Source: Capillidium heterosporum (Eukaryota > Entomophthoromycota > Entomophthoromycetes > Entomophthorales > Capillidiaceae). From it: a stretch of DNA of 64,000 bases. The notes beneath the pieces are model-generated. The model did not search any database. It was not told where the DNA came from and saw nothing but the letters and a program-made list of their open reading frames with translations. Position 1 is the first letter of the stretch, and each line of letters opens with the position of its first letter. The translations under genes and the position numbers were made by a program. Of this stretch, positions 1 through 64,000 are shown piece after piece. The stretch is from NCBI GenBank assembly GCA_016630905.1, contig WBMQ01000013.1:62001-126000 (forward strand). Reading direction: 5' to 3'.

Positions 1-33
1 TTTAAAATGTAAATGAAATCCTGAAATAAAAAT

Positions 34-430
34 TTACATCTTGTAGGTAGACCCATCGTCCAACTTAAGATAAACACACGACTTGCCTTTGTCAGCTGAT
101 AATATAGACAGGTACCTCCTTTGAAGGTTCAAGTCTGCTACCTTTCTCAACTGTAGTCGGCTGAAGGTTGAATTTGGAGTTGGCAGCTTGGTTAAAAATC
201 GCATTGGCTTCTTTACTGTGGTGTGGATCGTAAAACAATCTGAAAGCAATTTGGAACTGAATTTCAATTTCAAAGTCGAAACTTGGATTTTATCTGATCA
301 AATCATTCCAAATCATATGACGGTATCAAATCGGTCAGAAGTTGGAATTGGAAGGGCAAGCGAAGACCGAGGTTCGGGTAAACAGGATGTAAAGTACAGC
401 ATCAGATTCGCCAGACAAAACCAATTTCCG
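34..430 (-). pseudogene. Trypsin-fold (S1) gene relic, truncated
   Basis: A 79-codon open stretch ends at 34. It contains a P-x-P-N motif, then KVADLNLQ, then LKLDDGS, in the same order as PHPN, KVNNLAIW and LKLDDGT in the intact trypsin-fold gene at 4568-5344. The nucleotide match is clear around the LKLDDG block. Farther upstream, on the minus strand, the reading frame is broken; a stretch with two cysteines there may be the remains of the CGG...TAxxC region. The position of catalytic Asp102 seems to keep an aspartate here, unlike the intact copy. The end carrying the catalytic-serine region is missing. I read it as a decayed paralogue; a short unrelated ORF is the alternative. Confidence 0.42.
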
Positions 431-689
431 ATTTATGGTAACATTATCCTACACAAGTCCGAGCTTCTAAGAACCTAGACTTCATAATCTTACTTTCATT
501 TAGAAGAGTCACCTGGCCAAAACCTATTCCTAAACAAGCCATTTCGGTACATTAAAGCTAATATAGATCGGTAAAGCTCAAATTTAACACTTGGCAAAGT
601 TTGTAACACTAGATAAGAAAGCTTCTCAAATAATTGCAAATTAAAACATTAGCTTTTATAAGATTTAAGGGAATATTGTTGGATCTAAC

Positions 690-905
690 TAATAATAGCA
701 TTATAGTGCAAGCTAATGGCATAGTAGATTAGGAAAATAGAACCAAAACTTACCACTACATTTGTAATAAAGGCTTGGATGTTCTAAGCAGTAGAATGGA
801 TAGCTAGGTAAAGAAAATATGCTACAAGAAATATTTATACAATAACAACCATATTACAATTCTAGAAAGAAATGTAAATATAGATTGAAACTTAGGTACA
901 GGTTG
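690..905 (-). mobile_element. Degenerate copy of LTR-A internal sequence
   Basis: About 713-850 aligns by eye with 1013-1140, including shared words such as CCACTACATT and the ggctTGGAT/ggacTGGAT block. Most differences replace G/C with A/T. It is therefore a second, more decayed copy of the 5' internal region of the family A retroelement. It has no open frame. Confidence 0.5.
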
Positions 906-927
906 GGATTAGGTAGAAGAAGGCTTA

Positions 928-1520
928 TCAAGTAGTGGTTAAGTAATTGCTAATGTAAGGTCCAGGGAAATACCACTGGATCCAACTAATGATGGCATCA
1001 TATTGCGAACTAATGACGTGGTGGGTGAGGAAAGCGAAACTAACGCCCACCACTACATTGGTAACAAAGGACTGGATTCTCCGGAGGGCAGGTCGGATCG
1101 CCAAGTAGAGGAGGTACACCATAAAGAGTGCCCACACGATCGTGGTCACATCCCAGTTCCAAGAGGGGATAGAGGGAACATACGAAGGCTTGGGTGTGGA
1201 CTGGGGCTAGACCCGAGGGGCCCTATCAGGTGAAGGTTGGGAAGCAGCCAATGCTACCATATTGGGATCAAAGGTAGGGGTAGGCTAATAGGTTAACATG
1301 GGCTCGAAAGGGTTGATTGTATTAGTAATATTAATCGCCCAGAGGAGGTGAGATCCAAGGGTGGCAAGGATTGTTAACAGGTAATAAGAGGTAGGGAGGA
1401 CAGGGGGATTAGACCACATAGAAATACTATGCTGAAACAGGGAGATGAGTAAAGAGACAAGACTTTATTCAAAACTAAGAAGCGAAATCAGACTGTTGTA
1501 ACAGCTATGGCTAGGAAGTG
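928..1520 (-). mobile_element. LTR-A element internal fragment (5' gag region)
   Basis: On the minus strand this encodes a hydrophobic peptide containing SQYDAIISWIQWYFPGPY. It matches SHYDTIISWIQRHPLGPY near the N-terminus of the ORF of the intact family A element (19215-20768). It lies just downstream, in minus orientation, of the family A LTR at 1521-1881, as expected for a 5' LTR followed by the gag start. The rest of the element is missing. Two successive matches to the LLWVIHITNAV segment imply an internal duplication. Confidence 0.65.
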
Positions 1521-1881
1521 GGGTGAGTAACAGCTATTAGAAAATAGCGAGGTGGAACGTTGTCAAGATACAGGCTTTTAGTAGGCACCTCAGGGGTTTA
1601 AATACCCTTTCGGTATCTTGGCAATACTTGCTGAATATCCAAATCCCAATATCAGAATGCTATGCTGGTAATAACTGGGGTTCCTAACTTATAGCCAAAG
1701 CTAAGAATATGGAAAAATAGTCAAGAATATCTAATAAGTAGAACAGATTTCTGTTCGAAACTAGATATAAATGGAAAGTAGAAAATCGAAGATTGGTAAG
1801 AGAAAGAAAAAATGGTGTGGTATACAAAGAAAGTTGGTTGATGACCTCATACTAGGAATTGTAACAATCAAGGTTGTTACA
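1521..1881 (-). repeat. Family A LTR, minus orientation
   Basis: This is the reverse complement of the LTR at 20764-21135. It starts (minus strand) TGTAACAACCTTG and shares long blocks such as GCTATAAGTTAGGAACCCCAG and TATCTTGACAACGTTCCACC. The 3' terminal part (CTCTTGATT..TCA) is not recognisable. It is a 5' LTR remnant followed by the fragment at 928-1520. Confidence 0.8.
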
Positions 1882-2000
1882 GCTAATATTACAATATCAG
1901 GATTAAAGGTAAGAATTAGCTAGTAGGTTAATATTAGCTCAAAAAGGTTGTGTAAGAAAATATTTCTAAATTAGCTGCAGTTTCATTTAATAACTGGAAT
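1882..2000 (-). repeat. Decayed duplicate of LTR-A internal sequence
   Basis: The segment around 1885-1955 aligns with 1250-1325 (shared order: TAATATTAC/CTACCATAT, AGGTAAGAATTAG/AGGTAGGGGTAGG, AGGTTAATATTAGC/AGGTTAACATGGGC). The differences are nearly all G to A or C to T relative to the 1250 copy. There is no coding content. Confidence 0.45.
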
Positions 2001-2069
2001 TCAGATTTATATCCCAGACCTATAGATTACCAGTTTGGCATCGATCTTAGCAATGCTGGAAGTTAATTT

Positions 2070-2580
2070 TCTTTAGTATTGACTGTCCCTAAATCAATAT
2101 TGACATTCTTTAAGTTATTGACAACTGTCCAGAAGAACAATAGGGATATTAGTACTGGTAGATTAGGAAAAACGGCAATTGCCAATATTCAGAGTACAAA
2201 CTACTAAAGACAAGTCATCTATATAAGGCCCATAGTGAACTTAGTAATAGGTTAAGTAATTATTAAATAAACGTTTTGAATAATTTGATATTTTCTTTTG
2301 CTATCGATATAGCATAGATCCACTGTCAATAGTACTATTTAGAACTGAGAATTAGCGTTTCTCTAAGCCAGAGAGTTGCACTGACTCGAACCAAGCCTTA
2401 GAACTCAATTGAACCAATGAACTTAGTAGTTCTTAGCCTCATGGCTACAATTGGAGTATTTCTATCTGCTCGCTGCCTCTGGATCAAGTTCCAAGCACGA
2501 GCTTCCTCCTTATATAGCCTTTATAGAGTGCTGGCTACTATTACCTCTTGACCAATCTTTATTAGTGAGCGTTCTTTATG
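2070..2580 (+). repeat. Repeat family C, copy 1
   Basis: This matches 18310-18746 and then continues at 21136-21200, sharing TTAAGTAATTATTAAATAAA, ATTTCTTTTGCT-like and TCCTCCTTATATAG blocks. No ORF is visible. Its length and position next to LTRs suggest an old LTR or non-autonomous element. This copy is richer in G/C than copy 2, again with C/G to T/A differences. Confidence 0.6.
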
Positions 2581-2800
2581 GACGCTTCCTAACAGTTGGC
2601 TTATCTCAAGTCTAGCCTAGCATTTCTTGAAAAACTATCCTACATTTAATCTCAATATTGTAGTACTAGCTACTGCTTAACCATTACCTAGTAAGCTCCT
2701 TCCTGTTCAACCCTAGTTTGTACCTAAGTTTCAATTCATCTTTACAATCCTTTCTTAAAACTAGAATTTAACTACTATTATATAAGTGCTCCTTATGGTA

Positions 2801-3611
2801 TATCAACCTAGTTTTCTGGTTAATTCGCATGTTAAACACTGGATTATTTGTATTTTTCGTATATAAGCCACAATTTTACTACCATTCGACAATGTGCTTT
2901 GGGCTACACATTGCCTATCATTTTCCTACACTTTAAGTCGCTGTCTACTCATTTTTCATTATTCTAATTAATGTCCAGTTCGTTTAACTTGCTTGGTATC
3001 AATCTCTCATTAAGGATGTAGCCTTGGTTTAGATTTGATTTCAGATTCTCAGATTCTTGTCTTGCAGAGAAAGTGAGTCCTAACTGCTAGGGTGGACAAC
3101 TACAACTAGGACACGGACCCTCCATTTCATTGGAAAAAGAACCTATTTGCAGGCCTCCAAGTTATGCCTTACTTTTGAGCTACAGTATATATAGTGAAGA
3201 AAGGGAAGAAAAAGAGGGGAACGGAAGAGGAGAGAAGAAAAGAACAACGAGAGAAGAGAAAGGCAAAGAGTGAAAAGAATAGAAAAGGAAAAATGATTTT
3301 CTGGATTGCTTTTATTAGAGAAAAAGAGCACCTCTGAGTTGGTTTATCAGAGTTGATTTTCTTTGTAGGTTCTCCCAAATCGTAGATTTAAGTTTTGATT
3401 AAGTGTTTTAAAGGATTCCTAGCCGATAGTTTTGCAAGAGTTAAGTTTGTATATTTTATTGGTTGTAAAGCAGCTGCCGTGTCTATATTAGCTAGCCCAC
3501 AATACGATATAAACATTACATCCCCTGCTGAAGGACTCACTAAGCTCGGCTGAACCCATTTGACTGGAAGTCCAAGCCAGTGACTAGACATTTGACGAGG
3601 ATAATCAATCA
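2801..3611 (-). repeat. Family B LTR, minus orientation, nearly identical to 17489-18305
   Basis: This is the reverse complement of 17489-18305. The matching 69-codon open frames inside the two copies differ at only about two residues, so the copies are recent or homogenised. It contains a conserved CTATATATACTGTAGCTC-like TATA segment (about 3180-3197 on the other strand) preceded by a long pyrimidine tract. No internal region is attached, so it is a solo LTR or one arm of a rearranged element. Confidence 0.85.
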
Positions 3612-4567
3612 CATAATGTATATCTTTTTTAAAGTTGAAATTTCCCTGCCTAATTGTAGTTAAATTTATGCTCTTTATACATCTAAACCTAGTTTCAAAT
3701 AAAATTTAAAGGTATTACTAAAGAATATTTGCAATATTTTTAGATATGCAATTTACTTACAAAATAACCGTAGCTTTCTAAACTTAAAGTATATATATGC
3801 TTATAAAGAACAATCCGTTTATTAACAACACTCAGTAAGGGATGTCAACTGCCAATCTGTTCAGGCATAATAAAAAAGGAAGTTTTAGGTTAAGTTGGTT
3901 TGTATGCAAAAGCTTGCTAATCACTTGACCAATTTAAGTAAGGATGACCAAATATTCGACTACAGTATCACCTCCATAGTTTTGTGGAAAATTCTTATAC
4001 CCCAGTTATATAACTACACAAGCTGTTTCAAAGTGGCTAATATTCTTTCTCCTGTTATTTTTAGAAAAGCACTAAAAAAACTACTCACTTTCAAATTAAT
4101 AGGATACTACCTTTCGCTGCCATATATATTAAATTTATTAGGAAGTAATAGATATTTTTGTCTTAATCTCTAGGCTATATTTACTTCATCTGCACTACCA
4201 ACTTCACCTTTTAAGTTTACAAGATGTTGAAATTTCGACCTTAGGTTACAATATTGGAAACAATTTGCAAGGACTTTTACAGTAGTTAAATTTTAATGAG
4301 TTGGCTTAAGTAGTAGGTTGGATTGATCAACTATTTGATTGAGCAGCACGTAGTTTCCAAGAAATGTGCTTTAGTGTAGCTAATATACTTTTACTCCTGC
4401 TTTGCAATTATATCTTATTAAAACTTGATCTACCTTATCAATTCAGCCAACTAAATAGGATTCTTGCTATAGGTAGTGTTACCAAATCAAATCTACCCAC
4501 TGGTTAATATATATAATACATGTATATAACTACGTTAAAGTAGCCAATTTTTATTGAAGAGTATTTA
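3612..4567. other. AT-rich intergenic region
   Basis: No convincing gene is seen. A 92-codon open frame on the plus strand (3895-4173) lacks a good start and shows no recognisable motif or coding bias. Confidence 0.5.
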
Positions 4568-5344
4568 TCAGTTGAGGTTCGACTGAATCCACTGTTGATA
4601 GTCAGAAACCTTGGTCCATACGGTAGGCTTATCACTACTAGAGCAGGGGTTTCCAAATGAGTTAATGGCAATGAGGTAGGCCTGGCCATTTTGAACTTCG
4701 AACAGTGGGCCACCCATATCACTGAAGCAGGTAAAAATGGTGCCCAAGTTACTGGTGCATAGCTGCTTCGCCTTATCCACTTGAGACTTGGAGTTGGAGT
4801 AGCTAGTGATGCAGTCTTGCTGAGGCAATATTTTAAAAACGCCCTCCTGTAATCGACCAGAGTGAGGAGCAGCTCCCTGGCTACTTCCCCAACCGAGGGA
4901 TGAGAAAGACTGTTTAGTGTCAGTAGAGGTACCATCGTCCAGTTTTAAGTTTCCGGTATCTCGGATGAATTTTATCTTCAATTTCCAGATGGCAAGATTG
5001 TTAACTTTAGTCATTGGATCGTAGTTAGGATGGGGGATGATCTTCTTAATTTTGAGCGTATCAGTGTACTCAAGTTCGGGTTTTTGATTTAAATCATGGC
5101 GGTGGTACTGTGCGTTATACAGTTGGTAGTTACTGCCACATGAGGCAGCAGTTAGGATCGTGAAGGAGTCGAGGATGACACCACCACAGACGTGATCGAA
5201 GGCCTTGTTTATACTAACCATAAACGGATATTTGAACTTGGGATTGACTTCACTGCCGCCTACAATTCGGCGTTCCAGGTGGGCTGGAGCTAAAGCTTGG
5301 ACAGCACATACCACTGATAGTATAGTGAATATATCGACTTTCAT
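4568..5344 (-). CDS. Secreted trypsin-fold pseudoprotease (S1 family, catalytic triad lost)
   Basis: This is an intron-less 258-aa protein with an ATG at 5344. A signal peptide of about 17 residues (MKVDIFTILSVVCAVQA) is followed by a short propeptide ending in RR and the canonical new N-terminus IVGG at 27-30. Fold landmarks are kept: CGG (53-55), GWG (151-153), GGP (211-213), and cysteines 53/69, 178/196 and 206/234 at the usual disulfide positions. All three catalytic positions are changed: His57 is Ser68 (TAASC), Asp102 is Asn116 (NNLA) and Ser195 is Met210 (SDMGGP). The fold and zymogen cleavage site persist, but peptidase activity should be absent. Insect-pathogenic zygomycetes carry expanded trypsin families, and pseudo-enzymes in such families often act as binding or decoy proteins; that role is inference. 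Related relics lie at 6865-7419 and 34-430. Confidence 0.88.
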   Translation of the reverse strand: MKVDIFTILSVVCAVQALAPAHLERRIVGGSEVNPKFKYPFMVSINKAFDHVCGGVILDSFTILTAASCGSNYQLYNAQYHRHDLNQKPELEYTDTLKIKKIIPHPNYDPMTKVNNLAIWKLKIKFIRDTGNLKLDDGTSTDTKQSFSSLGWGSSQGAAPHSGRLQEGVFKILPQQDCITSYSNSKSQVDKAKQLCTSNLGTIFTCFSDMGGPLFEVQNGQAYLIAINSFGNPCSSSDKPTVWTKVSDYQQWIQSNLN

Positions 5345-6864
5345 ACCTGCTACTAACCTAATTTAAACTTGAATCAGTGAGAGTTGTCAAAATTTCTGTC
5401 AGCATCTTTATATACTCCCAAAAGCCTCAACTATTCTATTGTTAAGATCAAACTCTGCTTGGAGGAATTAGAGCCCGACTTCCACCTCGATTGATAGATA
5501 TAAATCAGGCTTTCGGTACTGTAGTACCCGACATGTTTAACTTTGAGAATAAAACGATAGTCAATATATCCTTTTAAGGGAATTTTCACTTTTGCATTTA
5601 TTCAGCAGGAAAATTTTTGATTTGAAAGGGAAGTTCATACTAGTGTTCCTTTGCCAATTTGGGACTTTGTCCGAAAGTTTAGCAAACTTTGCTGTACTTG
5701 TAGAACTTTTCACCTCCAGTTTTTAGAAGCTGTTTTAAGGAAAGAGTAAATGAAAGTAATAGGCTAAAACTATTTACAAACCTAACCACCAAATAGGCAC
5801 CCTTATAACCTTTGCTAAGTTTTTATTAGTAATTGCCAAAAGCCAGCGATCTACCTTTTACTGTTTAGAGAGGTGTAGCTTGTGGTAGAACTGCATCAAG
5901 GGAAGAGAATATGGCCGCCAACATTTAAAGAAAATATATATACTTGCACGTATACCATTCTTTTAAGAAGGTTCAAAATTCCAAACCTTACATAACCCAA
6001 GTTTAAAGTTACTTCAACTCTACTTAAAATTGTAAATCGCTTATGAAAATCATATTGCTTAACTAACTTTAGAAAATTTACCAATACACACAAGTAAATG
6101 TTAGTAGCAGATTATATAATCCAAATGAAATATAATGATACTACAAAATTGAATAAATTTCAGCTTATACTCTTTTTATACTTTTACTTTAACTTTATGT
6201 CTTGGTTTGTACTTGTTCATCACCAAGGTAATTATCTCTTACAAAAATTTTACGGTGTTTTGTAGTTATGCTGCATATTGGACTTTTTCAACTTCATGCC
6301 ATATATCATATTCGACTATCTTTAAAACAGCAATTTTACCTACTCTCATCTTTTAGATAAAACCTCGAAGGATGTATGATACTTAAAGCAGTTAGACTAA
6401 CAGCATCCATAATTCTGTATACTACCCTCAGTTACATTGGCTTGACATCTAGTTCCAAGCAGCAGTATGTACATCCAAAAACTGTTTATTTTGAGCTCAG
6501 TTTGCAATCTATATCAACTTTAAAACCTCCGTTTCAAGGTATCAACATAATACATTTCACTAAGCGGCATCAACTATTATCAAACTTTTTGACAGCTTTT
6601 GCAGCAAGCTGATGCATTTCCTATTTTACATCGATGAATAGTTTTCAAATTGACAAGTCTAGGTAAACTATAGATCTTATTAATCGAAACTTTGACATGT
6701 ATAAAAATGAAACTCTGGTGTAGTACATATCCATCAGCTTTGTAGGTATTTCAACTGTATAGAGCAATGCTAATCTGATTTCAAAAGTTAAAAAGTATAT
6801 TGAATGCTATAAAAGTTTGAATCTAGGTAGACAAATTTATTGCTGAAAAAGGTAAATATTACTT
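5345..6864. other. AT-rich intergenic region
   Basis: The first about 150 bases hold the trypsin-like gene's upstream region. A 78-codon ATG frame (6376-6612, plus) and a 65-codon frame (5896-6093, minus) show no motif and are probably chance. Confidence 0.5.
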
Positions 6865-7419
6865 GATAAACGATTGGATCTACTCCAATAAATTGAAGCA
6901 TTGGTAAAGACGGTAACAATCGAATCGTCGATACAGGATTCCTATACGAGCCAATATCTACTAGATAAGTTGTATCATCAATAACTTGGACTAGGGGGCA
7001 CTCAAGTCACTGAGGCAGGTGCCGAAGGTATTGCTATTGCTGGTACACATTTTCTTAGTGCTATCAGCTGGGGTATTTTTATTCAAAGTAATAATGACGC
7101 AGTCCTGGAGAGGAAGTATAATTAGCTCGGCCTGCTGGAAGAGATCAACTTTGAAGTTGGGGTTCAAAGTTCTCTCCGGCTGAGGGTAAAGGTAAATTTA
7201 CTGGTTGTATCTTCAACTTTAGTACCGTCGTTCAAATGGAGGCCATCAATATCTTTGTTAATAGGATCTTACAACTTTCCAATAAGCAGATTGTCGATTT
7301 GTTACAAGGGGTCATAGTTGGAGCCTTGAGTGATCTGGAAGCCTTATTAAAGCTGAAGCTAGGGTTGAAGTTTGGATGGTACAAATTGCTGAGAATGGGG
7401 CAAGGCAGCTAACTTTCAT
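6865..7419 (-). pseudogene. Trypsin-fold pseudogene
   Basis: The minus strand starts ATG at 7419 with a signal-peptide-like MKVSCLAPFSAICTIQ, parallel to the intact gene's MKVDIFTILSVVCAVQ. The middle of the protein is deleted and the frame shifts. Homology resumes with GSNYDP, then IDNLLIGKL, HLNDGTKVEDT, MCTSNSNTFGTCLSDLSAP, YLVDIGSYRNP and TVFTNAS in several frames with stops between. The order matches the intact gene (PNYDP, VNNLAIWKL, KLDDGT, LCTSNLGTIFTCFSDMGGP, YLIAINSFGNP, TVWTKVS). The position of catalytic Ser195 is leucine here. It lacks roughly residues 20-100 and is clearly dead. Confidence 0.85.
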
Positions 7420-7940
7420 ACTGCTGATAAGTGGTTCGAACTATGAATTTGCAAAATTAAGTTTAAATTCTTCACAAGTGCTTTTAAATAACTTGTAACT
7501 TTCAATTATTGCCTATAAAGCCCAATCTATAAAAAAAATTAGTTTCTAACTATATGGAGGTTAGTGAATGTTGAGTTTATAGTTGATCCCACTTCACTAT
7601 TGATTTTTAGTTTGCAAGTGGAATTCTATCCAACTTTTACGTAGCTATTCAAAATTAGAAAGGCAGCATAAGGTTCTTAGCCAGCTTTGTTAAACAGAGT
7701 AAGCAACACCAGATTTAGATATTTTATTTCTAGAAAAACCTATAGTAACTTTGGAATTAATAACCTTTGATAACTTGATCAACGTCTATTCAAGATCTTT
7801 CAAGTTTAGTAAGTATGGTAGAGACTATATTGGGTAGCATTACCATAATCCTAAAAAATGTACTTTTAAGTTAATGTTCAATTATAAATTAAAAGCTATT
7901 TGTAATTAAACTTTGGATGGGTTGAATTACCTCAACCTTT
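7420..7940. other. AT-rich intergenic region
   Basis: No gene, repeat or RNA was recognised between the trypsin pseudogene and the ORC4 relic. Confidence 0.45.
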
Positions 7941-7944
7941 CAGG

Positions 7945-8090
7945 TTCTTTATAGTCTAATGGGAATGTAAACAATGTCAAGGTGAAGCTGGTAGGTCATT
8001 TTCATTTAAAGGGAATTTAAAAGATCTATCAGTATAACTGAAGTATCAAATTCCTAAATATCGTATTTGAACTGAAATTTAGTTCTATAT
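7945..8090 (+). pseudogene. Decayed fragment of the ORC4 3' coding end
   Basis: This aligns by eye with 10770-10900 of the intact ORC4 gene. AATGTCAAGGTGAAGCT pairs with AATTTGAAGGTAAAGCT, and CTATCAGTATAACTGAAGTA pairs with CTATCGGTACAGCTCAAGTA. Over the best 34 bases about 24 match, and 8 of the 10 differences are G to A or C to T in the relic. About 15 bases are deleted and no frame remains. Homology farther upstream could not be followed. Confidence 0.5.
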
Positions 8091-8109
8091 AGAAAGGCTG
8101 TGATAAGAA

Positions 8110-9240
8110 AGTTAAAGGACCAAGGAAAGATTAAGAGCAAGTAAGGCTTCTATACTTTTGTTAACTGACTTGGAATCCTCGATTGAACTAACAAGGAGTT
8201 GTCTATCTTTCAATATTTTGCGCTGAGACTTTTTTTAACTTTGGAATATGTGTAGTGGACACTTTGCAATTAAAATTGAATTTATGATCTGTGGAATAGA
8301 ATTTCGGATAAGCTTTTATTTTATATATAGACGTAGAAACTGTACAAGGAACAAATTAATATATCGGTAGTATATGTGTTAAATTTTCAATTTCTTTAAA
8401 TCTTAATATGAAAATCCTTATTTTTAGGCTGAATTTGTTAAGTGATACTAGTTTATAGTTGATATATTTTTTGGATTACCATTCTCTAAAGCAATCTAAG
8501 CAGAACTGACTGTCATGTTGGTTGCAATAAGAATTCTTGGGATGTACCTTGTTTAGGATGCAATGCTGGATCCAACAAACAAAAGTACCTTTCATCTCAA
8601 AATTAATCAACATAAACCCTACCTCCCAGTTATAACTACAATAAATTTTCATAAATGGTCAAAGCTCCAAGAACTCGATTTAAAATGTGCAACTCTTTGG
8701 AAGCCCTTTGCCTAACTTTAATTGCTTTCAAAACATTTAGCACATTTAATTCAATTTGAATCGGCAAATTTCAAGTTCAATTATCCCAACCAAGATCCAA
8801 TTTAAAAGTAATCATATATTGCAAGCCGCAACTAACCTATAATATTAAACGATATATCATTCAAAGTATATAGTAACTAAGCAGTCCTAAATTACTAGGC
8901 ACTCGACTTAAAGATAATAGTAAGATCAAGAAATATAATTGATAAGAAGCTATTGGGCTAGGTTGGAAAACTTAATTTAGTACCGAATTATTAAGTCTGG
9001 TATATGGAAGATACGAAGGAGTAAATGAATTAGGGACAAAGAGGCTCAAGTATAACATATGAGGTCAAGGTCGACATTCCTTAGGCCTCAGCCTTGCTAC
9101 TTTCAAAACCGATTCATCTTTTATTGTCAAAGGCCTTATAGCTTGGATGTAGCTAGTTGAACCAAAGGAATGGAAATATTCAACTTGGTGTAATCATTTT
9201 TTGAAGCTTCATCCAAGAACTTGCAAAAAACTTTAATTCA
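8110..9240. other. AT-rich intergenic region upstream of ORC4
   Basis: Nothing gene-like is seen. The last about 200 bases presumably hold the ORC4 promoter, but I cannot point to a specific element. Confidence 0.4.
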
Positions 9241-9255
9241 AGCTTGAAAGAATTG

Positions 9256-10896
9256 ATGGCCAAGAAAACGACAACCAACAAACGACAAAAGAAGAATGAG
9301 CTGGAAGTAGCTAAGCCAGCAACGACAAATAAAAATACCAAACCCAATCTGCCTTCAACAATATTGACTGAAGAAGTTAAGGTAGAAAAAGAACCAAAGG
9401 TAGATAGGCCAGTAAATTTCAACAAGCACAAGTCTTTAGTCCTCTCCAGACTCCTCAACCAGACGTTAGCGCCCCGAACTATAAATTTAAGTCTCCAGCT
9501 CCAATCACTGCAAAATATAGTTTTCAACACGTTGACCAATTCGGAAAGCAATAGTCTAGCTGTAATAGGACCTAGTGGCAGTGGTAAAAGTTTGATAACT
9601 GACTTAACAATAAATAGATACAAGGATAAAACCAAATTTAACTTTGACTTTCTGCACCTCTACTTAAATTGTAAAGTCTTTAATACCGACAAGTTAGCCA
9701 TTCAAAGTTTGGCTCAGCAACTCAACTTGAAATTCGAATTGAATGAAGATGAGGATAATGACGAAGAACCCGAATCTCAAGCACAAAGTTCTCAACCCAA
9801 ACTAACGTTTAACCAAGCTTTAGATTTAATCATCGAAAAGTTGAAGTCGTTGACTGTACCCTGTATAGTTGTCATCGATCAGATCGACAATTTAACCAAC
9901 TCCTCCAGCCACCAACCATTGCTTTACAACTTACTCGATATCTGTCAACACATCTCCAAGAACCCACTTTTAGTCATAGGCCTAACGTGTCAAATTGACT
10001 TTGTCAGTAGTTTGGAGAAACGAGTCAAATCCAGATTTTCCAATAGAGTTTTGGTAACAGAATACATGGATGCTTTAGAAAAGTTCAAGGAGGTAGTCGT
10101 TCAAAATTTAAAATGCTTTTACAATCAAGAGTTCGATAATGATATAGAGGTACTTTAGTATTAGCTTTACACTCCCTACTAATGCATCTATTTATAGAAA
10201 ACTTTTCAAGATCTCAAAGTCAGCCAAATCTTCCTAGAGCTCCATCAACTAGATCGCAACCCGACCAAAGCTATGGATCTCTTAGTAAGAAAACATCTGC
10301 ACTATCGACTTTTCTACTAATTTTCTACTTTAAAAGTACCTAGCCATTCAGATCAACCCCACTCCGCATCTCCTTATAACTGTAGCCTCTATAGAAGCTG
10401 CCTACGACCAACTTTTCTTTACTCAAGACCCCAATCAACTGATCTTCCAAAACCTATCCAATCTTGAACTATCTCTACTAATTGCTTTAAAACATCTAAC
10501 CCTCCAAAAGGAAAAATCAAGCCAACATGCAACTTTCGGTAACCTATTTGTCATCTATACCCAATTCTCCAACCGCCAGATTGGTACCGTTGGTACTAAG
10601 CTTATAACTGATAAGATGATCATAAGAAAGGTACTTTTCTCTTTAGTCTTTTACATCCTTAGTATCAAATTCATTAACTGAAAATTTTCTTTATCTTGAT
10701 TTCTCTTTTTTAGGCTTTGGACAAACTACACGATTTTAATCTGATAAAACTCGATCAGAAGTCTAATTTCAATGGTGATGTTGATAATTTGAAGGTAAAG
10801 CTACACATCTCCATCGACAGTTTGACTACCTACATGGAGAGTTTGAAGGGACTATCGGTACAGCTCAAGTACTGGATCCATAATCACCATATCTAA
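9256..10896 (+). CDS. ORC4: Origin recognition complex subunit 4, four exons
   Basis: ORC4 is an AAA+ subunit of the six-protein complex that marks replication origins and loads MCM helicase in the nucleus. Proposed exons are 9256-10149, 10198-10284, 10337-10630 and 10714-10896, all phase 0, giving 485 aa. Introns of 48, 52 and 83 nt start GTACTT, GTAAGA and GTACTT and end TAG, AAG and TAG. ATG 9256 is the first in-frame ATG. A lysine-rich N-terminus precedes Walker A GPSGSGKS (about 105-112), Walker B VVIDQID (about 205-211), then LLYNLLDICQ and the ORC4 hallmark VIGLTCQIDFVSSLEKRVKSRF carried in two adjacent blocks. The last exons give the LSLLIALKHL helix and the winged-helix tail. The usual Walker B glutamate is glutamine here. 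Length fits the family (about 430-530 aa). Confidence 0.93.
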
Positions 10897-11397
10897 GTGG
10901 GATTGAAGATGAGGATGGGGTTAAATTGGAGAGGAGACGTTTTGGACGAATGCTATGCTCAAATTAAAGTTGAGGGGCAGTGAACTTGGCTATCCCAAAA
11001 CCACCTTTACATAAGCTAATAAACATAAAAAGTTTTATCATCAACTAGTTGAGTACTATATTATACTAAGTTTATTTATTTATAATATTGGTCGGGTATT
11101 ATTTATCCATATTTAAAATTTACAGCTTTATATTCTAACCCCCTTCATATAAATGTAGGGTGTCCCGATCTATATTTTTAACGATACATTACCCATCAAC
11201 TAATTTACTTATATAAATTACAAAAGTCGACAAAAGTATCATACTAAACTTATGTGAGAGGGGATGTTTGACATTAACTTACCTTTAGCCATAGAAAACT
11301 TAATAGAATCAGATCGGTAGCTTATTTATACAAAAACTAGAGTTTGTCTCCATTTAGGAATTACTGGCATAAATACTGTGTTTCAGGCTATACTACT
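10897..11397. other. Intergenic region after ORC4
   Basis: This is the ORC4 3' untranslated region and AT-rich spacer up to the family B LTR. No gene was recognised. Confidence 0.5.
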
Positions 11398-12118
11398 TGT
11401 TGGCTGGTCGCCCTCACCAAGTGTCTGGCCACTGGCTCGGACTTCCAGTTGAGTGGGTTCGGCCGAACTTGGTGAATCCTTCGATATGGGACGTGATGTG
11501 TTTATTGTGTTGTGTGCTAGCTAATATAGACGCAGTTGAATCCTTTACAACCAATAAAAATACTTGAAACTTTTAATTCCCGTAAAACTATAGACTAGGA
11601 ATCTCAACTCTAAATTCAAACTAGAAATTGATATCTCAAAACGACCAAAAAGATCTTCAAAACCAACGAAAACCAAATCAACGCATCAAAGGTTCTTCCT
11701 CCCTGAGCATGAGTCCTAATATATATACTGTAGCTCTGGAGAAAACCATAACTTGGCGACCTGTAAGTGAGTTCCTTCTCAACGAAAAAGTAGGATACGT
11801 GTTCTAATAGCAGTAATCTACCACTAAATTTAGGTTTTGATTAATCTGTAATATGGCAATTCGAGAGTCTGAGCTTCAAGGTGGACAAAAGCTATATCCA
11901 TAATGGGAAATCGATCCCAGGAAAATTTAAGTGCACTAGCAGCAATTTAGTATGATGGGAACCAGGTGGATAGCAATTTAAAAACTTGAGAAAAGGATAA
12001 GTGAACAATTAAAATACGTAACCTGAAGCACATTGTCGGGCAGTAGCACAAATGTAGGCTACTTGAAAAAAATAAACTGATGTTCCATATACAATTTAAC
12101 CGAAGAGCTAAGTTAACA
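11398..12118 (+). repeat. Family B LTR, diverged copy (candidate 5' LTR)
   Basis: It starts TGTTGGCTGGTCG and ends near AGTTAACA. It is homologous along its length to 17489-18305 (shared: CCACTGGCT.GGACTTCCAGT, CTAGCTAATATAGAC, the TATATATACTGTAGCTC segment, CATAACTTGG.GACCTG), but much more diverged than the 2801-3611 copy is. Same orientation as the ORFs at 13035-17426, so it could be the 5' LTR of that element or an independent older insertion. Confidence 0.7.
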
Positions 12119-12439
12119 CTCTATAAGATAGTTTAAAAAATTGATATAATACATTAAAGTATACTTTAATAAGAGCTAATCTGCTTTGGCTTTAAAGTTA
12201 TATTTAATAGCAGCCTACTTATTAATCTTTTATGAAAGTAAGGAGACAACCTGTTTTTGGCCAAATATGCTGTTGCAATAGACAAACTAAATCCATTTGG
12301 AAACATATAAATGCTACACTTTCATTAATTTTTTATTAAGTTTTGGATTTTGAATATCTGCTGTTGATTTAGCTTTCTAGCTAGGTTGTAAATTGGACGA
12401 TTGGATAAATTTTCCTTTTTCATAAGTAACTCATGATAG

Positions 12440-12805
12440 CGCTACTACATGACGAAATGCCGCAGGCCACGTGTCACTTTCTCCCTTATTTTTCCTTCGT
12501 TAGAAAGAATGTTCTTATAGGTGATCAAGTTATGACTCTCTTCTGAGCTACGATATATATATCGAAGCTTGCACAGAAAGAGAGAGATCTTCTCTTTAAT
12601 TCAAGATTTTGGATTTTTTTCTTAGATTGGATTTCGATTTTTGTGAGATCTTTAGGGTTTTAAGATTATAGATTTAAATTGGATTAGTTTAATTAAACAT
12701 TTAAAGCATATTAGCCAGTAGTTTTGCAAGGATTAAGAGCTTTGAGTATTTTTATTGGTTGTAAAGGATTCAACTGCGTCTATATTAGCTAGCCCACAAA
12801 AGTTT
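12440..12805 (-). repeat. Family B LTR fragment, minus orientation
   Basis: On the minus strand it runs from GGGCTAGCTAATATAGACGC through the pyrimidine-rich and TATATATATCGTAGCTC segments to the CATAACTTG block, matching the middle of the other family B LTRs. It is inverted relative to the neighbouring LTR at 11398-12118 and to the downstream gag, so the 5' end of this element is rearranged or nested. Confidence 0.7.
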
Positions 12806-13034
12806 TTAATTATATTGTCCCGGTTTTGAGGACAAACCCGTAGTTTAGTTAGAACATTAGTATAGGCAGTCATTTGACAGAAGCGCCGATTGATTATATC
12901 AGTACTATTCACACCATTGAGTTTGATCACTACACGCAACCAACCAGCTAGTGACACTACAACATTACTGTTCAGCAAGCAACAATAGCAGTAAAGCAGA
13001 GATAGAAGGATCAGTAATACAGGCAATCAATAAC

Positions 13035-16000
13035 ATGGACTATTCGCACGCATTGGAAATGGAGCAAACACAGTCACGGTTGTGCGGAACGGAGGGAGTT
13101 GGTGAGGACTCCAATAAATGTGGAGCTGGCATGGGATCATTCCCAGGCATTGAGGTAGATTTTATGCAGGCATGCGCCATTAAGGGAGAGTGGCCCGAAG
13201 TTGACAGCCCAATCCGCGCTACGTTACCAACTTATTCGGGGACTGTTGGTAGATTGATAGCAGGGACGGGTGAGCAGCTTCCGCAGCTTTGTGCATGTGT
13301 GGTGGCAGTTATTTTGGGACTTGTGGTCCAGTGGACACCCGCAGAGACGTTGGGTGTATTGGGTCTCAATACTGTGCTCACTATAGTTGGGCTGATAGTA
13401 GCTCTCAGCAATTATGGGGCAGCTGCAGCGTCTGAGAGGCTGGCGTCTGCAGTCACCATGGCTGCGACCCGTGGTGATGGCAAGTGGGCGGTTACTACTG
13501 GGCATTTACTAACCATGATTGTCAAGGACAGCGATTGGACGTTTCTTAAGACTGCTGGTTTTAGGCTTATACCTGCGGCCCGTTATGCCTCCATGGCTGT
13601 TGGGCTGGCAACAGCAGCAATGTATAAGCAAGGATTTAATTTTGAGCAGGCTGGAGTGGCAACCATGGCTACAAGTGCAACCATGGTGGCTGCGGGCATG
13701 GGTTTTGACGCGATTCAGCTCAGAGTTGGGTCTTCGTTTAGTAAAGTCGGGCGTGCAGATGTTGCCAGGATATTACGCTATGTAAGTAAGGGAGAGTATA
13801 CATACCATTCTGAAGGTTGTGGCACTCATGGCAGCCAACCGTCTGCTATTGAAGACCTTGATGTGAGTGGCACATGTGCAGTGGCTTTGGTCGGGGATAT
13901 AGTTCAACCAATTCCAAGCGGGATAGCGGTTACGCGGGCGTTGCGTTATAGCTACAATTGCCGCGGAGGTGTTGCAAGTGGAAATGTGACTACTCCGGCT
14001 GGAATCTTGTCAGCCAACGGTTTCGCTGCAAATGGCTCGATGTATCGTAGTCAGGCAAGTGGAATATTTGGGCGGTACACGGAACGCTTGGCGGTGGCTG
14101 CAAATGGAGGGGGAAAGTTCAGTGTCGCTTCCACCATTGCGTACCGTGGCGGAATTGACAAATATGTGTATTGTGATGTAGTAGTGAAAGTAGACCCATT
14201 AATTGTGCATGTAGGAGTTGGTAAGGTCCCGGTGGCCGTGAGCGACGAGGAGCAGAAAAATTACTTTAAGACTATTGTACCCAGTGAATATACTCAACTG
14301 GATGGGCATATCCAGCTGGATGATGAAGCAGTCGATACGGCGTTTCGGCTACTTGCGCAAGGATCAAGTCTTAGATCAGCAATGGGAACGCAGGTTGGTG
14401 ATATGGCCGTGCAACCTGCCAAGTGGTCTTTATTATTTGGGGAGCCATTAGTTATGGATGACATTGCTGAGAAAGTTAGGCGGCATGGTACAGTCATGTT
14501 GGGATGGAATCACCTCCAGATGCGGGTCACAGCTAACGTGTATTATCGTGTGGTCGTTGGTATCATGGGCGTCAATCTCCTTATAGCCGTTGCAGCAGTG
14601 CTCTCATATGTAAGGGTGGGTATATCCCTCAAGGTGTTGCCTTGGCTTGGGCGTGATGCAGGGAAGTTTATTCCATTAGGAAGCTGTTTGTATATGGTTG
14701 AGAGCACTATCTCTGCACACTGTAATGGTAATACATTATGCTTCGTGGGTGACAGTTGTGTTGACAATGGCAAAATACGACACTGTACTGTTAGTGCAGC
14801 ATGTGAACAAGTGTGTGAGATGAGAATCGGTGCCAAGTATGCGGGCTATACCGACAGTAGGTCAGCAATGGATTTGATTGCGGTAGATGATGAATTGACG
14901 ACCAGCAAGTTGCGTTCCCTGGCACAGTTTGCTACTGATGGGGATGTCCAATTGATGTCAGAGCTAAAAGAGTGCAACACAGTGCCGCTGGTGGTGTTAC
15001 GCAATGAGGAAGGGAATTCAGAAGTATTGAACTTGCCCCAATTGGCTGCATGGAGTGGTTGCCATTGGAAGCAAGGAGATGTACCACCGTTAGGTGCTAG
15101 TGATCTATTACCGTCAATAAAGCCTTGTATGGGGCAACATCAGGCTTATGTAGATACTGGGAGAAGCCGCGATGTTTATAACCAGGAGGCCAATATGATG
15201 AATTACAAAGAATACCAGTACCGCCAGCCGCAGGACTTGAGAATAGCCCGATTTAACGGTAATGAAGCTGTGGCAGAAAGCTTCATCGAGATCTACGAGC
15301 GGCAAGCCAACACCATGGGGTGGAACGATTACCAGAAGGCTGCCAACTTTTCCATGTACATTGACTCTAAATTATGGAACTGGCTACTATTTGTCCGAGA
15401 TGAGACGTGGCCTCAATTGAGAGCGAGATTCCTGGATAACTTTACGGCCACCGAATCCGCTGGAGTTGCACTCGAGCGTCTTAGCACAATGAGGCAGGCA
15501 CTTGATGAGAAGTTATCCCACTACCTCACCCGGTTCGATCACCAGGTGACTCGCATCCCCAAAACGATGCTCCAGTCCTTGCTTATCGAGATCTTTGCCG
15601 ATTCCCTCAAACCGGCTCTAAGGGCAAGAAGCTTAGACCATATCCTAGGTTGTAAAACATTGAAGGAAGCAATCCATTTAACTACGGAGATTAATCGCAG
15701 GTGGTCACTAGATGGTCCTTACCGGGGAATAGACCATCTGTGGCCAAATTCCCAAGCTATTATAGCCAGTTCAAACCAACTTCCAGCAACTAGATCACAA
15801 GAGGTACCGATTGGCTATCAAGATCCCCAAGCTACAGCCATAGCGACCCAAAGCTCACTAGAAGTCAAGCAGGATGCGATCTTTGGGATCTTGAAGAAAC
15901 TCACAGTGGCCATGGAAGATCTTCATCCACGTTGTTATAACTGCGACCAAGTGGGCCATTTGAGTCATCAATGTAGAGCACCGCGAAGGTCGGGAACTGG

Positions 16001-16304
16001 GAGGGCCCCAATAAGCGACACTGGAGACCCTCAAAGTAATAGACTGCAAGAAGATCCACTAGGCATGACTTCAGATGCGATGAACCACGCTGTTTTGACT
16101 TGGTCCCAAGCAGAGGAATTGCACAGAAAATTAGCGGAAGCCAAGAGAAACCCAGCTTTAAAAGCAAGGCTGGGAGCCAGATTGAATGAGAGAGGAAACA
16201 GGGTTGGCAGAGGAGAACCCTACAGTGAAGCACAAACGTCCAGGCCATATATCTACCCAGGGATTGAAACACTCGGTGCCAACACACACAGTAGGAAATC
16301 GTAG
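13035..16304 (+). CDS. Retrotransposon ORF: unknown membrane-protein domain fused to Gag and CCHC zinc knuckle
   Basis: A single open frame runs for 1089 residues from ATG 13035 (the frame is open slightly farther upstream without an ATG). Residues 1 to about 700 match no family I know. They are rich in Gly/Ala/Val, with hydrophobic segments near 85-100, 105-124, 183-196 and 208-225, a polar middle, another strong membrane segment near 502-525, and a cysteine-rich stretch near 548-595. From about residue 720 (around 15196) the protein becomes a Ty3/Gypsy-type Gag (YIDSKLWNWLLF, then a helical capsid-like region to about 940), followed by a CCHC knuckle, CYNCDQVGHLSHQC, near residue 966. The region is visibly richer in G/C than the host genes. 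The protease lies downstream in other frames. The first 700 residues may be a captured host gene or an element-specific domain. Confidence 0.75.
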   Translation: MDYSHALEMEQTQSRLCGTEGVGEDSNKCGAGMGSFPGIEVDFMQACAIKGEWPEVDSPIRATLPTYSGTVGRLIAGTGEQLPQLCACVVAVILGLVVQWTPAETLGVLGLNTVLTIVGLIVALSNYGAAAASERLASAVTMAATRGDGKWAVTTGHLLTMIVKDSDWTFLKTAGFRLIPAARYASMAVGLATAAMYKQGFNFEQAGVATMATSATMVAAGMGFDAIQLRVGSSFSKVGRADVARILRYVSKGEYTYHSEGCGTHGSQPSAIEDLDVSGTCAVALVGDIVQPIPSGIAVTRALRYSYNCRGGVASGNVTTPAGILSANGFAANGSMYRSQASGIFGRYTERLAVAANGGGKFSVASTIAYRGGIDKYVYCDVVVKVDPLIVHVGVGKVPVAVSDEEQKNYFKTIVPSEYTQLDGHIQLDDEAVDTAFRLLAQGSSLRSAMGTQVGDMAVQPAKWSLLFGEPLVMDDIAEKVRRHGTVMLGWNHLQMRVTANVYYRVVVGIMGVNLLIAVAAVLSYVRVGISLKVLPWLGRDAGKFIPLGSCLYMVESTISAHCNGNTLCFVGDSCVDNGKIRHCTVSAACEQVCEMRIGAKYAGYTDSRSAMDLIAVDDELTTSKLRSLAQFATDGDVQLMSELKECNTVPLVVLRNEEGNSEVLNLPQLAAWSGCHWKQGDVPPLGASDLLPSIKPCMGQHQAYVDTGRSRDVYNQEANMMNYKEYQYRQPQDLRIARFNGNEAVAESFIEIYERQANTMGWNDYQKAANFSMYIDSKLWNWLLFVRDETWPQLRARFLDNFTATESAGVALERLSTMRQALDEKLSHYLTRFDHQVTRIPKTMLQSLLIEIFADSLKPALRARSLDHILGCKTLKEAIHLTTEINRRWSLDGPYRGIDHLWPNSQAIIASSNQLPATRSQEVPIGYQDPQATAIATQSSLEVKQDAIFGILKKLTVAMEDLHPRCYNCDQVGHLSHQCRAPRRSGTGRAPISDTGDPQSNRLQEDPLGMTSDAMNHAVLTWSQAEELHRKLAEAKRNPALKARLGARLNERGNRVGRGEPYSEAQTSRPYIYPGIETLGANTHSRKS

Positions 16305-16875
16305 AGGAAGCCAAGGAACTCAATACAATAATCAATTTACGGTTGGAAAAGGATTTGAAGCAGTAATAACCCAACCGTTACCCTCAAGGTTGCAACAAGA
16401 GTTTGAAATACCCATCTCGATGACAATGAACCAACAATCAGTACTTGCAGTAAAACCAGTGGCAACCTCACTGAGACGAGTGGAAGAGACCCAGATGCAA
16501 GTAGAGGAAGCTACGCAACTTGAACTTCATTGCTCCTCAATAAACCCTGGCGTATTCACAAGAAATAATCTTCAGGATGGTGAAAGCAGCGGCAATTCAT
16601 ATTACAGTTTCGAGAATACAGCGTATATCCAATACGGAGATTCCACTAATGGCAGTATGCCATCCTTAGGACAGAATGACCAGGCGATATTTTTTCAAGA
16701 ATCCAAAGCATCATTTCAAAACAACAAAGGAAGGCTCCTCAAGAAATCAGCAGTACAACAAGTACCACTGGAGGAGGATCAGATGCATGAAGATCAATCC
16801 AGCTATAAGGAAAGGAACATAATTTCATCAGTGAGAGATGAAAGAGAGCAGTCAGAGGAGTTATCACAGGACTAA
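16186..16875 (+). pseudogene. Family B gag-pro linker region, frame-shifted
   Basis: An open frame of about 229 codons overlaps the end of the Gag ORF in another frame and is rich in Gln, Glu, Ser and Asn. It has no recognisable domain. It sits between nucleocapsid and protease, where Ty3/Gypsy polyproteins have a variable linker. Overlap in a different frame could be a natural frameshift or decay; the further shifts downstream favour decay. Confidence 0.5.
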
Positions 16876-17426
16876 AGAGCATTCAAGTCATTCCCAGCTA
16901 TCGGACAACGCTTACGAAGAAGCACAGCTTGGAATTACTCTCCCACTAAAGACAGCACGGGAAAATCCTCAGCTTCGAACAAGGTTAGATCAGACATTTC
17001 AAGGTTTCGAGATAAAAAATTCCTTTGCAAGACAGCAGTTTACATGGTCCAGCGATCATGCAGCAGCAGTAAAGGGCGTTGTGGACGGATTCCCAGCTCA
17101 GATTATCATTGGCACAGGATGTAGCGGAGTGGTACTGTCTCAAGGGTTCTACAATCGATTTCACTTGGTAGAAGATGGAGAAGTACCTATTGCCATTGGT
17201 ACAGCAGGAGGGCCTACCTCGTCAAGAACGACGTAAAGCTTTCGAAAAAGTTACCATCTCTATTGAAGGAGTAACAGCTCAAATCCCGGCAGTGGTATTG
17301 CCGGGAGATCACTACGACGTATTATTAGGAATGAGCTGGTTGAAGCGGGTGGGTGCAGTAATCAACTGCGCCACAGATATGGTCACCATAGGGTCGGTGT
17401 CTATCCCTATTTTCAACCAATCCTGA
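16838..17426 (+). pseudogene. Family B retropepsin, split over two frames
   Basis: The first part (16838-17236) carries IIIGTGCSGVVLSQGF, the retropepsin active-site strand, with GTG where the catalytic DTG/DSG aspartate belongs. The second part (17175-17426, next frame) carries YDVLLGMSWLKRVGAVINC, the C-terminal half typical of Ty3/Gypsy proteases. The frameshift near 17200-17236 and the lost aspartate indicate a dead protease. After 17426 a little more coding-like sequence runs into the 3' LTR at 17489. No reverse transcriptase, RNase H or integrase is present. Confidence 0.75.
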
Positions 17427-17488
17427 CTCACAAAGGGTGCGACGATCTTGGAAGCCACTTATTTGGAGAAACTAGTACAAGGCTCTAT

Positions 17489-18305
17489 TGTATGCTGGTC
17501 GATCTCGCCAAGTGTTTGACCACTGGCTTAGGACTTCCAGTCAAATGGGTTCAGCCGAGCTTAGTGAGTCCTTCAGCAGGGGATGTAATGTTTATATCGT
17601 ATTGTAGGCTAGCTAATATAGACACGGTGGCTGCTTTACAATCAATAAAATATACAAACTTAATTCTTGCAAAACTATCGGCTAGGAATCCTTTAAAACA
17701 CTTAATCAAAACTTAAATCTACGATTTGGGAGAACCTACAAAGAAAATCAACTCTGATAAACCAACTCAGAGGTGCTCTTTTTCTCTAATGAAAGCAATC
17801 CAGAAAATCATTTTTCCTTTTCTATTCTTTTCACTCTTTGTCTTTCTCTTCTCTCGTTGTTCTTTTCTTCTCTCCTCTTCCGTTCCCCTCTTTTTCTTCC
17901 CTTTCTTCACTATATATACTGTAGCTCAAAAGTAAGGACATAACTTGGAGGCCTGCAAATAGGTTCTTTTCCAATGAAATGGAGGGTCCGTGTCCTAGTT
18001 GTAGTTGTCCACCCTAGCAGTTAGGACTCACTTTCTCTGCAAGACAAGAATCATGAGAATCTGAAATCAAATCTAAACCAAGGCTACATCCTTAATGAGA
18101 GATTGATACCAAGCAAGTTAAACGAACTGGACATTAATTAGAATAATGAATAATGAGTAGACAGCGACTTAAAGTGTAGGAAAATGATAGGCAATGTGTA
18201 GCCCAAAGCACATTATCGAATAGTAGTAAGATTGTGGCTTTATATACGAAAAATACAAATAATCCAGTGTTTAACATACAACTTAACCAGAGAATTAAGT
18301 TGATA
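17489..18305 (+). repeat. Family B LTR (3' LTR of the gag-pro element)
   Basis: It starts TGTATGCTGGTCG right after the protease remnant and ends near AAGTTGATA. It is nearly identical to the inverted copy at 2801-3611 and clearly diverged from 11398-12118. Peptide-like open frames inside it (17492-17716 and 17726-17935) are by-products of the LTR, as shown by the same frames in the other copy. Confidence 0.85.
17903..17927 (+). promoter_or_regulatory. Conserved TATA-like segment of family B LTR
   Basis: CTATATATACTGTAGCTC follows a pyrimidine-rich tract. The same arrangement is kept in all four family B LTR copies (about 3175-3197, 11717-11740, 12545-12565 and here) although the flanks have diverged, so it is a plausible U3 core promoter. 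Confidence 0.45.
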
Positions 18306-18309
18306 GTCG

Positions 18310-18746
18310 ACTATTCTTAATTAACCTTTACATTACCTAAGGTTATTAATAATTGTCTAGAAAACCAATATAGATATTGATACTAATATCTAGAATACTA
18401 ACTGCTAGAGTCAAGTAGCTTATATAAGGTATATAGTAAACTTAGTTGGTTAAGTAATTATTAAATAAATATCTTGAATTATTTTAGCATTTCTTTTGCT
18501 TATTGGCATAGTAAACTCACTATTAATAGTATAATTTAGAACTAAGAATTAGCATCTCTCTAAGTTAGAAAGTTGTTTTGATCTAAACTGATCTATAAAA
18601 CCAAACTGAATTAATTTGAACCAAATTCTAAAACTTTATTAAACTAATGAACCTAACTATGCTTTTTAACCCTATAGACACAATTAAAGTATTTCTATAT
18701 ACTTGCTACTTTTAGATTAGCTAATCCTCCTCCTTATATAGTCTTA
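18310..18746 (+). repeat. Repeat family C, copy 2, 5' part (interrupted by LTR-A element)
   Basis: It matches 2100-2520 with many G/C to A/T differences. The match breaks off at 18746, where the family A LTR begins, and resumes at 21136. The family A element therefore inserted into a pre-existing C copy. Confidence 0.6.
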
Positions 18747-19062
18747 TGTAACAATGGTTGTTACCTTTAATTAAGGTCATTGACCAATTTTTTGCACACT
18801 ATATATTTTATCTCTAAATCTCGATTTACTTTCCATTATATCTATTCGACAGAATCTGTTCTATTATTAGATATTCTTGACATTTCCCTATTCGTAATCT
18901 CGGCTATAAGTGAACCCCAGCTATACCAGCATAGCATTTTAATATCGGATTCGGATATTCAGCAAGTTGCCAAATCCGAAAGGTATTAACCCTTGAACCA
19001 TTGAGGCTGGTATCTGCATACACTGCTTTTCTAATACTTACTTCACTCTTGATTCACCATCA
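18747..19062 (+). repeat. Family A 5' LTR (316 bp)
   Basis: It begins TGTAACAATGG and ends ACCATCA, pairing with 20764-21135. It is about 56 bases shorter than its partner. Many differences are losses of one to a few bases, for example AGTTAGGAACC to AGTGAACC, TATCGGGATT to TATCGGATT and GGGTATTTAAACCC to GGTATTAACCC. Confidence 0.85.
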
Positions 19063-19214
19063 ACTATAGCGTTGCACAGCCTGACGTTTCCTTCCATAGC
19101 TGTCTTGACAGCCTATCTGTTCCCTGCATAGCTGTCTCTGACAGCCTGATTCTGTTTCGTCTACGAATAAAGTATTGTTCCTGGTCAGCCTTTTAGTTAT
19201 TAGATCGTGCGAAT

Positions 19215-20768
19215 ATGTGGTTCGACTTCTATACCCTCTTAGCTCACTCCGTTCAAACTTTCTTCGCTTCCCTTTGGACTTACCTCCTTTGGGTGATTCA
19301 TATTACCAATGCTGTGGTCGGCATTGGTTCTACTGTCCCAACCTCTCATGTCATACGCTCCCATTATGACACCATCATTAGTTGGATTCAACGGCACCCC
19401 CTAGGACCTTACAGTTTGTCAAGATCTCTAACCGACTCCATGCCAGCCCATTCCAATGCTCTGGTTCTGTCGGCCCTGCTCCCTGGATGTATTGCCCTAG
19501 GGATTTGCCTCCATCACGCCAATATCCTGCCAATGATCGCCCCTACTCAAGTTTCCCAAAGCCTGTTGACCCCCAACATAGAACAGGTAGAAAGCTTAAT
19601 CCAAACTCAAGAAGTGTTGGATTCGGTTGACGAAATTACTACTACCAGACATGTGAAAGCTCCACAGGAAAGTAACGCCTTCAAATATAGCCATGCTACC
19701 ACCCCTGAGAGAACCAAGTCGAGAGTTCCTTCAAAGTTCCCAAAGACTCGGACTAAATTATCCCAGGTGGAGATTACAAGGCGCAGAGTCAATAACCTTT
19801 GTTTTTACTGTGCCTCCAATGCCCATCACGTTGGTAAATGCCCCATCAAGAGTAATTTTAAACAGGGCAGCACCAAGTTTCCAATAAGCTCAATACGTCC
19901 TACCTTGAGCAAGCTAGACCCGTACAAAGCACTAGCAAACTCCTTCATCACTAGTTCCCACCAACACTTACTCCTTCCTGTAACATTAGAGTTGGAAACT
20001 CCCATCCACACCTTTGCCTTAATTGATACTGGAGCTACCGACAATTTAATCTCTCAGAAGCTGGTAGATGCCACTTCGGAAATTACTAAGTTAGATTCCC
20101 TCAGGCCTAGGTATCAAGGACTAATGGATTCCTCTCGAAATCCTAATACCAGGCGAGCGAAGATCCCCTTCTCTCTATTATCATCTAAGAAAAACTCACC
20201 ATTGTCTTACACCATTGATCCTATATGTCAACGAGATATACCATTCCCACTTGTACTGGGACTACCCTGGATAGCCCAGGCAAAACCCACCATTAACTGG
20301 GATCGGAAAACAGTAGACATTCAAGATCAGGAGTTTAGAGGCCTCAACAAGTACCCTGATCCATTAGAAGTTCTCACAGGAGAATCATTAAGCATCTCAT
20401 TACTTCCGAGACCTAGTCAGATAGCTAGTTATGAAAATGCTCTACCCCGTCCCCCAGAGCAGCATCGGTGCCATTGTGGAAAGGATAGTTCAAACCAAAG
20501 TCGCCCTGGAAGCAAACAAGCTCTACCGAATGCACAAAGTAAGAAACCTGACCAAATAGTTGCAGCGAAGTATCTTAGTCCAAAGTTAGATACCCCTCAA
20601 GCCCATGAAAAGCAAACCCGACCAGCAGAAGGATGGATCCGTCATATTGCTACTACTCAACCTCAGCCCAACAGGTGGGCTGAATGGAAGCAGAAGTGCT
20701 ACTTGACTAAACCTCACTGCAGGACTAGCAAGCTTTATGGGAAAAGAGAAAGAAAGGGGATAGTGTAA
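19215..20768 (+). CDS. LTR-A polyprotein: hydrophobic N-terminus, CCHC knuckle, retropepsin
   Basis: A 517-residue intact frame starts at ATG 19215. The first about 115 residues contain two hydrophobic stretches (around TYLLWVIHITNAVVGIG and ALVLSALLPGCIALGICLHH) and no clear capsid domain. A CCHC knuckle, CFYCASNAHHVGKC, lies near residue 196, and a retropepsin with intact FALIDTGATDNLIS near residue 267 plus FPLVLGLPWI near 345. The C-terminal basic tail (KRERKG) is encoded by the polypurine tract, and the stop codon TAA lies inside the 3' LTR. The intact DTG and long open frame suggest fairly recent function as packaging and processing protein for a non-autonomous element. Confidence 0.8.
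   Translation: MWFDFYTLLAHSVQTFFASLWTYLLWVIHITNAVVGIGSTVPTSHVIRSHYDTIISWIQRHPLGPYSLSRSLTDSMPAHSNALVLSALLPGCIALGICLHHANILPMIAPTQVSQSLLTPNIEQVESLIQTQEVLDSVDEITTTRHVKAPQESNAFKYSHATTPERTKSRVPSKFPKTRTKLSQVEITRRRVNNLCFYCASNAHHVGKCPIKSNFKQGSTKFPISSIRPTLSKLDPYKALANSFITSSHQHLLLPVTLELETPIHTFALIDTGATDNLISQKLVDATSEITKLDSLRPRYQGLMDSSRNPNTRRAKIPFSLLSSKKNSPLSYTIDPICQRDIPFPLVLGLPWIAQAKPTINWDRKTVDIQDQEFRGLNKYPDPLEVLTGESLSISLLPRPSQIASYENALPRPPEQHRCHCGKDSSNQSRPGSKQALPNAQSKKPDQIVAAKYLSPKLDTPQAHEKQTRPAEGWIRHIATTQPQPNRWAEWKQKCYLTKPHCRTSKLYGKRERKGIV
20741..20760 (+). other. Polypurine tract of LTR-A element
   Basis: An uninterrupted run of G and A (GAAAAGAGAAAGAAAGGGGA) lies three bases before the 3' LTR start at 20764. 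This is the position and composition expected of the plus-strand DNA primer of LTR retrotransposons. Confidence 0.75.
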
Positions 20769-21135
20769 CAACCCTGGTTGTTACAATTCCTAATCTAAGG
20801 TCATTGACCAATTTTCTTTGCACACTATACTATTTTCTTTCTCTTACCAATCTTCGATTTTCTACTTTCCATTTATATCTAGTTTCGAACAGAAATCTGT
20901 TCTATTTATTAGATATTCTTGACAATTTCCCATATTCGTAATCTCGGCTATAAGTTAGGAACCCCAGCTATTACCAGCATAGCATTTTAATATCGGGATT
21001 CGGATATTCAGCAAGTATTGCCAAGATACCGAAAGGGTATTTAAACCCTTGGAATGCCATTGAAGGCTGGTATCTTGACAACGTTCCACCTCGCTATTTT
21101 CTAAATAGCTGTTACTCACCTCTTGATTATTATCA
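20764..21135 (+). repeat. Family A 3' LTR (372 bp)
   Basis: It begins TGTAACAACCCTGG, with an inverted TGTAACAA/TTGTTACA pair at the start, and ends TATTATCA. It is more complete than the 5' LTR and closer in length to the minus-strand copy at 1521-1881. Confidence 0.85.
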
Positions 21136-21210
21136 ATATATTTAGCCTTTATAAAGTACTAGTTACTATTACTTTTTGAATAATTTTTATATTAAAGAGC
21201 TTTAAATTAG
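21136..21210 (+). repeat. Repeat family C, copy 2, 3' part
   Basis: TTAGCCTTTATAAAGTACTAGTTACTATTAC matches ATAGCCTTTATAGAGTGCTGGCTACTATTAC at 2515-2545 in short shared blocks and continues copy 2 after the LTR-A insertion. Confidence 0.5.
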
Positions 21211-21592
21211 AATAAATATATATATTCTAAAGCTGTTGACTCTGATTAGCAAACTATTTTGACTTAGTACTTTAATCAATTTGGTGTAAAAGTGACCTTA
21301 TAATTTACGTCATAAGCAAAAGCTTGTGAAAACTAGATAGAAAAATGAAGTTGAAATTGGATTCCTATTACCAAAACTTTAACCAATCGGATCTAATAAG
21401 GCTAAAATTTAGGATAAAGAGGTTGCTTCTAATAACCACGAGAACTCTTTGTGCGTAATAAGAGTTTTATTCCCATGACAGCCATAAGTTAATTTTTTAT
21501 CCTACTACAGTTCCCTTACGCTTCAACTCAACGTTCACTTCTTCAAGCCCACCTCCAGTTTTACAATCAACATACTATCCTTCAACTCCATA
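21211..21592. other. Intergenic region upstream of the J-protein gene
   Basis: AT-rich spacer. The last about 100 bases are C/T-rich and probably belong to the promoter or 5' leader of the gene starting at 21593. Confidence 0.4.
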
Positions 21593-22280
21593 ATGTTCAA
21601 ACACATCCATTCCAAACTAAAGAGCAATATCCTTCCCCAAAACTTGACAAAGGTACCTTTTACTATATTTAAATGCAAAATAAGTAGCGAATCCTACTTG
21701 AACAAGGAGAGCTACTACGACATCCTCCAAGTCCCACACCGAGCAACTAAAGCAACTTTGAAATCGCAGTTCTACAAATTATCGTTAAAGTACCATCCCG
21801 ACTTGAACCCTAACGATGAAGCTGCCCACAGCAGTTTCCTCAAGCTGAACGAAGCATACTCCGTTTTAAGTGATGACTTTAAACGTAGGGACTACGACCG
21901 CAACTTTAATCCAACTAAGCTCAATTCCCGAACCAACCAATTTTCCAACCAATTCCGTAATAGGACCCAATACCAATCCAAAGTCAAGCAGTACAGTAAC
22001 GCCAAATTTAAAAGCGGAGACGACAATAAGTTTGGTACTAAATCGAGCTATGACGACAAGGAGTACGCAAAGATGCATTACCCGGCTGACAACACACCTT
22101 TCAGGTTCCATAGCCAGGAGTTTGTTGACTGATAGGCCCAACATTGAAACAGCTTCTAAATCGGTGTTGAGGTTTGTGCAATTGGTTGCCTTAGTTGGGG
22201 GAAGTTTCTTGATAATACACTCTTCGATGGGGAAAACTAATTATGAGAGTAATGAAAATAGTAGGAAAGGAGGTAGATGA
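21593..22280 (+). CDS. J-domain (DnaJ/HSP40-type) protein with a C-terminal membrane segment in another frame
   Basis: J-proteins recruit and stimulate Hsp70. ATG 21593 opens a 179-residue frame ending at 22132. A basic, Ser/Asn-rich N-terminus that could be a mitochondrial presequence (1-38) precedes a J-domain at about 41-103 with the HPD motif at 68-70 (KYHPDLNPND), then an Asn/Lys-rich tail. Right after the stop, the next frame stays open to 22280 and encodes a membrane helix (LVALVGGSFLIIHSS) and a basic end. Joining CAG GA to G CCC by removing a 16-nt GTTTGT...GATAG segment at 22119-22134 keeps one frame, giving a tail-anchored J-protein resembling fungal Jid1-type architecture. An indel error, a real frameshift, or a truly soluble 179-aa protein are the alternatives. 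Confidence 0.75.
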
Positions 22281-23251
22281 GCTTTAGGTTTAACTAGTAA
22301 CTAATTCCCAATAAATGAATGATTATTTTCGTTAGGATCCAAATCTAGATAGATTTTATACTTTTATAGCGAATATTGCTCTTTTATACTGTCTATTTAT
22401 CTTATTAAACATTGCATCCATTTTTTATCATTTTCGCTCAACCATGATTTCAGTTTTTACCGTATATTCTATTACATACAAAGTATTTATTGTCTAAACT
22501 TTATCTATTATTACTTGGATCCCAAATTGATTATAGCAGTGAATTTGGCGATGCTGTAGCTTCCATTATAAAATACAATAGGAAAGTCTATTGATTTAAT
22601 CAATACATTCAATATGTACCTATAAAACAGTTAAATTATTGAATTTTTATGTTCATAGCGTAGAATTTATTAGTTTTACAATCACTGCTTTATATAGCAA
22701 TAGGTATTAAGCTAACGTAGCCTCACTTTTCAATAAATATAGATACTTTACATGTAGATATATGCTATGCTATTAGTATGAAAATTGCATCTACAGTTGG
22801 TAGATAAACTATTTAAATATCGATATTCACAATATCTTAGATGCCTTGATAACCATGCTATCATCCAGCTTTAGCTTCCTTTCAATTGGTAGATGCTAAA
22901 TTGGAGTTTCAAATATAAGATAAAATATCTAGTAAAGTCAAGGAAATGTCCTTAGAGGAGGTGAGGTTAAGTTGATATCTGGTGTTTTGAGATGTAGTAT
23001 AAGAACCTGAAGGTGAGTCGACTGGACTCTTAGCAAAGCCAACAGCACTAGATGAAGTGATTACGATCCTATACGCTTTGCAGTATATAGTAGTTATAAG
23101 ATTGACATTTATGCATCAATACCATATTTTTCATCCAATAGCACATACTTTAATTATGCTGTGCTTTCAATATATAAGTTAAACCTTGCAATAAAAATTA
23201 TACATATGTAAAATTTTAACTATCAGCTAAATTTACCAATTTATCAAGCCC
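22281..23251. other. AT-rich intergenic region
   Basis: There is no clear gene. On the minus strand about 22912-23072 is an open stretch of about 53 codons (…SSSAVGFAKSPVDSPSG…LTSSKDISLTLLDI) preceded by an intron-like TAG. It could be a last exon, but I find no partner exons. Confidence 0.35.
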
Positions 23252-25738
23252 ATGACGTCAAATTATCAAGCTAAACTTCCAAAATCAACTCCACATCCAA
23301 AAGAAACTCACCAAACTAAAAAGTATATCCAGCTCTCCAAAAAAGAAATCTCAAAAATGAATACCAACATAGTATCGAGGACAAAACAGTGGCTCAAACA
23401 GTTCCAACTTGGAGTATGGCAGCCCAAGAAAGGGTTTGTATTTCGATTTAGGTACCTATTTTTCGATAGTTCTCAATTAATTTTCAATAATTTCATCAAA
23501 AGCTTGTTTGGATCCATAGTCAGCTTCCTCTTTTTACTTTCGATAGGCCAGAAGCAGTTTGCAAAAAAAACTAGATTAGATGAAAATGCATTTATTATGG
23601 GTTCGGTAAGCTTTTGCTTTGTTCTAGTTTTAATTTGATACAAGTCCTATGTCTACTTTGCCAACCAACAGGAACAATTTATCCATGACTATAACACCAA
23701 ATTTAAAAATATAACCATGTTCGAGTAATTATTTGTAATACTGTACTTTACTTACATTTTTTAGGGAGTAAGGAAGTAGATGAACTTAGTTCATCTTTTT
23801 TTAAAAAAACTAATTATATTTGATAGTTTCGCTATCAGCTTAAAAGATGAACTTGAACACATTGGTTTAGTATCTTCTCACCAATATTTCACAATCGAAA
23901 AAGACTACCTAGAAAAGGTAACTTGTATAATTTTAAATACTAGCTTACCTGATTGAACTAAGCCCATAAATGGGATAAATACCTACGGTATCTTGAGGTC
24001 ACCTAGGGGAGATGGTACCGAAGCAATTTTGTTGTACGCCTCACTTCCCAACAACAACGTCGATGGTAAACACCAAATTTCTAGTGAAGCTAAGGCTAAA
24101 GCTACATCTTTTTAGGTGATATCAATTCGGTTGCATTTACTTTAGCACTAGCTAAACATCTAAAAGGTAACTAAAGTCAATTTTTAAATTAACATATGGT
24201 TGTTACTGTTAGACTTCAACTTTTGGGCTAAAGATATCATTTTTTTGTTTGTCGATTCGGGGTATGCTGGTATAAACACATTTCTGGAAGCCTACCACAC
24301 CTCCCATAAACATTCCGACAAAAGTAGTATTTTTAAGTTCGAATAACCAAATTAACAGATATTTCCAGGCCAATTGGAACATAGGGCTGGTGTTATTGAA
24401 TACGCCATTGGAATCGACCTACCTTCACCCAAAGAACCCATGTCCGAATTGGTTTTAAACTACTGTACTTACTCAAATGCATCCCTATTTTAACTTTTAA
24501 TCAGTAGGAATCTATGGCCAACTACCGAACCAAGACTTAGTAGTATTGGTAGAGAATTTAATAAGTTGGCAAGCCCTACCAGTTAGGCTACCTGGCTTCT
24601 ACTACAACCCCCAATTGAAGATCGAATCCCCGACCCTGCATGTGTTGAACCAGTTGTTCCAGATGGCCCTTATGGAACCTACAACACTGGGTAGTTTCTT
24701 TTCAAAGTAACCTTCTAGATATCTTTACCATCTAACCCATAAAAGATACAATATCGAATCCATTTATCTGCAGGTGACTTCTGACGGCGAAAGTCGCATC
24801 CAGTACCACGACATAGCCCAGTACACTATTACAACCTTTACTAACTAAACTAACCAATAACTAAGGCTTTTAGAACGGACTTTACGTAGCTTGAACAATT
24901 TATTGGAGCGACTGCACCACTCTACGAAGCTCTACCTGATGCGTGGGGTCAATGAGTACGTTCCCATGGAGATTTTTATCATACATATAGGTTTGTTCAG
25001 CGTTGTCATTTTGCTCTCTATATATATGTACTTGAAACGTATCTCCTTCATTGGCTTTACTCCACCCAACTTTGAGACTATAGGTTACACTGAATTCCAA
25101 GACCAGCACTATTATCCTACCATCAAGTTTTTCAACTTTACCAGATCAGCAACTCTAGTAGGTGCTGCAACTGTCTTAGCATTATGCTTCAACAAAAGTA
25201 CCTATACGACTCCGATACCTGGTACCAACTACTTGGTAATTTACACCTCAATTATTTACATTTTAACTTTACCGTTTAGTTATTGGACTTCATTGTACTT
25301 TTGTGGGTGTTATGCTTCCTCAAAGGCATCGGCGAGGTGGACCAAGAATCCCATGTTCCCAGGCATCAGGCACTATTAACTGTTTTAGGCATCTACACGG
25401 TAGGGGCAACTTTGACAATCCCTATCAACGCCGGGCTCTCGTTGTTACTACTGACTTTAGCTACCCCATACCTCGTTATTATCTACCCGGTAATTGAAGG
25501 TGGGTATCGAACCTGGTCCTTACTACCTCTGTTCTACTTTTTAAGCCCCTACAAGGTATTTCAAATGATAGGTGGCATACCCAACGAGCTACAACCTTTA
25601 TTTGCGTACTTTATCGATCTATTTGGTCTACCCCTATATGATACGCTGGCTTTGATATATGGTCCCCTGTACTGTGTATTTTTCCTAAGTTGTCTGTTGA
25701 ATTTAGGTCCTAGACCTAAAAATATCAAGGTTGATTAA
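23252..25738 (+). CDS. GAA1: GPI transamidase subunit GAA1, about 11 exons
   Basis: GAA1 is an ER multi-pass subunit of the complex that attaches GPI anchors to proteins. Proposed exons: 23252-23605, 23645-23724, 23827-23917, 23963-24065, 24116-24166, 24213-24323, 24369-24464, 24505-24706, 24794-24820, 24866-25302, 25389-25738. They join into one 633-codon frame with every phase matching; the family is about 610-620 aa. Family blocks are INTYGILRSPRGDGTEAIL, INSVAFTLALAKHLKG, FWAKDIIFLFVDSGYAG, FLEAYH, RAGVIEYAIGIDLPS, and LLERTLRSLNNLLERLHHS before the C-terminal transmembrane region. One N-terminal helix (SIVSFLFLLSIG) precedes the luminal M28-peptidase-like domain, and about five membrane helices follow. 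Introns are 36-102 nt. The exon 8/9 and 10/11 borders are the least certain. Confidence 0.9.
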
Positions 25739-26398
25739 GATAATTAAATAAGTTGTAGTACGGTTTACTTTAATGGCTACATACTTTCTATAACTTTTGA
25801 AAATATTTGTTTCCATATTGTATTTAATATTTCATAGAACAGTATAAAAGTTTACACCAATATTCAACTTTCAAATCGTAACTTTTTATTACATATCCCT
25901 AAAAGTTGAAGCATATTTGACATGCGAGTCAATTATTTGCAAAAATTTACGGATAATCTTCTATAGCATTTTAAAGATTCCCTAATTGAGAAATTAAACT
26001 TTAGCTTAAAAGTAGCTGATAGTTCGCAAACATATAAAGGAAAAATTTTCTATTCCACATTCAAGGAGATACCGATGGATATTAGGAAGGCTGTACCAAC
26101 TTCAAAGAATACCTCTATTGAACATGTAATGTGCTAAATATTACTCTAAAAGAATGCATTCATAATTCAGAAGTGTGCAACAAGCACAAAACATCCCATC
26201 TTGGTAATCATTACACCATTTCAATAGAGTAATGGACAAAGCTGGTATCAGCCTACATACTTTAAAGATGGAGCAGGCCATAACAAATAGATGTAGATGC
26301 TAGCTAAAATTTTGGGTTATAAATAGTTTATTAGATATCTGAAAAAATCAGAGAATCCTAAAACCTTAGCCTAAAAAAAAAGTAAAACGGATAACCCA
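25739..26398. other. Intergenic region between convergent GAA1 and uS5 genes
   Basis: AT-rich, with 3' untranslated sequence of both genes. No further gene is seen. Confidence 0.5.
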
Positions 26399-27213
26399 TT
26401 AGTACTTCTTCTGGGAAACCTTGGCGAGGAAGTCGGTGAACTCCTGGTAGGGGGCCTTGGTGAACTTGGTCTCGGTCCAAAGGTCGGGGGTCAAGAAACC
26501 GTAGGTGTTACCGATGGCGGCGAAGGTGGCCTTGACGAAGTTACCTAGGGTACGGGTAGAACCACGGGCCGAGGTGTAACAATCGGTGATACCAGCGAGC
26601 TGGAGGACCTTCTTGGGGGTAGGGGCGGCAACAATACCGGTACCACGGGGGGCGGGTACCAAACGGGTCAAGACGGAACCGCACTTACCGGTGACCTTGA
26701 TGGGGACGGTGTGGGGCTCACCAATCTTGTTACCCCAGTAACCACGACGGACGGGGATAATGGAGAGCTTGGCAAGGATGATAGCACCACGGATGGAGGT
26801 GGCGACTTCCTTGGAGCACTTGACACCGAGACCTATGTGACCATCGTGGTCACCGATGATAACGAATGCCTTGAAACGAGTACGCTGACCAGCGGTGGTC
26901 TGCTTCTGAACGGGCATAATCTTCATTACTTCATCCTTGAGCTTGGGCAAGAAGAAATCAACGATCTGGTACTCCTTGATGGGCAAAGAGAAAAGATAGA
27001 TCTGCTCAATGGACTTGATCTTACCTTCCTTCACCAGACGACCGAGCTTGGTAACAGGTTCCCTTATAAACTTAATTTTAAACAAAATTGAAAAAATTAC
27101 CAAGCCTTCTCGTCAGAACGACCACGTCCACGTCCACGGCCACGGCCTCCGCGACCACGACCTCTGCCAAAACCTCCACGAGCACCACGACTATCGGCTA
27201 ATGCGTCGGCCAT
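26399..27213 (-). CDS. RPS2: Small ribosomal subunit protein uS5 (RPS2), two exons
   Basis: uS5 is a core 40S protein near the mRNA entry channel. Exon 1 (27101-27213, ATG at 27213) encodes [20 protein letters not shown] and further RG repeats. A 38-nt intron (27063-27100, GTAATT...TATAAG) joins it to exon 2 (26399-27062), giving 258 aa. Exon 2 carries [45 protein letters not shown], the S5 double-stranded RNA-binding region [19 protein letters not shown], and the end SPDLW-like [18 protein letters not shown]. The RG-rich N-terminus is typical of eukaryotic uS5 and a target of arginine methylation. Strong codon bias (GGT, AAG, ACC) fits high expression. Confidence 0.97.
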
Positions 27214-27312
27214 TTGCTAGTAATAAAATTAGATGGATGCATCTACAAATTTTCAAAAATATGGGTACTTTGTACTGAGAAAAAGCCTTACATAATCAAA
27301 TATAAAGTTTAA

Positions 27313-27650
27313 TTAAAGTTGAAGAGTTGTAAAAGGGTTTCCCGCTAGTTGTAGGAAAAGAAGGAAGTTTGAAACAAACGTAAAAGTCTTTACAGAGTGA
27401 AATTTGCCTAGTTATTTCCATAGTCTTCTTGAAACTTTTTCCAACTTCACTGTAAAATTTTTGCCAGCTTTGGTGACTCATATAGGTCCAACCAATAACA
27501 TTGTTAGGTTTGGCCAAATTATCTAGAATATTTAAGAAACTTTTTGGTTCTTCCGCTTCACTTTTCATTTCTCTAAGCTTTGAATAAAGAATGGCAATAA
27601 TTGGATTTGAATTATAGTTTCCTTTATCAGATATTTCTCTTTAAAGCTGC
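27313..27650 (-). CDS. Hypothetical protein, 3' exons
   Basis: The minus strand has an open, protein-like stretch, NSNPIIAILYSKLREMKSEA then EEPKSFLNILDNLAKPNNVI, GWTYMSHQSWQKFYSEVGKS and FKKTMEITRQISL. A 49-nt intron-like segment (27345-27393, GTAAAG...ACTAG) would join it to a short last exon ending at 27313. An upstream exon probably lies at 27650-27800, where another open stretch (SQYVSWISLSKFCKSYF) is found, but the joint is not resolved. I do not recognise the protein. It may be a real small gene on the same strand as the uS5 gene. ATG in MKSEAEE is the only good internal start if the gene is shorter. Confidence 0.4.
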
Positions 27651-27799
27651 TTCCTTTCAAGTTTGATTCTTTGGTGGAAAAATAAGATTTACAAAATTTT
27701 GATAGACTTATCCAGCTAACATACTGGCTATAAATAGAATTTTCATTTCTCCAGTGTTTTCGACTTTGAGTTCTCAAGATAAACATATACATTTTGAAA

Positions 27800-28390
27800 T
27801 GTTAGATAGCAACCACTTCAATTTGCTTCTATTTACAAGGTATATCAAAGATAGCCTCGATATATAGATGTTTTATATGAAATGTAAAGTTTAAAAGTCT
27901 ATAGATGACATCTTAATTTTAGAGAAATTCATCAGTTGATATCAAAATGTTCATGCCATTAAACAATACAGCCTAAGGATTATTTACGATAATGTCAGGT
28001 AAAATATAAACTAATTTTATAGATGTTGACTTTTATCTTTATTTTGTAGCGCAGCTTATCATATCTATAGTCAAAGTTCATCTAGTACTATATTCACACT
28101 AGCTACACCTATACCATGTTATATCTAAAGCTAAAAGTTACTATATATTTCCAAGTAGTTAAATCAATGTAAGACCTGATATTCAACTTCTACTTGTAGA
28201 ATTCGACTAAAAACTTATAAACAGCCACCAACCTATAGTAAATTTCAATCTAACTAAATGTTGGCTGCGCTTCATTTCAATAGCATGTTGAGTCACCAAC
28301 TCTATCATTTTCATAAAAGAATTTACAAATATTCTATAGATAGCAGGGTACATTCCAATATTTAACCACTGTACTGATTTTAGCATCAAT
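27800..28390. other. AT-rich intergenic region
   Basis: No gene recognised. A 60-codon minus-strand frame (28207-28389) has no motif. Confidence 0.45.
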
Positions 28391-28399
28391 TTTACTAAT

Positions 28400-28501
28400 A
28401 TGTTTGGAACATTCTCTTCCTTTACTCAAGCTAAGATAATAACTCAACCAGCCTTGGCAATTGTAGGTCGCATACAAGCCCACCCAGCTTTCTATACCTA
28501 A
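28400..28501 (+). CDS. Possible small ORF or first exon
   Basis: ATG 28400 opens a 33-codon frame (MFGTFSSFTQAKIITQPALA...) with a more coding-like composition than its surroundings and an amphipathic, presequence-like start. It ends at TAA, or may continue by splicing at one of two GTAGGT/GTCGCA donors. I cannot connect it to a downstream exon. Very uncertain. Confidence 0.2.
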   Translation: MFGTFSSFTQAKIITQPALAIVGRIQAHPAFYT

Positions 28502-28897
28502 AGATCACTCTTGCCAATTCATACTCCCATCTGTTACTGATCATAACAGAAACTTCCTTTTAGCCTGACCTAAGCGCTTACTCCTAAAACCGAGAACAGG
28601 AACTATTTATTTAGGCTCAATTCGACAACGCCATTGGTTAAATAAAAGCAGCTACACATTATGTATCCAATGAATTATAAGAAGTATAAGCAAAGTTCAA
28701 AACTATCCAACGAAATCAGACAAAATGGATGAAGCTAGAACAAATTGACACTTTTCCAAAAGCCTATTTTTAACTTATTCTGGAATCCAAAGCTAAAAGC
28801 ACATTCACCAATCTTGGTAAAGTCCACTACCAGAAATCTATAAAGAACCAACTTCAAATTCAACTCCAAGGTTTAAACAACGGAAAGTGCAAGAGCC

Positions 28898-29624
28898 ATG
28901 CGGTACGGGTATGTCGAAGGTAAGCCTAATCGTATTTAACTAAACCAACCATTTAGACTACAATGTGTCCAACTACACTTTAATTTCCCCACTCATATTA
29001 GCTAAAGTCCAACTTCTAACGACGTCACATAGCACTTTTGTTATCAGTGGGACTTTAGCCTCCATCAACAAGTACTTGAAAACGCACCGCAACACCGACC
29101 TAGTTCTCAGCGACTACTTTCAACCCAGCTCTATCTTACCAACTATAACCGTTGAGCTACGTCGCCAGTTCAATTTATTCTTTTCGCCATGCATATTGAT
29201 CTTTAGGCCTTCAACTGTAAACGACGTAAACCAAAGCAACAATAAAGATAATGAACTCAACATACATTTCAAATACCAGCTCATCAAAAAGCTAACTTTA
29301 CCTTCCAAATCCAACTTACACTCCGTCTACAACCTGTTAAAGACCTGTCTATTAAACAAGAGTATCAACTTGTGCCCGCCAGTTCCAGTTTTAAATTATA
29401 CGGTAGGTCGTGTTCGATTATTGCCTGAACAGTGGCAAACTATCCACAGGCAAAGGGGTTGGGATATAGTCGCCTTACCATTGATCGATGTACCTAGCTA
29501 CAGTAGCTCCGTCTACGAGCCGATAATGCCACCGCTGTATCAAACTGACTTAGGCCTTCCCAGGTACACTACTGTAAATTCGACGAGGTCCAGTCGTAGT
29601 CGTCGTCGCATCGCTGCCATCTAA
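28898..29624 (+). CDS. Hypothetical protein of 229 aa, two exons
   Basis: Exon 1 (28898-28919) starts ATG CGG TAC GGG TAT and joins after a 37-nt intron (28920-28956, GTAAGC...TTTAG) to exon 2 (28957-29624), giving MRYGYVEDYNVSNYTLISPL and so on. The region 36-58 (VISGTLASINKYLK...DLVL) has the spacing of an Sm1 motif (G-T-L-x-S-x-N-x-Y-x...N-x-x-L-V-L), so a diverged Sm-like or OB fold is possible but unproven. The C-terminus is basic (STRSSRSRRRIAAI). No family is recognised with confidence. It converges with the candidate PEX8 gene; the stop codons are only 65 bases apart. Confidence 0.6.
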
Positions 29625-29689
29625 ATATGTATATTTATAATAAACTAATTGGAACCTGAAAGTTGTTTAAAGTTATATTTTATTCCAAT

Positions 29690-32600
29690 TTATAGCTTAT
29701 TTAACTGCGGCTGGGTACCTTTGAAGCCTAGCCACCACTGCATCAGCCGTTGTTTGAAGAAGAATGTAGTTGGACGGTCGACCTGTAGATTAGTCAGGAT
29801 CAGTCCTTCCAAATTGAACCGATCCAGCCATTTCTTATCGAGCTGTTTAGCGATGACGGCGTCGACATTGTTTAGCACCAAGTCGACATAGGACTCAGGT
29901 ACGACGTAGAGATGTGACAGTAGCAGCTGGAAACTCGGTTTAGCTAAAGTATCCCGCCCACCTAAACTCAAGTAAATAAGCCGAGTAACAACGCCGTAGT
30001 TTAAACTTTCATCGCTGTAGTTAAAGCGACGGTTGGCCGTCAATATTTGGTGGTAGGCCAATTGGTACTGCTTGGCATCCAGCTGAGCGTTTAACAAGTG
30101 ATTATCAAGTAAGGGCAAGTAAGTTTGGTTGATACGCTCGATCGACTTATAGTCTAGGTACGGAAGTAACGTCAACAGTGTTGTGTGATAGGACTCGTAG
30201 GTATCCCGGTCCTTGCATGTCAATCCTAGACGTCCAAGGACCAGATTCGTCGTAGATTGTAGGGCTTCTGGTTCTAGGTGCGGTGCTAAGTAAGCGACGC
30301 TAGTTAAGTAGAATAGAAAATGCCACTTGTAGGTGAGTAGATCGGATTGGTCGGGCTGTCCTAATATGGTATCTAAACATGATTAGTATAAACCAATAAG
30401 CGGATAATATTACTCAGCTCTGGTTGTAGCTTCATTAGTACTTCGTTAGCTAAGTTCAACTTAGTAACTCTAGTGAAGGTTGTTTGGACCAGTAAATCCA
30501 ACTTCCCGTATCGAACTTTAGGTTGGACCAACTGTGGGAAGAAGTGTAGCTTGCTGACCAAATCTACTAGATTCCCAATCTCCTCTGTCTTTTCAATGAG
30601 TGGTAAAGTTACCTGGCTGATTGACAAGACCAAAAATCGAATAGCCATGTTGATAGCTCGCTGAAGGTTCGTCTGATGACTTAGCTCAGTTATCAAATCA
30701 GGACGAATCTCCAAGGCGTCGTGCCACTGACAATATATTTTAGAAATTAGATTGGTGAGCCTAAAATGTTCAGTACTTGGAATGAAAGTATAATTACTGG
30801 CTTAATACTATGGGCCCGATTGTGTCTCGTCGTTGAAGCCCGTGGAATGTAGCTTTGCGGACCAATTTGAGACATTTGTCAGGTAATAAAGTGACAGAAT
30901 CGTCCAGAAGCTCGGTCATCAACTCAATCGACCTAGCCAAGACTGGGAGGTGGAGACCCTGCACTATAATTTCAAAGTGATGCAAACAGTGGCTAGCTCC
31001 ACTATTTAACAAGTTGGTATCGGGAACCCAAGATGTGACGATGTTGATAAACTGATTCATAATGAAGCTGACCAGTGCCTGTGGATTCAAGAATCCTAAC
31101 AAAGTCCGGTCGAAATTTGCTAGTCCAGCTAATGTTACAAGCCTGCTCTCTTGATCCCAACTTCCACAAATCCTTTGGTTCATGGTTGATAAGTGATAGG
31201 TAATTAGCTGACTAGTAAGTACACCGTAGGTAGGTTGCATTGCCAAGCTACTAATAACTCCACAATTTGCAAGAAATTCTTGATTCGTCAAATCCGAGTT
31301 GTAGTGGAATAATCCGTTGAAGTTAAAAGGATTGAAGACAATCTGATCGTTGGCGTCAATTGGTTTTCCTGGTTTAGAATTCGACGCTTCAGGCCAAGTC
31401 ATAACCAGTTGATCTGTTAAATTACGAAATAAGGTAGCGATTTTGGTATCGGGAATTCGAGGGTATAGAGCAAGATAGTCATCAGTCATGAACTTCAAAT
31501 CAATCGAATGTGAGTGATTCATAATCGCTACCATGGCGGCTTCAACTGATGTAAGCAACTCGAGATTCGGTGGTGAACTTATAAGACTATATCATTTTAA
31601 CTAAAGTTTATGAAATGGCTTACCTTGATTTCAATGATTTCGTATTCAATACGAGCTTAACAAATCTGCTGAGGTGGTTCGTCAATATTTGATCCGTTTC
31701 TAAATTAATAGTTGAAGTTAAATATCGATCAAAAAATAAATTTACTTGGTAGGTGAGGATAAGCCTTTAATAGATTCCTGATAACTACCTCATTAGCCAC
31801 TATATCCTCATCTGAAAGACGGTTTCCATTCTCAGTAAGGAATCGAATCAAGGGCACAATGCTATCACCTAGCGTCTTCAAGGTAGCTTCACTCATGCCG
31901 GCTTGCTTACCTTTTTCTAAACGTTCAAAAAGATTTCAGTATAAAACTATGGACATAAATATACCTGCTTTTATAAAGTAGCAATTCAGAAGATGTAAGC
32001 TACTCCCTACTGCTACCATCCAGCCTTTTCCAACGTTTATATAAGTCGCTATTAGTCGTATCAAAATATCCAAAAATATTGGGTCAAACCACTGTATAGG
32101 AATCACGTCGCTCACTTCAACTAGCCAGGTCAAATTATCTGAAGTTACCTTTGGTGATATATTACAATAGTCGATAACAGTCTCCATAGACAATCTAATT
32201 GCCTCGCCAAGTAATCTTACTTGAGACTTGTCCTCACTATATGAAAGTATTATTGAAACAATTTGAAATTAAAAGCTACTGGTTAATGGAATGTAGTGAA
32301 ATGGTACGCCTGTTCTCTATTGCTTCCAGTAATTTCAAGCTTAGTATATGTACCCTATAATGTTTAGTAAAATAAATCTCATTGCTATTACTGGCTATGC
32401 TTGTTCTTATAGAGCGGCAACCTCAAATTAAAATTGTTTATACCAGCCAAGAACTTGGAAACTAACTTGTCGTTAACTTTGCCAATCTAATTTGTATCAA
32501 CATTTATCCCAACAAAACATTTACCTTATTGAAGTTCAAAGTTCCGTTCAAGTAAAATTTAACAAGTAGTAGCGTCTTGTAAACTTGACTTTCCTGATCT

Positions 32601-32974
32601 GATAAACTTCAATTGTATATCAGTATAGCTTTTTAAAAAAGACTTACCTAGGGAATAAACTTGGAAACTCTTCCAAACTAGAGCAGGTGAACAGCTTATT
32701 GAATTTTTGCTCGTCTTTCAATAAGTTGAAGTAAACTTTGGTAACCAATGGGTTATCGATGTAATATTTAGGTCTTTTGAAACTACCTTCAAGTTCTAAC
32801 ATCCTGCTTAAAAATATATAAATATAAGAAATTACTTATTGGAGTAAGGCCATCGATAGGTTCAACATGTCTACTTAGTATATTAGCTCTCACCAAGCTC
32901 GGTTGCAAGAGGCTGTAGTTGGTGTAGAAGATGCTAAGCTGGACATTGTTTAATGCTTGGTGGGAGGTTGGCAT
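29690..32974 (-). CDS. PEX8: Candidate intraperoxisomal peroxin Pex8, many exons
   Basis: ATG 32974 (MPTSHQALNNVQLSIFYTNY) starts a chain of short exons of alpha-helical, Leu-rich protein ending at 29690. A 49-nt intron (about 32794-32842) joins exon 1 in frame to SFKRPKYYIDNPLVTK, and further exons lie around 32650-32800, 32530-32610, 31960-32230, 31750-31910, 30794-31560, 30373-30720 and 29690-30350. The C-terminal part (LLDNHLLNAQLDAKQYQLAY then RLMQWWLGFKG) resembles, from memory, the A-R-Q-F-x-L-A-F and V-T-W-W blocks of fungal Pex8, and the protein ends -NKL, a PTS1-like tripeptide as Pex8 has. Pex8 bridges docking and RING complexes in peroxisome import inside the organelle. Another alpha-solenoid protein remains possible. 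Not every exon border is resolved. Confidence 0.55.
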
Positions 32975-32989
32975 TGTAGTTGTAGTTGA

Positions 32990-34139
32990 ACAGACCTAGC
33001 TTTCCATTTCACCTTGAATTTTAATAATAAAACGTCATAAACTACGAAAAGTTTCAAATTTCAGGTGAGTTGTAGGAACTGTTATCCGAAACTTTGAAAT
33101 TCAAACTATACTAGTTATCCATGATTTTATATTGATATTAGTAGAGTGCTGACAAGTATCAAGGCTTGGTATAAATATAAATATATTTGGTAAGCATAGC
33201 CAATATTTTAAGCTTAAGTGGTCTTATATGATGCTTTATAGTGTACTATTTAGTACAAAGATTTATCAAAGTTGATTATAGCAAGCTAAATACCATATAC
33301 TTTAATATCTAACCTAGCTTATATACGCCATTTATAAGTTGATTCCTTATTAATTTTTAATTATATTGAGAAATAGCTCTCTTCATATTTCTAACTCAAT
33401 ACATATAGAAATAGCATGTATAGTAGTTAATATAGCTTTTCATTTTTTCAAAAGTTAGTCCAATCTTAAACTATATTAATATATATTGTATTAAATCATA
33501 CCAAGGTTATCGTTTTTATAACATTCATCAACCCAAAACCTAATCAGATAATTATAATGCTTTAAAGCTTGAGTATCTCTTCTATATATATTTCTTCTCT
33601 TTCCCTTTCTTAAATATGTAAATTTGATAGCAGTAATTATCTAAAGGATAAGAGAAACTTAGTTGAAAATAAAGGCTAGGTAAATAAACTACAAATAGAT
33701 ATAGCTATAAGACTGACATGTGGTGACTGTAGTATATCTACTATCAAAAGTTGATCCATCAGGACAGTATTCTAAAATACAAATATATGGTTGGTTTGAT
33801 ATAAACTAAAACTTTATTCTATTGCAAAGTGTAGAAATGAAAGTTACCATTATTTGTTAGAGGGAAATATCTATCTAGGATGTGCTACTTATATATTAAA
33901 AGGTTATAAAAGTAAAACTACAAACGTTGAAATATATTTTCAAAAAATACATTAAACATCAGTAAGTACATGCAACAAGAAAAGCAAACTACATTAACAG
34001 CAAGTAAATTGTAAACAGACAAAAAGTATTGAAAATATAATTTAATAAAATAAATCACCTTGAAGATAGAATGAAAGGTGTCCAGTAGTACTTGGATAAG
34101 TGAAGCAAGTTGAAGTGAATGCTTCATAAATTCTCATAA
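32990..34139. other. Very AT-rich intergenic region
   Basis: Low-complexity A/T sequence. A 69-codon minus frame at 33918-34127 is Phe/Leu/Tyr-rich from base composition and is not supported as a gene. Confidence 0.55.
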
Positions 34140-34929
34140 TTATTCCTCCATAGCGTTGGAGTCTTCGTTGGGGGGCTAAAAGAGAAGTTAGTTCACATAG
34201 AAAAATGACTAAACTTACGTTAGCAAAGTAGCTATCGAGCTCGGCATCCAAGTCCTCTTTAGATGCTTTAGGACGGGTGCTACGTTCGGAACGGGGTTTA
34301 CCACTACGACCACCTCTACGGGGCTTGGAATCATTATTACTACGGTCACGAACGGGACCAAGGCGGTTGCTTATGACACTAGTGTCGTTGGTTGGAGTAA
34401 ATGGAATGGCAATCTTCATGGCACGACCTAAGAATATGGGATGAGCTAACTAAATGGGGCAGGGGAGGTACCATCGAGAGTAACGCCGTGATACTTTTTG
34501 ACGGCGGCTAGGGCATCGGACGACCTGACAAAGACGACTTGCCCAGTACCCAAGGACTGGCCACTACCATTGAAGTGGATTAAAGCGCTACGGATACGAC
34601 CAACTTGACCAAACAATTCGCGGAGATCGCGCTCGGAGACACTTTCATGCAAATTGGAAATAAGAATCTTGCCAATTTCTCCATTTTGAGGGCCTGGACC
34701 GTTCCTAGCGTAAGGAGTGCTCTTAAACCGGCTGTCATTTCTCCTACGACGGTCGTTACTCTGGCGATTGCCACGGCTATTTCCGTTGCCGCTACTGCCG
34801 TCGCTGCGGCGTTGCTTGATAAGTTCATCGAGGCTTAAGTCGAGTTGGGAATCCAACTAACCGAGGAAAGGTTAACATTTGCTTTTAAAGGAATTTGAAT
34901 TGGTGTAAAAGGAGACCTACAGCTGACAT
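34140..34929 (-). CDS. mRNA export adaptor of the ALY/REF (Yra1) family, four exons
   Basis: ALY/REF binds mRNA and hands it to the Mex67/NXF1 export receptor as part of TREX. Exons are 34921-34929 (only ATG TCA GCT is coding), 34472-34856, 34219-34427 and 34140-34175, giving 212 aa in one frame. The N-terminal motif LDLSLDELIKQRR is the conserved REF-N box. An Arg/Gly/Asn-rich region is followed by an RRM (ILISNLHESVSERDLRELFG, then GTGQVVF and LDGRAMKIAIPF). An RG-rich stretch leads to the C-terminal REF box KEDLDAELDSYFA. Introns are 64, 44 and 43 nt. The 44-nt intron restores LDG|RAMKI; without it the RRM is interrupted. The usual family length is about 200-260 aa. Confidence 0.93.
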
Positions 34930-35838
34930 TGTGAGAAAGAAAGTGATGTTTGGCTCTAGGTTGAAGCTGCTTTTAAAGCTGGAGTTGAGTCTGAAACGTG
35001 CTAATTTAAAACCCACCTTTACAAAAATGGCTTCTAATTGGATGCACTGTAACCAATTGAAATTGAAGCTTAGCATCTGTTAAACTTAAATGTATTTAGT
35101 ATACTATCTTGGTCAGAAATAAAAGTCTTAAAGTGACTACGGATTAGTAATGGAATGCAAAGTCTATAACCAGTATTTGGACAATTATTTCAGGATTTAG
35201 AGGTATAAATTTTCATTGCAAAGTCAAAAGCAAACTAAATCATAGTCCATCTCAAGTGCTTGAAAGTCCGAATTAATTGCGCAATATAATATATACCACA
35301 AAGAGCTACAATACAGTTTATTTGGGACTATTGAGTAAATCTTGAAATGAATTCTAGTTGAAATTTTTATATACTTTGGACTACAAGGCATCAAATTTGT
35401 TATATACTTGCTAAAAAAGAACTGCTATAGGTCTTTTATAAAGCTCTTCACCTAAACTCAAGTAATAATAAAATTTATCATGCTTACGTTCTATCCGGTT
35501 CTCTAGGTTAGTACTTCAAGGGAAATTGATGTAAAACCAGCTACAACTCCAAAAACTAATCACTTTGCTATTCTTATATCGATAAGTACATCAGTAGTAT
35601 ACAAAAATCGTAGTTCTAAAATCAAATTGCCAACTAAAAAACGAAAACTTTATTTACAATCCACATATTTTGAATTACTTTTGAATGCCAAGTAAGCTGA
35701 CCACTTCTCAAAAAGGAACAGAGCAAGTCAAGACAGGTCAGCATGGTACAATCTACTTGGAGGGAGAGGGGAAGGAAAGGATGGCGATAGCTACATCAAT
35801 CTTACATCCTAAAAATCAAAACTACAACCCAAAATCCT
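34930..35838. other. Intergenic region
   Basis: This holds the ALY/REF promoter side (pyrimidine-rich TTTCTTTCTCACA just before the ATG) and the 3' flank of the bZIP gene. No gene is seen. Confidence 0.5.
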
Positions 35839-37653
35839 CTAATTGAGATGCTCCAAACTCTTAGAATCAACGACTTTGCAGTAAGAGACTTTGAAGTCCA
35901 ATTGGAGGAACCTACCTTCAACCTGCTCCTGGTCATCCTCATCACCCTTCCAAGGCGTGATTAGGCTAACAACGTGCTGCTCTTCGACCATCTTTTGCAA
36001 CGCCTGCGAGTTCAAAGGGTTTTGGGCGTGAGAGTGAGTAGGGCTAGGGCTGAACTGGAACCAGGAGCGCATGTTGGGAGTGTATAAGACGGCTCGCTTA
36101 GGCTTAGGTGGCAAAGCGATGTCCTTCTGGTTGGAGGCGAGGGCAGAAGAGGTTGAGGAACCATCTTCGATACGAAGGTAGTTGGTATGACGATCTTCAG
36201 ATCGAATAGCGTTCTGGGCAAATCTATATAACATAGGCAAGGTAGCCTCCCTAATGGCAGGCAGCTTGGCAGTGAAAATTCGGTCGATTATTTTGTTGTT
36301 GGACTTGGAGACGAAGTTACGGCGGTAGGCCACCTGGTCGTTAGCATTTGCAGGTACGGAAGGAGCTATCAATTTGGAAACTTCACCGATGCGTAAGGTG
36401 GTGACGGGGGCTGGAACTGAAACCAAACCATTGTGGACTTGCTGCTTAGCTGACATATCGAAATTGAAATTGAAAGCGCCGATTACAAAGAGGATGATAA
36501 GGAGGAAGGTAGGCAAGATGGCATTGAAGCTACGTACGTTGCGGGTATCAACTTCGACTTCCTCCTTAATCTCAAAAAAAGAACTGATATCCTCTTCCAT
36601 AGGCTGATCGTCCATCTGAGCTTCGCCTTCGGGGATAGGGCCCAAGCTATCAAGTTGGTCGAGGAACCGTTGGGGGTTGGGAACTTGATTTGCCATATCG
36701 CGGACCAAACCTTCTAAACAACGTACCCGATCGATCAACTGGACATTGCGTTGGACCAAAACCTTGTTGTCGGACTCCAGCTGGGACATGTGCTCTTTCT
36801 TCTTCTGTCGAGAGATCTGGGCCGACTGGCGGTTGCGGATCAACCGTTCGTTCTTCTTGAGCAACGTACGCTTACGGTACGCTTCAGCGCTGTCGGGGAG
36901 CTTGATAACCTCTTGAGCCAATTTCTGGGTAACGGCGTTCAACAAGGGTTTCGTCTCGAACATATCGTTGGCGCTAGGGCCCATCTGCACGGGGACGTAG
37001 ACTTCGGGGCTGGTGCGTTGTGGTTTAGGGGCCAAGATAGGCATACCGGGAGTTAGGGGTAAGGTAGCTTCTACGATGGGTTGAACCTTCTTCTTGCGGC
37101 CACGCTTACCTTTGGGCTTTTCAAAGCTTGTCTGATTGACGGAAGAGTGGAGGGCGCCGTGATTGTAGCTTGAGAACTCTAAGGAGAGATGGTGTTCGCT
37201 CGAACTAGACGAAATCTCTTGGCTGGAAGGGTGGACGTTCATTGACGTGTCAGACCCTTCATGCGTGTTGACGCAGAAGATCTGGGGGTTCTGGTAGGGT
37301 TGGAACAGGTTAAAGTGCTCTGGTTTCACCTGGTAGTCGGCCAAAAGGGGGTTCTGGAAGGCGTAGGCGAACTCACTGAACTTGGTAGCCAAAGTAGCAT
37401 CCAGGGCCTGGGGGACTAGAGGTTCAAATAAATTCATCTCGCAGGGATTCCCAGACGACAGCGAGGAAGGGGACCCGTTCTGGTTGAATATAAGGTGGTT
37501 GGGACTGAGACTGTGGCTAGAGCTGGCAAAGTCAGTTACAACCGGTTGAGTGGGCAACTGGGAGTTGGGGCCGGTAGCGCTAGTAGCATCCGAGTACACC
37601 TCCTTATTGATGAAGGTGAAGAACTGGTCGTTGTCGTCGTAGAACTGCTCCAT
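35839..37653 (-). CDS. Membrane-tethered bZIP transcription factor (ATF6/CREB3-like architecture)
   Basis: An intron-less 604-aa protein from ATG 37653. Residues 1-150 are Ser/Pro/Asn/Phe-rich, like an activation domain. KGKRGRKKKVQP (about 181-192) resembles an AT-hook or NLS. The bZIP basic region is at about 265-290 (NERLIRNRQSAQISRQKKK, the N-x-x-S-A-x-x-S-R signature), followed by a leucine zipper to about 315. An acidic linker precedes one strong transmembrane helix at about 378-396 (ILPTFLLIILFVIGAF), then a polar about 208-residue tail expected in the ER lumen. This order matches animal ATF6/CREB3 and plant bZIP17/28, which are released by proteolysis during ER or lipid stress. No classic site-1 RxLL motif is obvious right after the membrane. 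The function as an ER-stress factor is inferred from architecture. Confidence 0.85.
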   Translation of the reverse strand: MEQFYDDNDQFFTFINKEVYSDATSATGPNSQLPTQPVVTDFASSSHSLSPNHLIFNQNGSPSSLSSGNPCEMNLFEPLVPQALDATLATKFSEFAYAFQNPLLADYQVKPEHFNLFQPYQNPQIFCVNTHEGSDTSMNVHPSSQEISSSSSEHHLSLEFSSYNHGALHSSVNQTSFEKPKGKRGRKKKVQPIVEATLPLTPGMPILAPKPQRTSPEVYVPVQMGPSANDMFETKPLLNAVTQKLAQEVIKLPDSAEAYRKRTLLKKNERLIRNRQSAQISRQKKKEHMSQLESDNKVLVQRNVQLIDRVRCLEGLVRDMANQVPNPQRFLDQLDSLGPIPEGEAQMDDQPMEEDISSFFEIKEEVEVDTRNVRSFNAILPTFLLIILFVIGAFNFNFDMSAKQQVHNGLVSVPAPVTTLRIGEVSKLIAPSVPANANDQVAYRRNFVSKSNNKIIDRIFTAKLPAIREATLPMLYRFAQNAIRSEDRHTNYLRIEDGSSTSSALASNQKDIALPPKPKRAVLYTPNMRSWFQFSPSPTHSHAQNPLNSQALQKMVEEQHVVSLITPWKGDEDDQEQVEGRFLQLDFKVSYCKVVDSKSLEHLN

Positions 37654-40076
37654 AGTGCAAAACTAAAATGAGGTCAAGTGAAATGAAAGTACTTTTATAA
37701 AATGCAGGGTGCAAAGGTCGTAATCAATACCAGCAACTATTCAAGATAAAGTAAAGTTAAAAAACCAAATCTACTACTTTTATCAGCTTTGTAACTTTTA
37801 TAGCCCCCTTCCACCTTTTATATGGGGTAGCCTATTAGCAAAGCTTAAAAGGTAATCAGGTCACGGTAAATTTAGATTATACTTTCCTAAACCAGCAACT
37901 GTTAAAAACCAGAGCCCAATCAACTATTCGAAATTCAAACGGCCACCTGTTAATTAATTGTGGCTCCATTAGCCTCGAGCTTTATTGGCTACTATCTTTA
38001 GGTTCGATAGGAGTTTAGATTATAATTCTCCCTCCGTAAAAGAATAGGAGAATCGAAGGAACATAAGCAATCAGCTCAAGTCGATACAAAAATAAGTAGA
38101 ACAGATGCACCTTGATTTCAAAGCTAAAAGATTATTGGGAATCCGCACTGTCTAGAAAATATAGTGCATGCAGATAAGAGGGACCCAACATTTTAAGTCT
38201 GCTATATCATACAAAGCATAGCATTTTCAAATGTTTAGCTGGAAAAGCAGAATAAATTCTAGCTCTATGCTTTTAAATTTCGGTTCAATATGACACTTAT
38301 GACTTTGGTATCATAGGGCGCCATTTCTAAACTTGAAAATTTCGAAGCCACCTTTAGTAAGATTCTACTTGGAAAAGGTGACATAAAGCATCTATAATCA
38401 ATACCAAGCATCATTTGAAAGGTAAGGGATGCCATTACTTATAAAGTCATTTCATTTACCACTTATCCACGTTACCTCTACTCTTACAAATCTATGTTCT
38501 TCAAAGTAATTTTTCAAGCGATGCTATTCATATCCCTTCTGAGCAGTTCTTGTAAGACAAAGGTGAGGGTGCATTGGAAGGGAATAGAATCAATAATCCA
38601 AAGGAATGTTCTGTGCCTTGGCTTGGCTTTGAAGTTTCTTAAGATTTGGGTGGTGGCATCATAAATTGGTACGCGGTGCCTATCTGATTTTGCCATCAGC
38701 GTGTGATTGTCAAAATTCCACCATTTTGGTTGGGAATTGCTCATGAGGTCTACATTTCAATCTAAACATCTTAAACTTGAGGTAGATAGGACTATTGAAG
38801 AATTCTACACCATAAGCCACCACTACCTCCGATCCGATCTAGATTGCACCCATTCTACAGCAAACTATAAGAAGGTGTCATTGGAATCGGACCGGAGGGA
38901 GTAGATCCTAAGTTTTAAATTTCTTGGGCCAATGTTTCAAAGCTATAGTTGGGCATCAAGCATCAAGGAATCCATGTCTCGTTATAGAATCAAATATATT
39001 TTAGTGGTATCTAAATCACTTCACTACCTATCTTTTAATAAGTGGAAATAATGCTGTAGCGGACTCATCCAAATTGCAACGGACCTCTACATCTCCTGCT
39101 GGAATTGTCTCCCAAAGGCTTTATTGGCTTTGAGTCTGTACAATAAGAAAGGTATATACTCCAATACTTTCTAAAAACTAACCACATCTTCGCCTCATAT
39201 TACTGTTTTAAGGTATATATCTATCAAAGTTATCCAAAATAGTCTTATGCGAGGTTATCAAATAACCTAAGTCTACATGATGATGACCGATAAAGTCACA
39301 TATAAAGCACTACTAATCTTAATTAAAAGTGTGCCAATTATAGATCAATTTAATATGGGTCAAATGTCATCTGGGTTAAGTTATGGTAATACATCTGACC
39401 AAACGTTTGAGCAGCTTACAGAGCATATCGACTGCTAAGATTAGGCAATTTCTATATTTATAAACTAGTGGTTCATAAGCTGACTACAGCCATTTTATGA
39501 TATAAGTCTTCTGGAGATGGGCAGTAATTTCTAATGGGTAGAAGCTATAGGCTTTGATACGAGAAAGACAAGCAAACTTGGTATTGCTTAGAACTGCTAC
39601 CGCTACAGGCGTTTAGATAGAGTAAGTCTATCAACATATCTTACAAAAAATACTTTTATACTGCTGCTTTCCTATTTGGACAATCCAATTTCTCTAAACT
39701 AAGATAGCATCGGACCATATGAGCCAGCTATATCTAGGACAAATGTAGCTCAAAAAACGTGTACAAGTCTTTAGCTACTATAGGGATGTATAAGGTTATG
39801 GATGGTGTTTCACAGCATCTAATTTCTTTATTCACAGTGGCTTATAGAGTCATCTTAGAGTCTATAATCTTGTAAGATATCGCTGTCCATTGTCAAAGCC
39901 AAATGTCTATATACCAATAAAAAAGTATTCAAGTTCATTTCTGTAGGTATCAGCTGTATAAATATAAAAAAGTGCAATAACATAAAATATGTTCCAAAGA
40001 AACTTGCCATAAAACATATATTTCAGAAACACCTGTATTTCAAAGACATCAAGGTTTATTAGAGGCTGCCTAACCT
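37654..40076. other. Intergenic region with one unconvincing ORF
   Basis: Mostly AT-rich. A 76-codon ATG frame on the minus strand (38514-38744, MSNSQPKWWNFDNHTLMAKS...) lies in a locally G/C-richer island together with a plus frame at 38707-38904. It could be an exon or a gene relic, but no motif or partner exon is seen. Confidence 0.4.
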
Positions 40077-43000
40077 TTAAACGGTAGTAATAGCAACACC
40101 ATGCTGTGAGAACTTGTGGTATGTAGTCTCCGACTTGACTTTGACGGTAAACAGCAACTCACTACGGTCTCCATTCAAGTATACAGGTAAGGCGATCTTA
40201 CCCAAATCCTGGTTCCTGTCGTACGTATCTAGTTTCACATTAACCCAAGTCAAAGTAGTATGGGACATCTTCAACTTGGCAGAAGTGGGCGTCAATTTCA
40301 ACAGCTGCTGCTCGGTATCGATGTCGGCACCTTCGAGAATGAGGTTGTTGATAATAAAACCGTCGCTAGAGGCTTTTTTGTTCAACTCGACTTGCAACTG
40401 CAAATCCTCAAGAGACCAGTTGTGCTTCTGGGCGGCAACTTGACGGGTGGCTGTTATATAGGCTTCGGGGATAAATAAGCCACCTAACCACACTTCAACC
40501 TTGGAAAAGTCGGTATCAAGGCCGAGGTCGTTGACCGATTGCAGCTGGACAAGACGCTTACGGAAATCAAGGACCCACAAAGAGACAGAGGAAGCCTTAG
40601 GGACTTTGTACTTGCGCCAGTGGTTGGGGATAAGGCCCTTGTTCAACGAATCCATGAGGAGACGTAGGTGGTTGGTTTGCTTCAACTCACCACTGCAAAC
40701 CTGGCCTATAGACTTGAGGTCCTGACGTACGGTGGATAGGAGCTTGGAACCGATGATATTTTCACGATCAAAGACACGGAACAAGGGGTCGGTAGACGAG
40801 GTTGGTGTACGTGGCAGCGGGGAAAGCTTCTCAGGTAAGGTTTTCAACCAGGAGTCGGCGATTTGAGCTAAGCTACGCATCCAAGCTGGGATTTGGTTGG
40901 CAGTCTGTTGGGCATCCTGCTTCTGGGAAACGTCGGTAGGTTCTTCAATGTCATCGTCGACTATGGACTTCATACGGCGCACTTTGTTGATGAAGGTCTG
41001 TCCCTTTTGAGTCAGTAGAACCTTCTGAGCGTTGCTGGGTAGCCCTAACCAGCTGGGAGGTTCAGTATCAGGTAAGGTGTTGCACCACTGAATGAAGCTC
41101 TCCAACTTGCTGCTGTCGGGTATGGAAAGGCCATTTTGACCGTCGGCGGTGGGAGGTACAAGGTTGAAATTGAGCTCGTAGGATTCGGCTGTAAACAAGG
41201 TTTCTACAAAGGAGTCAAGGAGCTTCTGATCAAACTCGTTATCAATCTTACCACCGTAGACCGATTGGGCTAGTAAAGTACGGATGGCATCCCAGGGGAT
41301 CTTTTCGGGAGAGAGGTTGGATCGACCTTTAGCTACACTGTCCAGCCAGATGTCCAAGGTCGAGAGACCGCAGGTTAAGTCGGCGTCATTAAACTCGTAG
41401 AGTTTGGACCAACCTAATGGGACGTAACGCAAGCGTTCCTGGACTACGGCATGCAACCAAGCGAGTAGGAAATGCAGTCGAACGCGTTCTACAGGGCCTT
41501 CGGCAAATCGAGATGCTGGTATAGCCTTCAAAGACTCAGTCAGGTTAGCCTTGATACCCGGTGGAGGTTCGAAGAGCAGTACTCGCGACATTCTCAGCAG
41601 GTTGACTGGAACTTTAGGGTTGGTCTCCATGGTAAGGAACAAACGGAAGTTCTTGTGGGGTTTGAGAGAGTGAAGTTTCTTCTCGAGTTGACCCAACCAG
41701 GATGGAGCTAAGTGGACATTCTTCAACAAGACCCAGGAACCGTTCTTGCTGGAAGAAGCTATGGCCTGGTCAGCAAGCGTAAAGCCTTCAGCTGATCCCA
41801 TGGCTACAGAGGTACATCTTACGCTGGTTTCGGAAGCCAACTTGTCGACACGGTAACTGGCATCATAACCAGGTACTGAACATAAAGCAATTGGGGTGGT
41901 GCATTGGACTTCTTCTAAAGTCAAATTCTTGAAGTCCAAGTCGACCTGACTAAAGATCTTAGGGCCAAAGACCTGCTCTACGAAAGCCAAGGAGCTGGAT
42001 ATAAGTTGGTCAGGGTGAACGCATTTAACTACCAGTAGCTTCTTGAAGGCGGCCGCAACTGCATTATCAGACTCATTATTGGACCATGATTTGGGTACCT
42101 GGCTGAGGTCGCCGTTGAACTCATGGACGAACTTCTGCCACGATTCATAGTCGTTGGAGATGTGGACCGGGAGCTCAGAGAAAGCAGGCAAGTGTTGGAG
42201 CTGGTTCAAGTTCTTGAGTACCTCTTCGTCTTCAAACAGATCCTGGGGGAAGCCTCCGCTGCCGGCATCGATTTCGAGAATCTCATTGGATCCGGTGAAG
42301 AAGTTGTAGTCCTGCTCACTGACAACATCGGGTAGACCTTTGACGGCGATATGGGCGAGCAAGCTAGCAAAGGTGACGTGGTCCTCATGGAGTAAAGTCA
42401 GTGAAACTCTTCGGAAGGTTTCTACAAACAGATCTTTACTCAGGATATCCAGCCGTTTGGTCTGGTCGGTTACTCCTTGTAGATTCAAATTCTTCTCACT
42501 GAGTACATGGTTGAAGATATCATAGAAGAAATCCAGCGAGAACTGGTAAAAGTGGTGGATCATGTTCAACTGGTCCATGATGAAGAAGATGGAAGAGCAA
42601 GCTTGAGCCAAGGGTGTGAAGGCAGCAGTTACAGCTTCCACTTCCTGAATGATGGTGTCCGTCTCCTCAACCTTTTTAGTTACTTCGGCAGCTTCACGCT
42701 TCAACGTCTCCAAAGTGTCAATCACCGTATCGTCATCCAAGATGTTACCCTTACTCTCACTCAAAGCTTGCAACAATGACTTTTCTAGATGTCTTAGACG
42801 TAGCCTAAACTCTCCTTGAAGCTTGATCAGATCGGTACGTTTACGGTCGGTCTCTGGCGATTCTACCTTGAGTACCTTATTCAGACATTGAGTCTGTAAG
42901 GAACCACGGGTGACCGTAAAGTTGACAAAAGTTACTCGAGAGCATACGTCAGGTGGGAAGTTTACCGATGGGTCTCGCGTAGATAAGAAGAGAGTGAACG

Positions 43001-46000
43001 ACGGTGAGAAATCGATGTCTTGACCGCCTAATCGAATTAGAACACGTCCACCGGTCCTACGCAGCTCCCGATTGAGTACGGGGTTCAGGATAGGATCCAA
43101 ATTCTCGACATCTTGGATGAGTAACGGGTTGCCGAAACGTAGAGCCGACTCCAGGTTCTTAAGGAAGGAATCATCCAAGAAGGAGGTTATGGTAATCTTA
43201 CGGTCCTTGTACTCGTTGGCCAAGAAGGCGGCGGCTTGGCCAGAGGGATCGATGATGAGGGGGTATCGGTTAAAGCGCTTGATCATGATCGCATTTTCGA
43301 TACAGAGGTCATCAGCTGGCAATGAGTTGGCCTGCCAGGCGAGTCTTTCATCGGCAGTAGAAAGATATTCTGTCAATGAAATCTCTTGTTTGAACTGGAT
43401 ATCGGATCGGATCAAATGGGTTGTCCATTTGCCAAATAATAATTCACGGTACTGTTGGTCAAAGTAACCACCGTAAGCTAAATAGGCGGCAGATAAAAGA
43501 CAGTCACCAACAATAGTGCCCATTTGCGTTTCAAAGGAATGGCTTGAAAGCTCCCATCTCGATTTCTCAGAAGATAGCGAGTCGAGTAAAGTAACAGATC
43601 GGTTTACCTTGGATTTTACACGCTCCATCTCCCCCTTGATAGCTTGGACTTGAGAAATTAATATAGCATACTCTTCTTTGTAGGTGGCGATGGAACTTTC
43701 CAATTCGTTGATCATGCTTTCAATACTGGCAGCTTGTTTCTGGGTATCCTCAGCTGAAGTCTTGAGGTCTTCGACCTCCTGTCGAAGTGGTCCTACCTTC
43801 TCTAAAATAGCCGAGTAGTTGACTTGCGCAATGGCCCACTGAACTAAAGGTCCACAGGCCTTGGAGGCTCGGTTGATAGCTTCGAAGTTGTAATTGGGGT
43901 TGCTCAAATACTCTTTCTTCATCTTGTCTCGGATGGCTCGCGTCAACTTGGCTTCGGTGGAGTAGGTTTCGATACTGGAGATGAAGTCGTCCCTACGGAG
44001 GATACCTTGTACTGATTTCCATGAGTCAATCTTGTGGCCGAGTAAGATGCATACCGACTCCATGGCAATTTTGACGGGAGCTGGTGGGTTAGCCATGGAA
44101 CGTACTTCAGTCAGATGTTGCTTCTTGATATTACGGACCGATTTCTGAGCTTCGATGACGGCTGGTTCGGCGTTGGAAAGGTCGTCCATGACGATGGCCG
44201 TACGTTCAGCAATCGCCTTGTTCTTGATCTCGAGTTCAGCCTGGATCTTAATAGAATCTTCTTTCTTGTGTTCGGCTTCCTGTTGGTCGGCTACCATCTT
44301 CTTGAGCTTCTCGTTGGCTTCCAGGTTCTTCTCATTAAGCTCTCGTTCCTTGATACTTAAACTAGCGCGTAAATCTTCGACCTGGACTACGGTATCTCTT
44401 AGCTTATCTAAACCGATGTTGAGATGGCGTTGCTGTTCCTCCAAGTCTTCACGTTTCTCGTTGTGTAGCTTGACGTAGTGGTTGATGAAGTCGAGGTAAT
44501 GTCTTGGGGTGACATGGTTATAACGACCTTGACGTTTAGAGAGCTTGGCATTGACATCATACAAGGTCATGTGGACGTAGACAAAGGCGTTGACAACAGC
44601 ATCTCTATGTTGAGGAGGCATCTGCAAGTCTCTATAGGCGACTTGGATCTCAGAGGGAGCGTTGTAGGTGTTCAAGTCGAGATCCAAACTATCAGAGAAT
44701 TCTCTACCTACCTGGAAGAAGGCCTGATCGGACCAGTCTCCGAACCAATCCAAGACACATCTGTTGAACAAGGCAGGAGACGTAGCGGCCTTGGATCCTA
44801 AACCGCCTTCTGGAGGATTCATTGTAAAGACAACGTGTAGGTTTTTCATAACCTGCTGCGTGAACCACTTGTAGAGTTCATCACCAGAATCCAGCATTAG
44901 CCCCTCACGCTGAGCAGCCTCTTTGCACTGGTTCATCAGGGCTGAATATTCATCCCCTTCGAAGAGACCGGGTACTTCGGCATTGGCGAGCAACGTGTTC
45001 ATGCGTTCCAAGAACCCAGAGTCCAAGACGTTGGATTCATCCATGATGAAGCAGATCTTCTCACCTTTGGTACCGGCCCTACGTAAAACGGTTCTCAAGT
45101 CATCATCGAAATCTTCACCGGTGTATTTGTTGTGGGCTTTGATCTGGAAGACACTTAGACCATTCATCCAGGCTACAAATCTGGAAAGTGTTGTCTTACC
45201 TGAGCCACTTACACCAATAAGCAGCAAATGCCCTTGCATCTGACGGAAGACACGGTCGATACGTAAGACGTGATCTAAAACGTCGTTGAACAATACGAGT
45301 GGGACATCCAATTCTTCCTCGTAGAAGATCTTCAATCGAGCTTGTGTGTATTCCCTCAACTCTTCTCTAGATATGGGTGAGTAATTCTTGGTTAACCAGT
45401 TGGAGAATAGGATGGGTCGGGATAGAGCTTCAATTCTATCCAAGTTGGGGAAGTGACGTAGCGCAATTTCATCGATGATGTCGTCGGTCCATTTGCGTTC
45501 CTCCTCAGTAACTAGACGGTCTTGGAATAGACGCAAAGCTTCGTGGGCCCAGATTCTTACCAAACCTTCGACAGTCAAGGATTCCAAAGGCTTGATAGCT
45601 TCGTATATACCACGCATCCACCTCGTCAATTCACGTGGAGAGTAGATGTAATGAGCCTGCATATCGGGAGTAAAGTGTTTTTGTGAAGCTAGGTACAAAT
45701 CGACCATGGCCGAAGTGAGAGCTTCGGCGTAGCCTTTAAGTTCGCCTACAATCTTCAACATAGCTCTGGAGAAGGTCGAGTAGATTTGGTTCAAAGACAG
45801 TTCTCCAGGGTAGTCGACCATAACAAGTGGAGCGTGACGTAAGAAACGGTGGCTTAGAGGTACACGACCAGGGTCGGTAGGTGGGTTACAGGCACCTACG
45901 AACTGGATGCGTTCCAAAGTTACCCAAGACTTGTCGGTTGTACGCCAGTAACCTCCATGTTCGATGAGTTGACGTAGGAAGGATATAACGCGTTGGGTAC

Positions 46001-49000
46001 CGTACTTATCGGTGGCGGGTAGATTGATCTCGTCACAGAAAACTACCAACCAACGGCCGATCATAGTTGGGGATAGAATAACCCCGTTGGGGGTCTTACG
46101 GTACTCACAGTATTGTTCGAAAGTCTTCATGATGAGCTCAGGAGTCGTAGCCGATGAGAAATTGAGACCAACCACCTCCATGTCGGGTAGTTTGCGTAGG
46201 GCGCTGAACAGAGTCATCGTCTTACCAGAACCGGGAGGACCACACAACATCAAAGGCTTGTGCTCAGAGAGCCAGGAGTACAGAACTTCCTCGTGACGTA
46301 CCGTATCTACAGTAGGGATAACAACATCAGCTTCGGCGACGGTATGGGTTTCGATTTCGATAGTAGGTACTCGCGTCTGCCAGGAAACCCAATCTCCTTC
46401 TGGGATGGAGACGTCGTAGTCGATTATCGAGGCACCTGGCTCACTTGGTGGAAGATCGATGGTGGTAATTCCGCGTACAAAATCGCCGAGTTGGGCTCTA
46501 AAGTCGAGCTTGGCATCACCAGAGAAAGACCACACCAAGGATAGAATAAGCTTGCGTTGCAAGTAGTTCTCCAAGGCGTCTGTTGCCATCGTGTAATCAG
46601 TGTTCTGGGTGTTGAATTCGACGACATTACGAACTACTTTGTTCAATAGCGAGAATAAGGTAGTCAAAACACGCATCCTTGTGAAATCCATAATGTGAAC
46701 CAAGGTTGCAGCATAGTCCAAAGTTTTGGTAACTAGACCGTCTGGGGTGAAGAAGGGCTGCAATACGGTGGCACACTGCTGTTGGGTTGTCAAAGCTAAG
46801 GATTCCCCATTGATGCCTTTGACTTGGGAAACTTCATCTTCGGGTTCGGAAAGTAAGTTCATCTTAAGGCCGTTGAGGTAGCGCTGGTAGAGCATGTGTA
46901 AGGAGACAACGTCGTCACTATACCATACCATACCACATCGAGAGACAGTAGCCAAGGTAGCCTGCTTCAAATCTTCGACTTCGAACATGATTCGTACGTT
47001 GGGAGGAAGACCTAGACGTTCACCGTTGGGCAAGGTTAATAACCGGTTGTCATCGAGGACGGAATTCAAATTTTCAACCCATTCAGGATCGACATCACCA
47101 TCGAATATAATCCAATGGCGCTTCGAAGATTCACCTCTTACGTTATCCAAAATCTTTCGCAAAATGTGGGTAAAGAGACCGTCGGTCCATTCTCTAGTTG
47201 TCTGATCCAAGGAGCCGTACAGGGCTTCTTTAGACATGGCTTTGGGGTCGATTACGTAGGATACACCTTCGACGCCGTCAACCCGTTCCATAGCGGCTAG
47301 CAAAGTACGCCAAGCTACCGACTTACCGGTGCCGGAGGGACCTACCATCATGAGACCGTGGTGGATGTTTTGGATTTGGTAGAGCTGGATCACTTTGTCC
47401 AACCAAATTTCTTCGACAACAAGGTTGAGTTCGATACATACTTTGTGAATTTCGGCCTTGAGGGCATCTAGATCAACTGGGGCGTAGTCGACGCCAGGGA
47501 AGACGTCAGTCATCAGACTTCTCAACAGTGGGATATCATCGGAGACCAATTTGGGCATGAGAGTTTCTCTTACACTCTGTATCAAAATCTCCTGTTCGGG
47601 TAGGCCTTCGGAGACGCTATCCAAACTTTCTACACCGCTACCTTACTTATAAGCTCGCGGACTTTCTGCAACCTCGCTCGCTTCAAGTTACCAGCACTGA
47701 CTAGCACCGACTTGAGAGCACGAAGACCAAAGTCGTAGTGGGACTGAGGGGAAAGCTGTTCGGCACATAAAACAAAGAGGGGTACAACCTTGGAGGCCAA
47801 AAGTTCGGCGGTTCGGAAGCCTTGCGAGTACAGCATGACCTGGGCGATAAGTTCACGGTCTGGCTTGGTCATGGCCATTGATCTAAACAGCTTCTTCAAA
47901 TTGTCGGGTAAGTTGGATCGACCAGCATAGCCTGGATTCATGGTGATGAAGATACCGGTATCTCCATGAATCTTGACATTCTTACCTACTAAATCGATAG
48001 TCTGCTGTGGGTTAGTCTGTAGACCTTTCAAGCCCAATTGAATAGTCTGAATCTGCTGCGAAACCGCCGACAGAATCTTCTCCTCCAGACGGTTGAACTC
48101 GTCGAAGCAACCCCAGGCTCCGACCTGACACAGACCTACGAAGATACGACCCATGGCCTGGAAATCAAAGTTTTCGTCACAGCAGAAGACTAGGACGAAA
48201 CGGCCGAGCTGGACACCTAGAGCTTTTACCGATTCCGTCTTACCGGTACCGGCTGGTCCAAAGGGTGAACCTCCTAATCTTCCTTCTAAAGCTTGGGTCA
48301 AAGTGAGATAACATCTATCGGTCAATGGAGTCTGAACTAAACGGTCGGGGACACCGAGGTACTCGTAACCGTACAGGAAGCTGGCGTTAGCCATGTTGAT
48401 AGTAAGTCGGTTGAGGGGATCGGCGACTGCTTTGTTGAAATAGAAGCGCATCTGGTATAGCCAGTTGAAGTCAGTGGCTACTACTACCTTGTTCTTGATC
48501 AACAGTCGGATTACATCACGCTGGTGTACGAGTTCGGTAATTAAGTGTTCACACTTGCGTCGTTGGGTAACTTCCAAATTGGTAAGAACCGCATCAGCTA
48601 AGGCTTTCAAGCCCCGTTCGACTAGGGAAGAGGGGAAGTCAAAGTGGGTGAGGTCAGAAGTGGAGCCGTTGGCCTTGATGAAAGCTGTTTCGATGGATTG
48701 CGTCCAGATGGCTTGGGCTGCTAATACGACCAGTTGGGCTGGGTACTTTGCGATCCAGGCCATAAATTTATCGATGTTGAGCTCGTCGGCCAAATAGATC
48801 TGACTCAGTTCTTCAATAGAATCACTTAAAAGGACAGCAAGGGAAACCTTCATTTCCTTCTCGATCATGGTCAGCCAGTCATTGATGCGGGGATGGTCCT
48901 TGATAACGATGGGGTTCTTGAACTGAACTTCTTCACCGTCCTTGGAGGCCATACCTTGGATGATGGTCGTATCCTCGTTCAGTAGGATGTTGGATATCCC

Positions 49001-52000
49001 AGCAAACATCTTCTTGAAATGCTTTTGAATTCGCAGGATGTCTTTACTGTTACCGATGATCTCTAAAAGATCTTCATCACCTACAAAGTAGAATCTAGGG
49101 AAGGAGGAACGTTCCTTCTCCAAATACTCACCTAAAGCTTTTTGAATCTTGCTCAAGAGTTCCTTGAGACGCTCTAACGACTTTTGGATGTTAGGGATGT
49201 TCAGGACGTCGAGGACATAGGGAGACTTATTGACCTTCTTCATGGCAGAGTGGAACTCGGCGTTGATGTTTTGGAATCGGGAGGTTTCAATTGGAAGTAG
49301 ATGTTTGATATCAGCACTCCCCGAGAAAATACCTTCCAAGTAGACCCACTGACGTTGTACATCAATCCACACATCGAAGAACAGTACGTAAATCCTATTG
49401 AGTTTATCTTCCCAACTACTAGCCTCCTCTTCAAATACCTTGTAGTAGGGAGACATCTTCATGGCGGTTAACGCATTCAAATTTTCGGAGCACTTGGTCA
49501 TCATGTCGTCCCATCCTTTGATCAGACGTACTTTGTTCTGGTAGTTGACAAGTTCGATGGCGTAGTTGGACCAGGTCTCCTTGACGTTTCGAATGAACTC
49601 TTCTAGTGCCATTTCACCTTGAGCTACCGTTATAACTTCGCGTACAGCAACCTCATTGACGTTCAAATCCAAATCCCACAGATTCCCAAGGGTCATCTCT
49701 AGGTAGAGGATCTTGCCTTCGCAGCGAAGTTGCTTGAAAAGCTGCTTCCAGTGGCGTTCACGTAGTGCTTCCGACTTCAGTTCGACGAGGAGACTGTTGA
49801 TCTTGATATAATCATACAATGTCTGTAGAACATACTCATAAGCTGAATATTGACGCATACGGGCAGGCAGGGATCGCGTATTCTCGATGAACTGGTCAAG
49901 CTGGGATCTTATTTTTCTGGGGATGACGGAAGCCCAAGTCAGATCTCTAAGTTCGTTGATGGAGGACCAAATGGTGGATAGAGCCGACCATACCGACTTC
50001 AGGTCCTTAACTTCCTCAAGCACTGGCACTAATCTGTCGTCGATGGTAGCATCGAGGCGTAAAGCAACTTTGGCAGCACATACCTGATCGTAATCGTGCT
50101 TGAGTCGAGTAAGTCGTCCTTCAAAAATATTGAGAGTATTGATGGCGATATCAGGCTTTAAACGTCCACTGACCGGCTTATCCTTAGCCCATTCGGTTAC
50201 TAAGGCTGTAATCTTATCCTCGACAATCTTGTCCTGCTCGACAATCTTCATTTGTAAACTGGCAAGCTGGTCCTGGATCGAGCTGTTCTTCCTGGTTAAG
50301 ATTTCGTTGAAGGCACTCCACTCTCCTTCTACCTGGTCGACGTAGAGCCAGTCGCTAGGGAACTGGTATCTCTGGCGCTCTAAAGTCTTTTGACCCTGTC
50401 GGAATAATTCGATATCCTTGTTCCATTTCTCAACTTTCTGTTTCAAGTCTTGAACAAAGGTGATGAAGGTAACGGTTTCAGTAGTTGAGTTGGTTTCCAA
50501 GGAAAAGTGCTCCAACTCCACCCTGGACTTGGATACGGCAACGTTGAACTCGCGCATCCCATTACCTAACTTGATACCAAATTCCTTCAGAATTTCCTTC
50601 TGCCAGGAGTCGTATTTGGCGTTGACTTTACTCTGCACGTGCTCATAATCGACAATGGCGGGCCCAAACTTCTTTTCAGACTCTGAGTTGTCGAAAGTGG
50701 ATCTTGCCTTCTTGATTTCAGTTAAAATCTGTTGCCACTTGAAAAGATCTTCACCGAGTCGGTTGTAGATCAGTTCTGGTTCAAGGTCCCAGAGAGATTG
50801 ATATTGGAGCCAGATCTTGACGTAATCAGAAACTTCCTTGATCTTGTCTTCGATACTCTGATAGGCGAAATCTAACGAGTTGTCGTCCAAAACTGTCAAG
50901 ATGGACATGTAGGTGAGATCGCGTGGATCCTCATCATCGTGGCCTAACCCAAGTTCATAACGTGAGCTCTGTAATTTGGGAAGGGAGCAGATGGTGGAAA
51001 GCCACTCGTGTAGTTGGCTGTACCAGCTGGCACGTGCCTGTTCAACTGGCGGGTCGAGGTACATGATCTGGTTACGAAGCAAGATTTCGTGGACCAAGAC
51101 CTGGATTTTGGGCTTGTACTCATCTTTAGCTTCAGCATTAATCTCTTCAGAGTTCTGTTTATCACCAAAGCGACGACGCACCTTCTTGGAAGACTTTAAA
51201 TCGGTTTGGGCGACGGCAGATGTATCTTGTTCCCCTTCCAGGAAACTAGCTGTCCAAGCCTTGATGGCTTTCTGCAGACGTTGCTTTAGGACCTCAATGA
51301 CCTGGGTGTCCAAGTAACTGACCCACTGGTCCAAATTGGAGTAGGATTCGAAGTTGAGCTGGTCGATGTGCTTCTGAATCTGATTGAGGTGAGTGGTGAA
51401 GTCTTCACGCTTGAAAGGACAGGTCTGCAATGACTTCATTATAGTCTTAATCTCCTCATTGACCATGAGTACTGAATCCATCTTGGTTTGGAAGGTGTTG
51501 ACCAGAGTGAAAAACTCTTGGATGAAATCCAAATGCCGAGATTCTGATAAACCGAGATCGTTATTTGAGAAAGTGGTACGGCTGTCGTACTGGCTTACCA
51601 GGTAATCCCACCGAAGCGCAATTCCACGGGTAATGAGATCTTGGACATCCTTATAGTAGCTGGCGACCAACATAGCCACTTCAGGGTGAGCTTGGACCTG
51701 GTTGACAACCTGACTATAGGTACGAACTGATTCGATCAGACTTACAGCAAAAGGATAAATTCGCTTAACATCCTTAGCCAAGTTCCGGATCGTGTGGGGG
51801 ACCTGGAACCCAAGCCACAGTAAGTTACGCACTTCCTTGAACAGGGTGATGATCTGGTTGTCAAAGTTGATGCTAAGCTGGAATTGGTTGTTTTGAGCAC
51901 GGTTGCGAGTGACGGCAAAAATATTGCCGGCAATCTTTTGGTCTCGGGTGCTGATCTCTTCGGCCCATAGAATAAAGATCTGTCGTGTATCCAATTTCTT

Positions 52001-54142
52001 ACGGAAACTACTGCTTTCAGCCTCGAGCTTCTGACCGTCAGCGTACATCTCCCAACCCTTACCTAAGACATCTTCGACGCGCTTCATGTACATCGACAGC
52101 TGACGTTCAATCTGCTTTACCCAGATAATCGTACCAGATATGGGCGGAATATCACGCAATTGACTCATATGATGAGCCTGAGAATTGCGATACTGGATCT
52201 TGAATTTTTCGTGCAAACCTTGGATATCCTTTTTCACGCTGTCGATAAGCTGGGTTTGGTATTCCTGGATGGCACCACGGATTTTGGGACGAACAAACAG
52301 AGCGTTGAACTTTGAAAAAACTCGGAACATCTCATTGGCATTTTTGGCGGCACCAAGACGGTCTCGAAGTTTAATAATGATTTGATTTTCGACTCGAGAT
52401 ACACGTTCATTGTAAACGGCTTCAGCAGCAATCCAGATTTCCGTACCATCGGGCGATATGTCGAGGACGTCAATATGCTTGACATTCTCGTAGGCATGCT
52501 TGACTTCTTCGACAGCGTTGAGATCACTTACTGAAGCTTCTTCACTACCATCACCAATAGTTAGCTTGGATGTAGGGCGGGCCATCACTTTGACAATAGT
52601 ACTTTGAAGCTGGTCATGCTGCTTACGGAAAAGTTGAATGAAAGCGATACGTTCTTGGAGTTTAAGATGAGCAGGCTCCAATTTGAGGTAAAAGAACTTT
52701 TCACCACGCTTCCTGGTAAGGTCACGGGCAAGCGTCGTAAACTCACGAGCTAGATCTTCCCAGGTACTGAAAAGGCGCTCCACATTCTTCATTATACCGT
52801 CGAAATCGGTGTAATCGATCAACATAAGTCTACGAGTCCCAAGGATCTTTAGTAGCTGCTCAGTCAAGTCTCTAGAAATGGCTTCGACGAACGGAATCGA
52901 GCGGCGCACGGGATAAATCGAGTTCTTGAGTTTCTTGTGCAGATGGGTGTGGACTTGGATCAAGGCATCAGTAAGACGATCGACATCCGTAGCAGATAAC
53001 AGATCGTTGATTGGGAAATCCTTCATGACTTGGTTGTATTTGATTACCTTGTCGGTTGCTTCTTGATGGCCAGTGTCGGAGTGGAACGAGACAGTGGCGT
53101 GGAAGCGTTTGGCGTGCTTTAAAATCTCGAGGGTAAGGACAATTTCATCACTACGAAGCTGCTGATCCACCTTCTCTAGCGCACGTTCCATACTGAGCCA
53201 AAAGTTGATTTCCTGTAAAGCCGATCCGGTTGAAGGATCTCTCGTAAGTTTAGTCACCTTTTGAATCTCTTTAATCCACCGGTTAACGTCGCTCTGTAAC
53301 TTGTTCAAGAAACTAGAGTCTCCTAACAGCTTGCTCTCTACAGCTTCAACTGAAACTCTCTGGCCTCTCATGCGGCAATCCTCGACAGCCTTCTGGACGG
53401 CTGGATGAATAGTGAGTGAAATTTCAGGTATTTCAACGTTCTGTTGGAGGTGTAAGAGAGAAAGTTCCAACTCGGCAAACTTTTTTTTGGCTGCAGGTAT
53501 GCCCATATTTAATGAGCTATCGTCCCTCTTATTTCCTGCCGTTTCACTCAAATTGGAACCCTTGGAGCTGGTAAATGAATTGAAGTAAGGACTTACAGCG
53601 TGGTGGATATAGGCGTGTAGTGCTTCATAGGGAGTAGATGAGTCGGCTGCTGGACCCGGGAGATTGATAAGTTGAATTTGGCTCTGCAAGGATCTTGTGC
53701 TATCCAATACTGGCGCTCGTTTTATTAAAGCTAAAGAAGATACTACTGATGGTTGGTACACAACTTCTGATTTCACCGAGTATAGGAAAATGGTATTCTC
53801 ATCTAAACAATTGAATTAGTAGTCTGCGGAAAATAATAACTCCGTTAAAATATCCTTACCAGTAGCTTCGATGTTGGATTTTTCTTTTTGTATATACAGT
53901 ACAGGTGTCTGGGGATCGGATGCGAACTTGGTACAGCACTCCAGAGTTTCGGAAAACAGCAAAAGTGAGGCATCCAGGTCGGCTTTATCTGCGTTGAGGG
54001 TCAAGGTCAACAGTTTGGTAACGAAATCTAAAACGAGCTTTGGATCAAAGTCATTGACTTGACTGACACTCGAACTTGGGGGTGCTTCCCTGGGAGAAGT
54101 CTCGAATTCCCCACCAGTGTTGGGGCTCAGTTCTTCTTCCAT
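40077..54142 (-). CDS. DYN1: Cytoplasmic dynein 1 heavy chain, with one frame break
   Basis: The minus-end microtubule motor, about 4660 residues. Exon 1 (53860-54142) begins [15 protein letters not shown] 58-nt intron (53802-53859) joins ...EAT to [17 protein letters not shown]. The long frame 53801-47630 holds the tail, linker and AAA1 with Walker A GPAGTGKT (about 48250) and FDEFNRLEE. The frame 47624-40077 holds AAA2 (GPSGTGKS), AAA3 (GPPGSGKT), AAA4 (GVSGSGKT), the coiled-coil stalk with the microtubule-binding domain, AAA5-6, and the long C-terminal domain with [15 protein letters not shown], absent in budding yeast dynein. The two frames meet at 47625-47645, in the poorly conserved AAA1-AAA2 connector, with a -1 change. 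Removing a 17-nt GTAAGG...GTGTAG segment there restores one frame ([11 protein letters not shown]). A sequence error or programmed shift is also possible. One gene, not two, since each half completes the other. Confidence 0.95.
47625..47652 (-). other. Frame break or possible 17-nt micro-intron in dynein
   Basis: The minus strand reads ...CTTATAA, then GTAAGGTAGCGGTGTAG, then AAAGTTTGG. The frame upstream ends at the TAG; the frame downstream is offset by -1. The 17-nt GT...AG segment has a canonical donor and the exact length needed to rejoin the frames, but it is far below the 36-100 nt of the other introns here. Confidence 0.5.
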
Positions 54143-56600
54143 ATCGTTTAATTTTCTCTCGAACCTAAGGTATGAAGTTTTAGTTTCTCCTTCGTGCCCA
54201 GCTTACTTGTAAAATTAAATTTGATAGAGGATGAAAATTTGAAGAATGACGAGCTTACGTTTCCAGTTTATTTGCTCAGATAGCCAATAAAACTTCTGCA
54301 GTGTGGCAAAGACTCTCTAGCCTGTATTCAAAGGGCTGCACTTGTGGGGTAGCTTGATTGTAGCCAATCTAGTTTGAGAACTTTAGGTAGTGCATTTGAA
54401 TGTAAACCTATCTTTACAAGAAATGCAAAGTATAATAAACCATACATCAATTTGTAGAAGTTACAAAGGAAGCCTAAAAGTTATCTACTTACAATATGAC
54501 TAAATATAAATAGTGCTGAGCTTTCAAAGGTTTATAAAAGCACGCTTGAAGAGCAAGGTCTATTTGAGGTTTAATGATGGTCTAGCATACATCAAATTTA
54601 GATAATTTAAAGTAATAACGGTAGTCAAAGTGATTTACTATTTTTATTTGTTTCTACTCTACATTTTCTTTATAATTATACTGGATATATAAAATAGATC
54701 TAAATGAAAGTAATATAAAAGTTGCATATAAATTATCAATAGAAATCAGTTCACTTGTACTATAGGATTTAAAAATAGCAAAGTTTATAAGTATCCTTTA
54801 AAAAATCAAAGTATACTCACCAAGTCCTTGAAAAGTTTAGAGAGCAAAAGTGTGCTAAACTTAATAATTAATAAGCTTCAGTAATTTGCCTATAGCATGT
54901 GCAATCAAATTTCCAATTTAGACTTGAAATTAAATAAAAGCAGCACACATAATACCAATCATCATCAATAACGATAAATTTAGCCTAGTTTTAGTCTTGT
55001 AATCCGTTTCAAAATGAACGCTAAAATTCCAAATTAATTGCATGTTAAAGTAGCCAAAGCTATTAGTTATAGTGCAGTTAAACCGAATTTTATCTATTAA
55101 TCACTTTGAAATGGATCCTAACTTGAAAGTTGCTACCTAAAAATTATCAGATAGGTTAGGTGAGTTTTTTTCTATCAAGGATGCAAGAGAACCTATCAAC
55201 ATATTGGGATCGCTCACTACACCCAAGGACCATTTATACCCATGGTAAAGGAATTGAAAGGATATACTGTCTATTTTAATAGTGCTGTTAGCATATTTGG
55301 GAAATTCAAGTCAAGATATTTATAATAAAATCAGTTTGTATTAAATCAGCTCAATTAAATTCGTCATTTATCAATTTTGGTGATAGGTATCATTGCAAAC
55401 TATAATATGTTTAAATTCCATGCCATCAAATAAATAGGTTATATGATGGATTTTGGCATCCTTGTTCCAAGTCAGTAATCCCAAAGTATAAATCCTTTAT
55501 AACTGCTACTAAAACCAGAAGCGATAATACCTTCAATTACACCTCAAGCAATGTTCCTCAATATAGTAGATTTTTAATAAGATTTATATTGGTATTCTAA
55601 CTTCACTTTACTATAAGGTTAATTTTGGTCAACCTAGTTTTACTGACTACGACTGCTATCTCTATATCTTAGCAAACTTTGATTTACAAACCTAGAAAGT
55701 CTATCCAGCTCATACCGATGTGCATCCAGTGGCCGCTAATTGGAACTTTAATTTCTAGCTTTTACTGTGTTTCCCTTGTACAAACTGCAACATCATCTCC
55801 GTCCTTCTAAAATAATCGGAGTGTTCCAAATGAAAGCATAGAAATAATACTAAATCAAAGGAACGGAGGTAGTATCGCTTTTGAAAACTGTTAGTCTTGG
55901 TCCGAAATTTTCAAATTAAGCTACGAAGCAAATAATTTTGAAAAGTAACTTATTAATTTGAAAACTCAGCACATGATGACCTGCAGGTACACTTACCCTT
56001 TTCAACGGTAGATCAACTACAATGGATTGATCTATGTTTACTTGGGATGTAAGCAACTTCTTCGCGATGGAGCGATTCTCCTTTAGGGCAAGTTCTGATG
56101 CCAGCTTTACTAAATTTAGTTTAAATAAATTATTCTAGTCCCTTGAAATTTACCACCAGATGCCAAAACTCAAAAAGTTATTGACCATTAATCCCAGAGA
56201 TGCTTCAACAGAGAATGTAAGCTAAATAACTTTGTCAGTATATAGAATACCTGTAATATTTAATCAAATCTAAGTAAAACCTATCAAAAATTGTGAGTTA
56301 TAGCACTTGTGATGGAGTTCAAGCAAAGGTTTGTAAGTTAACACATAAATCTTGTCAAAAATGTAGCTTGAATCTACCGTCAATACATTGCTTAGCTCTT
56401 CTACTACCAGCGTTTTGATATTAAACTTTATAGAAAATTAAAAGTTCTCAATAAATCAATAACTAAGGTTTAATTTGTTAAATATACTAGAAAAGCCTAA
56501 GCTAGTTGATTGAGTGTCTGATAGTAGAGAGGCTAAAATATATTGGAGAAGCAGCAAAATCGTAAAATCTAATCCTATAAAAGTTGCTAGAATGTCATTT
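54143..56600. other. AT-rich region without genes
   Basis: Upstream flank of the dynein gene, then AT-rich sequence with scattered more balanced islands (about 55690-55830, 56000-56220). No frame or motif could be supported. Confidence 0.5.
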
Positions 56601-56618
56601 TAGAACTTTATCACTGTC

Positions 56619-56756
56619 ATGGAACTTGCCACAATAACACCCCTATTCCTCTCACTAGCCTATGCCTTTTATCTACTCAATCAAGACCTCAGTTTCAATG
56701 AGCTCAGGTCCGGCCTCGATACCAGTAGCTTAGAGGTCCCGAACTTGAGCAAGTGA
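56619..56756 (+). CDS. Possible 45-aa membrane or secreted microprotein
   Basis: ATG 56619 opens MELATITPLFLSLAYAFYLL, a signal-anchor-like hydrophobic segment, followed by a polar tail ending VPNLSK. Codons are C-ending and more balanced than the AT-rich surroundings, which hints at selection. A GTGAAC...GTTAAG segment just after could be an intron, but reading through adds only a few codons. No family is recognised. It may be a first exon or chance. Confidence 0.3.
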   Translation: MELATITPLFLSLAYAFYLLNQDLSFNELRSGLDTSSLEVPNLSK

Positions 56757-59700
56757 ACTATAGTTTCCAAATCTCCTAACGGTTAAGACAAAGGTCGTAA
56801 TGGTGCTAACCCTATCAAGAGCAAATGTCATAGCAACATCACTTTTCATCAAAGCTTCCAAATAAGTAGTCTCCATCAAGCCTGAAATATAAATATCTAA
56901 AAACAGCAAAGTTTACAGGAACAGTGCCCTCAAAGCCCACTACAACAATAAAAACTCATAAGAGTCCGTATAAAAGTTATCAAAAGGGGAAAGTTTAACG
57001 ATATGGAAGTCTCAAACTGACTTACACAGATCTGCAGTTAAACGCATATATAAATTACTCACAATGTCACAAACAATGTAATTATCAGAAATTTTTAAAA
57101 GCAAACGAGTCCACACACAAGTTAACGCTTACATATAGATCTAGCCAGAGAAACCGAAATAAAACCCTGGGTTCCTAATCGATCTAACCTCAACTCCAGC
57201 TCGTTCTCCAATACAGTACTGTCCTATGGTTTAGTCTAAATGCTTTTGCAAACACTCCTATCAAGAATATCAAATACACAATAGTACAGCAATTTTCGAT
57301 ATCTTTTATATATATCTCTAGTTAACAGTACAATGCGCTGTCCAAAGAAATTAATATACAAAAATTTATTTATTCCCAATATATATTTTCATTATTCTAG
57401 TTCAATTGCATTATTTTTCAAAAATATAGGTTAGGGAGCTTATAGAAAGGTGGAAAGTACAAAATACCTTTGAAATAGACAGGTTCTGTTTTATAAAGTT
57501 TTCTATTTGAAACTGGTTTTTAGTGATGGCTCATACTTTTTAAATAAAAATGTTGTCTATTTACAAAAGTATATTACTTATAACGGGATTTTCAAAACGT
57601 GTACAAATTCAAGTCTCTATATATAGGCATTTGATTCCATTGCCTATAAAGCAAATGTCGATAGCTGAAGGCAAGGTTGGTGTCAATTGCCACTACTAGT
57701 TTAGATTCCTTACAAAATTTAGAGGACCTTTCCTTCACCTTGAAGTTGAGATGAATATATTTATCCAAACTTAGGCAATAGCATAAAATCAATCCCTTGA
57801 CAGAAACTTATTGATAGATTCTTTAGCAATATAGATTTAGTAACAGGGTGAGATGGCATCGTAGCTTATTTGGCAAATACATTTTCTCCGCTTCCCCCAT
57901 CACAATGTCGTCTTTTTAGTTCAAAGACGGATGTCTCTTGATCCAAATAGACTCTGATAACAAGCTGGAGTGGTGCAACTACTAGTTCAATAAGATTTTC
58001 TGCCTCTCTCTCCATATCAAAGTCGTTTTTCAATTTTGCAATTGGCTAAAGATACATATTCCATTCGGTAAAAATGAGCAACCTTTTCCAACTAAGCTAA
58101 AACAAATATGTCCAGTTTTTCTGAACAGAATAGTAAACTCTTTAGAATCGATGGGATGCTTACATTCCTCTATGCAAGATAATAGTAAGCATTATGTGAA
58201 AAGTGATCATTAAATGGCTCTTTAATTACTGCTTTAACCCAGTTTAATTTCCTTGTATTTATCCAGCTTCTTCCAAGTAATAAGCCCTTTTCATTTACAA
58301 ATTGTAAAGAGAAGTTCAACAAATCGAAACAAAATGGGTCAATTTACCTAATCCAATTTGTATTAAAGCAGATGTGCCTTCTATGGAAGGTTATATGCTG
58401 CTTATCCTTTTGAAAACATTTCATTTAATTCTTGTAGATCATAGCTTTCTTTCAAACAGCTTTTCCGTTGATCAAACATATTTTAATACAGCTTTTAAGA
58501 ATTTTAAACATCAATTTCAAATATTTAATTGATGGAATGGTGATTTAGATCAATTTTTTTCAAAATGTTGGCACAATAAATATTCTCATGTAAATTAGCT
58601 CGATTAATCAAAAGAGAAACTCTAATCTTGCACATAAAGGTTAATTACAAGCATAATAAATTGTAGAATTCGTAATAGCTACCACGTTTTATATAGCTTT
58701 AGGCAGCGGAACTTAGCATTTCTATGTTCCTTTTTCAGCAACAAAGGCGAAAGACTAAGCCCCATACCACCAAAAGCTTAATGTCAAGTTTCAGATCCAT
58801 CTAATAGAACCTTAGTACTCCATCCTCTCGAACTAGTAACTAACGCATCCAACCTTGTCATTCAAAATGCTAAGCACCTCCCTCCTCTATACCAACGGTA
58901 CGAAATAAAGTGGTAATGGTTTCAAAGTGGTAGTTAGTAGGACCACCAAATCCAAACTCAAGTTGGAAATATACTTTTCCCCTATTTGCAAACACACATT
59001 ATTAAAACTATGCAACATTAACCTTCCAACACTTATATATAGTCGATTTTAATGACTTTATCAAGATTTCACCGCTTCAAATTTGAATATGCAGTAGCTT
59101 AAATTCAGGAAGTATTCCCTTTATAAAGCTAAAGCTATGCAGTCTTCCTATCCGATATGAAGCTTAAAAAATCCAACCTATATTTAAAAAAATTAATTTT
59201 ATAAAAGTAAACTAGATCCTCTACAGCGGCCAACTCCGCCTCCCAACTACCCCGTTCAAAAAGTAGGGCTGATATTTCCAATCTCAGCTTGTAGATTAGA
59301 AATACATTCTTCCAAATAAAATGGGAGTAGTACAACCCTTCAATAGAAATTAGTATCATGTCAATTAGCTAGAGCTTAAATGTCAACCCATATGTCGGCC
59401 TAGCCGACATCGGACACCTCACAACATATAGTTAAATATTTTATTTATGAATTGTTAATGCTTAATTGAAATTCATGCCCGTTAGAGGCCGAAACTAAAA
59501 TTTTTAATTTTATAGCGTGGTGCCGAGATTATTGGTTTTCATTATAAAGGTTAAATAACGTGATTATTGCTGACATACCCCAATGATAGTATTAGCAGTA
59601 CTAATTAAGGATTAGAGGAACTGTAGGTGTAGGCGAAGTTGAATTTTATTTTGGTCTATAAAGAACTTTAATAGTAATAGAGCCCACTTCAAAGCACATT

Positions 59701-59860
59701 CAAAATTACAAACTGACTGTATTATCAGATAGGTAATAGAGTTAGCTGTAATACATCTTATTGGAAGTTTTTTGAGTATATCTTGAAATGAACTGCATGA
59801 AAATAGTGTAATATCGATATAGTAAAACATAGCACCAGTATATGCGACAAAAATTAATAA
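56757..59860. other. AT-rich region without genes
   Basis: No supported gene. Small open frames at 57592-57792 and 59135-59359 (minus) have no motif. A short G/C-rich hairpin lies at 59392-59410. Confidence 0.5.
59392..59410. repeat. Short perfect hairpin
   Basis: ATGTCGGC and GCCGACAT form an 8-bp stem with a 3-base CTA loop in otherwise AT-rich DNA. It lies between the minus frame at 59135-59359 and the bHLH gene. No flanking repeat was found that would make it an element end. Confidence 0.5.
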
Positions 59861-59878
59861 AACTGAAAAATTATTTAT

Positions 59879-60575
59879 TCAAAAATTTTGACTACTCCTT
59901 CGATTCTGCCTCAGGGCCAGAGTATGGACCTGATGCCTCAGGCTAGTATTCTCTTTGATGAGATGCTGAATGAAGCTGATGGACTGTGAAAGTACCTCAC
60001 CCTTGGAATACTTAATTCTCCTATCGTTGGGTAAAACGCATTTCAAGCTTTCAAACAGATTCTTCATCTGTCTACGGCGTTGCCGTTCGGCTAGCCTGTG
60101 CGACTCTTTGATGACTTCGTCCTGCTTCTGAGAACTTAGTTCTTCACTGTTCTTGGGGGAAAGGTAGGTAGAGGATCGGTCAGGGGAGTTTAACTCGTTG
60201 AAGCCTTTGGGGTTTATTGGAAAGAAATGGCTGGCGTACTTGTGGGGGTGGTAGTAAGGGCAACTTGGATCTTTCAAGAGTTTGATAGGGGAGCTTAGGG
60301 CTGAAGAGTACCTACCGATTCTAGATGGATTTAGTATAAGTTATTGGCAAGTCAAGTTACCTGTTGGGCAAGTTGGGTCTTGAACTCTCTAGATCTTCGT
60401 CGAGAGGTATTATATTAGTCAATGAAGGTAGCCTTGGCTTCTCCGAATTGTTGATGTTGAAGATATCAGCTAGGTTATCGGTTTCCCTAGTGAAGTTGTA
60501 GGTAAAGTTCACTTTAGCTGAAATTTTATTGCCGGCGATGGCGTCGATGATGGGGTTGTAGGGTGCTTTGTACAT
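59879..60575 (-). CDS. bHLH transcription factor, two exons
   Basis: Exon 1 (60361-60575, ATG at 60575, MYKAPYNPIIDAIAG...) and exon 2 (59879-60311) join over a 49-nt intron (60312-60360, GTAACT...GGTAG) into one 215-aa frame. The basic helix-loop-helix lies near the C-terminus, at about 132-190: HRLAERQRRRQMKNLFESL with H-x-x-x-E-x-x-x-R/RR, the residue set that reads E-box CANNTG half-sites, then a short loop and SKGEVLSQSISFIQHLIKE. The SREBP-type tyrosine in the basic region is not present, so it is not an obvious SREBP and there is no membrane segment. The protein has a polar, probably disordered N-terminus. Target genes cannot be told from the sequence. Confidence 0.85.
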
Positions 60576-63500
60576 ATTCGATAGTAGTTAAAGTTGCCAG
60601 GCAGTAGTTTTTTAAAAAATGGTAGTGTAAGTTAAAAGTATAAAGAAATGTGTCAAAAGTGCTTGGAGAATTTATAGCTTCTTGGCTAAAGCAAGTTTAG
60701 ATAAAAATTGATGCAGGTCAGAAAATTTAAACTTTTATAAGCAACTGTAGTAAAACTTAGTTCGTAAGTTTCCTAATTTAACCTAACTTGCAGACTAAGA
60801 CAAAGAAATAAAATTGGAAATGGACACCTGGATATATGTCGGGATTTACCCTTTCTTTGTATCTAGTCCTTGAAAGATAAAGGAAATGTATGCTTGAAAG
60901 GCTTGTAAGTTGGAAACTTGTACCTTATTAAGGATTCTCAGTTTGTAAGTTTTTGGAAACTATTACACAAGTGGGTAATTTTCCTATATATATTGAACTT
61001 CACTAAATTGATACTTACATCAAATAAATTGGCTTTTCTCTATATTTCTTTAGCCTATATAGCTGAGCCGAAAATTTTGTTAACCTTGCTAGTTAAAAAG
61101 TAGATTACTATTCTTATCGAACAGCATAGGAATAAAGCCAAATACAATTTCATATCTAAATATACTATCGATTAGCTACTAAGTTTCATTAAAGGTCCCA
61201 GGAAAGTCTAAATCCCTTTATTGATTTAGCTATACCATATCCGTCCGAATAAATCTTGAATAACGTGTTTTAATAAACTAGATACGTTTCTACTACTGAA
61301 TCTATAGAAAGATACCTAAATTTTTTGAAACAAATACAAATTTGGAGTAGGAAGTAATAATGGAATTAATCTAATGTATATAAGGTGGCTCCAGTTGAAG
61401 ATTTTCGCCCTATTGCAATATATATAAATAAGTAGAGTTAAACATTGTTCATGGCTGGAGGCGTGCAATAAAGCATAGTTTCTGTTAGTATCGGAGGTTT
61501 AGATGAAACTATTTTAGAAGAATCCGCTTATTAGAATTAAGTTATTGGTTCAAAACTTTTATATGTACTGACATTATCTGCATATATTAATGTATTACTA
61601 GGTAAATTTAGGTACAATTAATATCCTTCTGGCATGTGCAGGATATCAGCCTTAAAAGCTGTAGTAAGACATGTTGTCTATATATTGAATGGCATTAAGC
61701 TTGTATTAGGCGGACGGACCCTACGTAGGCAAGTAAATAGGACTTATGCTAAACCTAGGTGGTCACCATCAATGCTTTTTTTACCCCTTTCTTTACCTAC
61801 AAGTATCCTTATATATTAAATTTCAATTCAAAGATACCCTTCCGTCCTAAACTTCTGTTAAATATTCTAATACATGGTTGCGGCAGTAATTTTGATAATA
61901 AAGGCACTGTGGTGTTTAATTTGACCTTACAAAAGGAAAGATTTCTAAATTCGTACTTGAAACTACATTTCCATAAATTTTGAATGGATTGAGATGAGCG
62001 CCAAAACTGCTATATATATCCATTTCTATTTTAGTCTAGCAGACGTCCGTTTGTGCAATGTCAAAAATTGTGCTACTCGGTTCGGCAAACTTGTATAGCT
62101 ATGCTTAAACCGAATTTAAGCATAATCACTCAGTTTTGCTAAATCGTGTAGTAAATTGAAAATAAGCTGCTGCTTTTAACTTTTCGCAAATTCTGTTGTA
62201 AGAAATTACAATTAACTTGAACCCAGTTTTCGAATCAAATGCTACTAAACATTTTCAAAACAAAGGTAACTTATAAAGATAAACTTCGCACCTACCTTTC
62301 CACCAAGTTTTTAAGTGGTTTACCTAGTGAAAGGTATAGAAATGGTTAGGGTTGCAAGAGTTTGCGATTTTTAGTCAATAGCATTGTTTGGCCTTGATCT
62401 TTGTTCACGTTTTAACACTTCTTTTATAGTAAGTTTTGCCTATCACTTAGATCTAAAAATTGAAAAGGCAATTTTCTTTGTCTGCTCTACGCTTGGCTTG
62501 GGTATTTTTTACTACATTACCAAGTATATAATATAGCTTGATATACTTTATTTGGTATCTTCAACCCGTTGTAGAATTTTTATCTTTCATGTATTTGCTA
62601 TAGTTTAGGTTACTCTAAAACAGTTTTGAAAGTATCTTGTCCAATATTTATACTATGATCAATTTTTTAGATATTGAATCAATTAATTTACTAAAGACGT
62701 ACCTAGAGTGCAGGAACAGATTGAAGAACATTTTTATACCCAGGTAGGTGCACATCAGTGTAAGCACTATAGGTGTTAAGTTACTATATCTTGTCTTTTT
62801 AATTATAACTCCATCGTTCATCAATTTTAACTAAACACAAGGTAATTTGTATATCAGTAAACTGCCAACTAGAAGCGTATTTTCCTAAAGTATACGGCAC
62901 ATACTTGAAGTGCATCAAGGTACTTTGCGCACATTCAGTATAGTCTATCTTTCTAACAAAGGATTTACTGGTTTTAAAACCGTCTTTGTATACCATCCAA
63001 ATATGGATCTACAGCTATGAGAATGCTTTTCTACGACTTGCTTGCCCTTACTGATGAGTTTTCCGTATTCCATTTAAAGTTTTCAAGATTTGATGATAGA
63101 TAAAATATTATATATCCTATAGGATATTGATAATGAACTAATTTCTATATTTGTGATATCTCTCGATTTCCAAGACTTTGGTTTTAAATGATAAACTTGG
63201 ACTCCTATAGGTAAGAAGTCGATTTCTATCCTTGTATTGAGAACCATACCATAGTGATTGCTATTGGAGTCAATTTAATGTATTGTAATATAGCGACAAA
63301 TTTTAGTTAAATGCAGCAAATTTGGAATTTGAAAGTTTCATTTGCATTTTTAATTCTATAGTTAAAGCTCCAGTTCTATGGTCAGTGACAATGATTATAA
63401 ATATCTCTACTATATTAATTTACTATACTATGAACTCACTTTGTAAAATATGTATAATGTGCTAACTTGCTTTCGAAGATCAAACTATATGAATTTAATT

Positions 63501-64000
63501 TATATTACATACAAAAATACTACTGAGAACCTTCCAAAAGTATCGTTAACTATGCCAAAGAGACTTATAAAAGTATATCCAAACCTTCATAAGTTAGTAT
63601 TGTATCATATTGTATAAGTATGCAAAGTGCTTATAATGAGCCATACCATAACTTTAGTATACTTTTGATAGTTAATTTATATTATAATTCGTATCCAAGA
63701 GCTTAAGTAGCTAAAGATGTAAAGCGCATCATCTATTGATGCTTATGTAAATATACAGATTCTAAATTAAACTTTACTAGTTTATTGTAGCACTTTTCAT
63801 CACAGTTAGTGATGATGGCACATCTTATTATCGTTGAACTTGGTACCTCAATAGTCTAAAATGATTCGAGAAATCCTAATATAGATCTTTGTATTAAATA
63901 TACTATAACTTTATAAACTACTCAAATACTATAGGAAAACATTTGAAATTTAGTATTTAGTTTATTACAAACAAAATCTACAAAGCCCATCTAAGTAGTG
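60576..64000. other. AT-rich region without genes to the window end
   Basis: About 200 bases of likely bHLH promoter, then AT-rich sequence with no supported gene. Frames at 60918-61103, 61634-61819, 61759-61983 and 62799-62996 show no motif or convincing codon use. The last could be part of an exon, but nothing joins it. Confidence 0.5.

Follow-up and report, generated by a model that had tools for sequence, protein, structure and literature searches.

The Gag proteins of Ty3/Gypsy retrotransposons usually have no built-in transmembrane anchor, and in Ogre/Tat elements an ORF lies upstream of gag. Additional ORFs have been described in plant LTR elements (PMC7264820, accessible text), and MDG1-group Ty3/Gypsy elements (412, Stalker2 and others) carry sORF1/sORF2 upstream of gag (PMC11952523, accessible text). 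dUTPase is rare in retrotransposons and, before the rotifer elements, was reported only in basidiomycetes, according to the accessible part of PMC5408684.

The window is the whole stretch of DNA analysed here, 64,000 nucleotides long (C5:62001-126000 of a 29.5-Mb genome in 44 contigs). It contains a single ATG frame (13035-16304, 1089 codons, no stop) in which about 693 residues are joined to a Ty3/Gypsy-type Gag. We call residues 1-693 of this frame (13035-15114) X and count Gag from residue 694 onward. The coding part of the element is arranged as follows.

13035-15114, forward strand: X domain, residues 1-693, an open frame matching no known family and with one clear homologue in the genome (C32).
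15115-16301, forward strand: Gag (capsid and CCHC, by Pfam) continuing into the start of the pol frame; about 79% nucleotide identity to the C32 and C18 copies over 15115-17480.
16302-17480, forward strand: broken start of pol and protease (aspartic protease match weak, below cut-off) with frameshifting indels and no reverse transcriptase after it; homology stops at 17480.

An earlier note on this DNA had read an uninterrupted ATG frame of 1089 codons running from an N-terminal part into a Ty3/Gypsy Gag with a CCHC knuckle. The frame is indeed open throughout, and Gag matches PF03732 (Retrotrans_gag) and PF00098 (zf-CCHC), both above the Pfam cut-offs. The domain of about 700 residues stands, with 693, but its boundary lies at 15114/15115, where homology to copies lacking X starts, and not at 15195. 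Two adjacent ORFs with a missed stop or intron between them would not explain the frame, as no stop separates the parts and no intron is needed. A chance ORF is ruled out too: when the X region was simulated 500 times with a Markov model, no open stretch exceeded 213 codons, against 693+ observed. The final ~100 residues of the frame are the beginning of the pol frame; gag and pol share one frame here because an indel merges them, and other copies switch frame near the zinc knuckle.

The window element is without its 3' end, homology stopping beside an antisense LTR, and retains only a truncated 5' LTR and a primer-binding site; paired LTRs with a tRNA primer site are present in the C18 copy. 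In the pieces of relatives scanned, RVT_1 is followed by RNase H and then by the integrase zinc-binding domain, the Ty3/Gypsy order. The C12 relative has a weak Ty3_capsid match, below cut-off, and in the pol frame of the C18 relative the reverse-transcriptase region is preceded by a dUTPase domain (PF00692, E 2e-25; L037:7436-8336). From reading, we take the ORFs around the element to be dynein heavy chain, ORC4-like, trypsin-like, RPS2-like and bZIP, a set that suggests a fungal genome. The last, an uninterrupted bZIP-like ORF at 35839-37653, has by eye a hydrophobic segment after the zipper and presumably resembles a membrane-tethered transcription factor.

We tentatively favour, at somewhat less than an even chance, the reading that X anchors Gag to the membrane in cis, in a rare Ty3/Gypsy variant whose LTR end before the primer site is replaced. 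X would be an old multi-pass membrane module serving as the N-terminus of Gag. In the window it fills the slot of the LTR end, with the truncated 5' LTR on one side and the tRNA-Lys primer site on the other, and the frame reads through this site into Gag. With the ectodomain outward and Gag in the cytosol, X could tether assembling Gag to the membrane.

A profile search of residues 1-693 against Pfam and NCBIfam gave no match to X, nor did the PDB; PHROGs returned only noise (best E 0.13; also 0.43) and viral contigs no relative. No homologue of X was found in a set of 5.8 billion proteins, a weak negative because Gag relatives of the fused length were also missing from that set, which may lack the clade. 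The N-terminal part is what the earlier note took it to be, a protein domain of no known family, predicted to be of membrane type, in frame with Gag and of odd composition.

A hydropathy scan with one threshold marks five segments in the X of the window and seven in that of C32. The count of about five hydrophobic segments made from the letters agrees with this, but only three of the five are regarded as membrane segments, to which a weaker one is added by eye. The hydrophobic stretches 281-300 and 378-396 lie inside the ectodomain and were judged non-membrane. The predicted topology is the following.

13284-13418, forward strand: predicted membrane hairpin, residues 84-128 (segments ~84-104 and 109-128), by hydropathy.
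13584-13646, forward strand: third likely membrane segment, residues 184-204, placed by eye; only its C32 counterpart is above threshold.
13647-14543, forward strand: predicted ectodomain, residues 205-503, with four Cys and two N-glycosylation motifs.
14544-14621, forward strand: fourth membrane segment, residues 504-529, as predicted by a hydropathy of 2.5.

The predicted layout is similar in both X proteins (hairpin, third segment, ectodomain of ~300 residues, fourth segment, tail, Gag), and membrane steering of Gag by X would fit this predicted topology. In the window, the membrane-flanking parts presumed to lie inside carry a modest positive charge, whereas after the last C32 segment 4 K+R stand against 5 D+E and the signal is not clear; AlphaFold2 run on X from two sequences gave a pLDDT of 31. 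Both results weigh against the anchor. The motifs HSxxC, GxC and YSYxCRxG in the ectodomain are common to the window and C32, the Cys positions being only partly conserved. A cysteine-rich part had been reported, and the window does have seven Cys in residues 551-594, but these are not conserved in C32.

A predicted ectodomain that is bordered by membrane segments and contains Cys and sites for N-glycosylation would also suit an envelope-like glycoprotein of viral or other foreign source, fused to Gag for cell-to-cell or hyphal transfer. We think this improbable. Protein sets, PDB, PHROGs and viral contigs hold no glycoprotein or fusion-machinery homologue of X, and the partial conservation of Cys argues in the same direction. 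Three N-terminal membrane segments, as predicted in X, are not the pattern of a typical Env either. On the other side, MDG1-group elements use a small membrane protein, encoded before gag, for cell-to-cell transfer (PMC11952523, accessible text). Composition also lends the idea something, as both X sequences are G/T-ending and C3-poor, unlike gag-pol and most host-like ORFs compared.

The third-position frequencies of A/C/G/T are 0.23/0.17/0.28/0.32 in the X of the window and 0.23/0.17/0.29/0.31 in that of C32, and the coding strand has G over C (GC skew +0.24 and +0.21). Codon usage correlates at 0.47 between the two X sequences, at -0.02 to 0.24 between X and family gag or pol, and at -0.09 to -0.34 (window X) or -0.02 to -0.35 (C32 X) with six host ORFs. 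In a small set of further host-like ORFs, sorted by hand, most are C3-richer than X; the exceptions, L034 (0.16, kind unassigned) and the trypsin-like L030 (0.21), have lower skews (+0.08 and +0.06). These values hint at a separate origin of X. The region had been called G/C-richer than the host genes, which is true against ORC4-like (0.37) and trypsin-like (0.45) but not clearly against dynein (0.48) or bZIP (0.51), X having 0.50; the unusual feature is rather the C3-poor coding strand with its excess of G over C.

A genome search with Gag gave at least 23 matches, grouped into at least 13 loci. X is present at two of these, the window and C32:301757-303814, where the frame runs for 851 residues through X into Gag before a frameshift. 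Using both X proteins, tblastn of the DNA around 11 of the 13 Gag loci (C35 and C1:1.92 Mb not included) gave no X beyond these two. With two Gag loci out of at least 13, X is ruled out as the common Gag matrix of the family, and Gag here does not ordinarily begin with it, in agreement with the first reading. Seven X-derived protein queries (E<=0.001, E<=1 and E<=10) found no Gag-less X in the genome, where introns or divergence could hide some; the domain turned up only in the window and C32, both times joined to Gag.

The two X proteins are ~26% identical; in the codon alignment, 146 of 634 residues agree. Their local alignment scores 226, where shuffled sequences average 45-54, and z is 29.4, 20.2 or 13.8 depending on block size (300 shuffles each). 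Taken alone, the N-terminal and middle thirds each exceed 300 of 300 shuffles; the C-terminal third is reached by 10 of 300, a point against a module of this extent. By these alignments the two copies are homologous, which speaks for X as a module. A sequencing, assembly or chance artefact has a negligible probability, since X, its leader and the junction are common to two loci on different contigs.

A stretch of 61-62 residues at C42:1430387-1430569 (L064) has 34% identity to the hairpin region of C32 X, with E 0.115 genome-wide and E 1e-4 against the C42 locus alone; in the latter comparison it gave no match to the window X. It may be the trace of a third X or plain hydrophobic similarity. 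The stretch lends something to a different account, in which X is a fast-evolving host (or formerly host) membrane-protein family and two of its members were joined to Gag, through insertion or recombination, as chimeric genes with no role in transposition. We regard this as the main rival, though less likely than the anchor reading. A fungal Bel-Pao gag-PEX14 fusion is on record (cited in PMC10799480, accessible text), but no X without Gag was found here with the seven queries, and the codon usage of X is unlike that of the six host ORFs.

Both X loci meet Gag at the same base, which is the boundary between LTR and primer-binding site. Five copies without X were compared at this junction (C18, C1, two on C12, and C23; not C41 or the second copies on C18, C1 and C23), and in all five LTR-derived sequence ends at the junction base, partly inverted or rearranged in C1 and C23. 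The two 590-nt LTRs of the C18 copy, identical at 590 of 590 positions, fix the LTR boundary. The primer site directly after it is the complement of the tRNA-Lys(TTT) (anticodon UUU) 3' end plus CCA and matches at 18/18 positions in four copies (C18, C1 and the two on C12), at 17/18 in C32, 16/18 in C23 and 15/18 in the window. The surroundings of the fusion in the window comprise the following features.

11398-12118, reverse strand: complete LTR of the same family, upstream and antisense (LTR profile match).
12362-12799, forward strand: 5' LTR in sense orientation without its last ~112 nt (model positions 2-120 and 330-616 of 728 in a profile of 13 LTR copies).
12800-13034, forward strand: leader of X, of which about 12841-12909 is conserved with C32.
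15118-15135, forward strand: remnant of the tRNA-Lys primer site, which forms codons of the fused frame, with three mismatches in the window and one in C32.
17487-18305, reverse strand: LTR of the same family, antisense, adjoining the truncated element (two profile matches).

An in-frame fusion at one and the same base in both loci, coinciding with the LTR/primer-site boundary, is what a module would give; two chimeric host genes would call for two unrelated events at the same Gag base, and at the same X end as well if the weak C-terminal alignment is right. In the window, leader and X stand where the 5' LTR would otherwise continue for another ~112 nt up to the primer site. Among the partial LTR matches listed (40 of 277 candidates scored), none extends beyond 12799. 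Upstream of the primer site, an in-frame open stretch with an ATG is found in C18 (30 codons) and one C12 copy (34 codons), and the window LTR stops ~22 nt upstream of the position of this LTR-borne ATG. That the LTR ends in such a place supports the proposed role of X as a Gag N-terminus, but the ATG is absent from three of the five X-less copies (31, 22 and 2 open codons), and the second candidate Gag ATG in X-less copies overlaps the primer site.

A pairwise alignment of the window and C32 leaders gives 75% identity over 75 nt at E 1e-9, another match is 82% over 50 nt, and the start-codon context AATAAYATGGA is common to both X copies; this conservation likewise favours a module. A genome-wide DNA search with the leader matched only itself and missed even C32, so that it is insensitive here. 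In C32, the LTR profile detected no LTR in the ~2.7 kb upstream of X (only a weak 54-nt patch, E 7e-4), and the 3' LTR is ordinary and without X. According to the reverse-transcription scheme, replication through this primer site would put X into both LTRs. The C32 arrangement is therefore not the direct product of such a replication cycle and was rearranged. These features of C32 count against a membrane module carried by the element, as do the low number of copies (two) and the broken state of both elements; the broken elements and the lack of a detected LTR upstream of C32 X would suit host genes joined to Gag.

The first repeat search gave inverted repeats; these are same-family LTRs lying in either orientation, and an element with inverted terminal repeats was rejected. 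In the LTR adjoining gag of L039, the final ~51 bp (L039:5188-5242) are inverted relative to the near-identical C18 copy. The C32 element has an antisense LTR of the same family inserted in its pol, accompanied by a 5-bp target duplication (L036:9080-9670).

The window also holds a second LTR element (18747-21127) with a 517-aa Gag-like ORF (19215-20768), a CCHC-like motif recognised by eye and a weak protease match; other copies are 97-100% identical. Of 83 scored genome matches to this ORF, 56 cover only about residues 1-78, and two of them lie 537 bp after full copies. The LTR match of this family to L045 ends at 19413, that is, at codon 67 of the Gag ORF. The hydrophobic first ~67 residues of this Gag thus appear to be LTR-encoded, which makes Gag N-termini read from an LTR plausible in this genome and in this way supports the proposed position of X.

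Synonymous sites were used to compare the ages of the two parts. Among identical X residues with a choice of codon, the codon agrees at 43 of 141, a number equal to the 43.4 that shuffling predicts, which is saturation. For Gag of the window and C18 the figure is 146 of 212 against 80.4 expected, not saturated, and for the first 80 Gag codons of the window and C32 it is 36 of 54 against 26.2 (p 0.0015). Fourfold sites are equal at 18/67 in X, 33/49 in the Gag of the window and C18, and 3/9, a small number, in the first 80 Gag codons of the window and C32. X has kept protein similarity while synonymous similarity was erased, and therefore selection acted on the X protein; the sites being saturated in X and not in Gag, the two X copies parted earlier than the two Gag copies. 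X is an old domain with past selection at the protein level, and both a recent capture and a single fusion handed down intact are ruled out for X-Gag. The earlier suggestion of a very recent capture thus falls. Selection on the protein speaks for the module; the much greater age of the X pair would also be expected of a host family.

C32 and C18 differ at 44 of the first 240 gag columns and at 169 of the 2127 after them (p 1.2e-6), with no such step between the window and C18 (p 0.32) or the window and C32 (p 1.0). By this pattern the C32 copy is a mosaic, as a module exchanged between elements might be. Its gag-pol has two frameshifting indels and eight in-frame stops in 4264 aligned bp, and that of the window four frameshifting indels in 2326 aligned bp, excluding one at the alignment end. 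Neither X contains a stop. At the gag-pol rates 4.8 breaks would be expected in X of C32 and 3.6 in that of the window (chance of none ~0.008 and 0.03), assuming equal exposure, and X, being single-copy, may have been hit differently. We count zero stops in either X against ten disruptions in C32 gag-pol in favour of a selected module, with the reservation that undisrupted X may reflect its single-copy state. RIP-type decay was considered for the C32 breaks; the spectrum is mixed, with C>T highest at CG (21/138), and not decisive.

The intact frame beside a dead protease had been taken as a sign of selection or very recent capture, which is weak by itself. On the window branch the ratio is 0.45-0.48 for Gag, where it also takes in mobile ancestry, and 0.34-0.44 for broken pol; the five other comparisons of each gave 0.08-0.19 (Gag) and 0.16-0.24 (pol). 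As the window Gag is about as loose as broken pol, nothing shows current selection on the fusion, and there is no sign that Gag was selected after mobility was lost, as a domesticated host gene would be. The relaxed Gag branch would suit a neutral relic, in which the element once had X as an ORF of its own before gag and decay happened to join the two frames; LTR elements with additional ORFs in that position have been described (accessible text of PMC11952523 and PMC7264820). There is a slim chance of this, given that neither X locus has a break in the frame at the junction, though their other breaks differ.

Returning to X as a membrane anchor of Gag, X and Gag-pol would have been re-paired at the primer site or close to it, either through strand transfer or through ectopic DNA recombination. 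Re-pairing there would explain both the identical junction and the unequal ages; C32 would additionally need a rearrangement at the DNA level. A bolder version, which we hold to be quite unlikely, is a Ty3/Gypsy lineage with a large membrane glycoprotein-Gag fusion in the LTR/U5 slot that strand transfer could re-pair, having an Env-like function in cis, in membrane assembly or hyphal transfer. More generally, a multi-pass membrane domain joined to Gag exactly where the primer site begins, with halves of unequal age at two loci, would suggest that sequence ahead of this site can serve as an exchangeable protein-coding cassette, and X-Gag offers a direct approach to how non-enveloped retroelements gain membrane attachment.

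In the literature covered, which includes few subscription papers, we met no in-frame multi-pass membrane domain of such size at the primer-site boundary, and titles and abstract openings on gag starting inside an LTR, Gag-transmembrane fusion or N-terminal Gag extension held nothing fitting. The following comparisons refer to the accessible parts of the articles. Plant LTR elements resemble the X-Gag locus in having an extra coding region, sometimes upstream of gag, but as separate ORFs; an in-frame multi-pass membrane fusion was not met there (PMC7264820). Bdelloid LTR elements show modular capture of an env-like or other ORF3 and a dUTPase between PR and RT, the captured ORF lying downstream of pol and unfused to Gag (PMC5408684). 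The PEX14-Gag fusion likewise joins a fungal protein to a retroelement Gag, but it combines a Bel-Pao Gag with a host gene and is a host-TE fusion rather than a module in an LTR slot (cited in PMC10799480). The MDG1 elements likewise encode, ahead of gag and in its orientation, a membrane protein that is located near Gag, but their sORF2 is separate, about 63-110 aa long, and has one hydrophobic domain (PMC11952523). X, in contrast, comprises ~693 aa, is predicted to be multi-pass, and stands in frame with Gag, before the primer site.
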